Shown: in pieces, positions 1-47,363 of the stretch
Position numbering within the stretch: the first letter of the stretch is position 1
Layout: each line of letters begins with the position of its first letter
NCBI GenBank assembly: GCA_028693275.1
Contig: JAQUVS010000005.1
Span: 2,656-50,018 of the forward strand
From: Bacilli bacterium
GTDB taxonomy: Bacteria; Bacillota_I; Bacilli_A; RF39; UBA660
Reading direction: 5' to 3'
Length of the DNA: 47,363 nt
Notes under the pieces: model-generated
Told to the model about the DNA's origin: nothing
The model's input: only the letters and a program-made list of their open reading frames with translations
Database searches by the model: none
Program-made: the position numbers and the translations under genes

Positions 1-282
1 ACTGGTGGATTATTAACTATTTATACAAATAGTTTAATAAATCAAGGTAGTATAGTTTCAAATGGTTCCAAAGGTGGAAACGGAGGTTACTGGAGATATT
101 CTTCAGTAACTGGAGTAAATGGTGGCTCTTCAGGTGGAGGAAGTATAAATATATTCTACAAAAATACATTCACAAGAGGTACTATTACAGCTAATGGAGG
201 TTCTTCTCCGAATGGAGGAGCTGGTGGAGCTGGTTCTATAACAACCGGATCAATATCAACAGGAACTTTTATAAGTGATTAA
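1..282 (+). CDS. C-terminal fragment of a glycine/serine-rich repetitive (probable surface) protein, truncated by window start
   Basis: Frame 1 open from base 1 to TAA at 280-282; GGNGGYW, GGSSGGGS, GGSSPNGGAGGAGS motifs. Confidence 0.7.
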   Translation, partial: TGGLLTIYTNSLINQGSIVSNGSKGGNGGYWRYSSVTGVNGGSSGGGSINIFYKNTFTRGTITANGGSSPNGGAGGAGSITTGSISTGTFISD

Positions 283-286
283 TATA

Positions 287-318
287 AAATAAACAGATAA
301 TTCTGTTTATTTTTTTTT
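287..318 (+). terminator. Intrinsic terminator after the glycine-rich protein
   Basis: AAATAAACAGA-TAAT-TCTGTTTATTT followed by T-run. Confidence 0.8.
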
Positions 319-328
319 GTAAAAAAGA

Positions 329-357
329 TTGACATAAAAATATTAAGATATTATAAT
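329..357 (+). promoter_or_regulatory. Sigma-A-type promoter for the arsR-like operon
   Basis: TTGACA (329-334), 17-nt spacer, TATAAT (352-357). Confidence 0.85.
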
Positions 358-385
358 ATAGTTATATTTAGAAAGGAGAGATAAA

Positions 386-685
386 ATGAATAATGAAATA
401 AAAAGAATGGCTGAAATATCTAAAATATTATCAAACGAGGTAAGAATGTGCATCCTAATTAATTTAGCAATGAATGAAGAAGTAAAGGTTGGAGATTTAC
501 AACATTGTGCAAAATGCTCTCAATCACTTATTTCTCAACAATTATCTAAGCTTAAAGACTTAAAAATAATTGAATCTAGAAAAACGGGTTTAGAAGTTTA
601 TTATAAATTAATCGATAAAAGTATTAAAAACGTTATTACCAAATTAAACTTAATTGAAATAGCTATAAATTCAAAGGGGGAATAA
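386..685 (+). CDS. ArsR-family HTH transcriptional regulator
   Basis: 99 aa winged-helix pattern (LSNEVRMCILINL...CSQSLISQQLSKLKDLKIIESRKTGLEVYYKL); RBS GAAAGGAGAG. Confidence 0.85.
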   Translation: MNNEIKRMAEISKILSNEVRMCILINLAMNEEVKVGDLQHCAKCSQSLISQQLSKLKDLKIIESRKTGLEVYYKLIDKSIKNVITKLNLIEIAINSKGE

Positions 686-687
686 TT

Positions 688-960
688 ATTAAAGAAAAAA
701 TAAAAATTCTTGAATTTTACGCAACATGGTGCAAATTTTGTAAATTACTTAATGATAGTTTAGAAGATTATCAAATACCAAGCAATTATGAATTAGAAAA
801 AATAGACGTAGATAAAAATCCAGAACTAACTAATGACTATGAAATAGAATATTACCCAACAATAGTTTTTATCAAAAAAAATAAAGAAATTTATAGAATT
901 GTCGGTAAAATTGTAAGACAAGATTTAATAGAAGCAATTAAAAATTTAGAGGAGAAATAA
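688..960 (+). CDS. Thioredoxin-family protein with probable ATT start (absent from ORF track)
   Basis: Open frame 688-960 encodes ...ILEFYATWCKFCKLLNDSLEDYQIPSNYELEKIDVDKNPELTNDYEIEYYPTIVFIKKNKEIYRIVGK...; WCxxC and cis-Pro YPT; SD AAAGGGGG upstream, no ATG/GTG/TTG in a suitable place. Confidence 0.8.
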   Translation: MKEKIKILEFYATWCKFCKLLNDSLEDYQIPSNYELEKIDVDKNPELTNDYEIEYYPTIVFIKKNKEIYRIVGKIVRQDLIEAIKNLEEK

Positions 961-961
961 T

Positions 962-1435
962 ATGAGTTTATACAAAGTAGTTGTTGAAAATATGGATGGA
1001 ACAAAAAATAATTTAGAAGAGTATAAAAATAAAGTGTTACTTGTAGTTAATACGGCTACAGGTTGTGGCTTTACACCCCAATACGTTGGATTACAAAATC
1101 TTTATGAAAAATACAAAGATAAAGGTTTAGAGATATTAGATTTTCCTTGTAATCAATTTGCTAATCAAGCTAAAGAGAGTAACAATGAAATACACGACTT
1201 TTGTGTAGGAAGATTTGGTATTAAATTTAAACAATTTGCTAAAGTAGATGTAAATGGAAAAGATTCTTCTGAAATATATAAATATCTTAAAAAGAATAGT
1301 AAAGGTTTGTTAGGTAAAAGTATTAAATGGAACTTTACTAAATTTTTAATAGATAGAGATGGAAACATAGTAAAAAGATTTTCTCCAATGGTTGAACCAG
1401 AAGATATCGAAAAGGATATAATAAAACTACTATGA
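962..1435 (+). CDS. Glutathione peroxidase family thiol peroxidase (Cys type)
   Basis: VNTATGCGFTPQY, LDFPCNQF, KWNFTKFLIDRDG motifs. Confidence 0.93.
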   Translation: MSLYKVVVENMDGTKNNLEEYKNKVLLVVNTATGCGFTPQYVGLQNLYEKYKDKGLEILDFPCNQFANQAKESNNEIHDFCVGRFGIKFKQFAKVDVNGKDSSEIYKYLKKNSKGLLGKSIKWNFTKFLIDRDGNIVKRFSPMVEPEDIEKDIIKLL

Positions 1436-2313
1436 TAAATAGAATAGGTTATGCCTGTCTTACTGTTGGTATAAAAGATAACTATAAAACAATAAGAAAA
1501 GATAATATAACAGAAGAAAAATTATATAATATAATAGAACATAATTTAAATTTGCTTGAAAAACAAATAAATTACAATAATGAACATAATATAAGAATGT
1601 TTAGGATTTCTTCTGATATAATTCCTTTTGGTTCAAGTAATTTGAATAAATTGGAATGGGATAAACTATTTGAAGACAAATTAACCGAAATAGGTGAAAA
1701 AATAAAACAGTATAATATCAGAGTTTCAATGCATCCTGGTCAATATACTGTTTTAAATTCCCCAAATAAGTTAGTCTTAGAAAATAGTATTAAAGATTTA
1801 GAATATCATACTAAATTTTTAATGTCTTTAAACACTAATTCCTCTTCAAAAATAATCCTTCATATTGGTGGAGTTTATAAGGACAAAGAAGAATCAAAAA
1901 AAAGATTTATAGAAAGTTATAACAGGTTAAATCAAAATATAAAAGATAGATTAGTAATAGAAAATGATGATAAATCATATAATATAAAAGATGTATTAGA
2001 AATATCACAAAAAGCAAATATTCCAGTAGTATATGATAATTTGCATAATAAAATAAATAATTCTGATAATAATTCTGACTACTATTGGATAAAAAAAGTA
2101 AAAGAAACATGGAAAGATAAAGATGGTGTTCAAAAAATACATTACTCACAGCAAGCTATAGATAAAAGAAAAGGATCTCATTCAGAAACAATAGATTTAA
2201 CAATATTTAATGAGTTTAAAGCCAATTTAAAAAATATAAAAGTAGATATTATGTTAGAAGTAAAAGATAAAGATATATCTGCAATAAAATGTATCTTAAA
2301 TAAAGGAGAATAA
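1432..2313 (+). CDS. uvsE: UV damage endonuclease UvsE (UVDE)
   Basis: RIGYACLT start, FRISSDIIPFGSS, MHPGQYTVLNSP, LVIENDDK, VVYDNLHN motifs; ATGA overlap with previous gene. Confidence 0.92.
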   Translation: MINRIGYACLTVGIKDNYKTIRKDNITEEKLYNIIEHNLNLLEKQINYNNEHNIRMFRISSDIIPFGSSNLNKLEWDKLFEDKLTEIGEKIKQYNIRVSMHPGQYTVLNSPNKLVLENSIKDLEYHTKFLMSLNTNSSSKIILHIGGVYKDKEESKKRFIESYNRLNQNIKDRLVIENDDKSYNIKDVLEISQKANIPVVYDNLHNKINNSDNNSDYYWIKKVKETWKDKDGVQKIHYSQQAIDKRKGSHSETIDLTIFNEFKANLKNIKVDIMLEVKDKDISAIKCILNKGE

Positions 2314-2314
2314 T

Positions 2315-2944
2315 ATGGAAAAGATAGATGATAAAATAATAGAATTACTTAATGAGGGTAATCTAGAAGACTTACTTATTTATATTTCGAAAAATATTAA
2401 AAATGGAAATATATCCATAATAGAACTATATGAAAATATACTAATTCCTACATTAAGAAAAAAAGAATGTAATCTAAATGATAAAAATATTTGTGTATGG
2501 AAAGAACACTTAAAAATATCTATGATAAGAACTATAATAGAAAACCAATATCAAATAGTAACAAAAAATATAGAAAAAAACATATCAAAAAAGGCAGTTG
2601 TTCTATGTCCTCCTGAAGAATATTATGATATTGAAGCAAGAATTCATACTGACTATTTAAGATTATTTGGTTATGAAACATATTTCATAGGGGCAAATAC
2701 TCCATATAAAGATTTTTATAATGCAATAGATTATATTAAACCAGAAATAATATTAATAGAAGTAGAAAATTACTACAATATAATAGCTACTCATAAAATA
2801 ATAGAAAACTTAAGAAAGAAAACTGATAGCGAAACTAAAATATATGTATCTGGAGCTGCATTTACTAATGAACAAGAACTTTATAAGGAAATACATGCAG
2901 ATGGATACTTAGATTCATATAAAAAGATAAAGGAAGTGGTTTAA
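2315..2944 (+). CDS. B12-binding-domain-like protein (CarH/cobalamin-sensor fold) lacking the usual axial His
   Basis: Helical region with KEHLKISMIRTI followed by CPPEEYYDIEARIHTDYLRLFGYETYFIGANTPYKDF and C-terminal SGAAF/ADGYLDS. Confidence 0.7.
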   Translation: MEKIDDKIIELLNEGNLEDLLIYISKNIKNGNISIIELYENILIPTLRKKECNLNDKNICVWKEHLKISMIRTIIENQYQIVTKNIEKNISKKAVVLCPPEEYYDIEARIHTDYLRLFGYETYFIGANTPYKDFYNAIDYIKPEIILIEVENYYNIIATHKIIENLRKKTDSETKIYVSGAAFTNEQELYKEIHADGYLDSYKKIKEVV

Positions 2945-4060
2945 ATGAAATTAGGATTTCAATTAGCTAAATCATTTCTATCATCAGGAAAATCACAAAC
3001 TATATTTATCATAATAGGTATAGCTGTAGGTATAGCTGTCCAAGTCTTTATTGGAACATTAATAATGAGTCTTCAAAAATCTCTTGTAGATAAGACAATA
3101 GGAAACTCTCCACAAATAGTAATATATAACAAAGATGGTATTAATTATAATGAAATAATTAAAGAAATTAATACAGAAGAAATAGAATATATATCTCCCG
3201 TATTAAATAATAATATAGCCATAAAATTAAAAGATGAAGTCCTTCCCGTTTTCTTAAAAGAAACAGATATTAAAAAAGCAAATAACATCTACAATATAAG
3301 TAACCGTAAATTTATTGGAAAATTACCAGTAAAAGAAAATGAAATAATTTTAGGTACTTCGTTTAATACTAAGATAAAAGAAAATGAAATAATAACTTTA
3401 ATAAATAAAAATAATGAAAAAAAATATAAAGTAGTAGGATTCTTTGATTTAGGTGTATCAAGTATAAATGAAACATTTGCTTTTAGTATTAGTAACGAAA
3501 ATCTAAAAATAAATGAGTTAGAAATTACAGTTATAGAAGATAAATTATTTGAAGTTGATAAAATAAAAGAACAAATGCAAGAAAAATTAGGAAAAGATTA
3601 TGAAATAACCACTTGGAAAGAAAAAAATGAAAGCCTACTTAGTGGATTACAAGGACAATCAATTTCTAGTATTATGATTCAAGTATTTGTTGTTGTTTCA
3701 GTTGTTTTAGCCATTGCTAGTGTCTTAACTATTATGGTAATTCAAAAGTCAAAACAAATTGGTATTTTAAAAGCAATGGGATTAAATAGAAAAACTTCTA
3801 TGTATACATTCTTATTTCAAGGATTAATACTTGGTGTAATAGGGGGAATATTAGGAATAATATTTGGTTACTTATTACTAAAAATGTTTACTACTTTTGC
3901 AGTAAACGATGACTTAACTCCAGTAGTACCAATATATATAAACAATACTTTTATGATTATATCTTTATTAATATCTATAGTAGCAGCAAGTGTATCATCA
4001 ATAATACCTGCTATTAAATCATCAAAATTAAATCCAATAGATATAATTAGAAATAATTAA
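2945..4060 (+). CDS. ABC transporter permease, FtsX/LolE-like
   Basis: N-terminal TM, periplasmic-type domain, C-terminal FtsX TMs (VLTIMVIQKSKQIGILKAMGLNRKTS...IIPAIKSSKLNPIDIIR). Confidence 0.88.
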   Translation: MKLGFQLAKSFLSSGKSQTIFIIIGIAVGIAVQVFIGTLIMSLQKSLVDKTIGNSPQIVIYNKDGINYNEIIKEINTEEIEYISPVLNNNIAIKLKDEVLPVFLKETDIKKANNIYNISNRKFIGKLPVKENEIILGTSFNTKIKENEIITLINKNNEKKYKVVGFFDLGVSSINETFAFSISNENLKINELEITVIEDKLFEVDKIKEQMQEKLGKDYEITTWKEKNESLLSGLQGQSISSIMIQVFVVVSVVLAIASVLTIMVIQKSKQIGILKAMGLNRKTSMYTFLFQGLILGVIGGILGIIFGYLLLKMFTTFAVNDDLTPVVPIYINNTFMIISLLISIVAASVSSIIPAIKSSKLNPIDIIRNN

Positions 4061-4070
4061 GGAGGACAAT

Positions 4071-4751
4071 ATGAGTGTAATAAAATTAAAAGGTATTGAA
4101 AAAAATTATGAAAAAAATATAAAAGTATTAAAAAATATAAATTTAACTTTTGAACAAGGAACATTTAATTCTATTATTGGTCAATCTGGTTCAGGCAAGA
4201 GTACATTATTAAATATAATTGGTACTTTAGATAAACCTACAAAAGGTAGCTTATATTTTGATGATAAACTAGTTGATTATAATGATATTAAGTCACTTGA
4301 AAAAATAAGAAATGAAAAAATAGGATTCGTTTTTCAATTTCATTATTTATTACCAGAATTTTCAGTTTTAGATAATGTTTTATTACCAGTTAAAATTAAA
4401 GAAAATAAGGTAACAAAAGAAAAAAGAGAAGAAACTATTAAATTATTAAATCTAGTAGGTGTAAAAGAAAAACTAGATAAGAAACCTAATCAATTATCTG
4501 GTGGGCAAATGCAAAGAGTTGCAATAGCAAGAGCCTTAATAAATCATCCTAAAGTAATACTAGCAGATGAGCCAACAGGTAACCTAGACTCAGATACCAC
4601 CGAAAAGATTTATGAATTAATGAGAAATATTTGTTATGAGTTAAAAACGACTTTTATAATTATAACTCACGATAAAAAAATAGCTGAAAAAGCAGACCGT
4701 ATAGTAGAAATAAAAGATGGAAAAATAGAATTAGATATAGATAATAAGTAA
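4071..4751 (+). CDS. ABC transporter ATP-binding protein, LolD/MacB-type
   Basis: Walker A GQSGSGKST, LSGGQMQRVAIARAL, Walker B VILADEPTGNLD. Confidence 0.95.
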   Translation: MSVIKLKGIEKNYEKNIKVLKNINLTFEQGTFNSIIGQSGSGKSTLLNIIGTLDKPTKGSLYFDDKLVDYNDIKSLEKIRNEKIGFVFQFHYLLPEFSVLDNVLLPVKIKENKVTKEKREETIKLLNLVGVKEKLDKKPNQLSGGQMQRVAIARALINHPKVILADEPTGNLDSDTTEKIYELMRNICYELKTTFIIITHDKKIAEKADRIVEIKDGKIELDIDNK

Positions 4752-4847
4752 AAAAATGTAAATATTATTACAAATTAATCTTCTTAATTGCAATTTCTCC
4801 ATATTAATTATAATATTAAAGTATATATACTAGAATGGAGGTATTAT

Positions 4848-5951
4848 ATGTTTAATGTTATAATGGAAAACGAAGAAAAAGCTTTTCTTATAAAGACAAT
4901 TAACGAACATATTGAAGGTCCATATAAACCAAGTGTAGAAGATATTATTAGACTTGAAGGAATACAAAATAGAATTATTAATATGGTTAATAGTTATCCT
5001 GAAAAAGTTAGTAAATTAAAAGGAAAAGAATTAGATCAATTTCAAATTGAACATTTTTTTAAATTATATAGTGAACAATACGAATGTGAAAAACTAAAAG
5101 AAAGAGTTTTATATAAGTCTAATCACTGTGAAAGACTTAAAATCGTCAAAAAAATGATAGGTGTAGACTGGACAAATAAAGAGGAATACCAAGGTGTTTT
5201 AAATGAGTTTATATTATCTTTAAAAAAAGAAATAAAATCAGAAATTGATATTAGTCTAGCCATAGCAAAAGTAGCACCACACTTAGATAAAAGTCTAAAT
5301 GAATATGTAGAATTACTATATAACGAAATGTTAAGTCAAAAAGTTTCTTTTGAATTAAAACCTCAGATGGATAAATTGAAAAGTGATTTTTCAGAAAAGT
5401 TATTAGAAATACAAGAAGAGCAAAAACAAATAGATACAAATAAACCTAATTATGAGGAATTACTAGAAGCTATAAATACAAAAAAAAGAATGTTAAAATC
5501 TACTTTTGAGAATACTAACAATAAGATAAATAAAGAATTTTTCCAAAGACTACAAGATTTAACAAAAGAAAAAGTAGTAGTAGATTCATATGATAAAAGA
5601 GAAGAAAAACTAGAAGAAATAAAAAGAATGTGTGATAAATTAATCATTGAAGAAAAAGATAATACAGATTCTTTAAAAAAAGTTGAATCAAAAAGAAATA
5701 CTTTAGAAAAAGTATCTAAATATAGTAAAATGTATACAACTGGTGAATTATTAAGACTAAAAGAAAGAAAATTTAGTTTAGAAAATATTAAAAAACATTT
5801 TGAAATTAATATAGAAAAAGAAGAAAATTTTCCAGGTATTCATTTTGTTAATATAGAAGATTTAATAGTTGATGATCCTTTTATTATTATAGATAAACTA
5901 ATGAATAAACAAAATAATTTAGTTACAGAACAAGAAAGAAAAAGAGCATAA
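4848..5951 (+). CDS. Hypothetical coiled-coil protein (start 4848 preferred over 4788)
   Basis: GGAGG at 4837-4841 before ATG 4848; lysine/glutamate-rich helical sequence. Confidence 0.75.
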   Translation: MFNVIMENEEKAFLIKTINEHIEGPYKPSVEDIIRLEGIQNRIINMVNSYPEKVSKLKGKELDQFQIEHFFKLYSEQYECEKLKERVLYKSNHCERLKIVKKMIGVDWTNKEEYQGVLNEFILSLKKEIKSEIDISLAIAKVAPHLDKSLNEYVELLYNEMLSQKVSFELKPQMDKLKSDFSEKLLEIQEEQKQIDTNKPNYEELLEAINTKKRMLKSTFENTNNKINKEFFQRLQDLTKEKVVVDSYDKREEKLEEIKRMCDKLIIEEKDNTDSLKKVESKRNTLEKVSKYSKMYTTGELLRLKERKFSLENIKKHFEINIEKEENFPGIHFVNIEDLIVDDPFIIIDKLMNKQNNLVTEQERKRA

Positions 5952-5958
5952 AAATTAA

Positions 5959-5998
5959 AAATAATGTAATATAGTTAATTATATACATTATTTTTTTT
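5959..5998 (+). terminator. Intrinsic terminator
   Basis: AATAATGTA...TACATTATT followed by T-run. Confidence 0.7.
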
Positions 5999-6034
5999 AT
6001 TAACCATGATATAATTTACTTAGGAGATGGTCTT

Positions 6035-7270
6035 ATGATTAATAAAAAAAAGTTAAAGGATATTTTAAATAAAAATAAATTTATTTTTTCCTTATTTTTT
6101 GTATCTCTTTTACTAAGAATAATAGTAGTTATTTTTATTAAAACAGATATTATTTCGGACTTTAAAACTATGTATGATGCCTCAGTAGAGTTATTAAATA
6201 AAACTTCTAACTATAAAAATTCTATTTATTTTCTAACATGGGGATATCAAATGGGACATGTTTTATATCAAACATTAATTCTCTCTTTAATTAATAGTCC
6301 ATTATTTTTAAAAATATTAAATGCTATTATAACTTCATTTGTTCCAGTAATGATATATTTAATTAGCAAAGATATAAGTGGTGAAAAAAGTGCAAAAATA
6401 GTTAGTATAGGTTACACAATATTTTTATTCCCATTATTATTAAATAATGTTTTAACAAATCAACACCTACCTTTACTTCTATCCCTTATTTTCGTTTACA
6501 TGATTCTAAAATTAGATTTTAATAAGAAAGTATTATTAAAAAGTATAGTTATAGGTCTATTACTAGGAATTAGTAATATTTTAAGACAGGAAGGTATTGT
6601 TTATATCACAGCATTAGTTATTTATGGATTCTATTTAATAATTAAAAAATACAATTTTAAAAAAGTTTTCTTATATTTTTTAGTTATAATAAGCACTTAT
6701 TTTATTGTATTTAATACAGCATCATTTTTAATAATTAAAAATAATCTAAGTGAAAATGGATTGAAAAATATGAATTCTACTTGGAAATTTGTAACAGGAT
6801 TTAATACAAATACAAATGGTATGTATAGTAGTGAAGATGCTAAAAGTTATTCTAGTTATACACAAACTTTAGAGGCTAAGAATGAATTAAAAAAAAGAAT
6901 TTCAAATTATAAATCTTTACCAGAGTTATTTCTAAAAAAAATAAAGATAACATGGATTAATTCGGATTTATCATGGTCTATAGGTTCAATTAATCCTAAC
7001 ATATATAATATATTTAATGGTATTAATCAATTTTATATTATTATTTTAGATATATTAGTATTATTTACTATATTTAATATAAAACTACTAAAAGAAAACA
7101 AAAATTATTTCTTTATATCACTAATTTTGTCTATTTTTTTCGGAGTATATTTATTGATAGAAGTAATGCCAAGATATGCCTATGGATTTCAACCATATAT
7201 GTTTATAATGTCGTCAGTAACAATAAGTTTATTCTTAGAAAAGATAGGAAAGAAGAAAATAGTGAAATAA
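6035..7270 (+). CDS. Multi-TM glycosyltransferase family 39-like membrane protein
   Basis: Many TM segments; GT39-like N-terminal layout (LLLRIIVVIF...SDFKTMYDASVELL) and ILRQEG. Confidence 0.65.
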   Translation: MINKKKLKDILNKNKFIFSLFFVSLLLRIIVVIFIKTDIISDFKTMYDASVELLNKTSNYKNSIYFLTWGYQMGHVLYQTLILSLINSPLFLKILNAIITSFVPVMIYLISKDISGEKSAKIVSIGYTIFLFPLLLNNVLTNQHLPLLLSLIFVYMILKLDFNKKVLLKSIVIGLLLGISNILRQEGIVYITALVIYGFYLIIKKYNFKKVFLYFLVIISTYFIVFNTASFLIIKNNLSENGLKNMNSTWKFVTGFNTNTNGMYSSEDAKSYSSYTQTLEAKNELKKRISNYKSLPELFLKKIKITWINSDLSWSIGSINPNIYNIFNGINQFYIIILDILVLFTIFNIKLLKENKNYFFISLILSIFFGVYLLIEVMPRYAYGFQPYMFIMSSVTISLFLEKIGKKKIVK

Positions 7271-7276
7271 TTTTAT

Positions 7277-7303
7277 AAAGGAAGGATAGCCTTTCTTTTT
7301 TTG
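7277..7303 (+). terminator. Intrinsic terminator
   Basis: AAAGGAAGG-ATAG-CCTTTCTTT plus T-run. Confidence 0.75.
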
Positions 7304-7343
7304 CTATTATATGGTATAATAAGCCCATAATTAAGGAGGATAT

Positions 7344-8570
7344 ATGCTTAAAAAGATATTAATGATAATATATTTTATTGTTATTTATCTTTACTGGGAC
7401 AATATCTACTTAGAAAGAACTTCAGAAATAAAAATATATTTAAATTCTTCTTCAGTTACTTCTATTGTATTAGGAGAACAATATGAAGAACAAAAAGCAA
7501 CAGCTGTTTACAGAGGAAAAAATGTCTCTAGTAAAATTAAAATAACAAATAATATTGATAATACTAAACCAGGGACTTACTATGTAAATTATAAAATAAA
7601 ATTAAATAATAAAGAAAATTCTATTAAAAGAAAAGTTATAGTAATGGATATAAATGCTCCAGAGATAAATCTAATTGGTGAAAAAGAAATTACCATATAT
7701 CTTAATGAAAATTATACAGAAAAAGGTTATACTGTAAAAGATAATTATGATAATGATTTAGATAAAAATGTTGTAATAAACAGTGATTTAAACATTAACA
7801 AAATAGGTGAATATACTATAATTTATTCTATTAGTGATTCTAGCAATAATAAGTCTTTTATAACTAGAAAAATAAAAGTAATAAACAAAAAAATAGTAGA
7901 AAAAGTAGCTGTTCTTAATTACCACTTTATATATGATTCAGATAAAGAAAGTTGTAATCAATCAATTTGTATAAGTAAAAATAATTTTAGAAAACATCTA
8001 GAATATTTGAAAAAAAATAATTATTATACATTAACAATTAAAGAGTTTAAAGAATGGATTTATAATGAAAAAACAATCCCTACAAAAAGTATTCTAATTA
8101 CCTTTGATGATGGTGCTTTGGGAACAGGAATTCATAATGGCAATTATTTAATACCTTTATTAGAAGAATATAAAATGAATGCCACATTATTTCTTGTAAC
8201 ATCATGGTGGGATAAAAATAATTATCAATCTAAATATCTTAATATAGAATCACATACAGATAATATGCACGAAACTAATTACTGTAGTAATGTTTCAAGA
8301 GGAAGTAAAACATTATGTCTATCTAAAGATGAATTAATAACTGACTTAAATAAATCAATAAATACACTTGGAAGTAATATAGCTTTTTGCTACCCATATT
8401 ACTTATATAACACTAATTTAGTTAACGCAGTAAAAGAGACTGGATTCAAATTAGCTTTTATAGGAGGTAATAAAAAAGCTACAAAGTATACAGATAAATA
8501 TAAAATACCTAGATTTATTATCTATAAAAATACAACTATATATGATCTAGGGGAAATTTTAAATAATTAA
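7344..8570 (+). CDS. Membrane-anchored polysaccharide deacetylase with Ig-like DUF5011 domain(s)
   Basis: DINAPEINLIGEKEITIYLNENYTEKGYTVKDNYDNDL (DUF5011-like) then VLNYHFI, LITFDDGALGTG, ESHTDNMH. Confidence 0.88.
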   Translation: MLKKILMIIYFIVIYLYWDNIYLERTSEIKIYLNSSSVTSIVLGEQYEEQKATAVYRGKNVSSKIKITNNIDNTKPGTYYVNYKIKLNNKENSIKRKVIVMDINAPEINLIGEKEITIYLNENYTEKGYTVKDNYDNDLDKNVVINSDLNINKIGEYTIIYSISDSSNNKSFITRKIKVINKKIVEKVAVLNYHFIYDSDKESCNQSICISKNNFRKHLEYLKKNNYYTLTIKEFKEWIYNEKTIPTKSILITFDDGALGTGIHNGNYLIPLLEEYKMNATLFLVTSWWDKNNYQSKYLNIESHTDNMHETNYCSNVSRGSKTLCLSKDELITDLNKSINTLGSNIAFCYPYYLYNTNLVNAVKETGFKLAFIGGNKKATKYTDKYKIPRFIIYKNTTIYDLGEILNN

Positions 8571-8669
8571 ACACTAAAACTTAAAAAGTACTTTCTTATT
8601 AATAAAAAAGTGGTATAATTTAAGAGAGCCTACAAGTTCTCTTGAAAGAAAGTTGAGGTGTTTTTTTAT

Positions 8670-10274
8670 ATGACAAAATACGTTTTTGTTACCGGTGGTG
8701 TTTGTTCAGGGCTAGGTAAAGGAATAACAGCATCATCAATTGCTTTATTGATTAAAGCGTGTGGATATAAGGTTTTTATGCAAAAATTTGACCCTTATAT
8801 GAATGTAGATCCAGGAACAATGTCTCCTATTCAACATGGAGAAGTTTTTGTTACAAAAGATGGATGTGAAACAGACCTTGATTTAGGTCATTATGAAAGA
8901 TTTATTGATGAGGAATTAAATTATACTTCCAATATTACTAATGGAAAAATTTATTCAGATATTATTAATAAAGAAAGACGTGGAGACTTTTTAGGAGCAA
9001 CTGTTCAAATAGTTCCTCATATTTCTAACGAAATAAAAAATAAAATATATGAGGCAGGGTTAACAAGTAATGCAGATGTTGTAATAACTGAAATAGGTGG
9101 AACAGTAGGTGATATTGAGTCATCTGTAATGATGGAATCTATTAGACAATTTAGAATGGAACAAGGAGAAGAAAATACCTTCTTTGTCCATACAACATTA
9201 ATACCGTACTTATATGGTTCAAATGAATTAAAAACAAAGCCAACACAAACAAGTGTAATAGAATTAAGAAGACTAGGTATTCAACCAGATATTATAGTTA
9301 CTAGATCGCCAATGGAAATAGGTGAAGCTTTAAAAAATAAAATATCCCTTTTTTGTAGTGTACCTAAAGAAAATATAATAGAAGCAGTAGATGTAGATAA
9401 TATATATAGAATACCAATTAATTTTTATAAACAAAATATTCAAAATATTATCTTAAAAAAATTTAATTTAAAAGAAAAAAAATGCGATATAAATTATTGG
9501 GATAAATTAGTTAATACTGTAGATAATTTAAAAGATGAAGTAGAAATATCTCTGGTAGGAAAATATGTTAGCTTAGAAGATGCTTATTTATCTGTAAAAG
9601 AATCACTAAAACATGCTGGATATAAATATAATACTAAAGTAAATATTAATTGGGTTGATTCAGAAACTTTAGAATGTCAGGATGTTAATTTAAAAGAAAT
9701 ATTCAAAAATACTAATGGTATAATTGTTCCAGGAGGATTTGGTTCTAGAGGAATAAATGGTAAAATAAAAGCTATTAAGTATGCAAGAGAAAATAAAATT
9801 CCTTTTTTAGGTATTTGTTTAGGTATGCAATTAGCTGTTATAGAATTTGCTAAAAATGTTTGTAATATAGAAAATGCTACATCAACAGAATTTGATGAAT
9901 TAACAGAAAATCCTATTATAGATTTAATGGCAAATCAAAAAATAGTTATCAATAAAGGTGGAACTTTAAGATTAGGTAATTATGATTGCGAAATAACAAA
10001 AGGTTCATTAGCAGAAAGATTATATAAAGAACAACAAATACAAGAAAGACATAGACATAGATATGAATTTAATAATAAATATAAAGAAGAATTAGAATCT
10101 AAAGGATTTAAATTTACTGGAGTTAATAAAGAAAGTAATTTAATGGAAATAATAGAATTAGATAATCATCCATTCTTTATTGCTTCTCAATTTCATCCAG
10201 AATTTAAAAGTAGACCAAATAGACCACATCCATTATTTGATGGATTTATAAAAAGTAGTATAGAAAAGAAATAA
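8670..10274 (+). CDS. pyrG: CTP synthase
   Basis: MTKYVFVTGGVCSGLGKGITASSIALLIKACG; GATase domain GGFGSRGINGK, LGICLGMQ; GAGGTG before ATG 8670 (preferred over 8658). Confidence 0.98.
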   Translation: MTKYVFVTGGVCSGLGKGITASSIALLIKACGYKVFMQKFDPYMNVDPGTMSPIQHGEVFVTKDGCETDLDLGHYERFIDEELNYTSNITNGKIYSDIINKERRGDFLGATVQIVPHISNEIKNKIYEAGLTSNADVVITEIGGTVGDIESSVMMESIRQFRMEQGEENTFFVHTTLIPYLYGSNELKTKPTQTSVIELRRLGIQPDIIVTRSPMEIGEALKNKISLFCSVPKENIIEAVDVDNIYRIPINFYKQNIQNIILKKFNLKEKKCDINYWDKLVNTVDNLKDEVEISLVGKYVSLEDAYLSVKESLKHAGYKYNTKVNINWVDSETLECQDVNLKEIFKNTNGIIVPGGFGSRGINGKIKAIKYARENKIPFLGICLGMQLAVIEFAKNVCNIENATSTEFDELTENPIIDLMANQKIVINKGGTLRLGNYDCEITKGSLAERLYKEQQIQERHRHRYEFNNKYKEELESKGFKFTGVNKESNLMEIIELDNHPFFIASQFHPEFKSRPNRPHPLFDGFIKSSIEKK

Positions 10275-10275
10275 T

Positions 10276-10289
10276 AAAAAAAGCAATTG
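10276..10289 (+). terminator. Left arm of putative pyrG terminator, separated from right arm (11571-11586) by the IS
   Basis: AAAAAAAGCAATTG; counterpart CAATTGCTTTTATTTT at 11571-11586. Confidence 0.55.
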
Positions 10290-10340
10290 TTTAATGATGT
10301 GAACCCCAAATGGTAGACATCAATAAAAAAGTATTATATT

Positions 10341-10368
10341 AAAAAGAGAAAATTATTTTTCTCTTTTT
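10341..10368. terminator. Bidirectional terminator overlapping the OrfB 3' end
   Basis: AAAAAGAGAAAA-TTAT-TTTTCTCTTTTT perfect 12-bp stem. Confidence 0.7.
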
Positions 10369-11144
10369 GTATAAATTTTTCTATTATTTTTAACCTTTGA
10401 CTTTAATCTAGCCGTATTGTAGAATAATATCCATTCTTCTACAAGTTGAATATATTCTTGTAAAGATGTAATATTATTGTTGTACAAAGTTTCTTTCTTA
10501 AGTATAGCATGCCAACTTTCAATTGGGGAATCGTCAATTGGTGTGCCTTTTCGAGACATGGAAATAGTTATTCCATTTGATTCACAAATAGCTTTGTACT
10601 CATAAGATGTATATTGGAAACCTTGGTCACTATGTATGATCAATCCATTTACATCTTTTTCTTTTGATAAGGCTTCATTTAAAGTATCTATAACTAATTT
10701 ATTGTCATTGAATTTAGATATTTTATAAGCAATTACATGTCTATCAAATAAATCTATAATAGTTGATAAATAAGCACAAGCTCCTTTAAATATTAAATAT
10801 GTAACATCCGTATCCCATACTTTATTAAATGCATCTGTTTTGAAATTTCTATTTAATAAGTTTGGTTTTACGTTATTTTCAATTCTTTTGTTTTTATGTT
10901 TAATCTTTGCCTTCTTTATATACTCTGGTTGTATATTGTATTTTTTCATTATTCTTAATACCTTCTTCCCATTCATAATTACACCATATTTTTGAATTAG
11001 GCCATCAACAATCCTGCGATATCCATATGTGCCTTTAGAATCATTAAATATTTCTTTTACTATTAAATAATCATAATAATCCGGGTCTTCCTTATGTCTA
11101 TATTTATAATAAGTTTTGGGGCTTATATCTAATACTGCACACAT
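10353..11144 (-). CDS. IS3-family transposase OrfB (DDE integrase core); coding region extends upstream of the ATG by -1 frameshift from OrfA
   Basis: DDE residues in WDTDVTYL, IHSDQGFQY, PIDDSPIESWHAILKKE; no internal stop. Confidence 0.94.
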   Translation of the reverse strand: MCAVLDISPKTYYKYRHKEDPDYYDYLIVKEIFNDSKGTYGYRRIVDGLIQKYGVIMNGKKVLRIMKKYNIQPEYIKKAKIKHKNKRIENNVKPNLLNRNFKTDAFNKVWDTDVTYLIFKGACAYLSTIIDLFDRHVIAYKISKFNDNKLVIDTLNEALSKEKDVNGLIIHSDQGFQYTSYEYKAICESNGITISMSRKGTPIDDSPIESWHAILKKETLYNNNITSLQEYIQLVEEWILFYNTARLKSKVKNNRKIYTKREK

Positions 11145-11185
11145 GTTTAAAAGTTTGAAATTTTCTCTATATAAATTAATAAACG

Positions 11186-11479
11186 TTACTTTCTCTCTCG
11201 TTGTGCCTTGAGGAAGGCCTGGTATTTTTTTAGTATTTCATATCTTTCTTTATAATCTTCTTTTGTCAAATCTTTTTCCCTAGGTCTCCCATGTTTTTTA
11301 TCTAGCCCTGGATATTTTTCAGGATGCCTTAATTTTTGCTGCCAAGTAGAAATTGTTTTAGCATTCACATTATATTCTCTTGATAACTCTGTATATGTTT
11401 TCCCTTTGGATAATTCATTAATAATCAATTCTTTAATTTTTTTTGAGTACTTATTAAATTTTTGCCCTTTCGAAGCCAT
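11186..11479 (-). CDS. IS3-family transposase OrfA (HTH)
   Basis: 97 aa with HTH region ELSREYNVNAKTISTWQQKL; immediately upstream of OrfB. Confidence 0.9.
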   Translation of the reverse strand: MASKGQKFNKYSKKIKELIINELSKGKTYTELSREYNVNAKTISTWQQKLRHPEKYPGLDKKHGRPREKDLTKEDYKERYEILKKYQAFLKAQRERK

Positions 11480-11482
11480 AAA

Positions 11483-11511
11483 AATACACCTCCTTTCGGA
11501 AGTGTATTATA
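11483..11511 (-). promoter_or_regulatory. Extended -10 promoter overlapping an SD-sequestering hairpin of the IS transposase
   Basis: Minus strand TGATATAATACACTTCCGAAAGGAGGTGTATTTTTATG: TGnTATAAT plus stem AATACACTTCC-GAAA-GGAGGTGTATT. Confidence 0.7.
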
Positions 11512-11579
11512 TCACTTTTATTTGAAATGCTTTTTTATTAACGTCTACTCACAAGGGTGCATTTCATAATCAATTGCTT

Positions 11580-12182
11580 TTATTTTACAAGTCCACTTAT
11601 AAAATCTTGATAATTAGTATTTATATCCTTTAAAAAATCTTCATTATAACTTATTGAAAAATACATATTTCCTATCTTACATACAGCTACATATTTAACT
11701 ACATTAATTGAATTAGGTGAATAACTATCAAGATAATCAAATGATTCTTCATATATTTTAAACTCATAACTACTAATGTTAATTGTATCTTTTAAATTAA
11801 TATTGAAATATGAATATTTACTTATATCAAAAGATGTATCATTCTTTTCTATGAAGTTCTTAAGATTTAAATCAAAAGTCAAATCACTATATGAAATACT
11901 AGCAGTTGATATTTTAGATAATAAATAAGCCATTTGCTTGTTTGTAGGATTAGTAGATAAAGTTGTTTCTTTAGGCACTTTATAAGTACCTAACTTAACA
12001 TCATCTTCTTTATAAATAGTAAACATAATAGAACTATTATATTTATCTTCAATCAAATTAGTCTTTTCATTTTTATTTGTAAGAGCATAACTAATATTTG
12101 TTTTTAAGTATAGCCCTGTTCCTAATATAGAAAAAGATAAACCCAAAAAGAAAATAGCTAATATATATAATTTTTTCTTCAT
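11580..12182 (-). CDS. Hypothetical membrane-anchored protein (start 12182 preferred)
   Basis: MKKKLYILAIFFLGLSFSILGTGLYL signal/anchor; GGAGGG RBS before ATG. Confidence 0.75.
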   Translation of the reverse strand: MKKKLYILAIFFLGLSFSILGTGLYLKTNISYALTNKNEKTNLIEDKYNSSIMFTIYKEDDVKLGTYKVPKETTLSTNPTNKQMAYLLSKISTASISYSDLTFDLNLKNFIEKNDTSFDISKYSYFNINLKDTINISSYEFKIYEESFDYLDSYSPNSINVVKYVAVCKIGNMYFSISYNEDFLKDINTNYQDFISGLVK

Positions 12183-12364
12183 AGTATCCCTCCATATTCT
12201 ATAAATAAGATTATAGTTTTTGACTGGTATATATGTCAATTGAATTGTAAAATATAAATGTAAACTGTGTAAATTAATACCTATATATAAAAAGACAATT
12301 ATAGTTTTAATATTCTTAAAAATATGATATATTATATAAAGGAATTAAGAAATGAGGAAAGAAA

Positions 12365-13222
12365 ATGAAAAAAACAGAAATATTAGTAAAGGAAAGAGGT
12401 GAATTATTAAACTACCTTCTTTCAAATACAGAAATATCAAGAAATAAAATAAAGTCAGTATTAAAATATAACGGTATCTTAGTTAATGGTAAAGTTGTAA
12501 GTCAATATGATTATCCTGTTAAAGCAAAAGATAAAATTATAATCCAAACAGAAGGTAAAAAAGTAAAATCACCAGTACCGATTATTTTTGAAGATGATAA
12601 TTACTTAGTAGTTAATAAAAAGGCTGGATTACTTACTGTATCAACAGAAAAAGAAAAAGAAAAAACTTTATATCATATGATGAGAGAGTACTTAAAACAA
12701 AATAATAGTAAAGAAAACTTATTTATTGTTCATAGATTAGATAAAGACACATCAGGAATAGTAATATTTGTTAAAAATGAAAGATTAAAATTCGAATTAC
12801 AAAAAGACTGGAATAATTTAGCTTTAAAGAGAAACTATATAGCAATAGTAGAAGGTATTTTAGAAAAAAAACAAGGAAAGATAGTATCATATTTGATAGA
12901 ACCAGAAACTAGTAATATGGTTTATGTAACAAAAGATAAAAAAGAAGGAAAAATTGCTATAACAAATTATAAAGTTATTAAAGAAAGTAAAAAGTATTCT
13001 ATGTTAGATATTAATTTAGAAACAGGTAGAAAAAATCAAATTAGAGTACAATTTAATGATATTGGTCATAAAATAGTAGGGGATAAAAAGTATGGAGTTA
13101 TGTCTAAAGAAAAAAGAATGTTCTTAATAGCTAACGAAGTAGAATTAATTGATCCTATAACAAAACAAAAATTACATTTTATAATTAAAATACCAAATGA
13201 ATTCAAGGAATTCATCAGATAA
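12365..13222 (+). CDS. RluA-family pseudouridine synthase
   Basis: N-terminal S4-like region, HRLDKDTSGIVIF, LETGRKNQIRVQF. Confidence 0.95.
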   Translation: MKKTEILVKERGELLNYLLSNTEISRNKIKSVLKYNGILVNGKVVSQYDYPVKAKDKIIIQTEGKKVKSPVPIIFEDDNYLVVNKKAGLLTVSTEKEKEKTLYHMMREYLKQNNSKENLFIVHRLDKDTSGIVIFVKNERLKFELQKDWNNLALKRNYIAIVEGILEKKQGKIVSYLIEPETSNMVYVTKDKKEGKIAITNYKVIKESKKYSMLDINLETGRKNQIRVQFNDIGHKIVGDKKYGVMSKEKRMFLIANEVELIDPITKQKLHFIIKIPNEFKEFIR

Positions 13223-13234
13223 TAGGAGGTTTAT

Positions 13235-13807
13235 ATGATAGATTTTAAATTAGGATTTAAAAAGGCTTTTGGAATGTCAATTATTACATCAATAGTTTTT
13301 CTAGCAATTGGTTTATTCTTATTAACTAAACCAGATGCAACAATATCTATAGTTTCTTTAACTATTGGTATTTTATTTATAATGATAGGAACAAATAGAA
13401 TTTCTAAATATATAAAAAATAAAAATGAATATAATTTTTTAAAATTAGATTTAACTATAGGAATAATTTCTATTGTTTTAGGTTCAATTTTAATTTATAA
13501 CAATAGAGCTATTGTATCAATATTACCATTTGTTTTAGGAATATACTTTATTGTTAATAGTATTACTAAAATTCAATATGCTATAGAATTAAAAAAATAT
13601 AATACTAATAAATGGATATCTGCATTAGTACCAGCTATTATGACATTAATAATTGGTTTTGTTTTTGTAGTAAATCCTTTCAAAGGAGCAAAAATAATTA
13701 CTCAAATAATAGGTTTATTTATTGTATTATATTCACTAACAGATATTATCAATTATTTCTTGTTAAAAAGAAATTTTGATAAGATTGTAACAGTTATAGA
13801 AGAATGA
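13235..13807 (+). CDS. HdeD/DUF308-like membrane protein
   Basis: Repeated TM hairpins with short polar linkers (FLAIGLFLLTKPDATISIVSLTIGILFIMIG). Confidence 0.7.
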   Translation: MIDFKLGFKKAFGMSIITSIVFLAIGLFLLTKPDATISIVSLTIGILFIMIGTNRISKYIKNKNEYNFLKLDLTIGIISIVLGSILIYNNRAIVSILPFVLGIYFIVNSITKIQYAIELKKYNTNKWISALVPAIMTLIIGFVFVVNPFKGAKIITQIIGLFIVLYSLTDIINYFLLKRNFDKIVTVIEE

Positions 13808-14052
13808 TTTATTATTTAATATTTATAAATTTGTTTTGTTTTATTATTTATGGTTTAGATAAGTATCTCGCAATAAAAAAGAAAAATAGAATTAGTGAAA
13901 ACAATTTACTTTTCTTTTCATTAGTAGGGGGATCATTAGGATCTATAATATCAATGAATTTATTTCATCACAAAACAAAAAAGAAAAAATTTCTTATTAA
14001 CTATTTTTTCTTTATCGTTCAAATATATTTATATGTAAGGTGGTTTATTTAA
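13804..14052 (+). CDS. DUF1294-family small membrane protein
   Basis: YGLDKYLAIKKKNRISENNLLFFSLVGGSLGSIISMNLFHHKTKKKKF. Confidence 0.85.
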   Translation: MIYYLIFINLFCFIIYGLDKYLAIKKKNRISENNLLFFSLVGGSLGSIISMNLFHHKTKKKKFLINYFFFIVQIYLYVRWFI

Positions 14053-14247
14053 ATGAAAAACATTAATGATTTAAAAGTAATAAATAGAAGAAAGAAGAAA
14101 GTATATTATAATTTAATTCTTTTATTTGGACTTTTAACAATAGCTGGAGGAATCCATAGCCTAGTAACAAAGTTTCCGCCAATATTCCCACTAATTACAA
14201 TTATAATAGAAAGTATTATTTCAAAGATGTATTCAAAGATAGACTAA
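14053..14247 (+). CDS. Small hypothetical membrane protein
   Basis: 64 aa, two hydrophobic segments, abuts previous gene. Confidence 0.5.
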   Translation: MKNINDLKVINRRKKKVYYNLILLFGLLTIAGGIHSLVTKFPPIFPLITIIIESIISKMYSKID

Positions 14248-15131
14248 ATGTTGTCTGTATTAAAATCAGGAATAAAACTAAGCGAACAAGTGCCTTTTTC
14301 TTGGATAAAGGCTTTTTTTATACCCAAATCACAAGCAAAATTAATAATATTATTATATTCTTGTTCTGGAATTTTATTATTAAGAGAAGGAAACTTAGGG
14401 TTATAATTGATCGGAGTATATTGATTCATAATACTTAAATATATATTGTCATTATAAGTTTCATAAAGATATTCAATTATTTTTTTTGCATCGTCATATA
14501 AATCCGGAAGAATTAAATGCCTAACAATAATTCCTCTTATCATTAAACCTTCTTCATCAAATACATTTTTACCAACTTGTTTATACATTTCATCTATAGC
14601 AAGTTTAGTAACTTCCTTATAATTGGGAGCAGCAGAATATTTAACAGCATAATCATTATCAAAATATTTAAAATCAGCTAGATAAATATCTATAATTCCT
14701 TTTAATTTTTTTATTGTATCTATATTTTCATAAGAACTAGTATTATAAATAATAGGTATAATTAATCCTTTTGACTTAGCTAACTTAATCCCTTTTATAA
14801 TTAATGGGGCATACATAGTTGGAGTTACAAGATTTATATTGTGGGCACCTTTTGCTTGAAGACTTAAACATATATCAGCAAACTTACTTATGGATATTTC
14901 TTTACCAACACCATCAGTAGATATTTTTGAATTTTGACAATAAACACATTTTAAATTACAATGAGTAAAAAAAATAGTTCCAGAACCATTATTCATTGAA
15001 ATACATGGTTCTTCCCAATGATGTAGAGATGCTAGAGAAATTTTTATTTTATTAGGAGCATTACAATATCCTAATTTTTTATTTCTATTGACTAAACAAT
15101 TTCTAGGACAAAGATTACACAAAATATTCAT
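14244..15131 (-). CDS. PflX-like radical SAM protein (pyruvate-formate-lyase-activating-enzyme-like)
   Basis: CNLCPRNCLVNR, CNLKCVYCQN (CxxxCxxC), typical C-terminal YNPKFPSLN. Confidence 0.9.
   Translation of the reverse strand: MNILCNLCPRNCLVNRNKKLGYCNAPNKIKISLASLHHWEEPCISMNNGSGTIFFTHCNLKCVYCQNSKISTDGVGKEISISKFADICLSLQAKGAHNINLVTPTMYAPLIIKGIKLAKSKGLIIPIIYNTSSYENIDTIKKLKGIIDIYLADFKYFDNDYAVKYSAAPNYKEVTKLAIDEMYKQVGKNVFDEEGLMIRGIIVRHLILPDLYDDAKKIIEYLYETYNDNIYLSIMNQYTPINYNPKFPSLNNKIPEQEYNNIINFACDLGIKKAFIQEKGTCSLSFIPDFNTDNI
14292..14319 (+). terminator. Plus-strand intrinsic terminator embedded in the convergent radical SAM gene
   Basis: GCCTTT-TTCTTGGAT-AAAGGC then seven T. Confidence 0.6.
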
Positions 15132-15207
15132 AGTAAAACCTCCTTTAATCCATGTATATTATAAAACTAAAATAAAAAAAATAATAGTATACTTTTAATA
15201 TGAAGTA

Positions 15208-15216
15208 TGCTATAAT
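15208..15216 (+). promoter_or_regulatory. Extended -10 promoter
   Basis: TGCTATAAT. Confidence 0.65.
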
Positions 15217-15322
15217 CAAGTTGTGATTGATTCACAGATCCAAAATTCAAAACTGATTCTTTCTTTATATAGGATAAAAATAAGTTTGAACTAAGATCCA
15301 ATAGTATATAAAGGAGGACAAT

Positions 15323-15508
15323 ATGAATACTGAATTTACTGATAAGACAATCAAATGTGTTGATTGTGGAGCTGAATTTACTTTTACAGCAAGAGATCAA
15401 GCGTTCTATGCAGAAAAAGGTTTTACTAATGAACCAAAAAGATGTAAAGATTGTAGAGACAAAAAGAAAAACGAAAAAAGATCATTCAGAAATGATAGAA
15501 GAGATTAA
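15323..15508 (+). CDS. Zinc-ribbon domain protein
   Basis: CVDCGAEFTFTARDQAFYAEKGFTNEPKRCKDCRDKKK; GGAGG RBS. Confidence 0.85.
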   Translation: MNTEFTDKTIKCVDCGAEFTFTARDQAFYAEKGFTNEPKRCKDCRDKKKNEKRSFRNDRRD

Positions 15509-15523
15509 TCTCTTCTTTTTTTT
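15497..15523 (+). terminator. Intrinsic terminator
   Basis: AGAAGAGATT-AATCTCTTCT plus T-run. Confidence 0.8.
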
Positions 15524-15583
15524 ATTCTTTATTGTAATATTTCTATTCTATGTGTATAATTTTAATAGAAAGAAGAGGATAGT

Positions 15584-16891
15584 ATGAAATATTATTGTAT
15601 AGGAATTAAAGGAGCAGGAATGTCAACTCTTGCGCAATTATTATATGATTTAGGGCATGAAGTATCTGGATATGATGACGTTAAAGATCATAAATTTACT
15701 CAAACAGGATTAGATGAAAGAGGAATTGAAATATTCTATGATACTGATCATGAAATCGATGAAGATACTATAGTAACTTATTCAGTAGCTTTTAGTATGG
15801 ATCATAAAGAAATGAAAAGAGTAAGAGAACTTGGTTTAGAAATTAAAAAATATAATGAGATAATTGGGGATATAACAGATAAATATAAAACAATTAGTGT
15901 ATCTGGTACTCATGGTAAAACAACAACAAGTTCACTTATTAATCATATTATTAATAATACTTATGGATGTAATTCATTTATTGGTGATGGAAGTGGATAT
16001 GCAAATAAAGATAATGAAATTTTTGTTATAGAGTCAGATGAATTTAATAGACATTTTTTAGCTTACCATCCAACAACAACAGTTATAACAAATATAGAAT
16101 TAGAACATACTGAAATATATAAAGATATAGAAGATATAATTGAAACTTTTGAAAAGTTTGCGAAGAAAACAAAAGATAAAATAGTAGCTTGCGGAGATAA
16201 TGAAAATGTAAGAAAAATTAATTTTAATGATAACGTTATGTTTTATGGATTAAACGATAATAATGATATTATTGCAAAAAATGTAGAATTAAATGAATCA
16301 GGTTCTGCTTTTGATGTATATATTAAGAATAAATTATTTGGACATTTTGAATTACCTTTATTTGGAATGCATATGGTATTAAATTCTCTTGCATGCATTG
16401 GAGTATGTTATTTATACGGAATATCAAGTAGTAAAATAGCAGAGTTACTACAAAACTTTAAAAATGCCAAAAGAAGATTTGCTCTAGAAGAATTGGATAA
16501 GGCAGTTATAATAGATGATTATGCTCATCATCCAACAGAAATAAAGGTAACGCTAGAAGCTGCAAAACAAAAATATCCTGATCGAGAATTAGTTGTTATA
16601 TTTAAACCTAATACTTATTCTAGGACAGCGGCTTTTCCAAAAGAATTTGCAGAAGCATTAAACTTTGCAGATAAATCATATTTAACAGAAATTGAATGTA
16701 ACAGAGAAAAAAGTGAAGACTATAATAATGTAACTTCAAAAGTAATATTAGACGGATTAACTAATGGAGAAATGATTAGTGATGATACTGTAGATAAACT
16801 TCTAAAACATAACAATCCAGTTGTATGCTTTATGAGTTGTGCAAGTATAGATCATATGAAAGAAAACTATAAAGAACTACTAAAAAAGTAG
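15584..16891 (+). CDS. murC: UDP-N-acetylmuramate--L-alanine ligase
   Basis: GIKGAGMSTLAQLLYDLGHEVSGYD, SGTHGKTTTSSLI, YAHHPTEI. Confidence 0.95.
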   Translation: MKYYCIGIKGAGMSTLAQLLYDLGHEVSGYDDVKDHKFTQTGLDERGIEIFYDTDHEIDEDTIVTYSVAFSMDHKEMKRVRELGLEIKKYNEIIGDITDKYKTISVSGTHGKTTTSSLINHIINNTYGCNSFIGDGSGYANKDNEIFVIESDEFNRHFLAYHPTTTVITNIELEHTEIYKDIEDIIETFEKFAKKTKDKIVACGDNENVRKINFNDNVMFYGLNDNNDIIAKNVELNESGSAFDVYIKNKLFGHFELPLFGMHMVLNSLACIGVCYLYGISSSKIAELLQNFKNAKRRFALEELDKAVIIDDYAHHPTEIKVTLEAAKQKYPDRELVVIFKPNTYSRTAAFPKEFAEALNFADKSYLTEIECNREKSEDYNNVTSKVILDGLTNGEMISDDTVDKLLKHNNPVVCFMSCASIDHMKENYKELLKK

Positions 16892-16900
16892 TTCTTTTTT
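16871..16900 (+). terminator. Intrinsic terminator overlapping the murC stop
   Basis: AAAGAACTAC-TAAAAAA-GTAGTTCTTTTTT. Confidence 0.8.
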
Positions 16901-16965
16901 CTTTCCCACAATTTCACATAATTATTAAATAATTTGACTATATTTATTTAATACAATTAAGTCAT

Positions 16966-17231
16966 AGAAAGGAGGAACAAGATAGTTTAAGAGAAAACTA
17001 TAAATAAATAATTAATAATAACAATAAATATTTTAATATATTTTAATAAAAAATAAAAAAGAAGGGACTGGTGATATAGGTAGTTTAGAAATCCTATAAC
17101 AAAGTTAAAAAACAGATTAAAAGAAAGGGTCAAGGTGATATATGATTAAATAATTTCATAACTATATTATAAGAAAGGACTGGTGATAAAACACTAGAAT
17201 AATCAAATAGATAGTGATATACTATGGGTAG
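16966..17231 (+). promoter_or_regulatory. Long leader with repeated SD-like/mini-ORF units upstream of the two-component system
   Basis: GAAAGGAGGAACAAGATAG, GAAGGGACTGGTGATATAG, GAAAGGGTCAAGGTGATATATG, GAAAGGACTGGTGATAAAAC. Confidence 0.5.
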
Positions 17232-17240
17232 GTGGTAAAG

Positions 17241-17900
17241 ATGTATAACATTTGTTTAGTAGAAGACGAAAAAGATTTATCTAATTTGATAAAAACATAT
17301 TTAGAAAAATCAAATTATAACGTCATACAATTAACTAACGGAACCGATGCCCTTAGTTATATCGGAAATAAAGTAGATCTATGGATCTTAGATATAATGT
17401 TAGGAGATGATGTAAATGGATATGATATAATCAAAGCTATCCGTGAAGTAGATAAACAGATTCCTGTTATATTTACATCAGCAAGGGATCAAGAACTAGA
17501 TAAAATAATAGGTCTTGAACTAGGTAGTGATGATTATATTACTAAACCTTATTCGCCAAAAGAATTGGTGTTACGTATTAACAATATTATAAAAAGAGTA
17601 TATCGAGAAAAGGACTCTAATGTAATAAATTATATGGATTATATGATAGATTCTGATAAGAGAATAGTTTTCAATAATCAAAAAGAAGTACAATTGACGA
17701 CATTGGAGTTCGATCTTCTCGAATTACTTGTAAAAAATATAGGTAAGAGTTTTTCAAGAGATGATATTTTAAATTTAGTCTGGGGTAGTGACTATTTTGG
17801 AAGTGATCGTGCCGTCGATGACTTAGTAAGAAGAATAAGAAAGAAGTTGCCAAACTTAAATATTACTACGATATATGGTTTTGGATATAGATTATCATGA
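17241..17900 (+). CDS. OmpR-family response regulator (GTG 17232 possible alternative start)
   Basis: Receiver EDEKDL, LDIMLGDDVNGYD, FTSARDQELDKIIGLELGSDDYITKPYSPKEL; winged-helix C-terminus. Confidence 0.95.
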   Translation: MYNICLVEDEKDLSNLIKTYLEKSNYNVIQLTNGTDALSYIGNKVDLWILDIMLGDDVNGYDIIKAIREVDKQIPVIFTSARDQELDKIIGLELGSDDYITKPYSPKELVLRINNIIKRVYREKDSNVINYMDYMIDSDKRIVFNNQKEVQLTTLEFDLLELLVKNIGKSFSRDDILNLVWGSDYFGSDRAVDDLVRRIRKKLPNLNITTIYGFGYRLS

Positions 17901-19171
17901 AATATATAAAGAGTAAATTAAGTAGGCAATTACTTTCAATAATTGTTATTACTTTTAGTATTATCTTACTTTCAATAGGAATAATCTTACCGCATCAATT
18001 GCTACCCATTTATGAAAAAAGTTTATATAATTATTTGAAACAGCCATTAGATTTTGTTAATGAAAATATAATGGATAAACCTATCACTACGGAAATGGCT
18101 TATATTTATATGTATAAAAATATAACTAGTGCTAGTGATAATATAAGAAATATAATAGATATAGAAAACATATCAGATGTAGTTAAACTGACAAATAAAA
18201 TTTATGGTAAGTTTAATTATAATGGTAGTGACTATTATTATTATGTTAATGATGAGAAATCTGTAAAAAGAATAGCTCTAACAAATGATAATTATATAAA
18301 AGCTGCTGAAGAGGAAGTAATTCATAATGTCTTTCCGATAATTATAGGAACCTTTCTTTTTGTAACCATGATTTTAGTAATCTGGAGTAGCTTAATAGTA
18401 AGAAGAATAGAAAATCTAAAAAGTAAGATAGATCATATTGATGACGAAGATTACGATCATCAAGTAGATCTTACTGAAGATGATGAAATAAGTTCTTTAG
18501 AACTAGCAATAGAGGATATAAGAGTATCTATAAAAAACCAAGAAGAATATAGAAATCAAGTTTGCCAAAACATATCTCATGATTTTAAAACCCCTCTCAC
18601 CGTTATTAAATCATATATTGAGGCAGTTGAGGATGGAGTAGAAGAATGTATAACTACTTTGCCAATTATAAAGGAACAAACCTCTAAATTAGAGCAAAAA
18701 GTACATTCGCTCCTATATTTGAATAAGTTGGATTATATAAAAGATTCAAAATTATTAAAATTAGAATCAATAGATATTACTAATGTAGTTAACTCTAGTG
18801 TAAATAAATTCAGATTTCATAATAAAAATTTAAAGTTTTCAGTTTCAATAGATAAAAATTTAACTTTTGTTGGAACTGAGGATGCATGGGAAACAATAAT
18901 TGATAATTTATTAAGTAATTTCATAAGGTACGCAGAGACCGAAATTAGAGTAAATATAAGAAAAAACCAAATCACTTTTTACAATGATGGGCCTAATATC
19001 GATAAAGAATTAATCGAAGGCATTTTTATCCCTTATAGAAAGGGAATTAAGGGTGAGTTTGGATTAGGATTATCAATCGTTAAGAAGACTTTAAGTATGT
19101 TAGGATACAATATTTATATTAAAAATCATAATAAAAAAGGTATCTCTTTCATAATAAAGAAATCGTCCTAA
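17897..19171 (+). CDS. Sensor histidine kinase
   Basis: Two TMs, HAMP region, HDFKTPLTVIKSYIEAVEDG, GLGLSIVKKTLSMLG. Confidence 0.94.
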   Translation: MKYIKSKLSRQLLSIIVITFSIILLSIGIILPHQLLPIYEKSLYNYLKQPLDFVNENIMDKPITTEMAYIYMYKNITSASDNIRNIIDIENISDVVKLTNKIYGKFNYNGSDYYYYVNDEKSVKRIALTNDNYIKAAEEEVIHNVFPIIIGTFLFVTMILVIWSSLIVRRIENLKSKIDHIDDEDYDHQVDLTEDDEISSLELAIEDIRVSIKNQEEYRNQVCQNISHDFKTPLTVIKSYIEAVEDGVEECITTLPIIKEQTSKLEQKVHSLLYLNKLDYIKDSKLLKLESIDITNVVNSSVNKFRFHNKNLKFSVSIDKNLTFVGTEDAWETIIDNLLSNFIRYAETEIRVNIRKNQITFYNDGPNIDKELIEGIFIPYRKGIKGEFGLGLSIVKKTLSMLGYNIYIKNHNKKGISFIIKKSS

Positions 19172-19185
19172 AACAATTGAATAGT

Positions 19186-19218
19186 AGCAATATTAATTAG
19201 TTAATATTGCTTTTTTTT
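19186..19218 (+). terminator. Intrinsic terminator
   Basis: AGCAATATTAA...TTAATATTGCT plus T-run. Confidence 0.85.
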
Positions 19219-19254
19219 ATTTTAATTTAATGATATAATTAATTAGGTGATAAA

Positions 19255-19533
19255 ATGGAAAATAACAATATTGACTTAGACTTTGAATTGGATTTCGAAG
19301 CAAATAGTTTAAATAGAATTAATAATGAAGTTCTATTAACAGGTAAAGAAATGTCTATTCTTAATCAATTTGGAATAGATTATAAAAATTGTAAAGACAA
19401 CAGCGAATTATTATTCAAAATCAATTCATATATGAGTGAAGAAGGTTTTGATGAAGAAGTAGATATGGAAGACTTGGATTGGGTAGGATCAGAAATTTCT
19501 GAAAGAAACTACTATAAAGATACAAATAAATAA
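19255..19533 (+). CDS. Small acidic hypothetical protein
   Basis: 92 aa ORF following TGATATAAT promoter element and GGTGAT RBS. Confidence 0.65.
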   Translation: MENNNIDLDFELDFEANSLNRINNEVLLTGKEMSILNQFGIDYKNCKDNSELLFKINSYMSEEGFDEEVDMEDLDWVGSEISERNYYKDTNK

Positions 19534-19547
19534 AGTAGGGATGAATA

Positions 19548-20732
19548 ATGAGATATATAAATATTGATGATGCCAAACCAGAAATGAATGTTGCTAAAAA
19601 TATCTATAATGAGAGTAGTGTACCAATATTAACTAGTGGTGCTACTTTAAAAGAAGATTATTTAACGATGCTTAAAAATAAAGGCTATTCAGGATTTTAT
19701 ATTAATGAAGAATATAATTCTGATATCATTGTAGAAGATTTAATTCCAGAAAAAGTAAAAAAAGATGCTATAGGTGCCTATAACGATTTATATAATGCCT
19801 TATATAATTTTGGGAAAGCAAAAGCACTAGAAAAAAGCCAAAAGCAAAATAGTACTAATAATGCTCCTTCAGCTTTTTTAAAACAAAAATATCTTGTCGT
19901 GACTAAAGCTTTTGAATTAGTGACTAAATATTCTAAAATAATAGCTCAGGAAGTTTATTATAATACAGATTTTTGTTTTGATTTATTTGATTTAAAAAAT
20001 GAAGGCGATAATGTCATGGCAAAAGCTATAGCAGTTACTGAATTATCAGTATTGGTTTCAAAATATTTAAATATTGGAGAACCAGAAGCTGAAGAATTGG
20101 CAATGGAAGCAATTTTCCATGATATTGGTAAATTGTGTAGTGATATCTATATTTTAAATGCTGGAAATTATTCAAAATCATTACAAGATAAATTAGGAAT
20201 AAAAAAAGAAGATTTAGTTCCATATAACCATCAATTACATCCATATTATTCTTATGCACTTTTAGACAATGCTGAGCTTATTAATCCTATAAGTAAAAGT
20301 GTTATATTATACCATTCTGAAAGAGAAGATGGTACGGGATTATTTAATAGAAAACCAACAGGAACAAAAGCAGATATTCATTCATCAATAATAAGTATTG
20401 CAGATGAATATATCGATGTTTTATCAGGAAAATACGGTGAAGATTATTCCAATCCTAAAGAGGCTAGAGAAAAAATAATGACTTTAGCCGGTACAAAGTT
20501 TAATATGAAAATATTAGAAGAATTTTTAAATCATGTTCCACCTTTTCCAAAAGGAGTTCCAGTAGTATTATCAACAGGCCATAAAGGTGTTGTAAAAGAA
20601 AATACTAGCGGTTATTCGATAACTAGACCTGTTGTAAGATTAGAAAATGGAAATGATTTAGATTTATCTAGAGTAAATAATATAACAATAGTAGCCAGTT
20701 TGGTTAAAAATAAAAATAATAAAGTAAAGTAG
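19548..20732 (+). CDS. HD-domain (HD-GYP-like) phosphohydrolase
   Basis: MRYINIDDAKPEMNVAKNIYNESSVPILTSGATL; FHDIGKL; YHSEREDGTG. Confidence 0.85.
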   Translation: MRYINIDDAKPEMNVAKNIYNESSVPILTSGATLKEDYLTMLKNKGYSGFYINEEYNSDIIVEDLIPEKVKKDAIGAYNDLYNALYNFGKAKALEKSQKQNSTNNAPSAFLKQKYLVVTKAFELVTKYSKIIAQEVYYNTDFCFDLFDLKNEGDNVMAKAIAVTELSVLVSKYLNIGEPEAEELAMEAIFHDIGKLCSDIYILNAGNYSKSLQDKLGIKKEDLVPYNHQLHPYYSYALLDNAELINPISKSVILYHSEREDGTGLFNRKPTGTKADIHSSIISIADEYIDVLSGKYGEDYSNPKEAREKIMTLAGTKFNMKILEEFLNHVPPFPKGVPVVLSTGHKGVVKENTSGYSITRPVVRLENGNDLDLSRVNNITIVASLVKNKNNKVK

Positions 20733-20747
20733 AGTAATCTACTTTTT
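20726..20747 (+). terminator. Intrinsic terminator
   Basis: AAAGTAGA-GTAA-TCTACTTTTT. Confidence 0.8.
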
Positions 20748-20765
20748 CCATAGAAAGAGGTATTT

Positions 20766-21512
20766 ATGAATCTTAAAAATAAAATAGCATTAGTTACAGG
20801 TTCAAGTAGAGGAATAGGAAGAGAAACTATTATTAAATTAGCTTCTTTAGGTGCTGATGTCATAATAAATTATAATAATAGTGAAGATAGAGCAATTCAA
20901 TTAGAAAATGAATTAAGAAAATATAATATTAAATCATTAATAGTAAAATGCGATATTTCAAATGAAGAAGAAGTAATAAAAATGAAACACCAAATAATAG
21001 AAGAGTTTGGAAGAATAGATATCCTTGTTAACAATGCTTCTATTGCGATAGATACAACATTTGAAGACAAAAATATTGATAATTTTAAAAGAATATTAGA
21101 TGTTAATCTATTAGGAACATTTTTAGTATCAAAACATATAGGAGAATTAATGATAGAAAATAAGAATGGAACTATTATTAATATTGCATCTACTAATGCA
21201 ATTGATACTTATTACCCAGAAAGCCTAGATTATGATGCTTCAAAAGCTGGAGTTATATCTTTAACTAATAATTTTGCCAAACAATTTGCTCCATTTGTTA
21301 GAGTAAATTGTGTAGCTCCTGGTTGGGTTAATACAGAAATGAATATGAATATGGATAAAGAATTAATTTGTAAAGAAGAAGGAAAAATCCTTCTAGAAAG
21401 ATTTGCTGAACCAAGTGAAATTTCTAATGTTATTGCATTTTTATCAAGTGATGAAGCAAGTTACATTAATGGTTCAGTAATAAGAGTAGATGGTGGTAAA
21501 GACAATGGATAA
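20766..21512 (+). CDS. SDR-family oxidoreductase (FabG-like)
   Basis: ALVTGSSRGIGRET, NNAS, YDASKAGV, VAPGWVNTEM, INGSVIRVDGG. Confidence 0.93.
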   Translation: MNLKNKIALVTGSSRGIGRETIIKLASLGADVIINYNNSEDRAIQLENELRKYNIKSLIVKCDISNEEEVIKMKHQIIEEFGRIDILVNNASIAIDTTFEDKNIDNFKRILDVNLLGTFLVSKHIGELMIENKNGTIINIASTNAIDTYYPESLDYDASKAGVISLTNNFAKQFAPFVRVNCVAPGWVNTEMNMNMDKELICKEEGKILLERFAEPSEISNVIAFLSSDEASYINGSVIRVDGGKDNG

Positions 21513-22734
21513 AATAGAAAAAATAGTAGTTGAAGCAGAATTAGAATTAATAGATAAATATAAAGAAATAGATGACATTTGTTATTATAATAGTAATAAA
21601 GTCTTATCTTCATTTATAAAAAATAATGTTAATGAAGCCCATTTTAATTCAACAACAGGATATGGTTATAATGATATAGGAAGAGATGTAATAGAAAAGA
21701 TTTTTAGTGATGTTTTAGGAACAGAAGATTCTCTAGTTAGAAGTCAATTCATATCTGGATCTCACGCTCTAACAGTAGCTTTATTTGCAATATTAAGACC
21801 AGATGATATTCTTCTTAGTATAACAGGAACTCCTTATGATACTTTACATGAAGTTATAGGAATAAGAGAAAATTCCTCATCATTAAAGTCATATAATATA
21901 AGTTATGAACAAATTGAACTAATAAATGATGATTTTGATTATGAAAAGATAGAAGAAGTATTAAAAAGTAAGAAAATAAAAATGATAGAAATACAAAGAT
22001 CTAAAGGCTATTCAACAAGAAAAAGTATTAGTAATGAAAAAGTAAAAAAAGTAATAGAATTTATTAAAAAGATAGATAATGAAGTAATAATTATGATTGA
22101 TAATTGTTACTGTGAATTTGTATCAAAAGAAGAACCAGGTTTTTATAATGCAGACATTATTGTTGGTTCATTAATAAAAAATCTAGGTGGTGGATTAGCC
22201 CCTAACGGAGCTTATATAGCTGGTAAAAAAGAATATGTAGAATTAGCAGCAGATAGATTAACAGTTCCTGGAGAAGGAAAAGAAGTGGGTCCTACACTAG
22301 GGATAAATAAATCTATTCTTCAGGGATTATTTATGGCACCTGTAGTAGTTGCAAATAGTTTAAAAATAGCTACGCTTACTAGCAGAGTTATGGAAAAATT
22401 AAATTACAAGGTAGAACCAAAATCAAGTGATGAAAGAGTAGATATTGTTCAAAATATTATATTTGAAGATAAAGATAAATTAATAAAATACTGTCAAGGT
22501 ATTCAAATGTCATCACCGATTGACTCAAATGCAATCCCAGAGCCCTGGGATATGCCAGGATATGAAGATCAAGTAATAATGGCCTCAGGTTCATTTACTC
22601 AAGGATCATCAATTGAATTATCATGTGACGGACCAATAAGAAGCCCATATATTGCCTATCAACAAGGTTCATTAACATATGAATATGGAAAAATAGCAAT
22701 TATTAATGCAATAAGAAATCTAGAAGAAAATTAA
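21505..22734 (+). CDS. Methionine gamma-lyase/aluminum-resistance family PLP enzyme (ATG 21490 alternative)
   Basis: FNSTTGYGYNDIGRDVIEKIFSDVLGTEDSLVRSQFISGSHAL; GSLIKNLGGGLAPNGAYIAG. Confidence 0.9.
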   Translation: MDKIEKIVVEAELELIDKYKEIDDICYYNSNKVLSSFIKNNVNEAHFNSTTGYGYNDIGRDVIEKIFSDVLGTEDSLVRSQFISGSHALTVALFAILRPDDILLSITGTPYDTLHEVIGIRENSSSLKSYNISYEQIELINDDFDYEKIEEVLKSKKIKMIEIQRSKGYSTRKSISNEKVKKVIEFIKKIDNEVIIMIDNCYCEFVSKEEPGFYNADIIVGSLIKNLGGGLAPNGAYIAGKKEYVELAADRLTVPGEGKEVGPTLGINKSILQGLFMAPVVVANSLKIATLTSRVMEKLNYKVEPKSSDERVDIVQNIIFEDKDKLIKYCQGIQMSSPIDSNAIPEPWDMPGYEDQVIMASGSFTQGSSIELSCDGPIRSPYIAYQQGSLTYEYGKIAIINAIRNLEEN

Positions 22735-22786
22735 TTTAAATCATTATACAATTATGATATAATAAAAATAGAAATTGGAGGAACTT

Positions 22787-23263
22787 ATGAAAGGTTTAAT
22801 AGTTTATGCTAGTAAAACAAAAACAACCGAAAAGTGCAGTAAAATTTTATCAGAAGAGTTAGATTTTAAAATGGTAAATATAAAAGATAAAAAACCAGAT
22901 ATTTCTAATTATGATGTAATTGTTATAGGTAGTTATATTCGTATGGGAATGATAGATAGACAAATAAAAAAATTTATTATTGAAAACAAAGAAAAACTAC
23001 TAAAGAAAAAATGTGCTCTTTATTTATGTTGTGGTGTTCAAGAGAATATGGACAAATACTTTTGGACAAATTATCCTCAAGAAATATTAGAATGTGCTAT
23101 ATTAAAAGAATGTTTTGGATGTAGTTTGGATGTAAATAAATTAAAAGGAATAGAAAAATTTGTTGTAAAAATGATGAGCAAAAAAAATGATACTTTAAAA
23201 GAAAAATGTATAAATGAAAAAAGCATAATTAAATTTGTAAAAACGATAAAAGAAATAAAATAG
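22787..23263 (+). CDS. Flavodoxin-domain protein
   Basis: MKGLIVYASKTKTTEKCSKILSEEL; VIGSYIRMG; GGAGG before ATG 22787. Confidence 0.85.
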   Translation: MKGLIVYASKTKTTEKCSKILSEELDFKMVNIKDKKPDISNYDVIVIGSYIRMGMIDRQIKKFIIENKEKLLKKKCALYLCCGVQENMDKYFWTNYPQEILECAILKECFGCSLDVNKLKGIEKFVVKMMSKKNDTLKEKCINEKSIIKFVKTIKEIK

Positions 23264-23314
23264 TAATTGTAAATATTTAATATTTATGATAAAACAATAA
23301 TAGGAGGAAATGAT

Positions 23315-23866
23315 ATGGAAATTTTAATAGTAGTTCTAGTTATAGTAGCCTTACTAGCAATATTTGTAATAGCTACATATAACAAATTTATCAACCTAAG
23401 AAATAAAGTGGAAGAAGCATTCTCTACAATGGATGTTTATTTGAAAAAGAGATGGGATTTAATTCCTAACTTAGTGGAAACAGTAAAAGGTTATGCTAAA
23501 CATGAAGAAGAAACATTAAAGGAAATAGTAAATTTAAGAAGTAGTGCATATGATAATATGTCAGCAGATGAAAAAGTAGAAACAAATCAACAATTATCTG
23601 CTGGATTATCTAAACTTATAGCATTAGCTGAAAACTATCCAGATCTTAAAGCAAACCAAAACTTTAGTGAATTATCAAAAGAATTATCTTCTTTAGAAGA
23701 TGAAATAGCATCATCTAGAAAATACTATAATGCAATAGTTAGAAAATACAATGATAAAGTGCAAATGGTACCAAGTAATATAATTGCAAAGATGTTTAAC
23801 TTTGCTTCTAAGAAAATGTTTGAAGTAAACGAAACTGAAAGAGAAAATGTTAAAGTTCAATTCTAA
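23315..23866 (+). CDS. lemA: LemA family protein
   Basis: YNKFINLRNKVEEAFSTMDVYLKKRWDLIPNLVETVKGYAKHE. Confidence 0.94.
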   Translation: MEILIVVLVIVALLAIFVIATYNKFINLRNKVEEAFSTMDVYLKKRWDLIPNLVETVKGYAKHEEETLKEIVNLRSSAYDNMSADEKVETNQQLSAGLSKLIALAENYPDLKANQNFSELSKELSSLEDEIASSRKYYNAIVRKYNDKVQMVPSNIIAKMFNFASKKMFEVNETERENVKVQF

Positions 23867-25721
23867 AATTAACAAAATAAAAACAAGAAGATTAACAAAA
23901 TTAATCTTTCTTTTTTTAATAGCAATATTAATAGTACCAAATAACACTTTTGCAAATGAAGATGAATATTATATAAGTAAATATAATGTAGATATCAAAG
24001 TTAACAGAAACAACATACTAGACATAGAAGAAACAATAACTGCCAATTTTCTAGTAGAAAAGCATGGGATTTTTAGAAAAATTCCTACTCATAACACAGT
24101 AGTTAGAGAAGGATCTACTAGTCAAAATAGAGCAAGAATTTTAAATTTAAAAGTAAGTGATGAATATGAAACTTCCATGGAAAATGAAAATATTGTAATC
24201 AAAATTGGTAAAGAAGATGTTACTCATACTGGAGAAGTAAATTATACAATTAAATATTCTTATGATTTAGGAAGAGATCCTCTAAAGAATAAAGATGAAT
24301 TATATTTTAATATAATAGGGACAGGATGGGATACTAGAATTGAAAATGTATCATTTACTATTCATATGCCCTTAGAATTTGATGAGGAAAAGTTAGGGTT
24401 TACTCATGGGCAAGACGGAAGTTCATTAACAGATAATATATTTTATTCAATAAATGAAAATGATATAAAAGGGTATTATTTATCTAGTTTAAATCCTTAT
24501 GAGGCTTTAACAGTAAGATTAGAACTTACAGATAATTATTTTACAAACAGTGGTTACAAAGTTAGTTATAAGAATATTATTGCTATAATTTTACCATTCA
24601 TAACTATGGGATTAGCAATACGTCTATTCTATAAATATGGTAAAGATGAAGAATTAATAGAACCAGTAACTTTTTATCCACCAGAAGATATGAATAGTTT
24701 AGATTTAGCTTATAAGTACAAAGGTTATACTACAAATAATGATGTAATATCTTTATTGATATATTTAGCAAATAAAGGATATATAAAAATAGAAGAAATA
24801 ACAAAAAAAGAATTTTTAGTTAAAAAAGAAGAATTTAAACTTATTAAACTTAAAGATTATGATGGAAATAATGATCAAGAAAGAGTCTTTATGGATGGTT
24901 TATTTAAAGAAAAAGATATCATTGAAAAGAAAGACTTAGAAAATTCATTCTATAAAACATTATCTGCTATAAATGTAAGTGTTAATACATTTAAAAATAG
25001 AAAAAAAATGTATCAAACAGGAAGTGCTAAAAATAGATTTATATTATTTACATTTCTAATTGTAAATGCCTTTTGCATGGTAGGGATTCCAGGATTTTAT
25101 TACTTAATGGGAGGATTTGCTTTAATAGCATTTATTCCAATATTAATTTTTGCCATTATACCTGTTGTAATACCTATAACAGAAAGAACAAAATGGGTTT
25201 TTATTTTAGTCCTAATTTTAACTCAGATAATAAGTAATCTTTTTATAATAGGTTTATTTGGAGACATAATTACTTTACAAACTGTTTTCATAATTGCTTA
25301 TTTAACAGGTTTTATTTCTAACTTAGTTTTAATAACAGTAGCGAAATTTATAACAAAAAGAACCGAATATGGAAATAAAATATTAGGAGAAATATATGGA
25401 TTTAGAAATTTTTTAGAATTAGCTGAAAAAGAAAAACTAGAATTACTAGTTTCAGAAAATCCTAAATATTTCTATGATATATTACCTTACACATACGTGT
25501 TAGGATTATCAGATAAATGGATTAATAAATTTGAATCAATTGCTATCGAACAACCAGATTGGTATTCAAGCAATTCTACTTTCAATATGTTAATGTTTAA
25601 TAATTTTATGCATTCAACATTAAGTGATGTAAACTCTGCAATGGCTTCAATGCCAAGTTCATCTTCTGGAGGAGGTTTCTCTGGCGGTGGTTCAGGTGGA
25701 GGAGGAGGAGGCTCTTGGTAG
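23847..25721 (+). CDS. DUF2207 membrane protein with C-terminal Gly-rich tail
   Basis: YYISKYNVDIKVNRNNILDIEETITANF; C-terminal SSSSGGGFSGGGSGGGGGGSW; follows lemA. Confidence 0.9.
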   Translation: MLKFNSKINKIKTRRLTKLIFLFLIAILIVPNNTFANEDEYYISKYNVDIKVNRNNILDIEETITANFLVEKHGIFRKIPTHNTVVREGSTSQNRARILNLKVSDEYETSMENENIVIKIGKEDVTHTGEVNYTIKYSYDLGRDPLKNKDELYFNIIGTGWDTRIENVSFTIHMPLEFDEEKLGFTHGQDGSSLTDNIFYSINENDIKGYYLSSLNPYEALTVRLELTDNYFTNSGYKVSYKNIIAIILPFITMGLAIRLFYKYGKDEELIEPVTFYPPEDMNSLDLAYKYKGYTTNNDVISLLIYLANKGYIKIEEITKKEFLVKKEEFKLIKLKDYDGNNDQERVFMDGLFKEKDIIEKKDLENSFYKTLSAINVSVNTFKNRKKMYQTGSAKNRFILFTFLIVNAFCMVGIPGFYYLMGGFALIAFIPILIFAIIPVVIPITERTKWVFILVLILTQIISNLFIIGLFGDIITLQTVFIIAYLTGFISNLVLITVAKFITKRTEYGNKILGEIYGFRNFLELAEKEKLELLVSENPKYFYDILPYTYVLGLSDKWINKFESIAIEQPDWYSSNSTFNMLMFNNFMHSTLSDVNSAMASMPSSSSGGGFSGGGSGGGGGGSW

Positions 25722-25730
25722 CCTTTTTTT
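25709..25730 (+). terminator. Intrinsic terminator overlapping the stop codon
   Basis: AGGCT-CTTGGT-AGCCTTTTTTT. Confidence 0.6.
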
Positions 25731-25791
25731 CTTGTAAAAAAAACGATAATGTGTTAAATTATATATAAGATAATAATAAGGAGACGATATT

Positions 25792-26349
25792 ATGAAAGAA
25801 AAGAAAAAAGTTGTTGAACAACCTAAAAAAACAAAAAAAGAAATAGTAAAAATGTTGTTAAATCAAAATCTTGATATGCAAGATGAAGAAGATTTAATAG
25901 AAATGTTAATAGATAGTCCACTATCAGTGGATATTGATAAGCAAGAAGAACAAAATATTAAAAAGAGAGACTTAGCTGCAGATAAAATATCTTCTATCGT
26001 AGGTAGCTGGACATTTATTCTTACATTCTGTGCTTTTCTAGCATTTTGGGTAATATTAAATACAGTAATATTAGATAAACCCGTAGATCCATATCCATTT
26101 ATTTTACTTAATTTACTGCTTTCTACAGTAGCAGCTATTCAAGCTCCAATAATTATGATGAGCCAAAATAGACAAGCAAAAAAAGATAGTTTAAGAAATC
26201 ATAATGATTATAGAGTAGATTTGAAAAGTGAATTAATCCTAGAATCTATTCATAATGATATAGAAGAAATTCATAGAATACAAAAAAGACTTGTATCTTA
26301 TATAAATAATCAAGAATTAAAGGAAAAAGATTTAGACGAAAGATTGTAA
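25792..26349 (+). CDS. DUF1003-family membrane protein
   Basis: ADKISSIVGSWTFILTFCAFLAFWVILNTV...DPYPFILLNLLLSTVAAIQAPIIMMSQNRQAKKDSLRNHNDYRV. Confidence 0.93.
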   Translation: MKEKKKVVEQPKKTKKEIVKMLLNQNLDMQDEEDLIEMLIDSPLSVDIDKQEEQNIKKRDLAADKISSIVGSWTFILTFCAFLAFWVILNTVILDKPVDPYPFILLNLLLSTVAAIQAPIIMMSQNRQAKKDSLRNHNDYRVDLKSELILESIHNDIEEIHRIQKRLVSYINNQELKEKDLDERL

Positions 26350-26367
26350 AAAAAGGGAGCTGGTTAG

Positions 26368-28893
26368 ATGAAACAGCAAAAAGGATTTACTCTAATAGAA
26401 TTATTAGCAGTAGTCATTATAATAGGAATAATAACTTTAATAACAGTACCAGAATTCTTTGAAATGGTAGAATCATCAAGTAAAAAAGCTACCTTAGATT
26501 CTGTTAAAGGATTATCTAAAAGTATAGAATTACTATCAACAACAGAATTCTCTGATGTAGATAATGGTTTATTTAAAGCTTGGTTAAATGTAGATAAAGG
26601 AACTATAACTTTAAAATCATCAAGTAATGATGAACTAGCTGAGAAATTAATAAAAAAAATAGACATCAAAGGAAATATTAACTCTTTTTCAGGTAGCATT
26701 GAACTTTCAATGAATGGCGAAACAAGAATGAATTTATCAGATGAAAATTGGTGTGTTTATAAAGATTTTTTAGGGGAATATAGTGTTACCAAAAATGAAG
26801 GCGATTGTAGTCCCGAAGTTGAATCATGTTTTAATTTTGATAAAACAACAGGTACTATTCTAAATTATGATAACTATACTTATACATATGACATAAATGA
26901 AAAATTTTGTAAAGAAATGCTATCGGAAACAGAAATGACAGAAACGGATATTAATACAATATGTTCTGGGGGACAATTGGGATTAGATGAAATAACATTT
27001 GATGACATAGTAAATGAATTTTCAATAGCTTATTCTGAAGGTTTAAATCATTTAGAAACTCTTTATCTTTTTGAAAGTAGAGGACTAATTACAAATTTAG
27101 AATTATCAGGTAGAGATACAAATCTATGTCCAATTGATGTAGTAATTCCAGATGAAATAGATGGAGTTGCGGTGACAAAAATAGGGAATTATGCCTTTGC
27201 AGGAAATAACATAAGTAGCATAGTAATACCTGATACAGTAAATGATATAGGAAAATTTGCTTTTGCATATAACAACTTAACATCAATAAATTTACCAGTA
27301 GGTATAACATTAATAAGAAATGGTGCGTTTCTTAATAATAAATTAGAAACAATTAATATCCCATCAGGGGTTACAAGAATTAATAAAACTGCTTTCGGAT
27401 ATAACAGTTTAACATCAGCAACATTTCCCTCAACATTAAAATATATTAGTGATGAGGCCTTTATTATTAATGAAATTGCATCTATAACTTTACCAAGTGG
27501 GCTATTAGAAATAGGTAAAAGTGCCTTTCAATACAATAATATACCATCTCTAATAATACCTAATACTGTAACAAAAATAGGTGAAGGAGCTTTTGCAAGT
27601 AATTCTCTTACTTCATTAACTTTATCTACCGCGTTAACAAAAATTGAAGAATCAGCATTTTCACAAAATGATATTGCAACTGTTACTATACCATCATTAG
27701 TAACAGAAATAGGAGCTTATGCTTTTTATGGAAATAATCTAGCTACAATAACAATACCAGCATCTGTAAAAACTATAGGGGAATCTGCCTTTCTAGATAA
27801 TAAAATTGCATCTCTAACTATACCTACAACTGTTACAACAATTGGTAAAAAGGCATTTAAAAATAACCTTATAGCAACACTTACAATTCCTAATACTTTA
27901 CTTAAAATTGAAGAAGAAACATTTTCTCAAAATGTTATTACAAGTTTAAATTTAGGTACAGGAGTTTCTGAAATAGGAGAAAAAGCCTTTGCTAATAATA
28001 AATTAACAGCTTTAACAATTCCTGCCTCAATGAGAAAGTTAAACGGTTTTTACGATAATAACATAGCTTCTCTTACGGTAACTTCTGGTGTAACAGAAAT
28101 AGGAGATGAGGCTTTCTATTCCAATCTGCTAACAAGTTTATCTCTTCCAACTACATTAACAAAAATTGGTAAAAAAGCTTTTACAGATAACAGTTTAACA
28201 GCAGTTACTTTACCAACATCACTTAGAATACTAGGAGGAGGAGCATTTTCATCTAATAAATTTCCTGATGCAAATGCATACATGTATGGAATAAAAGAAG
28301 TGGATGGAACTATAGATAATACTATTTTAAATAGTATAACATCTGATACTATCTATTCAATAACTATTCCATCAACTGTCAAAAAAGTCGATTCAGATGC
28401 AGCTTTTCAAGGTGCTATAAGTTCTCTTACTTTAAATGAAGGCCTAGTAGAAATAGGAGACAATGCTTTTGCTTCTAACATATTTACTGTTCTTAATCTC
28501 CCATCAACTGTTAAAAAAATTGGAGTAAATTCTTTTGCATATAACAGAATTGAAACATTAAATTTAAATAATAACTTAAATTATATTGGATTTGGTGCTT
28601 TTATATCTAATCCATTAGAAACTTTAACAATTCCTAAATCAGTAAGAGTTATCGAAGGGAATGCTTTTAGAAGCAATCATTTGACTACTATAACTTTTGA
28701 AGATGGAAGTAAAATTTATGAAAAAAGTATATATAAGGGAGCATTTAGTAATAATACTAACTTAACAACAATTAAATATACATCTCAATCAAAACAACAC
28801 TGGAACAAAATTGTTTTTGATACATATGATGAATCATTATTTACAACTGGTGATATAACATACAATAGTAAAACAGTAAGTATAACAAGATAA
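26368..28893 (+). CDS. Type IV prepilin-like N-terminus fused to BspA-type LRR_5 repeat domain
   Basis: MKQQKGFTLIELLAVVIIIGIITLITVPEFF; many repeats of the form IPxxVTxIGxxAFxxNxLxSLT. Confidence 0.93.
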   Translation: MKQQKGFTLIELLAVVIIIGIITLITVPEFFEMVESSSKKATLDSVKGLSKSIELLSTTEFSDVDNGLFKAWLNVDKGTITLKSSSNDELAEKLIKKIDIKGNINSFSGSIELSMNGETRMNLSDENWCVYKDFLGEYSVTKNEGDCSPEVESCFNFDKTTGTILNYDNYTYTYDINEKFCKEMLSETEMTETDINTICSGGQLGLDEITFDDIVNEFSIAYSEGLNHLETLYLFESRGLITNLELSGRDTNLCPIDVVIPDEIDGVAVTKIGNYAFAGNNISSIVIPDTVNDIGKFAFAYNNLTSINLPVGITLIRNGAFLNNKLETINIPSGVTRINKTAFGYNSLTSATFPSTLKYISDEAFIINEIASITLPSGLLEIGKSAFQYNNIPSLIIPNTVTKIGEGAFASNSLTSLTLSTALTKIEESAFSQNDIATVTIPSLVTEIGAYAFYGNNLATITIPASVKTIGESAFLDNKIASLTIPTTVTTIGKKAFKNNLIATLTIPNTLLKIEEETFSQNVITSLNLGTGVSEIGEKAFANNKLTALTIPASMRKLNGFYDNNIASLTVTSGVTEIGDEAFYSNLLTSLSLPTTLTKIGKKAFTDNSLTAVTLPTSLRILGGGAFSSNKFPDANAYMYGIKEVDGTIDNTILNSITSDTIYSITIPSTVKKVDSDAAFQGAISSLTLNEGLVEIGDNAFASNIFTVLNLPSTVKKIGVNSFAYNRIETLNLNNNLNYIGFGAFISNPLETLTIPKSVRVIEGNAFRSNHLTTITFEDGSKIYEKSIYKGAFSNNTNLTTIKYTSQSKQHWNKIVFDTYDESLFTTGDITYNSKTVSITR

Positions 28894-28910
28894 ATAGTTA
28901 TACTTTTTTT
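28878..28910 (+). terminator. Intrinsic terminator
   Basis: AAGTATAAC...GTTATACTT plus T-run. Confidence 0.8.
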
Positions 28911-28953
28911 GTGTAAAATTTTACACTTTAATTTACAAAAATAATAACTTTTA

Positions 28954-28982
28954 TTGTCAATAAAGAAGAAACTCTCTATAAT
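28954..28982 (+). promoter_or_regulatory. Promoter of the ADH-FIST-ALDH cluster
   Basis: TTGTCA, 17-nt spacer, TATAAT. Confidence 0.85.
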
Positions 28983-29032
28983 AAAAATAGAGGATAGTTA
29001 ATTCCTCAAATACTTATTATAAAGGAGAAAAA

Positions 29033-30184
29033 ATGGCAAATAGAATTATATTAAATGAAACTTCTTATTTTGGATTTAATTCAAGAGAAGTATTATCAAC
29101 AGAAATAATAAAAAGAAAATATAAAAAAGTTCTAGTTATGACTGATAAAAACTTAATAGAAGCAGGCGTAGCTAAAAAAGTTACTGATGTTTTAGATAAC
29201 GCAGGAATAGAATATCGCGTTTTTTCTAATATAAAGGCTAATCCTACAGTTAGTAATGTTAAAGAAGGAGTAGAAGCCTGTGCTATAGCTAATGCCGATG
29301 TTATAGTGTCAGTTGGTGGTGGAAGTGTTATTGATACTTCTAAAGCAGTAGCAATTATAATGAATAATCCTGAATTTTCAGATGTAGTATCATTAGATGG
29401 TGTTGCTGATACAAAAAATAAATCACTACCAATAATTGCCTTACCTACAACTTCAGGAACAGCTGCAGAAGTAACAATCAACTATGTAATAACAGATGAA
29501 AAAAGAGTTAAGAAAATGGTTTGTGTAGATCCTAACGATATACCAGTACTTGCAATTATAGATACTGAATTAATGTTAGGTATGCCTAAACTAGTAGCAG
29601 CATCAACAGGAATGGATGCCCTTACTCATGCTATGGAAGGATACATAACAAAAGGAGCTTGGGAAATGAGTGACATGTTTCATTTAGAAGCAATAAAACT
29701 AATTTACCAAAATCTAGAAAAAGCAGTTCTTGAAAAAGATGTAAAAGCAGTTGAAAATGTAGCTCTTGCACAGTATGTTGCCGGTATGGGATTTTCAAAT
29801 GTTGGTCTTGGAATTGTTCATTCGCTAGCTCACTCATTAGGTGCTCTATATGATACACCACACGGTGTAGCAAATGCTTTATTACTTCCAACAATACTTA
29901 AGTATAATGGAAGTGTATGCGCAAATAAATTTGTTAATATGGCAAATGTAATGGGATTAGAAACAAATGGATTAAAAGAAGAAGAATGCGTAGATTTAGT
30001 CGTAAATGCAGTTATAGAGTTATCTAAAAAAATAGGTATTCCACAAACTCTAAGAGAAATTAATGCAAAAGAAGAAGATTTACCTTGGTTAGCAGAACAA
30101 GCATTCAATGATGTTTGTACACCAGGTAATCCAAGAGAAACAAGTGTGGAAGATGTTTTAGAATTATACAAGAAAGTTTTCTAG
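29033..30184 (+). CDS. Iron-containing alcohol dehydrogenase (FucO-like)
   Basis: VSVGGGSVIDTSKA, PTTSGTAAEVT, STGMDALTHAMEGY, GIVHSLAHSLGALYDTPHGVANALLLP. Confidence 0.95.
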   Translation: MANRIILNETSYFGFNSREVLSTEIIKRKYKKVLVMTDKNLIEAGVAKKVTDVLDNAGIEYRVFSNIKANPTVSNVKEGVEACAIANADVIVSVGGGSVIDTSKAVAIIMNNPEFSDVVSLDGVADTKNKSLPIIALPTTSGTAAEVTINYVITDEKRVKKMVCVDPNDIPVLAIIDTELMLGMPKLVAASTGMDALTHAMEGYITKGAWEMSDMFHLEAIKLIYQNLEKAVLEKDVKAVENVALAQYVAGMGFSNVGLGIVHSLAHSLGALYDTPHGVANALLLPTILKYNGSVCANKFVNMANVMGLETNGLKEEECVDLVVNAVIELSKKIGIPQTLREINAKEEDLPWLAEQAFNDVCTPGNPRETSVEDVLELYKKVF

Positions 30185-30197
30185 AAGGAGGAAAGAT

Positions 30198-31358
30198 ATG
30201 TTAAAATCAAACGTTGGTTATTCAACACTAGAATCTGCTATAGAAGCAGGTAAAGAAATTGCAAAAAAAGCAAAAGTAGGATTAAAAAATCCTAAAATAG
30301 GAATGCTATTTACTTCAGTAGATTATAATCAAAAAGAAGTAATAGATGGTGTTAAATCTGTAATACCAAACTTACCAATTGTTGGATGTACTTCTTCAGG
30401 AGCAATAATTGTTCCAGATGGAATTATTACAGGAGATAAAGGTTTTGGAGGAATGTTATTAATTGATGACAAAGATTTAGAAATAGGTATTGCTTGTAAA
30501 GAAGGCGGAAAAAATCCAAGAGAAATAGGAAGAGAAGTAGCATTAGAAGCTTTAAATAAGGCTAAAAAAGACTATGCACCATCTTTTTATTACATGGTTG
30601 CATCTCCAAAAGAAGAAGAATTTTATGTAAAAGGAATTCAAGATGTTATTGGTGATGTTCCATTCTTTGGTGGTAGTGCTGCTGATAATGATCTAACTGG
30701 AAAATGGCAAATATTTGCTGATAAAGAAATAGTTGACGATGGTGTGGCAGTTGCATTTTTTTATACAGATAAGGAAATTGAAACAGTATATACTGGAAGT
30801 TATGAAGAAACAGAAAATGTAGGAATTATAACTAAAGTTGACAAAGATAGAACAATAGTAGAAATAAATAACAAACCAGCATTAGAAGTATATGCTAAAT
30901 GGATTGGTAAAAAAGCAAGCGATTTACAAGGTGGAAACTTACTTGTTGCTTCAATAACTAAACCATTAGGAGTAAAAGATGCTCTTGGTGATTTAATAGC
31001 TATTAGACATCCTATGGCAGGAAATCCTGATAACTCTATCAGTGTAGGTAATAAAGTAGTAACTAATACAGCTCTTATTCAAATGGAAACAGATGTTGAT
31101 GGTTTAATTAAATCAACGGGTAAAGCTGTTAAAGAAATTAAAAAAGAAGTAGATGCTGGTGCTTATTTCTTAGTACACTGTGGTGGAAGAAAAATAGGTA
31201 TAGGTGATAGATTAAACGAAGTACATAGAGAACTTGTTAAACAAACTGATGGTACACCATTTATAACTATATTTACTTTTGGTGAATATGGATATAAAAA
31301 TCATAGTAGAAATACATGTGGAGGATTAATGCTATCATTCACTGGATTCGAAAAGTAG
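30198..31358 (+). CDS. FIST N/C-domain signal transduction protein
   Basis: GMLFTSVDYNQKEVIDGVKSVIPNLPIVGCTSSGAI; FFGGSAADND; C-terminal GEYG. Confidence 0.92.
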   Translation: MLKSNVGYSTLESAIEAGKEIAKKAKVGLKNPKIGMLFTSVDYNQKEVIDGVKSVIPNLPIVGCTSSGAIIVPDGIITGDKGFGGMLLIDDKDLEIGIACKEGGKNPREIGREVALEALNKAKKDYAPSFYYMVASPKEEEFYVKGIQDVIGDVPFFGGSAADNDLTGKWQIFADKEIVDDGVAVAFFYTDKEIETVYTGSYEETENVGIITKVDKDRTIVEINNKPALEVYAKWIGKKASDLQGGNLLVASITKPLGVKDALGDLIAIRHPMAGNPDNSISVGNKVVTNTALIQMETDVDGLIKSTGKAVKEIKKEVDAGAYFLVHCGGRKIGIGDRLNEVHRELVKQTDGTPFITIFTFGEYGYKNHSRNTCGGLMLSFTGFEK

Positions 31359-31370
31359 GATAAAAAGAAT

Positions 31371-32807
31371 ATGAAGAATTTAATAGGGAAAAATTGGACT
31401 AATGCTAGCGATGGAAGCCTAATAGAGGTTAAAAACCCAGCTACAAATATATTAATAGACACAATTCCAAATTCAACTTTGGAAGATGTAGACAATGTTG
31501 TAAATGAAGCTCATAATGCTTTAAAAAAATGGAAAGATATGCCAATGTATGAAAGAGGTTATATCTTAGAAAAATTTGCTTCTTTAGTAGAAGAAAATAA
31601 AGAATCACTTGCAAGATTATTATCAGATGAAACTGGTAAACCAATAAAAGAAGCAAGAGGAGAAATAGCAAATACAAAAACATTTGTTCATGGTTATGTT
31701 GAAAGAGCAAAACATATGTATGGAATCAATATTCCTCTAGGAATTGAACCGGGACAAGAAAAAACAATACAATATACTGTTCAAGAACCACTTGGAGTAG
31801 TTGCTTGTATAATACCATTTAACTTTCCTTGTGATTTATTTGGTCAAAAGGTTCCATCTGCATTAATAATGGGTAATACAGTAATAGTAAAACCATCAAC
31901 ATATAATCCATTAACTTTAACTAAATATTGTGAACTACTACTTCAAGCAGGAGTTCCAGAAGGAGTTATCAATGTTATCCATGGTGAAGGAAAAACTGTA
32001 GGACAAGCACTAGCTGCTCATCCAAAAGTTCATTGTGTAAGTTTAACAGGATCAACTCAAGCAGGAATGGAAACTATGGCAACTTGTTCTAAGAATCTTA
32101 CTCATGTAATGTTAGAACTTGGTGGAAATGATGCTTTCATTCTTTGTGAAGATGGAGACATAGATTTAGCCGTAGAAGAAACAGTATGGGGAAGACTATA
32201 TAATACTGGACAAGTATGTTGTGCAAGTAAAAGATTCATAGTACATAATTCTATTAAAGATTTGTACATAAATAAATTAGTAGAAAAAATAAAAACTCTT
32301 AGAGTAGGAATGCCTTCAGAAGAAACAACAGATATTGGTTGTTTAATAAATGAAAATGCTGCAATAAGAGTAGAACAACAAGTAAATAAAACAATAGAAA
32401 GTGGTGCATCTTTAGTAATAGGAGGACATAGAAATCAAGCTTTTTATGAACCAACTATTTTATCAAATATAACTAAAGATATGGATGTTGCCAAAGATAT
32501 GGAAATATTTGGACCAGTAATTTCTATTATAGGTTATGATACTATAGATGAAGCTATTTCTATAGCAAATCAATCATCATTTGGTCTTTGTGGTAATGTT
32601 ATTACCAATGATATGAAAAAAGCTTTTAAAGTAGTTTCTGAATTAGAAGTAGGCGGAGCTGTTATAAATGGAGCAAGTTTCCATAGATCAGCAGAAATGC
32701 CATTCGGAGGATGGAAACATTCTGGAATAGGTAACGAAGGAATATCAACTACATTAAAAGAAATGTCTAGAACAAAGACAATAGTATTAAAAAATATTTT
32801 AAAATAA
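31371..32807 (+). CDS. NAD(P)-dependent aldehyde dehydrogenase
   Basis: IIPFNFPCDLFGQKVPSALIMGNTVIVKPS; LELGGNDAFI; GQVCCASKR; EIFGPVISI. Confidence 0.96.
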   Translation: MKNLIGKNWTNASDGSLIEVKNPATNILIDTIPNSTLEDVDNVVNEAHNALKKWKDMPMYERGYILEKFASLVEENKESLARLLSDETGKPIKEARGEIANTKTFVHGYVERAKHMYGINIPLGIEPGQEKTIQYTVQEPLGVVACIIPFNFPCDLFGQKVPSALIMGNTVIVKPSTYNPLTLTKYCELLLQAGVPEGVINVIHGEGKTVGQALAAHPKVHCVSLTGSTQAGMETMATCSKNLTHVMLELGGNDAFILCEDGDIDLAVEETVWGRLYNTGQVCCASKRFIVHNSIKDLYINKLVEKIKTLRVGMPSEETTDIGCLINENAAIRVEQQVNKTIESGASLVIGGHRNQAFYEPTILSNITKDMDVAKDMEIFGPVISIIGYDTIDEAISIANQSSFGLCGNVITNDMKKAFKVVSELEVGGAVINGASFHRSAEMPFGGWKHSGIGNEGISTTLKEMSRTKTIVLKNILK

Positions 32808-32830
32808 AAGTAGATTATTCTACTTTTTTT
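32806..32830 (+). terminator. Intrinsic terminator
   Basis: AAAGTAGA-TTAT-TCTACTTTTTTT. Confidence 0.8.
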
Positions 32831-32893
32831 ATTTATATTGAAAAAAAGTAAGATTTGTTGTATTCTATATATAGTATAGTAAGGAATGATAAT

Positions 32894-33499
32894 ATGGATG
32901 TAGCAAGTAAAAAAATAATTTTAGCAGTTATAAGTATAATGATTATAGTAATATTATCAGTAGGAATAACTTATGCAATGTTTTCCTATACAAAAGTAGG
33001 AAAAATAGAAAATATAATTAAAACAGGTACTATAGCTTTTGATTATGTAGAAGAAGAAACAAATGGTATTAATCTTATCAATGCCTTACCAATCGATGAT
33101 AGTATTGGTAAAAGTACTATAGAAGATAGCAATGTTTTTGATTTTAAAATATCTTCATCAAATAAATCAAATCAAAAAATTAAATATCAAATAATTGCTT
33201 CAATCTCAGAAGAAACAACTATAGATTTAAAAGCTATAAAAATATATCTAACAGAAGTAAATAATGGTATAGAACAAGAAGTAATTCTTAACACTCTTAA
33301 TTCTTTTATTGATATAGATAATTTAACTACCAATGGTAAAATTATATATTCAACTATAATTAATGATAATAGTCCTAATTATGAAAAAAATTATAGAATA
33401 AGACTATGGATATCAAATGATCCTAATTTAAATTTAAGTGATTATAGCAATAAAAATTTAGGAATAAAAATAAATGTAAATGCAGAAGCAATATATTAA
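32894..33499 (+). CDS. Exported/anchored hypothetical protein, TasA/camelysin-like
   Basis: Start 32894; signal-anchor then SVGITYAMFSYTKVGKIENIIKTGTIAFDY. Confidence 0.6.
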   Translation: MDVASKKIILAVISIMIIVILSVGITYAMFSYTKVGKIENIIKTGTIAFDYVEEETNGINLINALPIDDSIGKSTIEDSNVFDFKISSSNKSNQKIKYQIIASISEETTIDLKAIKIYLTEVNNGIEQEVILNTLNSFIDIDNLTTNGKIIYSTIINDNSPNYEKNYRIRLWISNDPNLNLSDYSNKNLGIKINVNAEAIY

Positions 33500-33523
33500 A
33501 AATAACATTATGTTATTTTTTTT
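33498..33523 (+). terminator. Intrinsic terminator
   Basis: AAAATAACATTATGTTATTTTTTTT. Confidence 0.75.
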
Positions 33524-33548
33524 CTTTTTTAGTGTATAATATATACAG

Positions 33549-34160
33549 GTGATTATTATGAATAGATTAAAAGAAATAATTAAATTTAATAAAGAAATAA
33601 AACCAGTAAAAAAATTTGTAAGACTATTAACAAAAGAAATAACTCTTGATATGTTAGAATTTGCAAAAGATAAAAAAGTAATCAAATATGAAAAAGATAC
33701 TAGTTTTATAAATTTAATAGAAGAAGTTCTTTCTTTCCTAATAGGTAAGTTTACTTATAAAGAATGGAAAACAATATTATCAACTGAAGAGTTTTATAAA
33801 AAGGAATCTTCTAATAAAGATAAGGATATAGAAATTAATTTAAGAGGTTTTATTACTAAACATTATACAGAAATGTTTGATATAGTAAATATTCCAGGAT
33901 ATAAGAAATATCAAAAAAAAGAAAAGCAAAACATATTTAAAGTTATATATGTACAAGATGCTTATCAAAAAGAAAGTAAATTATCAGCTATATATATAAT
34001 ATATGATGATTCTACTAGAGTTTGTTATGATAATAAAAATAAAAAACTCTTATCTCCAGAACTATTAGAAATAAAAGATGATACATTAATAGTTACTATA
34101 GTAGATAAAACAAGAGATATAAAAGATAAAATAAAAAGCATTTTCTTTGAGGAAGCATAA
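33549..34160 (+). CDS. Hypothetical protein
   Basis: 203 aa ORF with GGTGAT RBS, overlapped by the next ORF. Confidence 0.6.
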   Translation: MIIMNRLKEIIKFNKEIKPVKKFVRLLTKEITLDMLEFAKDKKVIKYEKDTSFINLIEEVLSFLIGKFTYKEWKTILSTEEFYKKESSNKDKDIEINLRGFITKHYTEMFDIVNIPGYKKYQKKEKQNIFKVIYVQDAYQKESKLSAIYIIYDDSTRVCYDNKNKKLLSPELLEIKDDTLIVTIVDKTRDIKDKIKSIFFEEA

Positions 34161-34669
34161 TGGAAATATCATACTTAAATAATCATGATTATAATAATGA
34201 TTTAATTATTGATTTCTTTAAAGAATATAATATAAATATTAATATAGAAAATATAGATATTCCAAATATTGATAGTAATCAAATAGAAGATAATCTTAAT
34301 TATAAAACCAAATTTATGAGTGATGTTTTAAAAAAAGATGTATTAGCAATTGATATATTTATAGAAATACCATCACTAAATAATTTTCCTGGTACAAAAA
34401 CAAATTATGTACTTGATACAATAGGTATAGATGGTATTAAATTACTATTAAATAATGAATTAGATAAAACAATAAACATAAAAGAGACTTTATCTTTTAC
34501 CAAGTATAATGAAGAACCAATTGTTTTTAATAAGATATATAGTGCTAAGTTAGAAGATGATTTAATTGTGTTAGAAAAAGAAAATATTACTAATAATTTA
34601 AAGTTAAATAATATTAAAGATACAAAGTTATTTAAAAAATTAATATTATATTTATACAAAATAGACTAA
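34160..34669 (+). CDS. Hypothetical protein
   Basis: 169 aa ORF, translationally coupled to the previous gene. Confidence 0.6.
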   Translation: MEISYLNNHDYNNDLIIDFFKEYNININIENIDIPNIDSNQIEDNLNYKTKFMSDVLKKDVLAIDIFIEIPSLNNFPGTKTNYVLDTIGIDGIKLLLNNELDKTINIKETLSFTKYNEEPIVFNKIYSAKLEDDLIVLEKENITNNLKLNNIKDTKLFKKLILYLYKID

Positions 34670-34698
34670 TTGACTTATACTATAAATAATAGTATAAT
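34670..34698 (+). promoter_or_regulatory. Sigma-A-type promoter
   Basis: TTGACT, 17-nt spacer, TATAAT. Confidence 0.85.
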
Positions 34699-34799
34699 AC
34701 GCCATAAAGAAGTATTCATTATTGGTGTAATACTTGTAATAAAGATCAAAATATAATATAATGGACATGTTACATTATAAAGATTAGGGGAGTTTTGAA

Positions 34800-35021
34800 A
34801 TGGACGATAAAGTAATAAGAAATTTAGCTATAATAGGAGTTACTGTTCTTGGACTTACAATGGTTTTAAAAAAAGTAGCACTAAATAATAGAGTTAAACA
34901 AGAAAAGACAAAAAGATTTTCACCGGAAGATGATTTCGATGAATATGAAGATATGTTAGATGAAGATATTCTTGCTGAAGAAGAAGAAATAGAAGTAAGA
35001 AAATATATAACATTACGTTAA
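34800..35021 (+). CDS. Small hypothetical protein with TM and acidic C-terminal region
   Basis: 73 aa; AGGGGAG RBS. Confidence 0.65.
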   Translation: MDDKVIRNLAIIGVTVLGLTMVLKKVALNNRVKQEKTKRFSPEDDFDEYEDMLDEDILAEEEEIEVRKYITLR

Positions 35022-35030
35022 AACAATGAT

Positions 35031-35206
35031 GAGAACATGATATATAAATCAATTTACTAAGTGAGTTAGGGATAGTGTGAACCTAGTGTATAAATTTATA
35101 TATTCCAATCTCTAAGTGGGATATCCCCGGTTAAAACCGTTATCAAATTAAGTAAATAAAAGGATGGTACCGTGCACTAAGCACTCCTTAGTATCGTTCT
35201 TTTTTT
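35031..35206 (+). promoter_or_regulatory. T-box leader of proS (specifier CCA, tRNA-Pro)
   Basis: Stem I GAG/ATATATAAA...TTTATATAT/CTC, specifier loop TCCAAT, T-box AAAGGATGGTACCGTG, terminator ACTAAG-CACTC-CTTAGT with T-run. Confidence 0.93.
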
Positions 35207-35227
35207 GTTAAAAAAAGGAGAATAAAT

Positions 35228-36919
35228 ATGAAATTAAAGAACAATTTTTTCTTTACATTAAGAGAAGATGTAAAAGATGAAGACAGTAGAAGTGGTAATT
35301 TATTAGTAAAAGCTGGAATGATTAAAAAAGCAGGAGCAGGAATATATACTTATCTTCCTCTAGGTATGAAGACCATGAAAAATATTGAAGATATAGTTAG
35401 AGATGAGATGAATAAAGCAGATGCTTTAGAATTAGTTATGCCTTCTTTATTACCAGAGGAAGTATATGTAGCAAGCGGAAGAAGAGAAATCTTTGGAAAT
35501 GACATGTTTGGTTTAAAAGACAGATATAATAGAGAATATGTTTTAGGTCCTACACATGAAGAAATGTTTGTAAATATTGCTAAAGATGGAATCAAATCTT
35601 ATAAAGATATGCCAGTTAATCTTTATCAAATAGCTACTAAATATAGAGATGAACCAAGACCAAGATATGGTTTAATAAGAATAAGAGAATTTACTATGAA
35701 AGATGCTTATTCATTTGATAAGGATGAAGAAGGATTAGATATTTCATATAACAAAATGTTTAATGCTTATAAGAATATTTTTGATAGAATTGGTATTGAT
35801 TATAAAATAGTAACAGCATCAACTGGAGCTATGGGAGGTCTTTTATCAGAAGAATTCCAAGCCGTTACAGAAATTGGTGAAGATGTATTAGTTATTTGTG
35901 ATGAATGTGGTTATTCTTCTAATATAGAAGTAAGTAAATGCGTAAGTGAATTTAAAGAACAAATAGATGAACTAAAAGAAAAAGAATTACTTCATACTCC
36001 TAATGTAGGAACTATAGATGATCTTGTAAATAATTATAATATTGCAATTGATAAAATGGTAAAAACACTAATCTATGATTGTGATGGAAAATTATATGCA
36101 TGCCTAGTAAAAGGTGATAGAGAAGTAAATGAATGGAAAGTTTCTAAAATAACAGAATCAAAAAAATCTGTCTTAGCATCATTTGAAAACGTTGAAGAAA
36201 TTACAAAAGCAAAAGTTGGTTTTGCTGGACCAGTAGATTTAAATATTCCAATCATCGTAGATGAAGAAGTAATGTTAATGAAAAATTTCCTAGTAGGAGC
36301 AAATAAATCAGATTATCATTATATAAATACAAATATAAAAGATATTAACATTTACAAAGTAGCAGATATTAAAAATGTAAAAGAAAATGATTTATGCCCT
36401 ACATGTGGTAAAAATCTTAAATTTAAAAAAGGAATAGAAGTAGGTAATACATTTAAATTAGGTACTAAATATTCTAAAGCTTTAGGATTAAATTACTTAG
36501 ATGAATTCAATCAATTAAAACCTGTAGTAATGGGATGTTATGGTATTGGTATAGGAAGAATTCTTGCATCTATAATAGAACAAAATAATGATGAAAAAGG
36601 GATTATATTCCCTATGTCTATCGCTCCATTTAAAGTTGCGATAGTAGTTGTTGATACTAAAAATGAAGAACAAATGAATTTAGCAAATAATTTATATAAT
36701 CAACTAAAAGAAAATAATATAGAAGTCTTACTAGATGATAGAGATGAAAGAGTAGGAGTTAAATTCAATGATATGGATTTAATCGGTATACCTTTAAGAA
36801 TTACTATCGGTAAAAAACTATCAGATAATTTAGTAGAACTAAAAGAACGTAAAGAAAGTACTTCAAAAGATATAGAAATAGAAAAAATATTAAATAGCAT
36901 CAAAGAATTAATCAAATAA
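35228..36919 (+). CDS. proS: Prolyl-tRNA synthetase (bacterial type with insertion domain)
   Basis: SRSGNLLVKAGMIKKAGAGIYTYLPLG, GPTHEEMF, YRDEPRPRYGLIRIREFTMKDAYSFD. Confidence 0.97.
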   Translation: MKLKNNFFFTLREDVKDEDSRSGNLLVKAGMIKKAGAGIYTYLPLGMKTMKNIEDIVRDEMNKADALELVMPSLLPEEVYVASGRREIFGNDMFGLKDRYNREYVLGPTHEEMFVNIAKDGIKSYKDMPVNLYQIATKYRDEPRPRYGLIRIREFTMKDAYSFDKDEEGLDISYNKMFNAYKNIFDRIGIDYKIVTASTGAMGGLLSEEFQAVTEIGEDVLVICDECGYSSNIEVSKCVSEFKEQIDELKEKELLHTPNVGTIDDLVNNYNIAIDKMVKTLIYDCDGKLYACLVKGDREVNEWKVSKITESKKSVLASFENVEEITKAKVGFAGPVDLNIPIIVDEEVMLMKNFLVGANKSDYHYINTNIKDINIYKVADIKNVKENDLCPTCGKNLKFKKGIEVGNTFKLGTKYSKALGLNYLDEFNQLKPVVMGCYGIGIGRILASIIEQNNDEKGIIFPMSIAPFKVAIVVVDTKNEEQMNLANNLYNQLKENNIEVLLDDRDERVGVKFNDMDLIGIPLRITIGKKLSDNLVELKERKESTSKDIEIEKILNSIKELIK

Positions 36920-36941
36920 AGTAGAAATTCTACTTTATTTT
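36914..36941 (+). terminator. Intrinsic terminator
   Basis: AAATAAAGTAGA-AAT-TCTACTTTATTT. Confidence 0.85.
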
Positions 36942-36992
36942 TGTATAATATTAAATAATTATGTATAATATATAAAAAAAGAGGTGTTACTT

Positions 36993-37616
36993 ATGTATAA
37001 AAGAATTATTTTTGATATAGACAATACTTTAATAGATTGGAAAAGTGATAATTATAATCCAATAAAAAAAGCTTTAGATAATCAAAATATTTCATATACA
37101 GAAGAAGATTTAAAAAATATAAATACAGCTATAGAAGACTATGAATATAAATATGATATATTAACAAAAAAAGATATGATTAATTTAATAAATAAATTCT
37201 CTAAGAAAAACCTAGATTTATCTTTTCTAAATGATTATCTTAATTATATTAAAGATGAAAAAGTAGAAAAAGATATAAAATTAATAGAATTACTAAAATA
37301 TTTAAAAGATAAATATGAATTAGTTATATTAACTAATTGGTTTTTAGAACCTCAAGTAAAAAGACTTGAAAAAGCCGGCATTTTAGAATTTTTCGATAAA
37401 ATATATGCATCAGATGATTATTATTTAAAACCTAATGAAAATGCCTTTCTAAGAGCAATAGGAAATAACGGAATAACTGAATGTATAATAATAGGTGATA
37501 ACTATGATACAGACATTGAAATACCTAAAGCTCTAGGTATGAAAACAATTTATATAAATAAAGGTTCAAGTAACGATTCTATCTCTTCAATATATGAATT
37601 AAAGGATATCCTATAA
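36993..37616 (+). CDS. HAD-superfamily hydrolase
   Basis: MYKRIIFDIDNTLIDW; ILTNW; KPNENAF; IIGDNYDTDIEIPKALGMKTIYIN. Confidence 0.9.
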   Translation: MYKRIIFDIDNTLIDWKSDNYNPIKKALDNQNISYTEEDLKNINTAIEDYEYKYDILTKKDMINLINKFSKKNLDLSFLNDYLNYIKDEKVEKDIKLIELLKYLKDKYELVILTNWFLEPQVKRLEKAGILEFFDKIYASDDYYLKPNENAFLRAIGNNGITECIIIGDNYDTDIEIPKALGMKTIYINKGSSNDSISSIYELKDIL

Positions 37617-37617
37617 A

Positions 37618-38466
37618 ATGAAATACTGGTATTTAGAAAAATACTTAAGCAATTTAAATATTAATAAATTAAAAGAAGAAATAGAAGAATATATTTATAT
37701 ACCAAAAATAAAAATAATTGATAATATTAATACTGAAACTTTAAAAGAGGAAGAATTATTATTTATACTTAATAAAAGTATTGAACAAGAAGATAAGAAT
37801 TTAATATTAGATATATTAAAAAAATTATTATTAATTCCTAATAATAATCTTCCTAAAAGTGACTATACAACCAAAGAAATATTAGAAGAAATTTCTAACT
37901 TAAAAAATAATATTCCTGAATATAAAAAACTTAGTAATAACAACATAGCAGCATGCTATACATGTCAAAATATTTTTTATATAGATAAAATAAAGAAAAA
38001 AACAAGCAAAGATTTATGTCTTTGCCCTTACTGTAATAAAACTACATTATATTTTGATAATGATTTTATTCCTATGAATAAAACATTTATCTTATTAGCT
38101 AAAATATATAATAGTAAAAATAAATTAGGTTCCAATTTTAATAATCTTATTAATTTAGCTAAAAAAATAATAGAAGTAAAAGACAATAAATTAGATAATT
38201 ATGATTTTATTATAGGTAAAAACAATAACGAAGAAGAATATATATATAATTTAAACAAAGAAATAGAAGACTTATATATGAAAAAAGAATATTATATAAG
38301 TTTATTTTTAGATGATGATTCAACATTAGATTTACTAATAGTTTTATTAAATTATATTGGAAAAAACCCATATATAAAAAAAATAAATATTTATACTAAA
38401 GATATTTATTTAAATCAATTAAAGGAAGACTATAATACTCTTTATAATTATAGGAGGAAAAAATGA
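37618..38466 (+). CDS. Hypothetical protein with zinc-ribbon-like CxxC...CxxC
   Basis: CYTCQNIFYIDKIKKKTSKDLCLCPYCNKTTLYF. Confidence 0.65.
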   Translation: MKYWYLEKYLSNLNINKLKEEIEEYIYIPKIKIIDNINTETLKEEELLFILNKSIEQEDKNLILDILKKLLLIPNNNLPKSDYTTKEILEEISNLKNNIPEYKKLSNNNIAACYTCQNIFYIDKIKKKTSKDLCLCPYCNKTTLYFDNDFIPMNKTFILLAKIYNSKNKLGSNFNNLINLAKKIIEVKDNKLDNYDFIIGKNNNEEEYIYNLNKEIEDLYMKKEYYISLFLDDDSTLDLLIVLLNYIGKNPYIKKINIYTKDIYLNQLKEDYNTLYNYRRKK

Positions 38467-39203
38467 ATAAAAAGAATATATTATATATGATAGCAGGTAT
38501 AATAATTGGGGTAGTAATAATTTCTATTTTAATAGTTCCGATGCTTTTAAAATCAATTAATAAAGAAGCTTCTAGTACAGATAAAAATATAAATAATGAA
38601 CAAAAGGAAACAATAACAGAAAATGATGAGACAAATAATAAAGATGAAATAGAATCTACTAAAACACCAGAAGTTACAACAGAATCAAAAAAAGAACCAA
38701 CTATAACTCCACAGATAAAGGAAGAAATAGTTGAAGAAGTTAAGGTAACTGAAGAAGTTTTAATTAATACATTATCAAATGAGGCAAATAATATAACTAA
38801 ATCAAGCTTAAAGGATAATGTTAAAAATTCATTCATAACAATTGTAGATTTTATTTTTTATGATAAAGAGATAAAAGGTCATACATTTAATTCTTTAACT
38901 TTAACAGCAAAATTAAAAGTTATTAAAATAGCCTTAACAATTGATAATAAAATAGATAGCTATTTTCCAGATTATAAGGATTATATAAAGGATAAATATA
39001 CAAAAATAAAAAGTGAATTAATTATCCTATATTTAAAAACAACGACAAAGGTATGTGAAACACTACCAGAAAACAGTTGTACACAAGCAAGAAATGATTT
39101 TAAAACCATGAAGGAAAGTTTTAATTTTACTTTTGATCTTATAAAAAGTTTTTTAAGTAACAAAGTTGAATTATTAGAAGAATGGTATCTAAGTATTAAA
39201 TAA
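38463..39203 (+). CDS. Membrane-anchored hypothetical protein with Thr/Glu-rich linker
   Basis: N-terminal TM ILYMIAGIIIGVVIISILIVPML; TTESKKEPTITPQIKEE linker; 4-nt overlap with upstream ORF. Confidence 0.65.
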   Translation: MNKKNILYMIAGIIIGVVIISILIVPMLLKSINKEASSTDKNINNEQKETITENDETNNKDEIESTKTPEVTTESKKEPTITPQIKEEIVEEVKVTEEVLINTLSNEANNITKSSLKDNVKNSFITIVDFIFYDKEIKGHTFNSLTLTAKLKVIKIALTIDNKIDSYFPDYKDYIKDKYTKIKSELIILYLKTTTKVCETLPENSCTQARNDFKTMKESFNFTFDLIKSFLSNKVELLEEWYLSIK

Positions 39204-39216
39204 AAAGGGGAACAAG

Positions 39217-39882
39217 ATGAAGAATAAAGTATATTTCTCAAATGGAGTAATAATTGACCTAGATGATTCACAATATTTAGGACAAGGAGTAGAAGGAAAA
39301 TCCTATAGAATAGGAAATTTTATATTTAAAATAAACCACAATAATTGTTTATCTACATTAAGAGAATATGATTTAAAAAAACTATTTTCTATTTCTACAA
39401 AAAGATTTGTTTTACCAACACAAATAATAGTTGACGAAGAAGATAGATACTCTGGATTTGTAAAAAAACATATTCAAAAAACAAAAGGAATAAATCATTT
39501 TAAAAATATAGATAAAAAAGAATTATTAGAAATACTATCTCTATTTAAAGAAGACATAATAGAATTAACAAATAATCATTTTAAAGTAGATGATTTTAAC
39601 TTAGATAATTGTATATTCAATGATGAAGGTTTATTTTTTATAGATCCAGGATTTTTAAAATATTCAGAAGAAGAAAATTTATTAGAAGAAAACTTAAATA
39701 AGTTAAATACTTTTTTTGTAGAAATAATTTATGAAAATATAAAAGATGATAGTGAAGAAGATTTTATTGAATTAAATAAACATCTTATTGAAGAGAAAAT
39801 AGATGCAATAACATTTGTTGAAAAAGAAATGAATCAAAAAGAAAATTTAAAAACATTTAGTAGAAGAATTATGGGCAAATAA
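39217..39882 (+). CDS. Protein-kinase-like fold protein
   Basis: LGQGVEGKSYRIGNFIFKI (Gly loop + Lys), VDDFNLDNCIFNDEGLFFIDPG (catalytic loop + DFG-like). Confidence 0.6.
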   Translation: MKNKVYFSNGVIIDLDDSQYLGQGVEGKSYRIGNFIFKINHNNCLSTLREYDLKKLFSISTKRFVLPTQIIVDEEDRYSGFVKKHIQKTKGINHFKNIDKKELLEILSLFKEDIIELTNNHFKVDDFNLDNCIFNDEGLFFIDPGFLKYSEEENLLEENLNKLNTFFVEIIYENIKDDSEEDFIELNKHLIEEKIDAITFVEKEMNQKENLKTFSRRIMGK

Positions 39883-39902
39883 AAAAGAGTTTGCCTTTTT
39901 TT
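39874..39902 (+). terminator. Intrinsic terminator
   Basis: GGCAAA...TTTGCC plus T-run. Confidence 0.75.
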
Positions 39903-39947
39903 CTAGTTTAGGGTAAAATTAATAGTAGTTTTAAGGAGGGCGTAGTT

Positions 39948-41567
39948 ATGATGCAAACAAAAAACGTAACACTTAGATTTGGTAAAAGAACCTTATTTGA
40001 GGATGTAAATATAAAATTTGACAGTGGAAACTGTTATGGATTAATTGGAGCAAATGGAGCTGGTAAGTCTACATTTCTAAAGATTTTAGCTAAAGAACAA
40101 GAAACAACTAGTGGAGAAGTTATAATTGGTAAAAATGAAAGAATTTCGTTTTTAAAACAAGATCATTATCAATTCGATGAATTTACTGTTATGGATACAG
40201 TAATGATGGGTAATGAAAAGCTTTATTCTATAATGAAAGAAAAAGAAGAATTATATTCTCATACTGAATTTACAGATGAAGATGGAATAAAATTAGGAAA
40301 CTTAGAAGCTGAATTTGCTGAGATGAATGGTTGGGAAGCAGAAAGTGATGCAGCTATTTTATTAAGTAATCTTGGTATAGATGTAGACCTTCATTATCAA
40401 TATATGAAGGATATAAAAGTAAAAGATAGAGTTAAAGTTCTTTTAGCTCAAGCATTATTTGGAAATCCAGATTACTTACTATTAGATGAACCAACAAACA
40501 ACTTAGACTTAGGAGCAATAAATTGGTTAGAAGAATTTTTAATTAATTATAACAATACAGTTATAGTAGTATCACATGATAGACACTTTTTAAATAAAGT
40601 TTGCACACATATAATAGATATAGATTATTCTAAAATTAGACTTTATGCTGGTAACTATGATTTCTGGTATGAATCAAGTCAATTAGCAGCAAGACAAATG
40701 AAAGAATCAAACAAGAAAAAAGAAGAAAAAATTAAAGAATTACAAGATTTCATTGCAAGATTCTCAGCTAATGCCTCAAAATCAAAACAAGCTACATCAA
40801 GAAAGAAAATTCTAGAAAAAATAGAACTAGACGAAATAGTTCCATCATCTAGAAAGTATCCATGGATGGATTTTACTCCTTCTAAACCAAGTGGTAAAGA
40901 AATACTAACAGTTAAAAATTTATCTAAGACAGTAGATGGTAAAAAGATTTTAGATAAAGTATCGTTTACAGTTTTAAAAGGAGATAAAATAGCTTTTGTA
41001 GGAAATGATGATATTGCTAAAACATTATTATTTGAAATATTAAATGGTAATGAAAAATATGATTCAGGAGAAATCGTTTGGGGTAAAACAGTTACTAAAT
41101 CTTATTTTCCTCAAGATAATAGTGAATTTTTCCAAAAAGATGAGACTATTATGGAATGGATTGGACATTACTATAATATAGATGATGAAACAGTTTTAAG
41201 AGGATTCCTAGGTAGAATGCTTTTCTCTGGAGAAGAAGTATTTAAAAAAGTACCAGTTTTATCAGGAGGAGAAAAAGCTCGTTGTATGTTCTCAAAATGT
41301 ATGCTTGAAGCAAATAATTTATTAATCCTAGATGAACCAACAAACCATTTAGATCTAGAATCAATTACTTCATTAAATAATGGTTTAATCAAATATGATT
41401 CAGAATTATTATTTGCATCACACGATCATCAATTTGTTAGTACAATAGCAAATAGAATAATAGAAATATTACCTCAAGGTGTTATAGACAGAAGAATACC
41501 ATATGATGAATATTTAGAAAATAAAGAAGTACTTAAAATAAGAGAAGAAGCTTATAAAAATAATTAA
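39948..41567 (+). CDS. ABC-F family ATPase
   Basis: Two ABC domains (GANGAGKST; LLDEPTNNLDL; LSGGEKARCMF; LILDEPTNHLDLESI). Confidence 0.95.
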   Translation: MMQTKNVTLRFGKRTLFEDVNIKFDSGNCYGLIGANGAGKSTFLKILAKEQETTSGEVIIGKNERISFLKQDHYQFDEFTVMDTVMMGNEKLYSIMKEKEELYSHTEFTDEDGIKLGNLEAEFAEMNGWEAESDAAILLSNLGIDVDLHYQYMKDIKVKDRVKVLLAQALFGNPDYLLLDEPTNNLDLGAINWLEEFLINYNNTVIVVSHDRHFLNKVCTHIIDIDYSKIRLYAGNYDFWYESSQLAARQMKESNKKKEEKIKELQDFIARFSANASKSKQATSRKKILEKIELDEIVPSSRKYPWMDFTPSKPSGKEILTVKNLSKTVDGKKILDKVSFTVLKGDKIAFVGNDDIAKTLLFEILNGNEKYDSGEIVWGKTVTKSYFPQDNSEFFQKDETIMEWIGHYYNIDDETVLRGFLGRMLFSGEEVFKKVPVLSGGEKARCMFSKCMLEANNLLILDEPTNHLDLESITSLNNGLIKYDSELLFASHDHQFVSTIANRIIEILPQGVIDRRIPYDEYLENKEVLKIREEAYKNN

Positions 41568-41580
41568 GCTTCTTCTTTTT
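41544..41580 (+). terminator. Intrinsic terminator
   Basis: GAAGAAGCTTA...TAAGCTTCTTCTTTTT. Confidence 0.85.
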
Positions 41581-41586
41581 ATGTAT

Positions 41587-41611
41587 AAAAAAAACTAACC
41601 GAAGTTAGTTT
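41587..41611 (-). terminator. Terminator of the tRNA gene, UUCG tetraloop on minus strand
   Basis: Minus: AAACTAAC-TTCG-GTTAGTTTTTTTT. Confidence 0.85.
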
Positions 41612-41621
41612 AAATTCTATC

Positions 41622-41698
41622 TGGTAGCGACGGAGGGGGTCGAACCCACGACCTTCCGGGTATGAACCGGACGCTCTAGCCAACTGAGCTACATCGCC
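41622..41698 (-). tRNA. tRNA-Met(CAT), elongator type
   Basis: GGCGATGTAGCTCAGTTGGCTAGAGCGTCCGGTTCATACCCGGAAGGTCGTGGGTTCGACCCCCTCCGTCGCTACCA; encoded CCA; loop TTCATAC. Confidence 0.96.
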
Positions 41699-41817
41699 AA
41701 ACAAATGCAAATTAAGTATAGCAAATATAATATTTTTTGACAAGTACTTTTTTTATTTTTTAATATTTATGTTTATAACAAGTTATGTTATAATTAATTA
41801 GAAAGTAGGATGGATCT

Positions 41818-43071
41818 ATGAATAAAAAAATATTGATGTTAATTATTACAGTTTTTTCATCATTTATAATTTGTACTAATGTAGATGCAAAAGTAAATGA
41901 AGTTAATATTTATCTTTTTTATGGAGAAACATGCCCACATTGTGAAAAAGAACAAAAATACTTAGAATCATTGCAAAAAGAATATACAAACATAAAAATT
42001 TATAAATACGAAGTATGGAATAACACTTCTAATAAAAATTTAATGTATAGTATAAAAAAAGAATTAGGAACAGTTGAAGACGAAAGAGTTCCTTTTACAG
42101 TAATAGGAGATTATGGGTTTATAGGATATTCTGATTCTAAAAATTCTATCTTTGAAGAAAAAATAGATTTTTATTCAAGAAACACATACACTAACAAAGC
42201 TGGAAGTCTATTAGGAATAAGTTATAATGTTTTAGACCAAGAACCAAAAGAAATACCAACTAAAAGTGCAACAACAAAGAAAGAAACAGAACAAAAATTA
42301 ACTAGTAAACAACAAAATATAAAAGAGACATTAATTGATTTTAAGGATAATGTTATAGAAAATGTTAATAGTTTTATTAAACTAATAAAAGAAAATATCT
42401 TAATGTCTATAGTAATTATTGCTTGTACAATTACTTTAATTGCATCTCTAATAATAAGAATTATTGAAATAAACTTAACAAATAAAAAAGTAAGAAATTT
42501 AAAAAGAAGAAATAAAAACTTTGATGTTAATAAAATTTATAATTTAATGGCTGATTTTGATGAGGGATTATATAAAGAATATTTATTTGATACTTTTATA
42601 GAAGTACAAAAAGCAGTAGAAGAATTTGAGTTAGAAAGCATAAAAGATATTGTTACTGAATCAATGTATGTTTTACTTGAAGATAATATAAATAGATTAA
42701 AAGAAAATAATCAAAGAATAGTGATGGAAGATATTGAATACAAAGATATGATTTTTACAAATGCTTACATAGATAACAATGATTTAATATTAGAGTGTCA
42801 ATTAAGATTTATAGCTAAAAATTATGTTGCTAATAGAGATACAAATGATGTAGTAAAAGGATTACAAAAAGACACTAGATTTGATTATAAATTAATTTTT
42901 ATTAAGTATAATCACGCTAATAGTATAGAAAAAATGCCAAGATGCCCTTCATGTGATGCTCCTTTAGAAAAAAATGATAGAGACTGTCCGTATTGTGGTA
43001 AAAAATTATATAATAAGAACAATTTTCTATTATCAAAACAAATATATATTAAAAAGAAAGTTCTAGAGTAG
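41818..43071 (+). CDS. Secreted thioredoxin-like domain, TM, Tim44-like domain and C-terminal zinc ribbon
   Basis: FYGETCPHCEKEQKYL; TM; DTFIEVQKAVEEFELESIKDIVTESMY; CPSCDAPLEKNDRDCPYCGKKL. Confidence 0.75.
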   Translation: MNKKILMLIITVFSSFIICTNVDAKVNEVNIYLFYGETCPHCEKEQKYLESLQKEYTNIKIYKYEVWNNTSNKNLMYSIKKELGTVEDERVPFTVIGDYGFIGYSDSKNSIFEEKIDFYSRNTYTNKAGSLLGISYNVLDQEPKEIPTKSATTKKETEQKLTSKQQNIKETLIDFKDNVIENVNSFIKLIKENILMSIVIIACTITLIASLIIRIIEINLTNKKVRNLKRRNKNFDVNKIYNLMADFDEGLYKEYLFDTFIEVQKAVEEFELESIKDIVTESMYVLLEDNINRLKENNQRIVMEDIEYKDMIFTNAYIDNNDLILECQLRFIAKNYVANRDTNDVVKGLQKDTRFDYKLIFIKYNHANSIEKMPRCPSCDAPLEKNDRDCPYCGKKLYNKNNFLLSKQIYIKKKVLE

Positions 43072-43079
43072 GTGAATTT

Positions 43080-43700
43080 ATGGATCAATTAGTAATTATT
43101 TTACTTTCATTTTTAGGAATACTATTACTATCACTAATCATATTTCTAATTCTTTTCTTAAGTAAACCAGATAGTAAATTTGGAAAGAAAAAAGTTCCAG
43201 AAATAGATAAAATAATTTTAATGAATATTTTTGATATTTATAAAACAATTCAATATGCATGGGCAAGTTTTGATATTGTTCCTTTAAAGGAATATTTAAC
43301 AATTCCAATATATCAATATTATATTCAACAATTAGATATTCTTAAAAGAAGTAATCAACAAAATATAATTTCAGATATAGAATTAATAGAAATATTAAAA
43401 ATATATTTTAGACCAATAGAAAATAATCAAGAAAGAATTATTGTCTCTTTAAAAACAAAAGAATATAACTATGTTAATGATACAAATACAGGCAAGGTTG
43501 TTAGAGGTAGTAATACAACTAAAATAATAAATAAATATAGATTAACCTTAACTAGAAAGAAACCATCAAATGTAACTGTAGTTTGTCCTAACTGTGGTAA
43601 GACAACAGAATATAGTAGTAAAGGTGAATGTATCCATTGTAACACTTATATTTTAGGTCAAGAATACCATTTCATAATAGAAAAAATAGAAAAGATATAA
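43080..43700 (+). CDS. TM + Tim44-like domain + zinc ribbon protein (partial paralogue of previous)
   Basis: N-terminal TM; IYKTIQYAWASFDIVPLKEYLTIPIYQYY; CPNCGKTTEYSSKGECIHCN. Confidence 0.7.
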   Translation: MDQLVIILLSFLGILLLSLIIFLILFLSKPDSKFGKKKVPEIDKIILMNIFDIYKTIQYAWASFDIVPLKEYLTIPIYQYYIQQLDILKRSNQQNIISDIELIEILKIYFRPIENNQERIIVSLKTKEYNYVNDTNTGKVVRGSNTTKIINKYRLTLTRKKPSNVTVVCPNCGKTTEYSSKGECIHCNTYILGQEYHFIIEKIEKI

Positions 43701-43731
43701 AAAAAAGAATTAATCATATAATTCTTTTTTT
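43701..43731. terminator. Bidirectional terminator between convergent genes
   Basis: AAAAAAGAATTA...TAATTCTTTTTT. Confidence 0.8.
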
Positions 43732-44585
43732 AATGTATCAATATTTTCTCTCATAATATCGAAATAATCAATATCACTTTCTCTTTCTTCGTCTGTAATA
43801 TTAGATAGATTTCTAAAAGTTAAAGTAGTAGCATTTGTTTCTTTTATTAAAGAATTAACTGTTTCAGAATTTTCATAATTCTCTAAAAGGAATACATATT
43901 TTACATTTCCATTACTAATATATTCTTTAACAGTAGTTAAAACTTTATCAGATAATTGTTGATTAGAACTGTCAATTGATATAACATTTAATCCATATTT
44001 TTCTAAAAATTTTAATGAATCACTATTAACTATAATTGTATTTCTATTACCATTTTCAATAGCTAACTTTATTTCAGCATCTAATTCAGATAATTTAATT
44101 TTAAGTTCATCATATTTTTTATCAATATTTTTTTCTAAAAAGTTATTTGTTAAATACTCTTCTAAACCATTTTTAACATTTTGACTCATCATCAGTAAGT
44201 TTGAAGGATTAAGCCATAATTCATAATTTTCGTAACTTACTTCCATACCATAAGAAGAATCAATTATTAACATATTCTTATTTTTACTTAAGAAATTAGA
44301 AGCTATATCTCTATCTTTTCCCAAACCATTATATATAAATAAATCTTTTTTACTATAATCACTAATTAATTTAGAAGTTAATTTATAATTATTAGTATTA
44401 GTTCCATCAGGATAAATAGAACTAATATTTGAATGCTCTCCATATAATTGATTAACTATAAATTCAATTGGATAATCAGTAGCGATTATATCAATATCTT
44501 CAAGAGTATCCCTTTTAAAACAACCTGTAGTAGTTAATAATATTAAAGTAAATAACGCTGTAAATTTAAAAATGTTTTTTTTCAT
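43710..44585 (-). CDS. ZnuA-like metal ABC substrate-binding lipoprotein, metal-ligand His residues apparently lost
   Basis: Lipobox LLTTTGCF; IIATDYPIEFIVNQLYGE; IYPDGTNTNNYKL; LFIYNGLGKD; LWLNPSN. Confidence 0.75.
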   Translation of the reverse strand: MKKNIFKFTALFTLILLTTTGCFKRDTLEDIDIIATDYPIEFIVNQLYGEHSNISSIYPDGTNTNNYKLTSKLISDYSKKDLFIYNGLGKDRDIASNFLSKNKNMLIIDSSYGMEVSYENYELWLNPSNLLMMSQNVKNGLEEYLTNNFLEKNIDKKYDELKIKLSELDAEIKLAIENGNRNTIIVNSDSLKFLEKYGLNVISIDSSNQQLSDKVLTTVKEYISNGNVKYVFLLENYENSETVNSLIKETNATTLTFRNLSNITDEERESDIDYFDIMRENIDTLKKELYD

Positions 44586-44807
44586 TTATTTCTCCTTCTT
44601 TTTAGGAACAGGATCAAATCCTTTAGTTCCGAATGGATTACATCTAAGTACTCTATAAAACGATAGAAAAAAGCCTTTAAAAGCTCCATGATATGTTATT
44701 GCTTCTTTAGCATAATTAGAACAAGTAGGAATATGCCTACAACTGTTATGCCAAGGACCAGGAATCTTTTGATAAATATCTATCAATTTAAGTAGTATTA
44801 GTTTCAT
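44586..44807 (-). CDS. yidD: Membrane protein insertion efficiency factor YidD
   Basis: LIDIYQKIPGPWHNSCRHIPTCSNYAKEAITYHGAFKGFFLSFYRVLRCNPFGTKGFDPVP. Confidence 0.95.
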   Translation of the reverse strand: MKLILLKLIDIYQKIPGPWHNSCRHIPTCSNYAKEAITYHGAFKGFFLSFYRVLRCNPFGTKGFDPVPKKKEK

Positions 44808-44887
44808 CCTATCACCATATATTATATTTTACTATTTTTTTAGATATTTAGCAATTAATAAAAGAAAAAATATAACTTTACTTTTCT

Positions 44888-44924
44888 TTGTAATGGAAAA
44901 ACATCCATGATATAATTATCATGG
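44888..44924 (+). promoter_or_regulatory. rnc promoter with palindrome centred near the -10
   Basis: TTGTAA, 17 nt, TATAAT; palindrome CCATGATA-TAAT-TATCATGG at 44905-44924. Confidence 0.75.
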
Positions 44925-44932
44925 TGATATAA

Positions 44933-45604
44933 ATGGAAAAATTATTTGAAAAATTAGGAATAACTCCTAAAAATATAAAGAAATATACAGCAGCTTTTTT
45001 ACATTCTTCATATGTTTATGAAAATCATTTAAAAGTTGATTATGAGAGACTAGAATTTTTAGGGGATGCTGTACTAGAACTAGCTTTAAGTGACTATCTA
45101 TATAGTAATTTAAATGTAAAAGAAGGAGACATGACTAAGATAAGAGCTAGCTATGTCTGTGAGAATGCTTGTTATCAATATGCTATGGATTTAGAACTAA
45201 GCGATTATATAAAGGTAGGACATGGTGAAGAAACTGATGGTGGAAGATATAAAAAAGTAATTCTTGCTGATATCTTTGAATCATTAATTGGTGCTATATA
45301 TTTAGATCTTGGTTTTGATATTGCTAAACAAACTATTCTAAAAATTATAGTTCCTTATATAGAAAATCCTAATATTATTTTCTTTAGTGACTATAAAAGT
45401 TCTCTACAGGAATATGTTCAAACTGAACAAAAAAGCTTAGTTTATTCACTTGTAAAAGAGGAAGGACCAGCTCATAATAAATTATTTACAGTAAATGTAG
45501 TAATGGGAAATATTGTTTTAGGAGTTGGAACTGCTGCTAGTAAAAAAGAAGCAGAACAAGAGGCAGCAAAATCTGCGTTAGAAAAATTAGCAATATATAA
45601 ATAG
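44933..45604 (+). CDS. rnc: Ribonuclease III
   Basis: YERLEFLGDAVLELALSDYLY; ADIFESLIGAIYLD; C-terminal dsRBD. Confidence 0.96.
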   Translation: MEKLFEKLGITPKNIKKYTAAFLHSSYVYENHLKVDYERLEFLGDAVLELALSDYLYSNLNVKEGDMTKIRASYVCENACYQYAMDLELSDYIKVGHGEETDGGRYKKVILADIFESLIGAIYLDLGFDIAKQTILKIIVPYIENPNIIFFSDYKSSLQEYVQTEQKSLVYSLVKEEGPAHNKLFTVNVVMGNIVLGVGTAASKKEAEQEAAKSALEKLAIYK

Positions 45605-45612
45605 GAGGAAAA

Positions 45613-46185
45613 ATGATAATAGGTATAGATATAGATGATACTATTACTAATAGTTATGAAGTAATAATTAAAGAAATATCAAAACATTATAATAAAGAAT
45701 ATCAAGAGCTAATAGATAGAAATATTACTTATTATGATCTTTTCACTAGTGAAGAATTTCCTAACTACGAGGATTTTGTAACGAATAACTTTACTAGAAT
45801 AATTCCAGATGTAGAATTAAAAGAAAACGTAAGAGAAATAATAAAACAATTACATGATGATGGTCATAAAATTGTTTTTATAACAGCTAGACATGATTGG
45901 GAATATCAAGACGCATATGATTTCACATATAAATTTTTAAAAGATAATGATATTTATTTTGATAAACTAATAACAAATATTGATGATAAAGGTAAGACAG
46001 CCAAAGAAGAAAATATAGAATTATTTATTGATGATAGTATTATAAATTGTCAAAAAGTAATTGAAAATAATATAGATACACTTCTATTTGACAATATTTT
46101 TAATAAAAATAATAATGAAATAAAAAGAATTAATAGTTGGAATGATGTATATAATTATGTAAATAATAAATATGATTTAATATAA
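45613..46185 (+). CDS. 5'(3')-deoxyribonucleotidase-like HAD protein (NT5C-like)
   Basis: IIGIDIDDTITNSYEVI; FITARHDWEYQDAYDFTYKFLKDN; LFIDDSIINCQKV. Confidence 0.8.
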   Translation: MIIGIDIDDTITNSYEVIIKEISKHYNKEYQELIDRNITYYDLFTSEEFPNYEDFVTNNFTRIIPDVELKENVREIIKQLHDDGHKIVFITARHDWEYQDAYDFTYKFLKDNDIYFDKLITNIDDKGKTAKEENIELFIDDSIINCQKVIENNIDTLLFDNIFNKNNNEIKRINSWNDVYNYVNNKYDLI

Positions 46186-46280
46186 TAGTTGTCATATAAC
46201 TTAAATTTCTTGCTTTTTTAACCATTTTGTGGTATCCTATAGCTACTTTTTAAACCGTTGGGTAAAAGTGGGGGGATAAT

Positions 46281-46967
46281 ATGAACGAAAGAGAATTAGT
46301 AAACGTAAGAAGTTTATACGATCAATATTCAGGTTATATTTCAAGAACTAGTATATCTAAAACAATCTTTTTAATATTAAAAAGATCATTTGATGTTTTA
46401 GGATCATCAATTTTATTAATCCTAACATCACCATTATTTATCATTTTAAGTGTAATGATTAAATTAGATTCAGAAGGGTCAGTTTTCTTTAAACACAAAA
46501 GAATTGGTAAAGATGGAAATATAATTTATTTATATAAATTTAGATCAATGGTAAAGAATGCAGCAAGTTTAATGGAAAAATTTACTCCAGAACAAAAAAA
46601 AGAGTTCGAAGAAAATTATAAACTAACTAATGATCCTAGAATTACTAAAGTAGGTAATTTCTTAAGAAAATCATCATTAGATGAATTACCACAATTAATT
46701 AATATTTTAAAAGGTGACATGTCTTTAATTGGACCAAGACCTATCGTTGAAAAAGAATTAGAAAAATACGGAATGTACAAAAGAAAATTTTTATCTGTTA
46801 CACCTGGTTTAACTGGTAATTGGGCATGTAGTGGAAGAAGTGATATATCATATGAAGATAGAATAACCCTTGAATTATTCTATGTTGATCATATGTCATT
46901 AAAGTTAGATACTAAAATCTTCTTTAAAACAATAATATCAGTAATAAAAAAAGACGGGGCAATATAA
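46281..46967 (+). CDS. Bacterial sugar transferase (undecaprenyl-phosphate glycosylphosphotransferase type)
   Basis: KRSFDVLGSSILLILTSPLFIILSVMIKLDSEGSVFFKHKRIGKDGNIIYLYKFRSM; SLDELPQLINILKGDMSLIGPRP; PGLTGNWACSGRSD. Confidence 0.95.
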   Translation: MNERELVNVRSLYDQYSGYISRTSISKTIFLILKRSFDVLGSSILLILTSPLFIILSVMIKLDSEGSVFFKHKRIGKDGNIIYLYKFRSMVKNAASLMEKFTPEQKKEFEENYKLTNDPRITKVGNFLRKSSLDELPQLINILKGDMSLIGPRPIVEKELEKYGMYKRKFLSVTPGLTGNWACSGRSDISYEDRITLELFYVDHMSLKLDTKIFFKTIISVIKKDGAI

Positions 46968-47029
46968 AAGAATAAAGAATAAATTAAGGGTAATTTTAAA
47001 TAATAAAAACTTGCAATATAATTGTATTT

Positions 47030-47056
47030 AAAACTACACCTTAAGTGTAGTTTTTT
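47030..47056 (+). terminator. Intrinsic terminator
   Basis: AAACTACAC-CTTAA-GTGTAGTTTTTT. Confidence 0.85.
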
Positions 47057-47076
47057 GCTTGAAAAGGGGTGTAGAA

Positions 47077-47363
47077 ATGAAAATAGATATAATATGTCCA
47101 TTATATAATGCAGAAGAATATATTTTGGATTTACATCATTCTATATTAAGACAAAAAGATGTTGAAATAAATAATATTAATTATATTTTAACTAGATCAA
47201 CAGATAATACTGAATTAATATTAAAAGAGAATAATATTTCATATAGCTTAATAGAACCTGCTAATTTTTCACATAGTAGAACAAGAGAAGAATATGCATT
47301 TAAATCAGAAGGAGATATTTTAGTATTTATAACACAAGATATCAAAATAAATAGATGTGATTG
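47077..47363 (+). CDS. Glycosyltransferase family 2-like protein, truncated by window end
   Basis: Open frame from ATG 47077 to window end: MKIDIICPLYNAEEYILDLHHSILRQKD...FSHSRTREEYAFKSEGDILVFITQDI. Confidence 0.85.
   Translation, partial: MKIDIICPLYNAEEYILDLHHSILRQKDVEINNINYILTRSTDNTELILKENNISYSLIEPANFSHSRTREEYAFKSEGDILVFITQDIKINRCD

Follow-up and report, generated by a model that had tools for sequence, protein, structure and literature searches.

An IS3-family element within a split host terminator

The window, by which we mean the whole 47,363-nucleotide stretch of DNA analysed here, carries an insertion sequence assigned to the IS3 family (IS150-like) by its tips, target duplication and transposase matches (PF00665/NF033516). 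It is the only full copy of the element in this genome. The features of the locus, read along the minus strand, are as follows.

11580..12239, minus strand: host gene, secreted or lipoprotein-like, with no Pfam match; its transcription enters the orfA end of the element
11571..11580: one arm of the split host terminator, CAATTGCTTT, from the fold of the joined flanks
11567..11569: target duplication TTA, left copy (minus-strand reading)
10295..11566, minus strand: insertion sequence, 1272 bp, with tips TGAAATGCACCC (left, at 11566) and TGATGTGAACCCC (right, at 10295)
11506..11514, minus strand: extended −10 TGATATAAT, the element's own predicted promoter; the −10 itself is 11511..11506
11498..11508, minus strand: 5′ arm of the leader hairpin, AATACACTTCC, a mimic of the anti-Shine-Dalgarno (anti-SD) sequence; its opening AAT doubles as the last three bases of the −10
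11494..11497, minus strand: loop GAAA; the start predicted from the −10 falls at about 11497-11499
11483..11493, minus strand: 3′ arm GGAGGTGTATT, with the SD GGAGG (11493-11489)
11480..11485, minus strand: U-rich, terminator-like tail between SD and start codon (D-score 17.9)
11186..11479, minus strand: OrfA, 97 aa, HTH (PF13518/PF01527)
11225..11231, minus strand: A7 slippery run, candidate −1 frameshift site from OrfA to OrfB
10353..11144, minus strand: OrfB, DDE integrase core (PF00665; NF033516, E=3e-74); its open frame extends upstream to the frameshift
10341..10368: right-end hairpin with A- and T-tracts, a possible bidirectional terminator; hairpin and T tail are present in relatives
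10292..10294: target duplication, right copy
10280..10289: other arm of the split host intrinsic terminator, AAAGCAATTG, from the fold of the joined flanks

The gene order is that of the IS3 family, with an HTH-bearing OrfA preceding a DDE/rve OrfB, and the inverted repeats (TGAAATGC / TGATGTGAA) start with TG, end with CA and are flanked by a TTA duplication, within the family's 3-5 bp. Among the three E. coli references compared, OrfB is 34.7% identical to IS150 InsK, 28.5% to IS3 InsF and 21%, over 135 aa, to InsD. The −1 frame is open at the A7 run, consistent with a frameshift there. Inspection by eye for a junction promoter across joined ends showed nothing resembling a −10 at the usual spacing within the left tip.

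Scanning one genome for each species yielded 80 relatives, down to ~43% OrfA identity. The right-end hairpin varies in sequence among them, and elements of ~1.5 kb (L014, L019, L033, L046, L048) carry a larger, different one (TCAAGGG...CCCTTGA). In L016, L031 and L038, the left tip TGAACTGC recurs inverted, as GCAGTTCA or a similar sequence, ~35 nt into the element.

In the window, the insertion has landed in the loop of a bidirectional intrinsic terminator that lies between convergent genes. When the element and one copy of the duplication are taken out and the flanks are joined, the terminator hairpin is restored, AAAAGCAATTG-ATTAAA-CAATTGCTTTT. Nearly all relatives with both ends present (L009-L083) are likewise inserted in a host terminator loop, with duplications of 3-5 bp, and in 22/27 own flanks score above the 95th percentile obtained with swapped flanks. 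The orfA-side gene reads into the element in 24/28 callable cases, with genes called by simple open frames. Comparison of the relatives thus shows insertion in terminators together with a neighbour that, as judged from its orientation, would read in. Since the insertion point is the loop of the host terminator, host transcription would usually enter it, and, with that terminator disrupted, read-through would be a standing threat. We infer that the element breaks host terminators, receives the resulting read-through and supplies substitutes.

A hairpin overlapping the promoter and the SD

The minus strand from 11514 to 11477 reads TGATATAAT-ACACTTCC-GAAA-GGAGGTGTATT-TTT-ATG, and GGAGG lies 9 nt from the ATG of OrfA (11479). 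The sequence and its predicted fold bear out the preliminary description of an 11-bp stem with one G-U pair, a GAAA loop and a 3′ arm that takes in the complete GGAGG of OrfA; the AAT common to arm and −10 confirms its statement that the 5′ arm begins inside the −10. The fold of the leader reaches −21.9 kcal/mol, compared with −9.7 ± 2.4 kcal/mol for shuffled sequences (z = −5.0; 0/200 shuffles as good), and the SD is hidden in 68/70 distinct leaders of relatives but not in ordinary genes, so that the hairpin is not a chance structure. The TGn extension of the −10 is found in 60/68 leaders. A search of Rfam with the hairpin gave no match to a known RNA family up to E=1.

The stretch GAAAGGAGGUG (11487-11497) is an unusually long SD, matching the Bacillus-type 16S rRNA 3′ tail over its full length. 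The 5′ arm, in turn, resembles the anti-SD itself. Because GAAAGGAGGUG is also a long SD match, the GAAA loop, although present as first described, need not have been selected as a GNRA tetraloop.

Nearly all of the relatives retain the stem, among them some whose arms have changed, as in AATACTATCTC/GAGGTAGTATT (L009) and AAACTATCTTC/GGAGATAGTTT (L049). The 5′ and 3′ regions of one leader pair at −14.3 kcal/mol, compared with −10.8 ± 0.37 kcal/mol when permuted among relatives (0/20000 as good). In a MAFFT alignment of 40 leaders, both-side changes occupy 14 cells, compared with 3.4 ± 1.4 after shuffling (0/500), and pair counting in 40 leaders places all slid registers far below the true one. 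Loss of the stem among related copies would have counted against the preliminary description; the stem is instead conserved, with compensatory changes. Kinship alone can lift related sequences above such shuffles without any structure, for which reason the strongest evidence for pairing is the change of layout.

We distinguish at least three layouts. In that of the window, the 5′ arm overlaps the −10, and the 3′ arm starts 13 nt beyond the last base of the −10 in almost every relative so arranged. In a second, for which 19 leaders were compared, the loop holds the −10 and the 5′ arm is entirely upstream, for instance AACACCTCTTATGG-TATAATGG-TACCATAGGAGGTGTT (L075). MAFFT misregistered the alignment of this group, and covariation was therefore assessed by permuting arms: own arms score −18.5, compared with −13.1 ± 0.74 when permuted (0/20000 as good). 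In the third, the inverted-repeat tip, or a sequence close to it, serves as the 5′ arm (L082, L106, L145, L175-L179); L106 and L145 show long-range pairing between tip and SD. On an OrfA tree resting on few columns, the layout labels require at least 5 changes. Constant across at least three layouts are the membership of the SD in the 3′ arm and the position of the 5′ arm, which lies mostly or wholly ahead of the predicted start. Sequence comparison thus shows the hairpin, selection on its pairing, a fixed relation to −10 and SD, and other layouts.

A covariance model built from 40 leaders finds the element's own copy as the sole confident match in the window and in the genome (the runners-up have E = 0.33 and 0.35). 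Across 296 genomes of the class it gives 18 matches; each one inspected is an IS3 start or a decayed copy, and the remainder fall at contig ends. Among decayed or truncated copies (L060, L191, L192, L193), some without a transposase still keep the hairpin.

Long SD-hiding hairpins across a −10-like sequence also occur in plasmid-borne IS3-family elements of Klebsiella, Staphylococcus, Enterococcus, Priestia and Listeria. In a wider survey of the IS3 family, the automatic starts are unsure at several loci, and the survey serves only as support. Some other IS3-family elements (L163, L164, L169, L172) have no clear stem of this kind, and E. coli IS150 lacks an SD-sequestering hairpin. In the E. 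coli IS3 and IS2 leaders (L181 2230-2292, L182 1261-1352), the SD region is paired in the fold.

Predicted fates of read-through and own-promoter RNA

For read-through RNA, the median predicted probability that the SD is unpaired is 0.001 across 70 distinct OrfA leaders, compared with 0.45 for 43 ordinary genes taken from the window and from related contigs. For RNA from the element's own promoter, the median exposure is 0.20-0.47 with starts 5-9 nt past the −10, and 0.37-0.47, near the level of ordinary genes, with starts 7-9 nt past it. A start 7 nt past the −10 of the window is position 11499, so own-promoter RNA would retain at most ~2 nt of the 5′ arm. In the window and some relatives, the exposure predicted for this transcript is only moderate (0.2-0.4). 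Prediction and covariation together indicate that start signals are paired in read-through RNA, the arrangement of IS10 and IS50.

These data suggest, with a probability of roughly 80%, that the hairpin discriminates between transcripts by their origin and so shields the element from outside activation. RNA from the upstream host gene would carry both arms, fold and hide the OrfA SD; it would probably often terminate at the U-tract as well, giving no transposase. Transcripts initiated at the element's own extended −10 would begin within the loop or at the 3′ arm, without the 5′ arm, leaving the long SD exposed. Use of this −10, a start site placed from the consensus −10, translational silencing and its division with termination are the predicted parts of the scheme. 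The IS10/IS50-like protection from impinging transcription proposed in the preliminary description thus gains support from the conserved stem, from compensatory changes and from a topology shared by several layouts.

The hairpin could instead be mainly an intrinsic terminator that halts incoming RNA polymerase before OrfA, with SD pairing a by-product of packing and the element's own RNA escaping for want of the 5′ arm. The hairpin has features of a terminator: a GC-containing stem is followed by a U-tract, the SD-ATG spacer is 75% T (39% in controls), and T-runs of at least 4 occur in this spacer in 90% of leaders, compared with 7% of control genes. By the D-score, the classical d'Aubenton Carafa formula, 58/68 leaders score above 0, with a mean of 10.3, higher than the host target-site terminators (mean 2.3; 19/27 above 0). 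This property and the disrupted host terminator around the element both go beyond the preliminary description. Moreover, a genomic scan by Naville and Gautheret (2010) predicted 5′ terminators upstream of transposases, with IS3, IS2, IS600, IS1329 and IS407A among the families named (PMC2965389). However, the short U-tract pairs in part with the A's of the −10, the SD lies in the 3′ arm in all layouts although terminators do not need that, and the tip-SD pairing of L106 and L145 forms no compact terminator. We consider a role mainly in termination improbable, if the best placed of the alternatives; termination probably acts alongside SD sequestration in read-through RNA. Both would rest on one discrimination between transcripts, and sequence analysis cannot separate them.

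Palindromes around a −10 are typical of operators, and OrfA has an HTH, so the inverted repeat might be a DNA operator recognised by OrfA or by a repressor from the host. Yet its centre and spacing vary by layout while the membership of the SD is constant, and the U-tract would be left unexplained. The mismatches also point elsewhere: with registers picked blind to mismatch type, those in the SD are G-U in 42 cases, A-C in 1 and other in 1, and those outside it G-U in 10, A-C in 2 and other in 18. Part of the bias in the SD is expected, since ribosome binding holds its G's, but a double-stranded site would show no preference for G-U over A-C, and the comparison favours wobble tolerance, which fits RNA rather than an operator. 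We regard an operator as very unlikely. Equally unlikely is a 5′ mRNA stability element, or chance complementarity of the kind that a 5′ arm like the 16S tail would have to any SD, since the pairing extends past the SD and covaries there, and a stem missing from the element's own transcript could not stabilise it.

Comparison with known safeguards of insertion sequences

Taking transcript discrimination as the preferred reading, the closest parallel is IS10/Tn10, in which, according to work attributed to Davis, Simons and Kleckner in 1985, read-through RNA reportedly folds and leaves the transposase untranslated while own-promoter RNA escapes. The mechanism predicted here is alike in that read-through RNA would be folded against transposase translation and own-promoter RNA spared; it differs in that IS10 belongs to the IS4 family, whereas the present hairpin includes the −10, runs into a U-tract and has an arm that comes in several layouts. 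In IS50/Tn5, work ascribed to Schulz and Reznikoff in 1991 is said to have found start signals hidden in read-through RNA only, as is predicted here, although its transposase is unrelated in family and sequence.

Protection from external promoters is known for IS10 (cited in PMC2965389), IS50 (cited in PMC13305171) and IS200 (PMC3196728). The IS200 leader likewise combines termination of incoming transcripts with hiding of the ribosome-binding site, but uses a separate structure for each (PMC3196728; Beuzon 1999, cited in PMC2965389), whereas here one hairpin may do both and spare the element's own transcript. The terminators of Naville and Gautheret resemble ours in lying at the 5′ ends of insertion sequences, IS3-related ones included; SD sequestration and a nested promoter are absent from their description in the portion consulted (PMC2965389). 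IS1397 and ISKpn1, also of the IS3 family, insert in REP palindromes (PMC1525189); palindromes are targeted in both cases, the targets here being the loops of intrinsic terminators. In the open-access literature, to which our search extended, we found no description of such a hairpin for IS3-family elements beyond predicted terminators.

Compared with the known safeguards, what appears new is that the promoter is nested, that there are multiple layouts and that terminator loops are targeted. A broader proposal, which we put forward tentatively and at slightly less than even odds, is that an IS3-family group widespread in Firmicutes and Mollicutes shares a single RNA switch, in at least three layouts, whose promoter is nested in a terminator and anti-SD hairpin and which is coupled to insertion in host intrinsic terminators, such that the element would replace the terminator it destroys and stay silent to the read-through it provokes. 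If true, this would show how a very common family of insertion sequences tolerates life at the ends of transcribed genes, with the preference for terminator loops offered as a reason for needing a safeguard. It would also exemplify a compact logic for telling self from foreign transcripts, a promoter inside its own silencer, and since several layouts occur naturally, reporter assays could test the mechanism directly.
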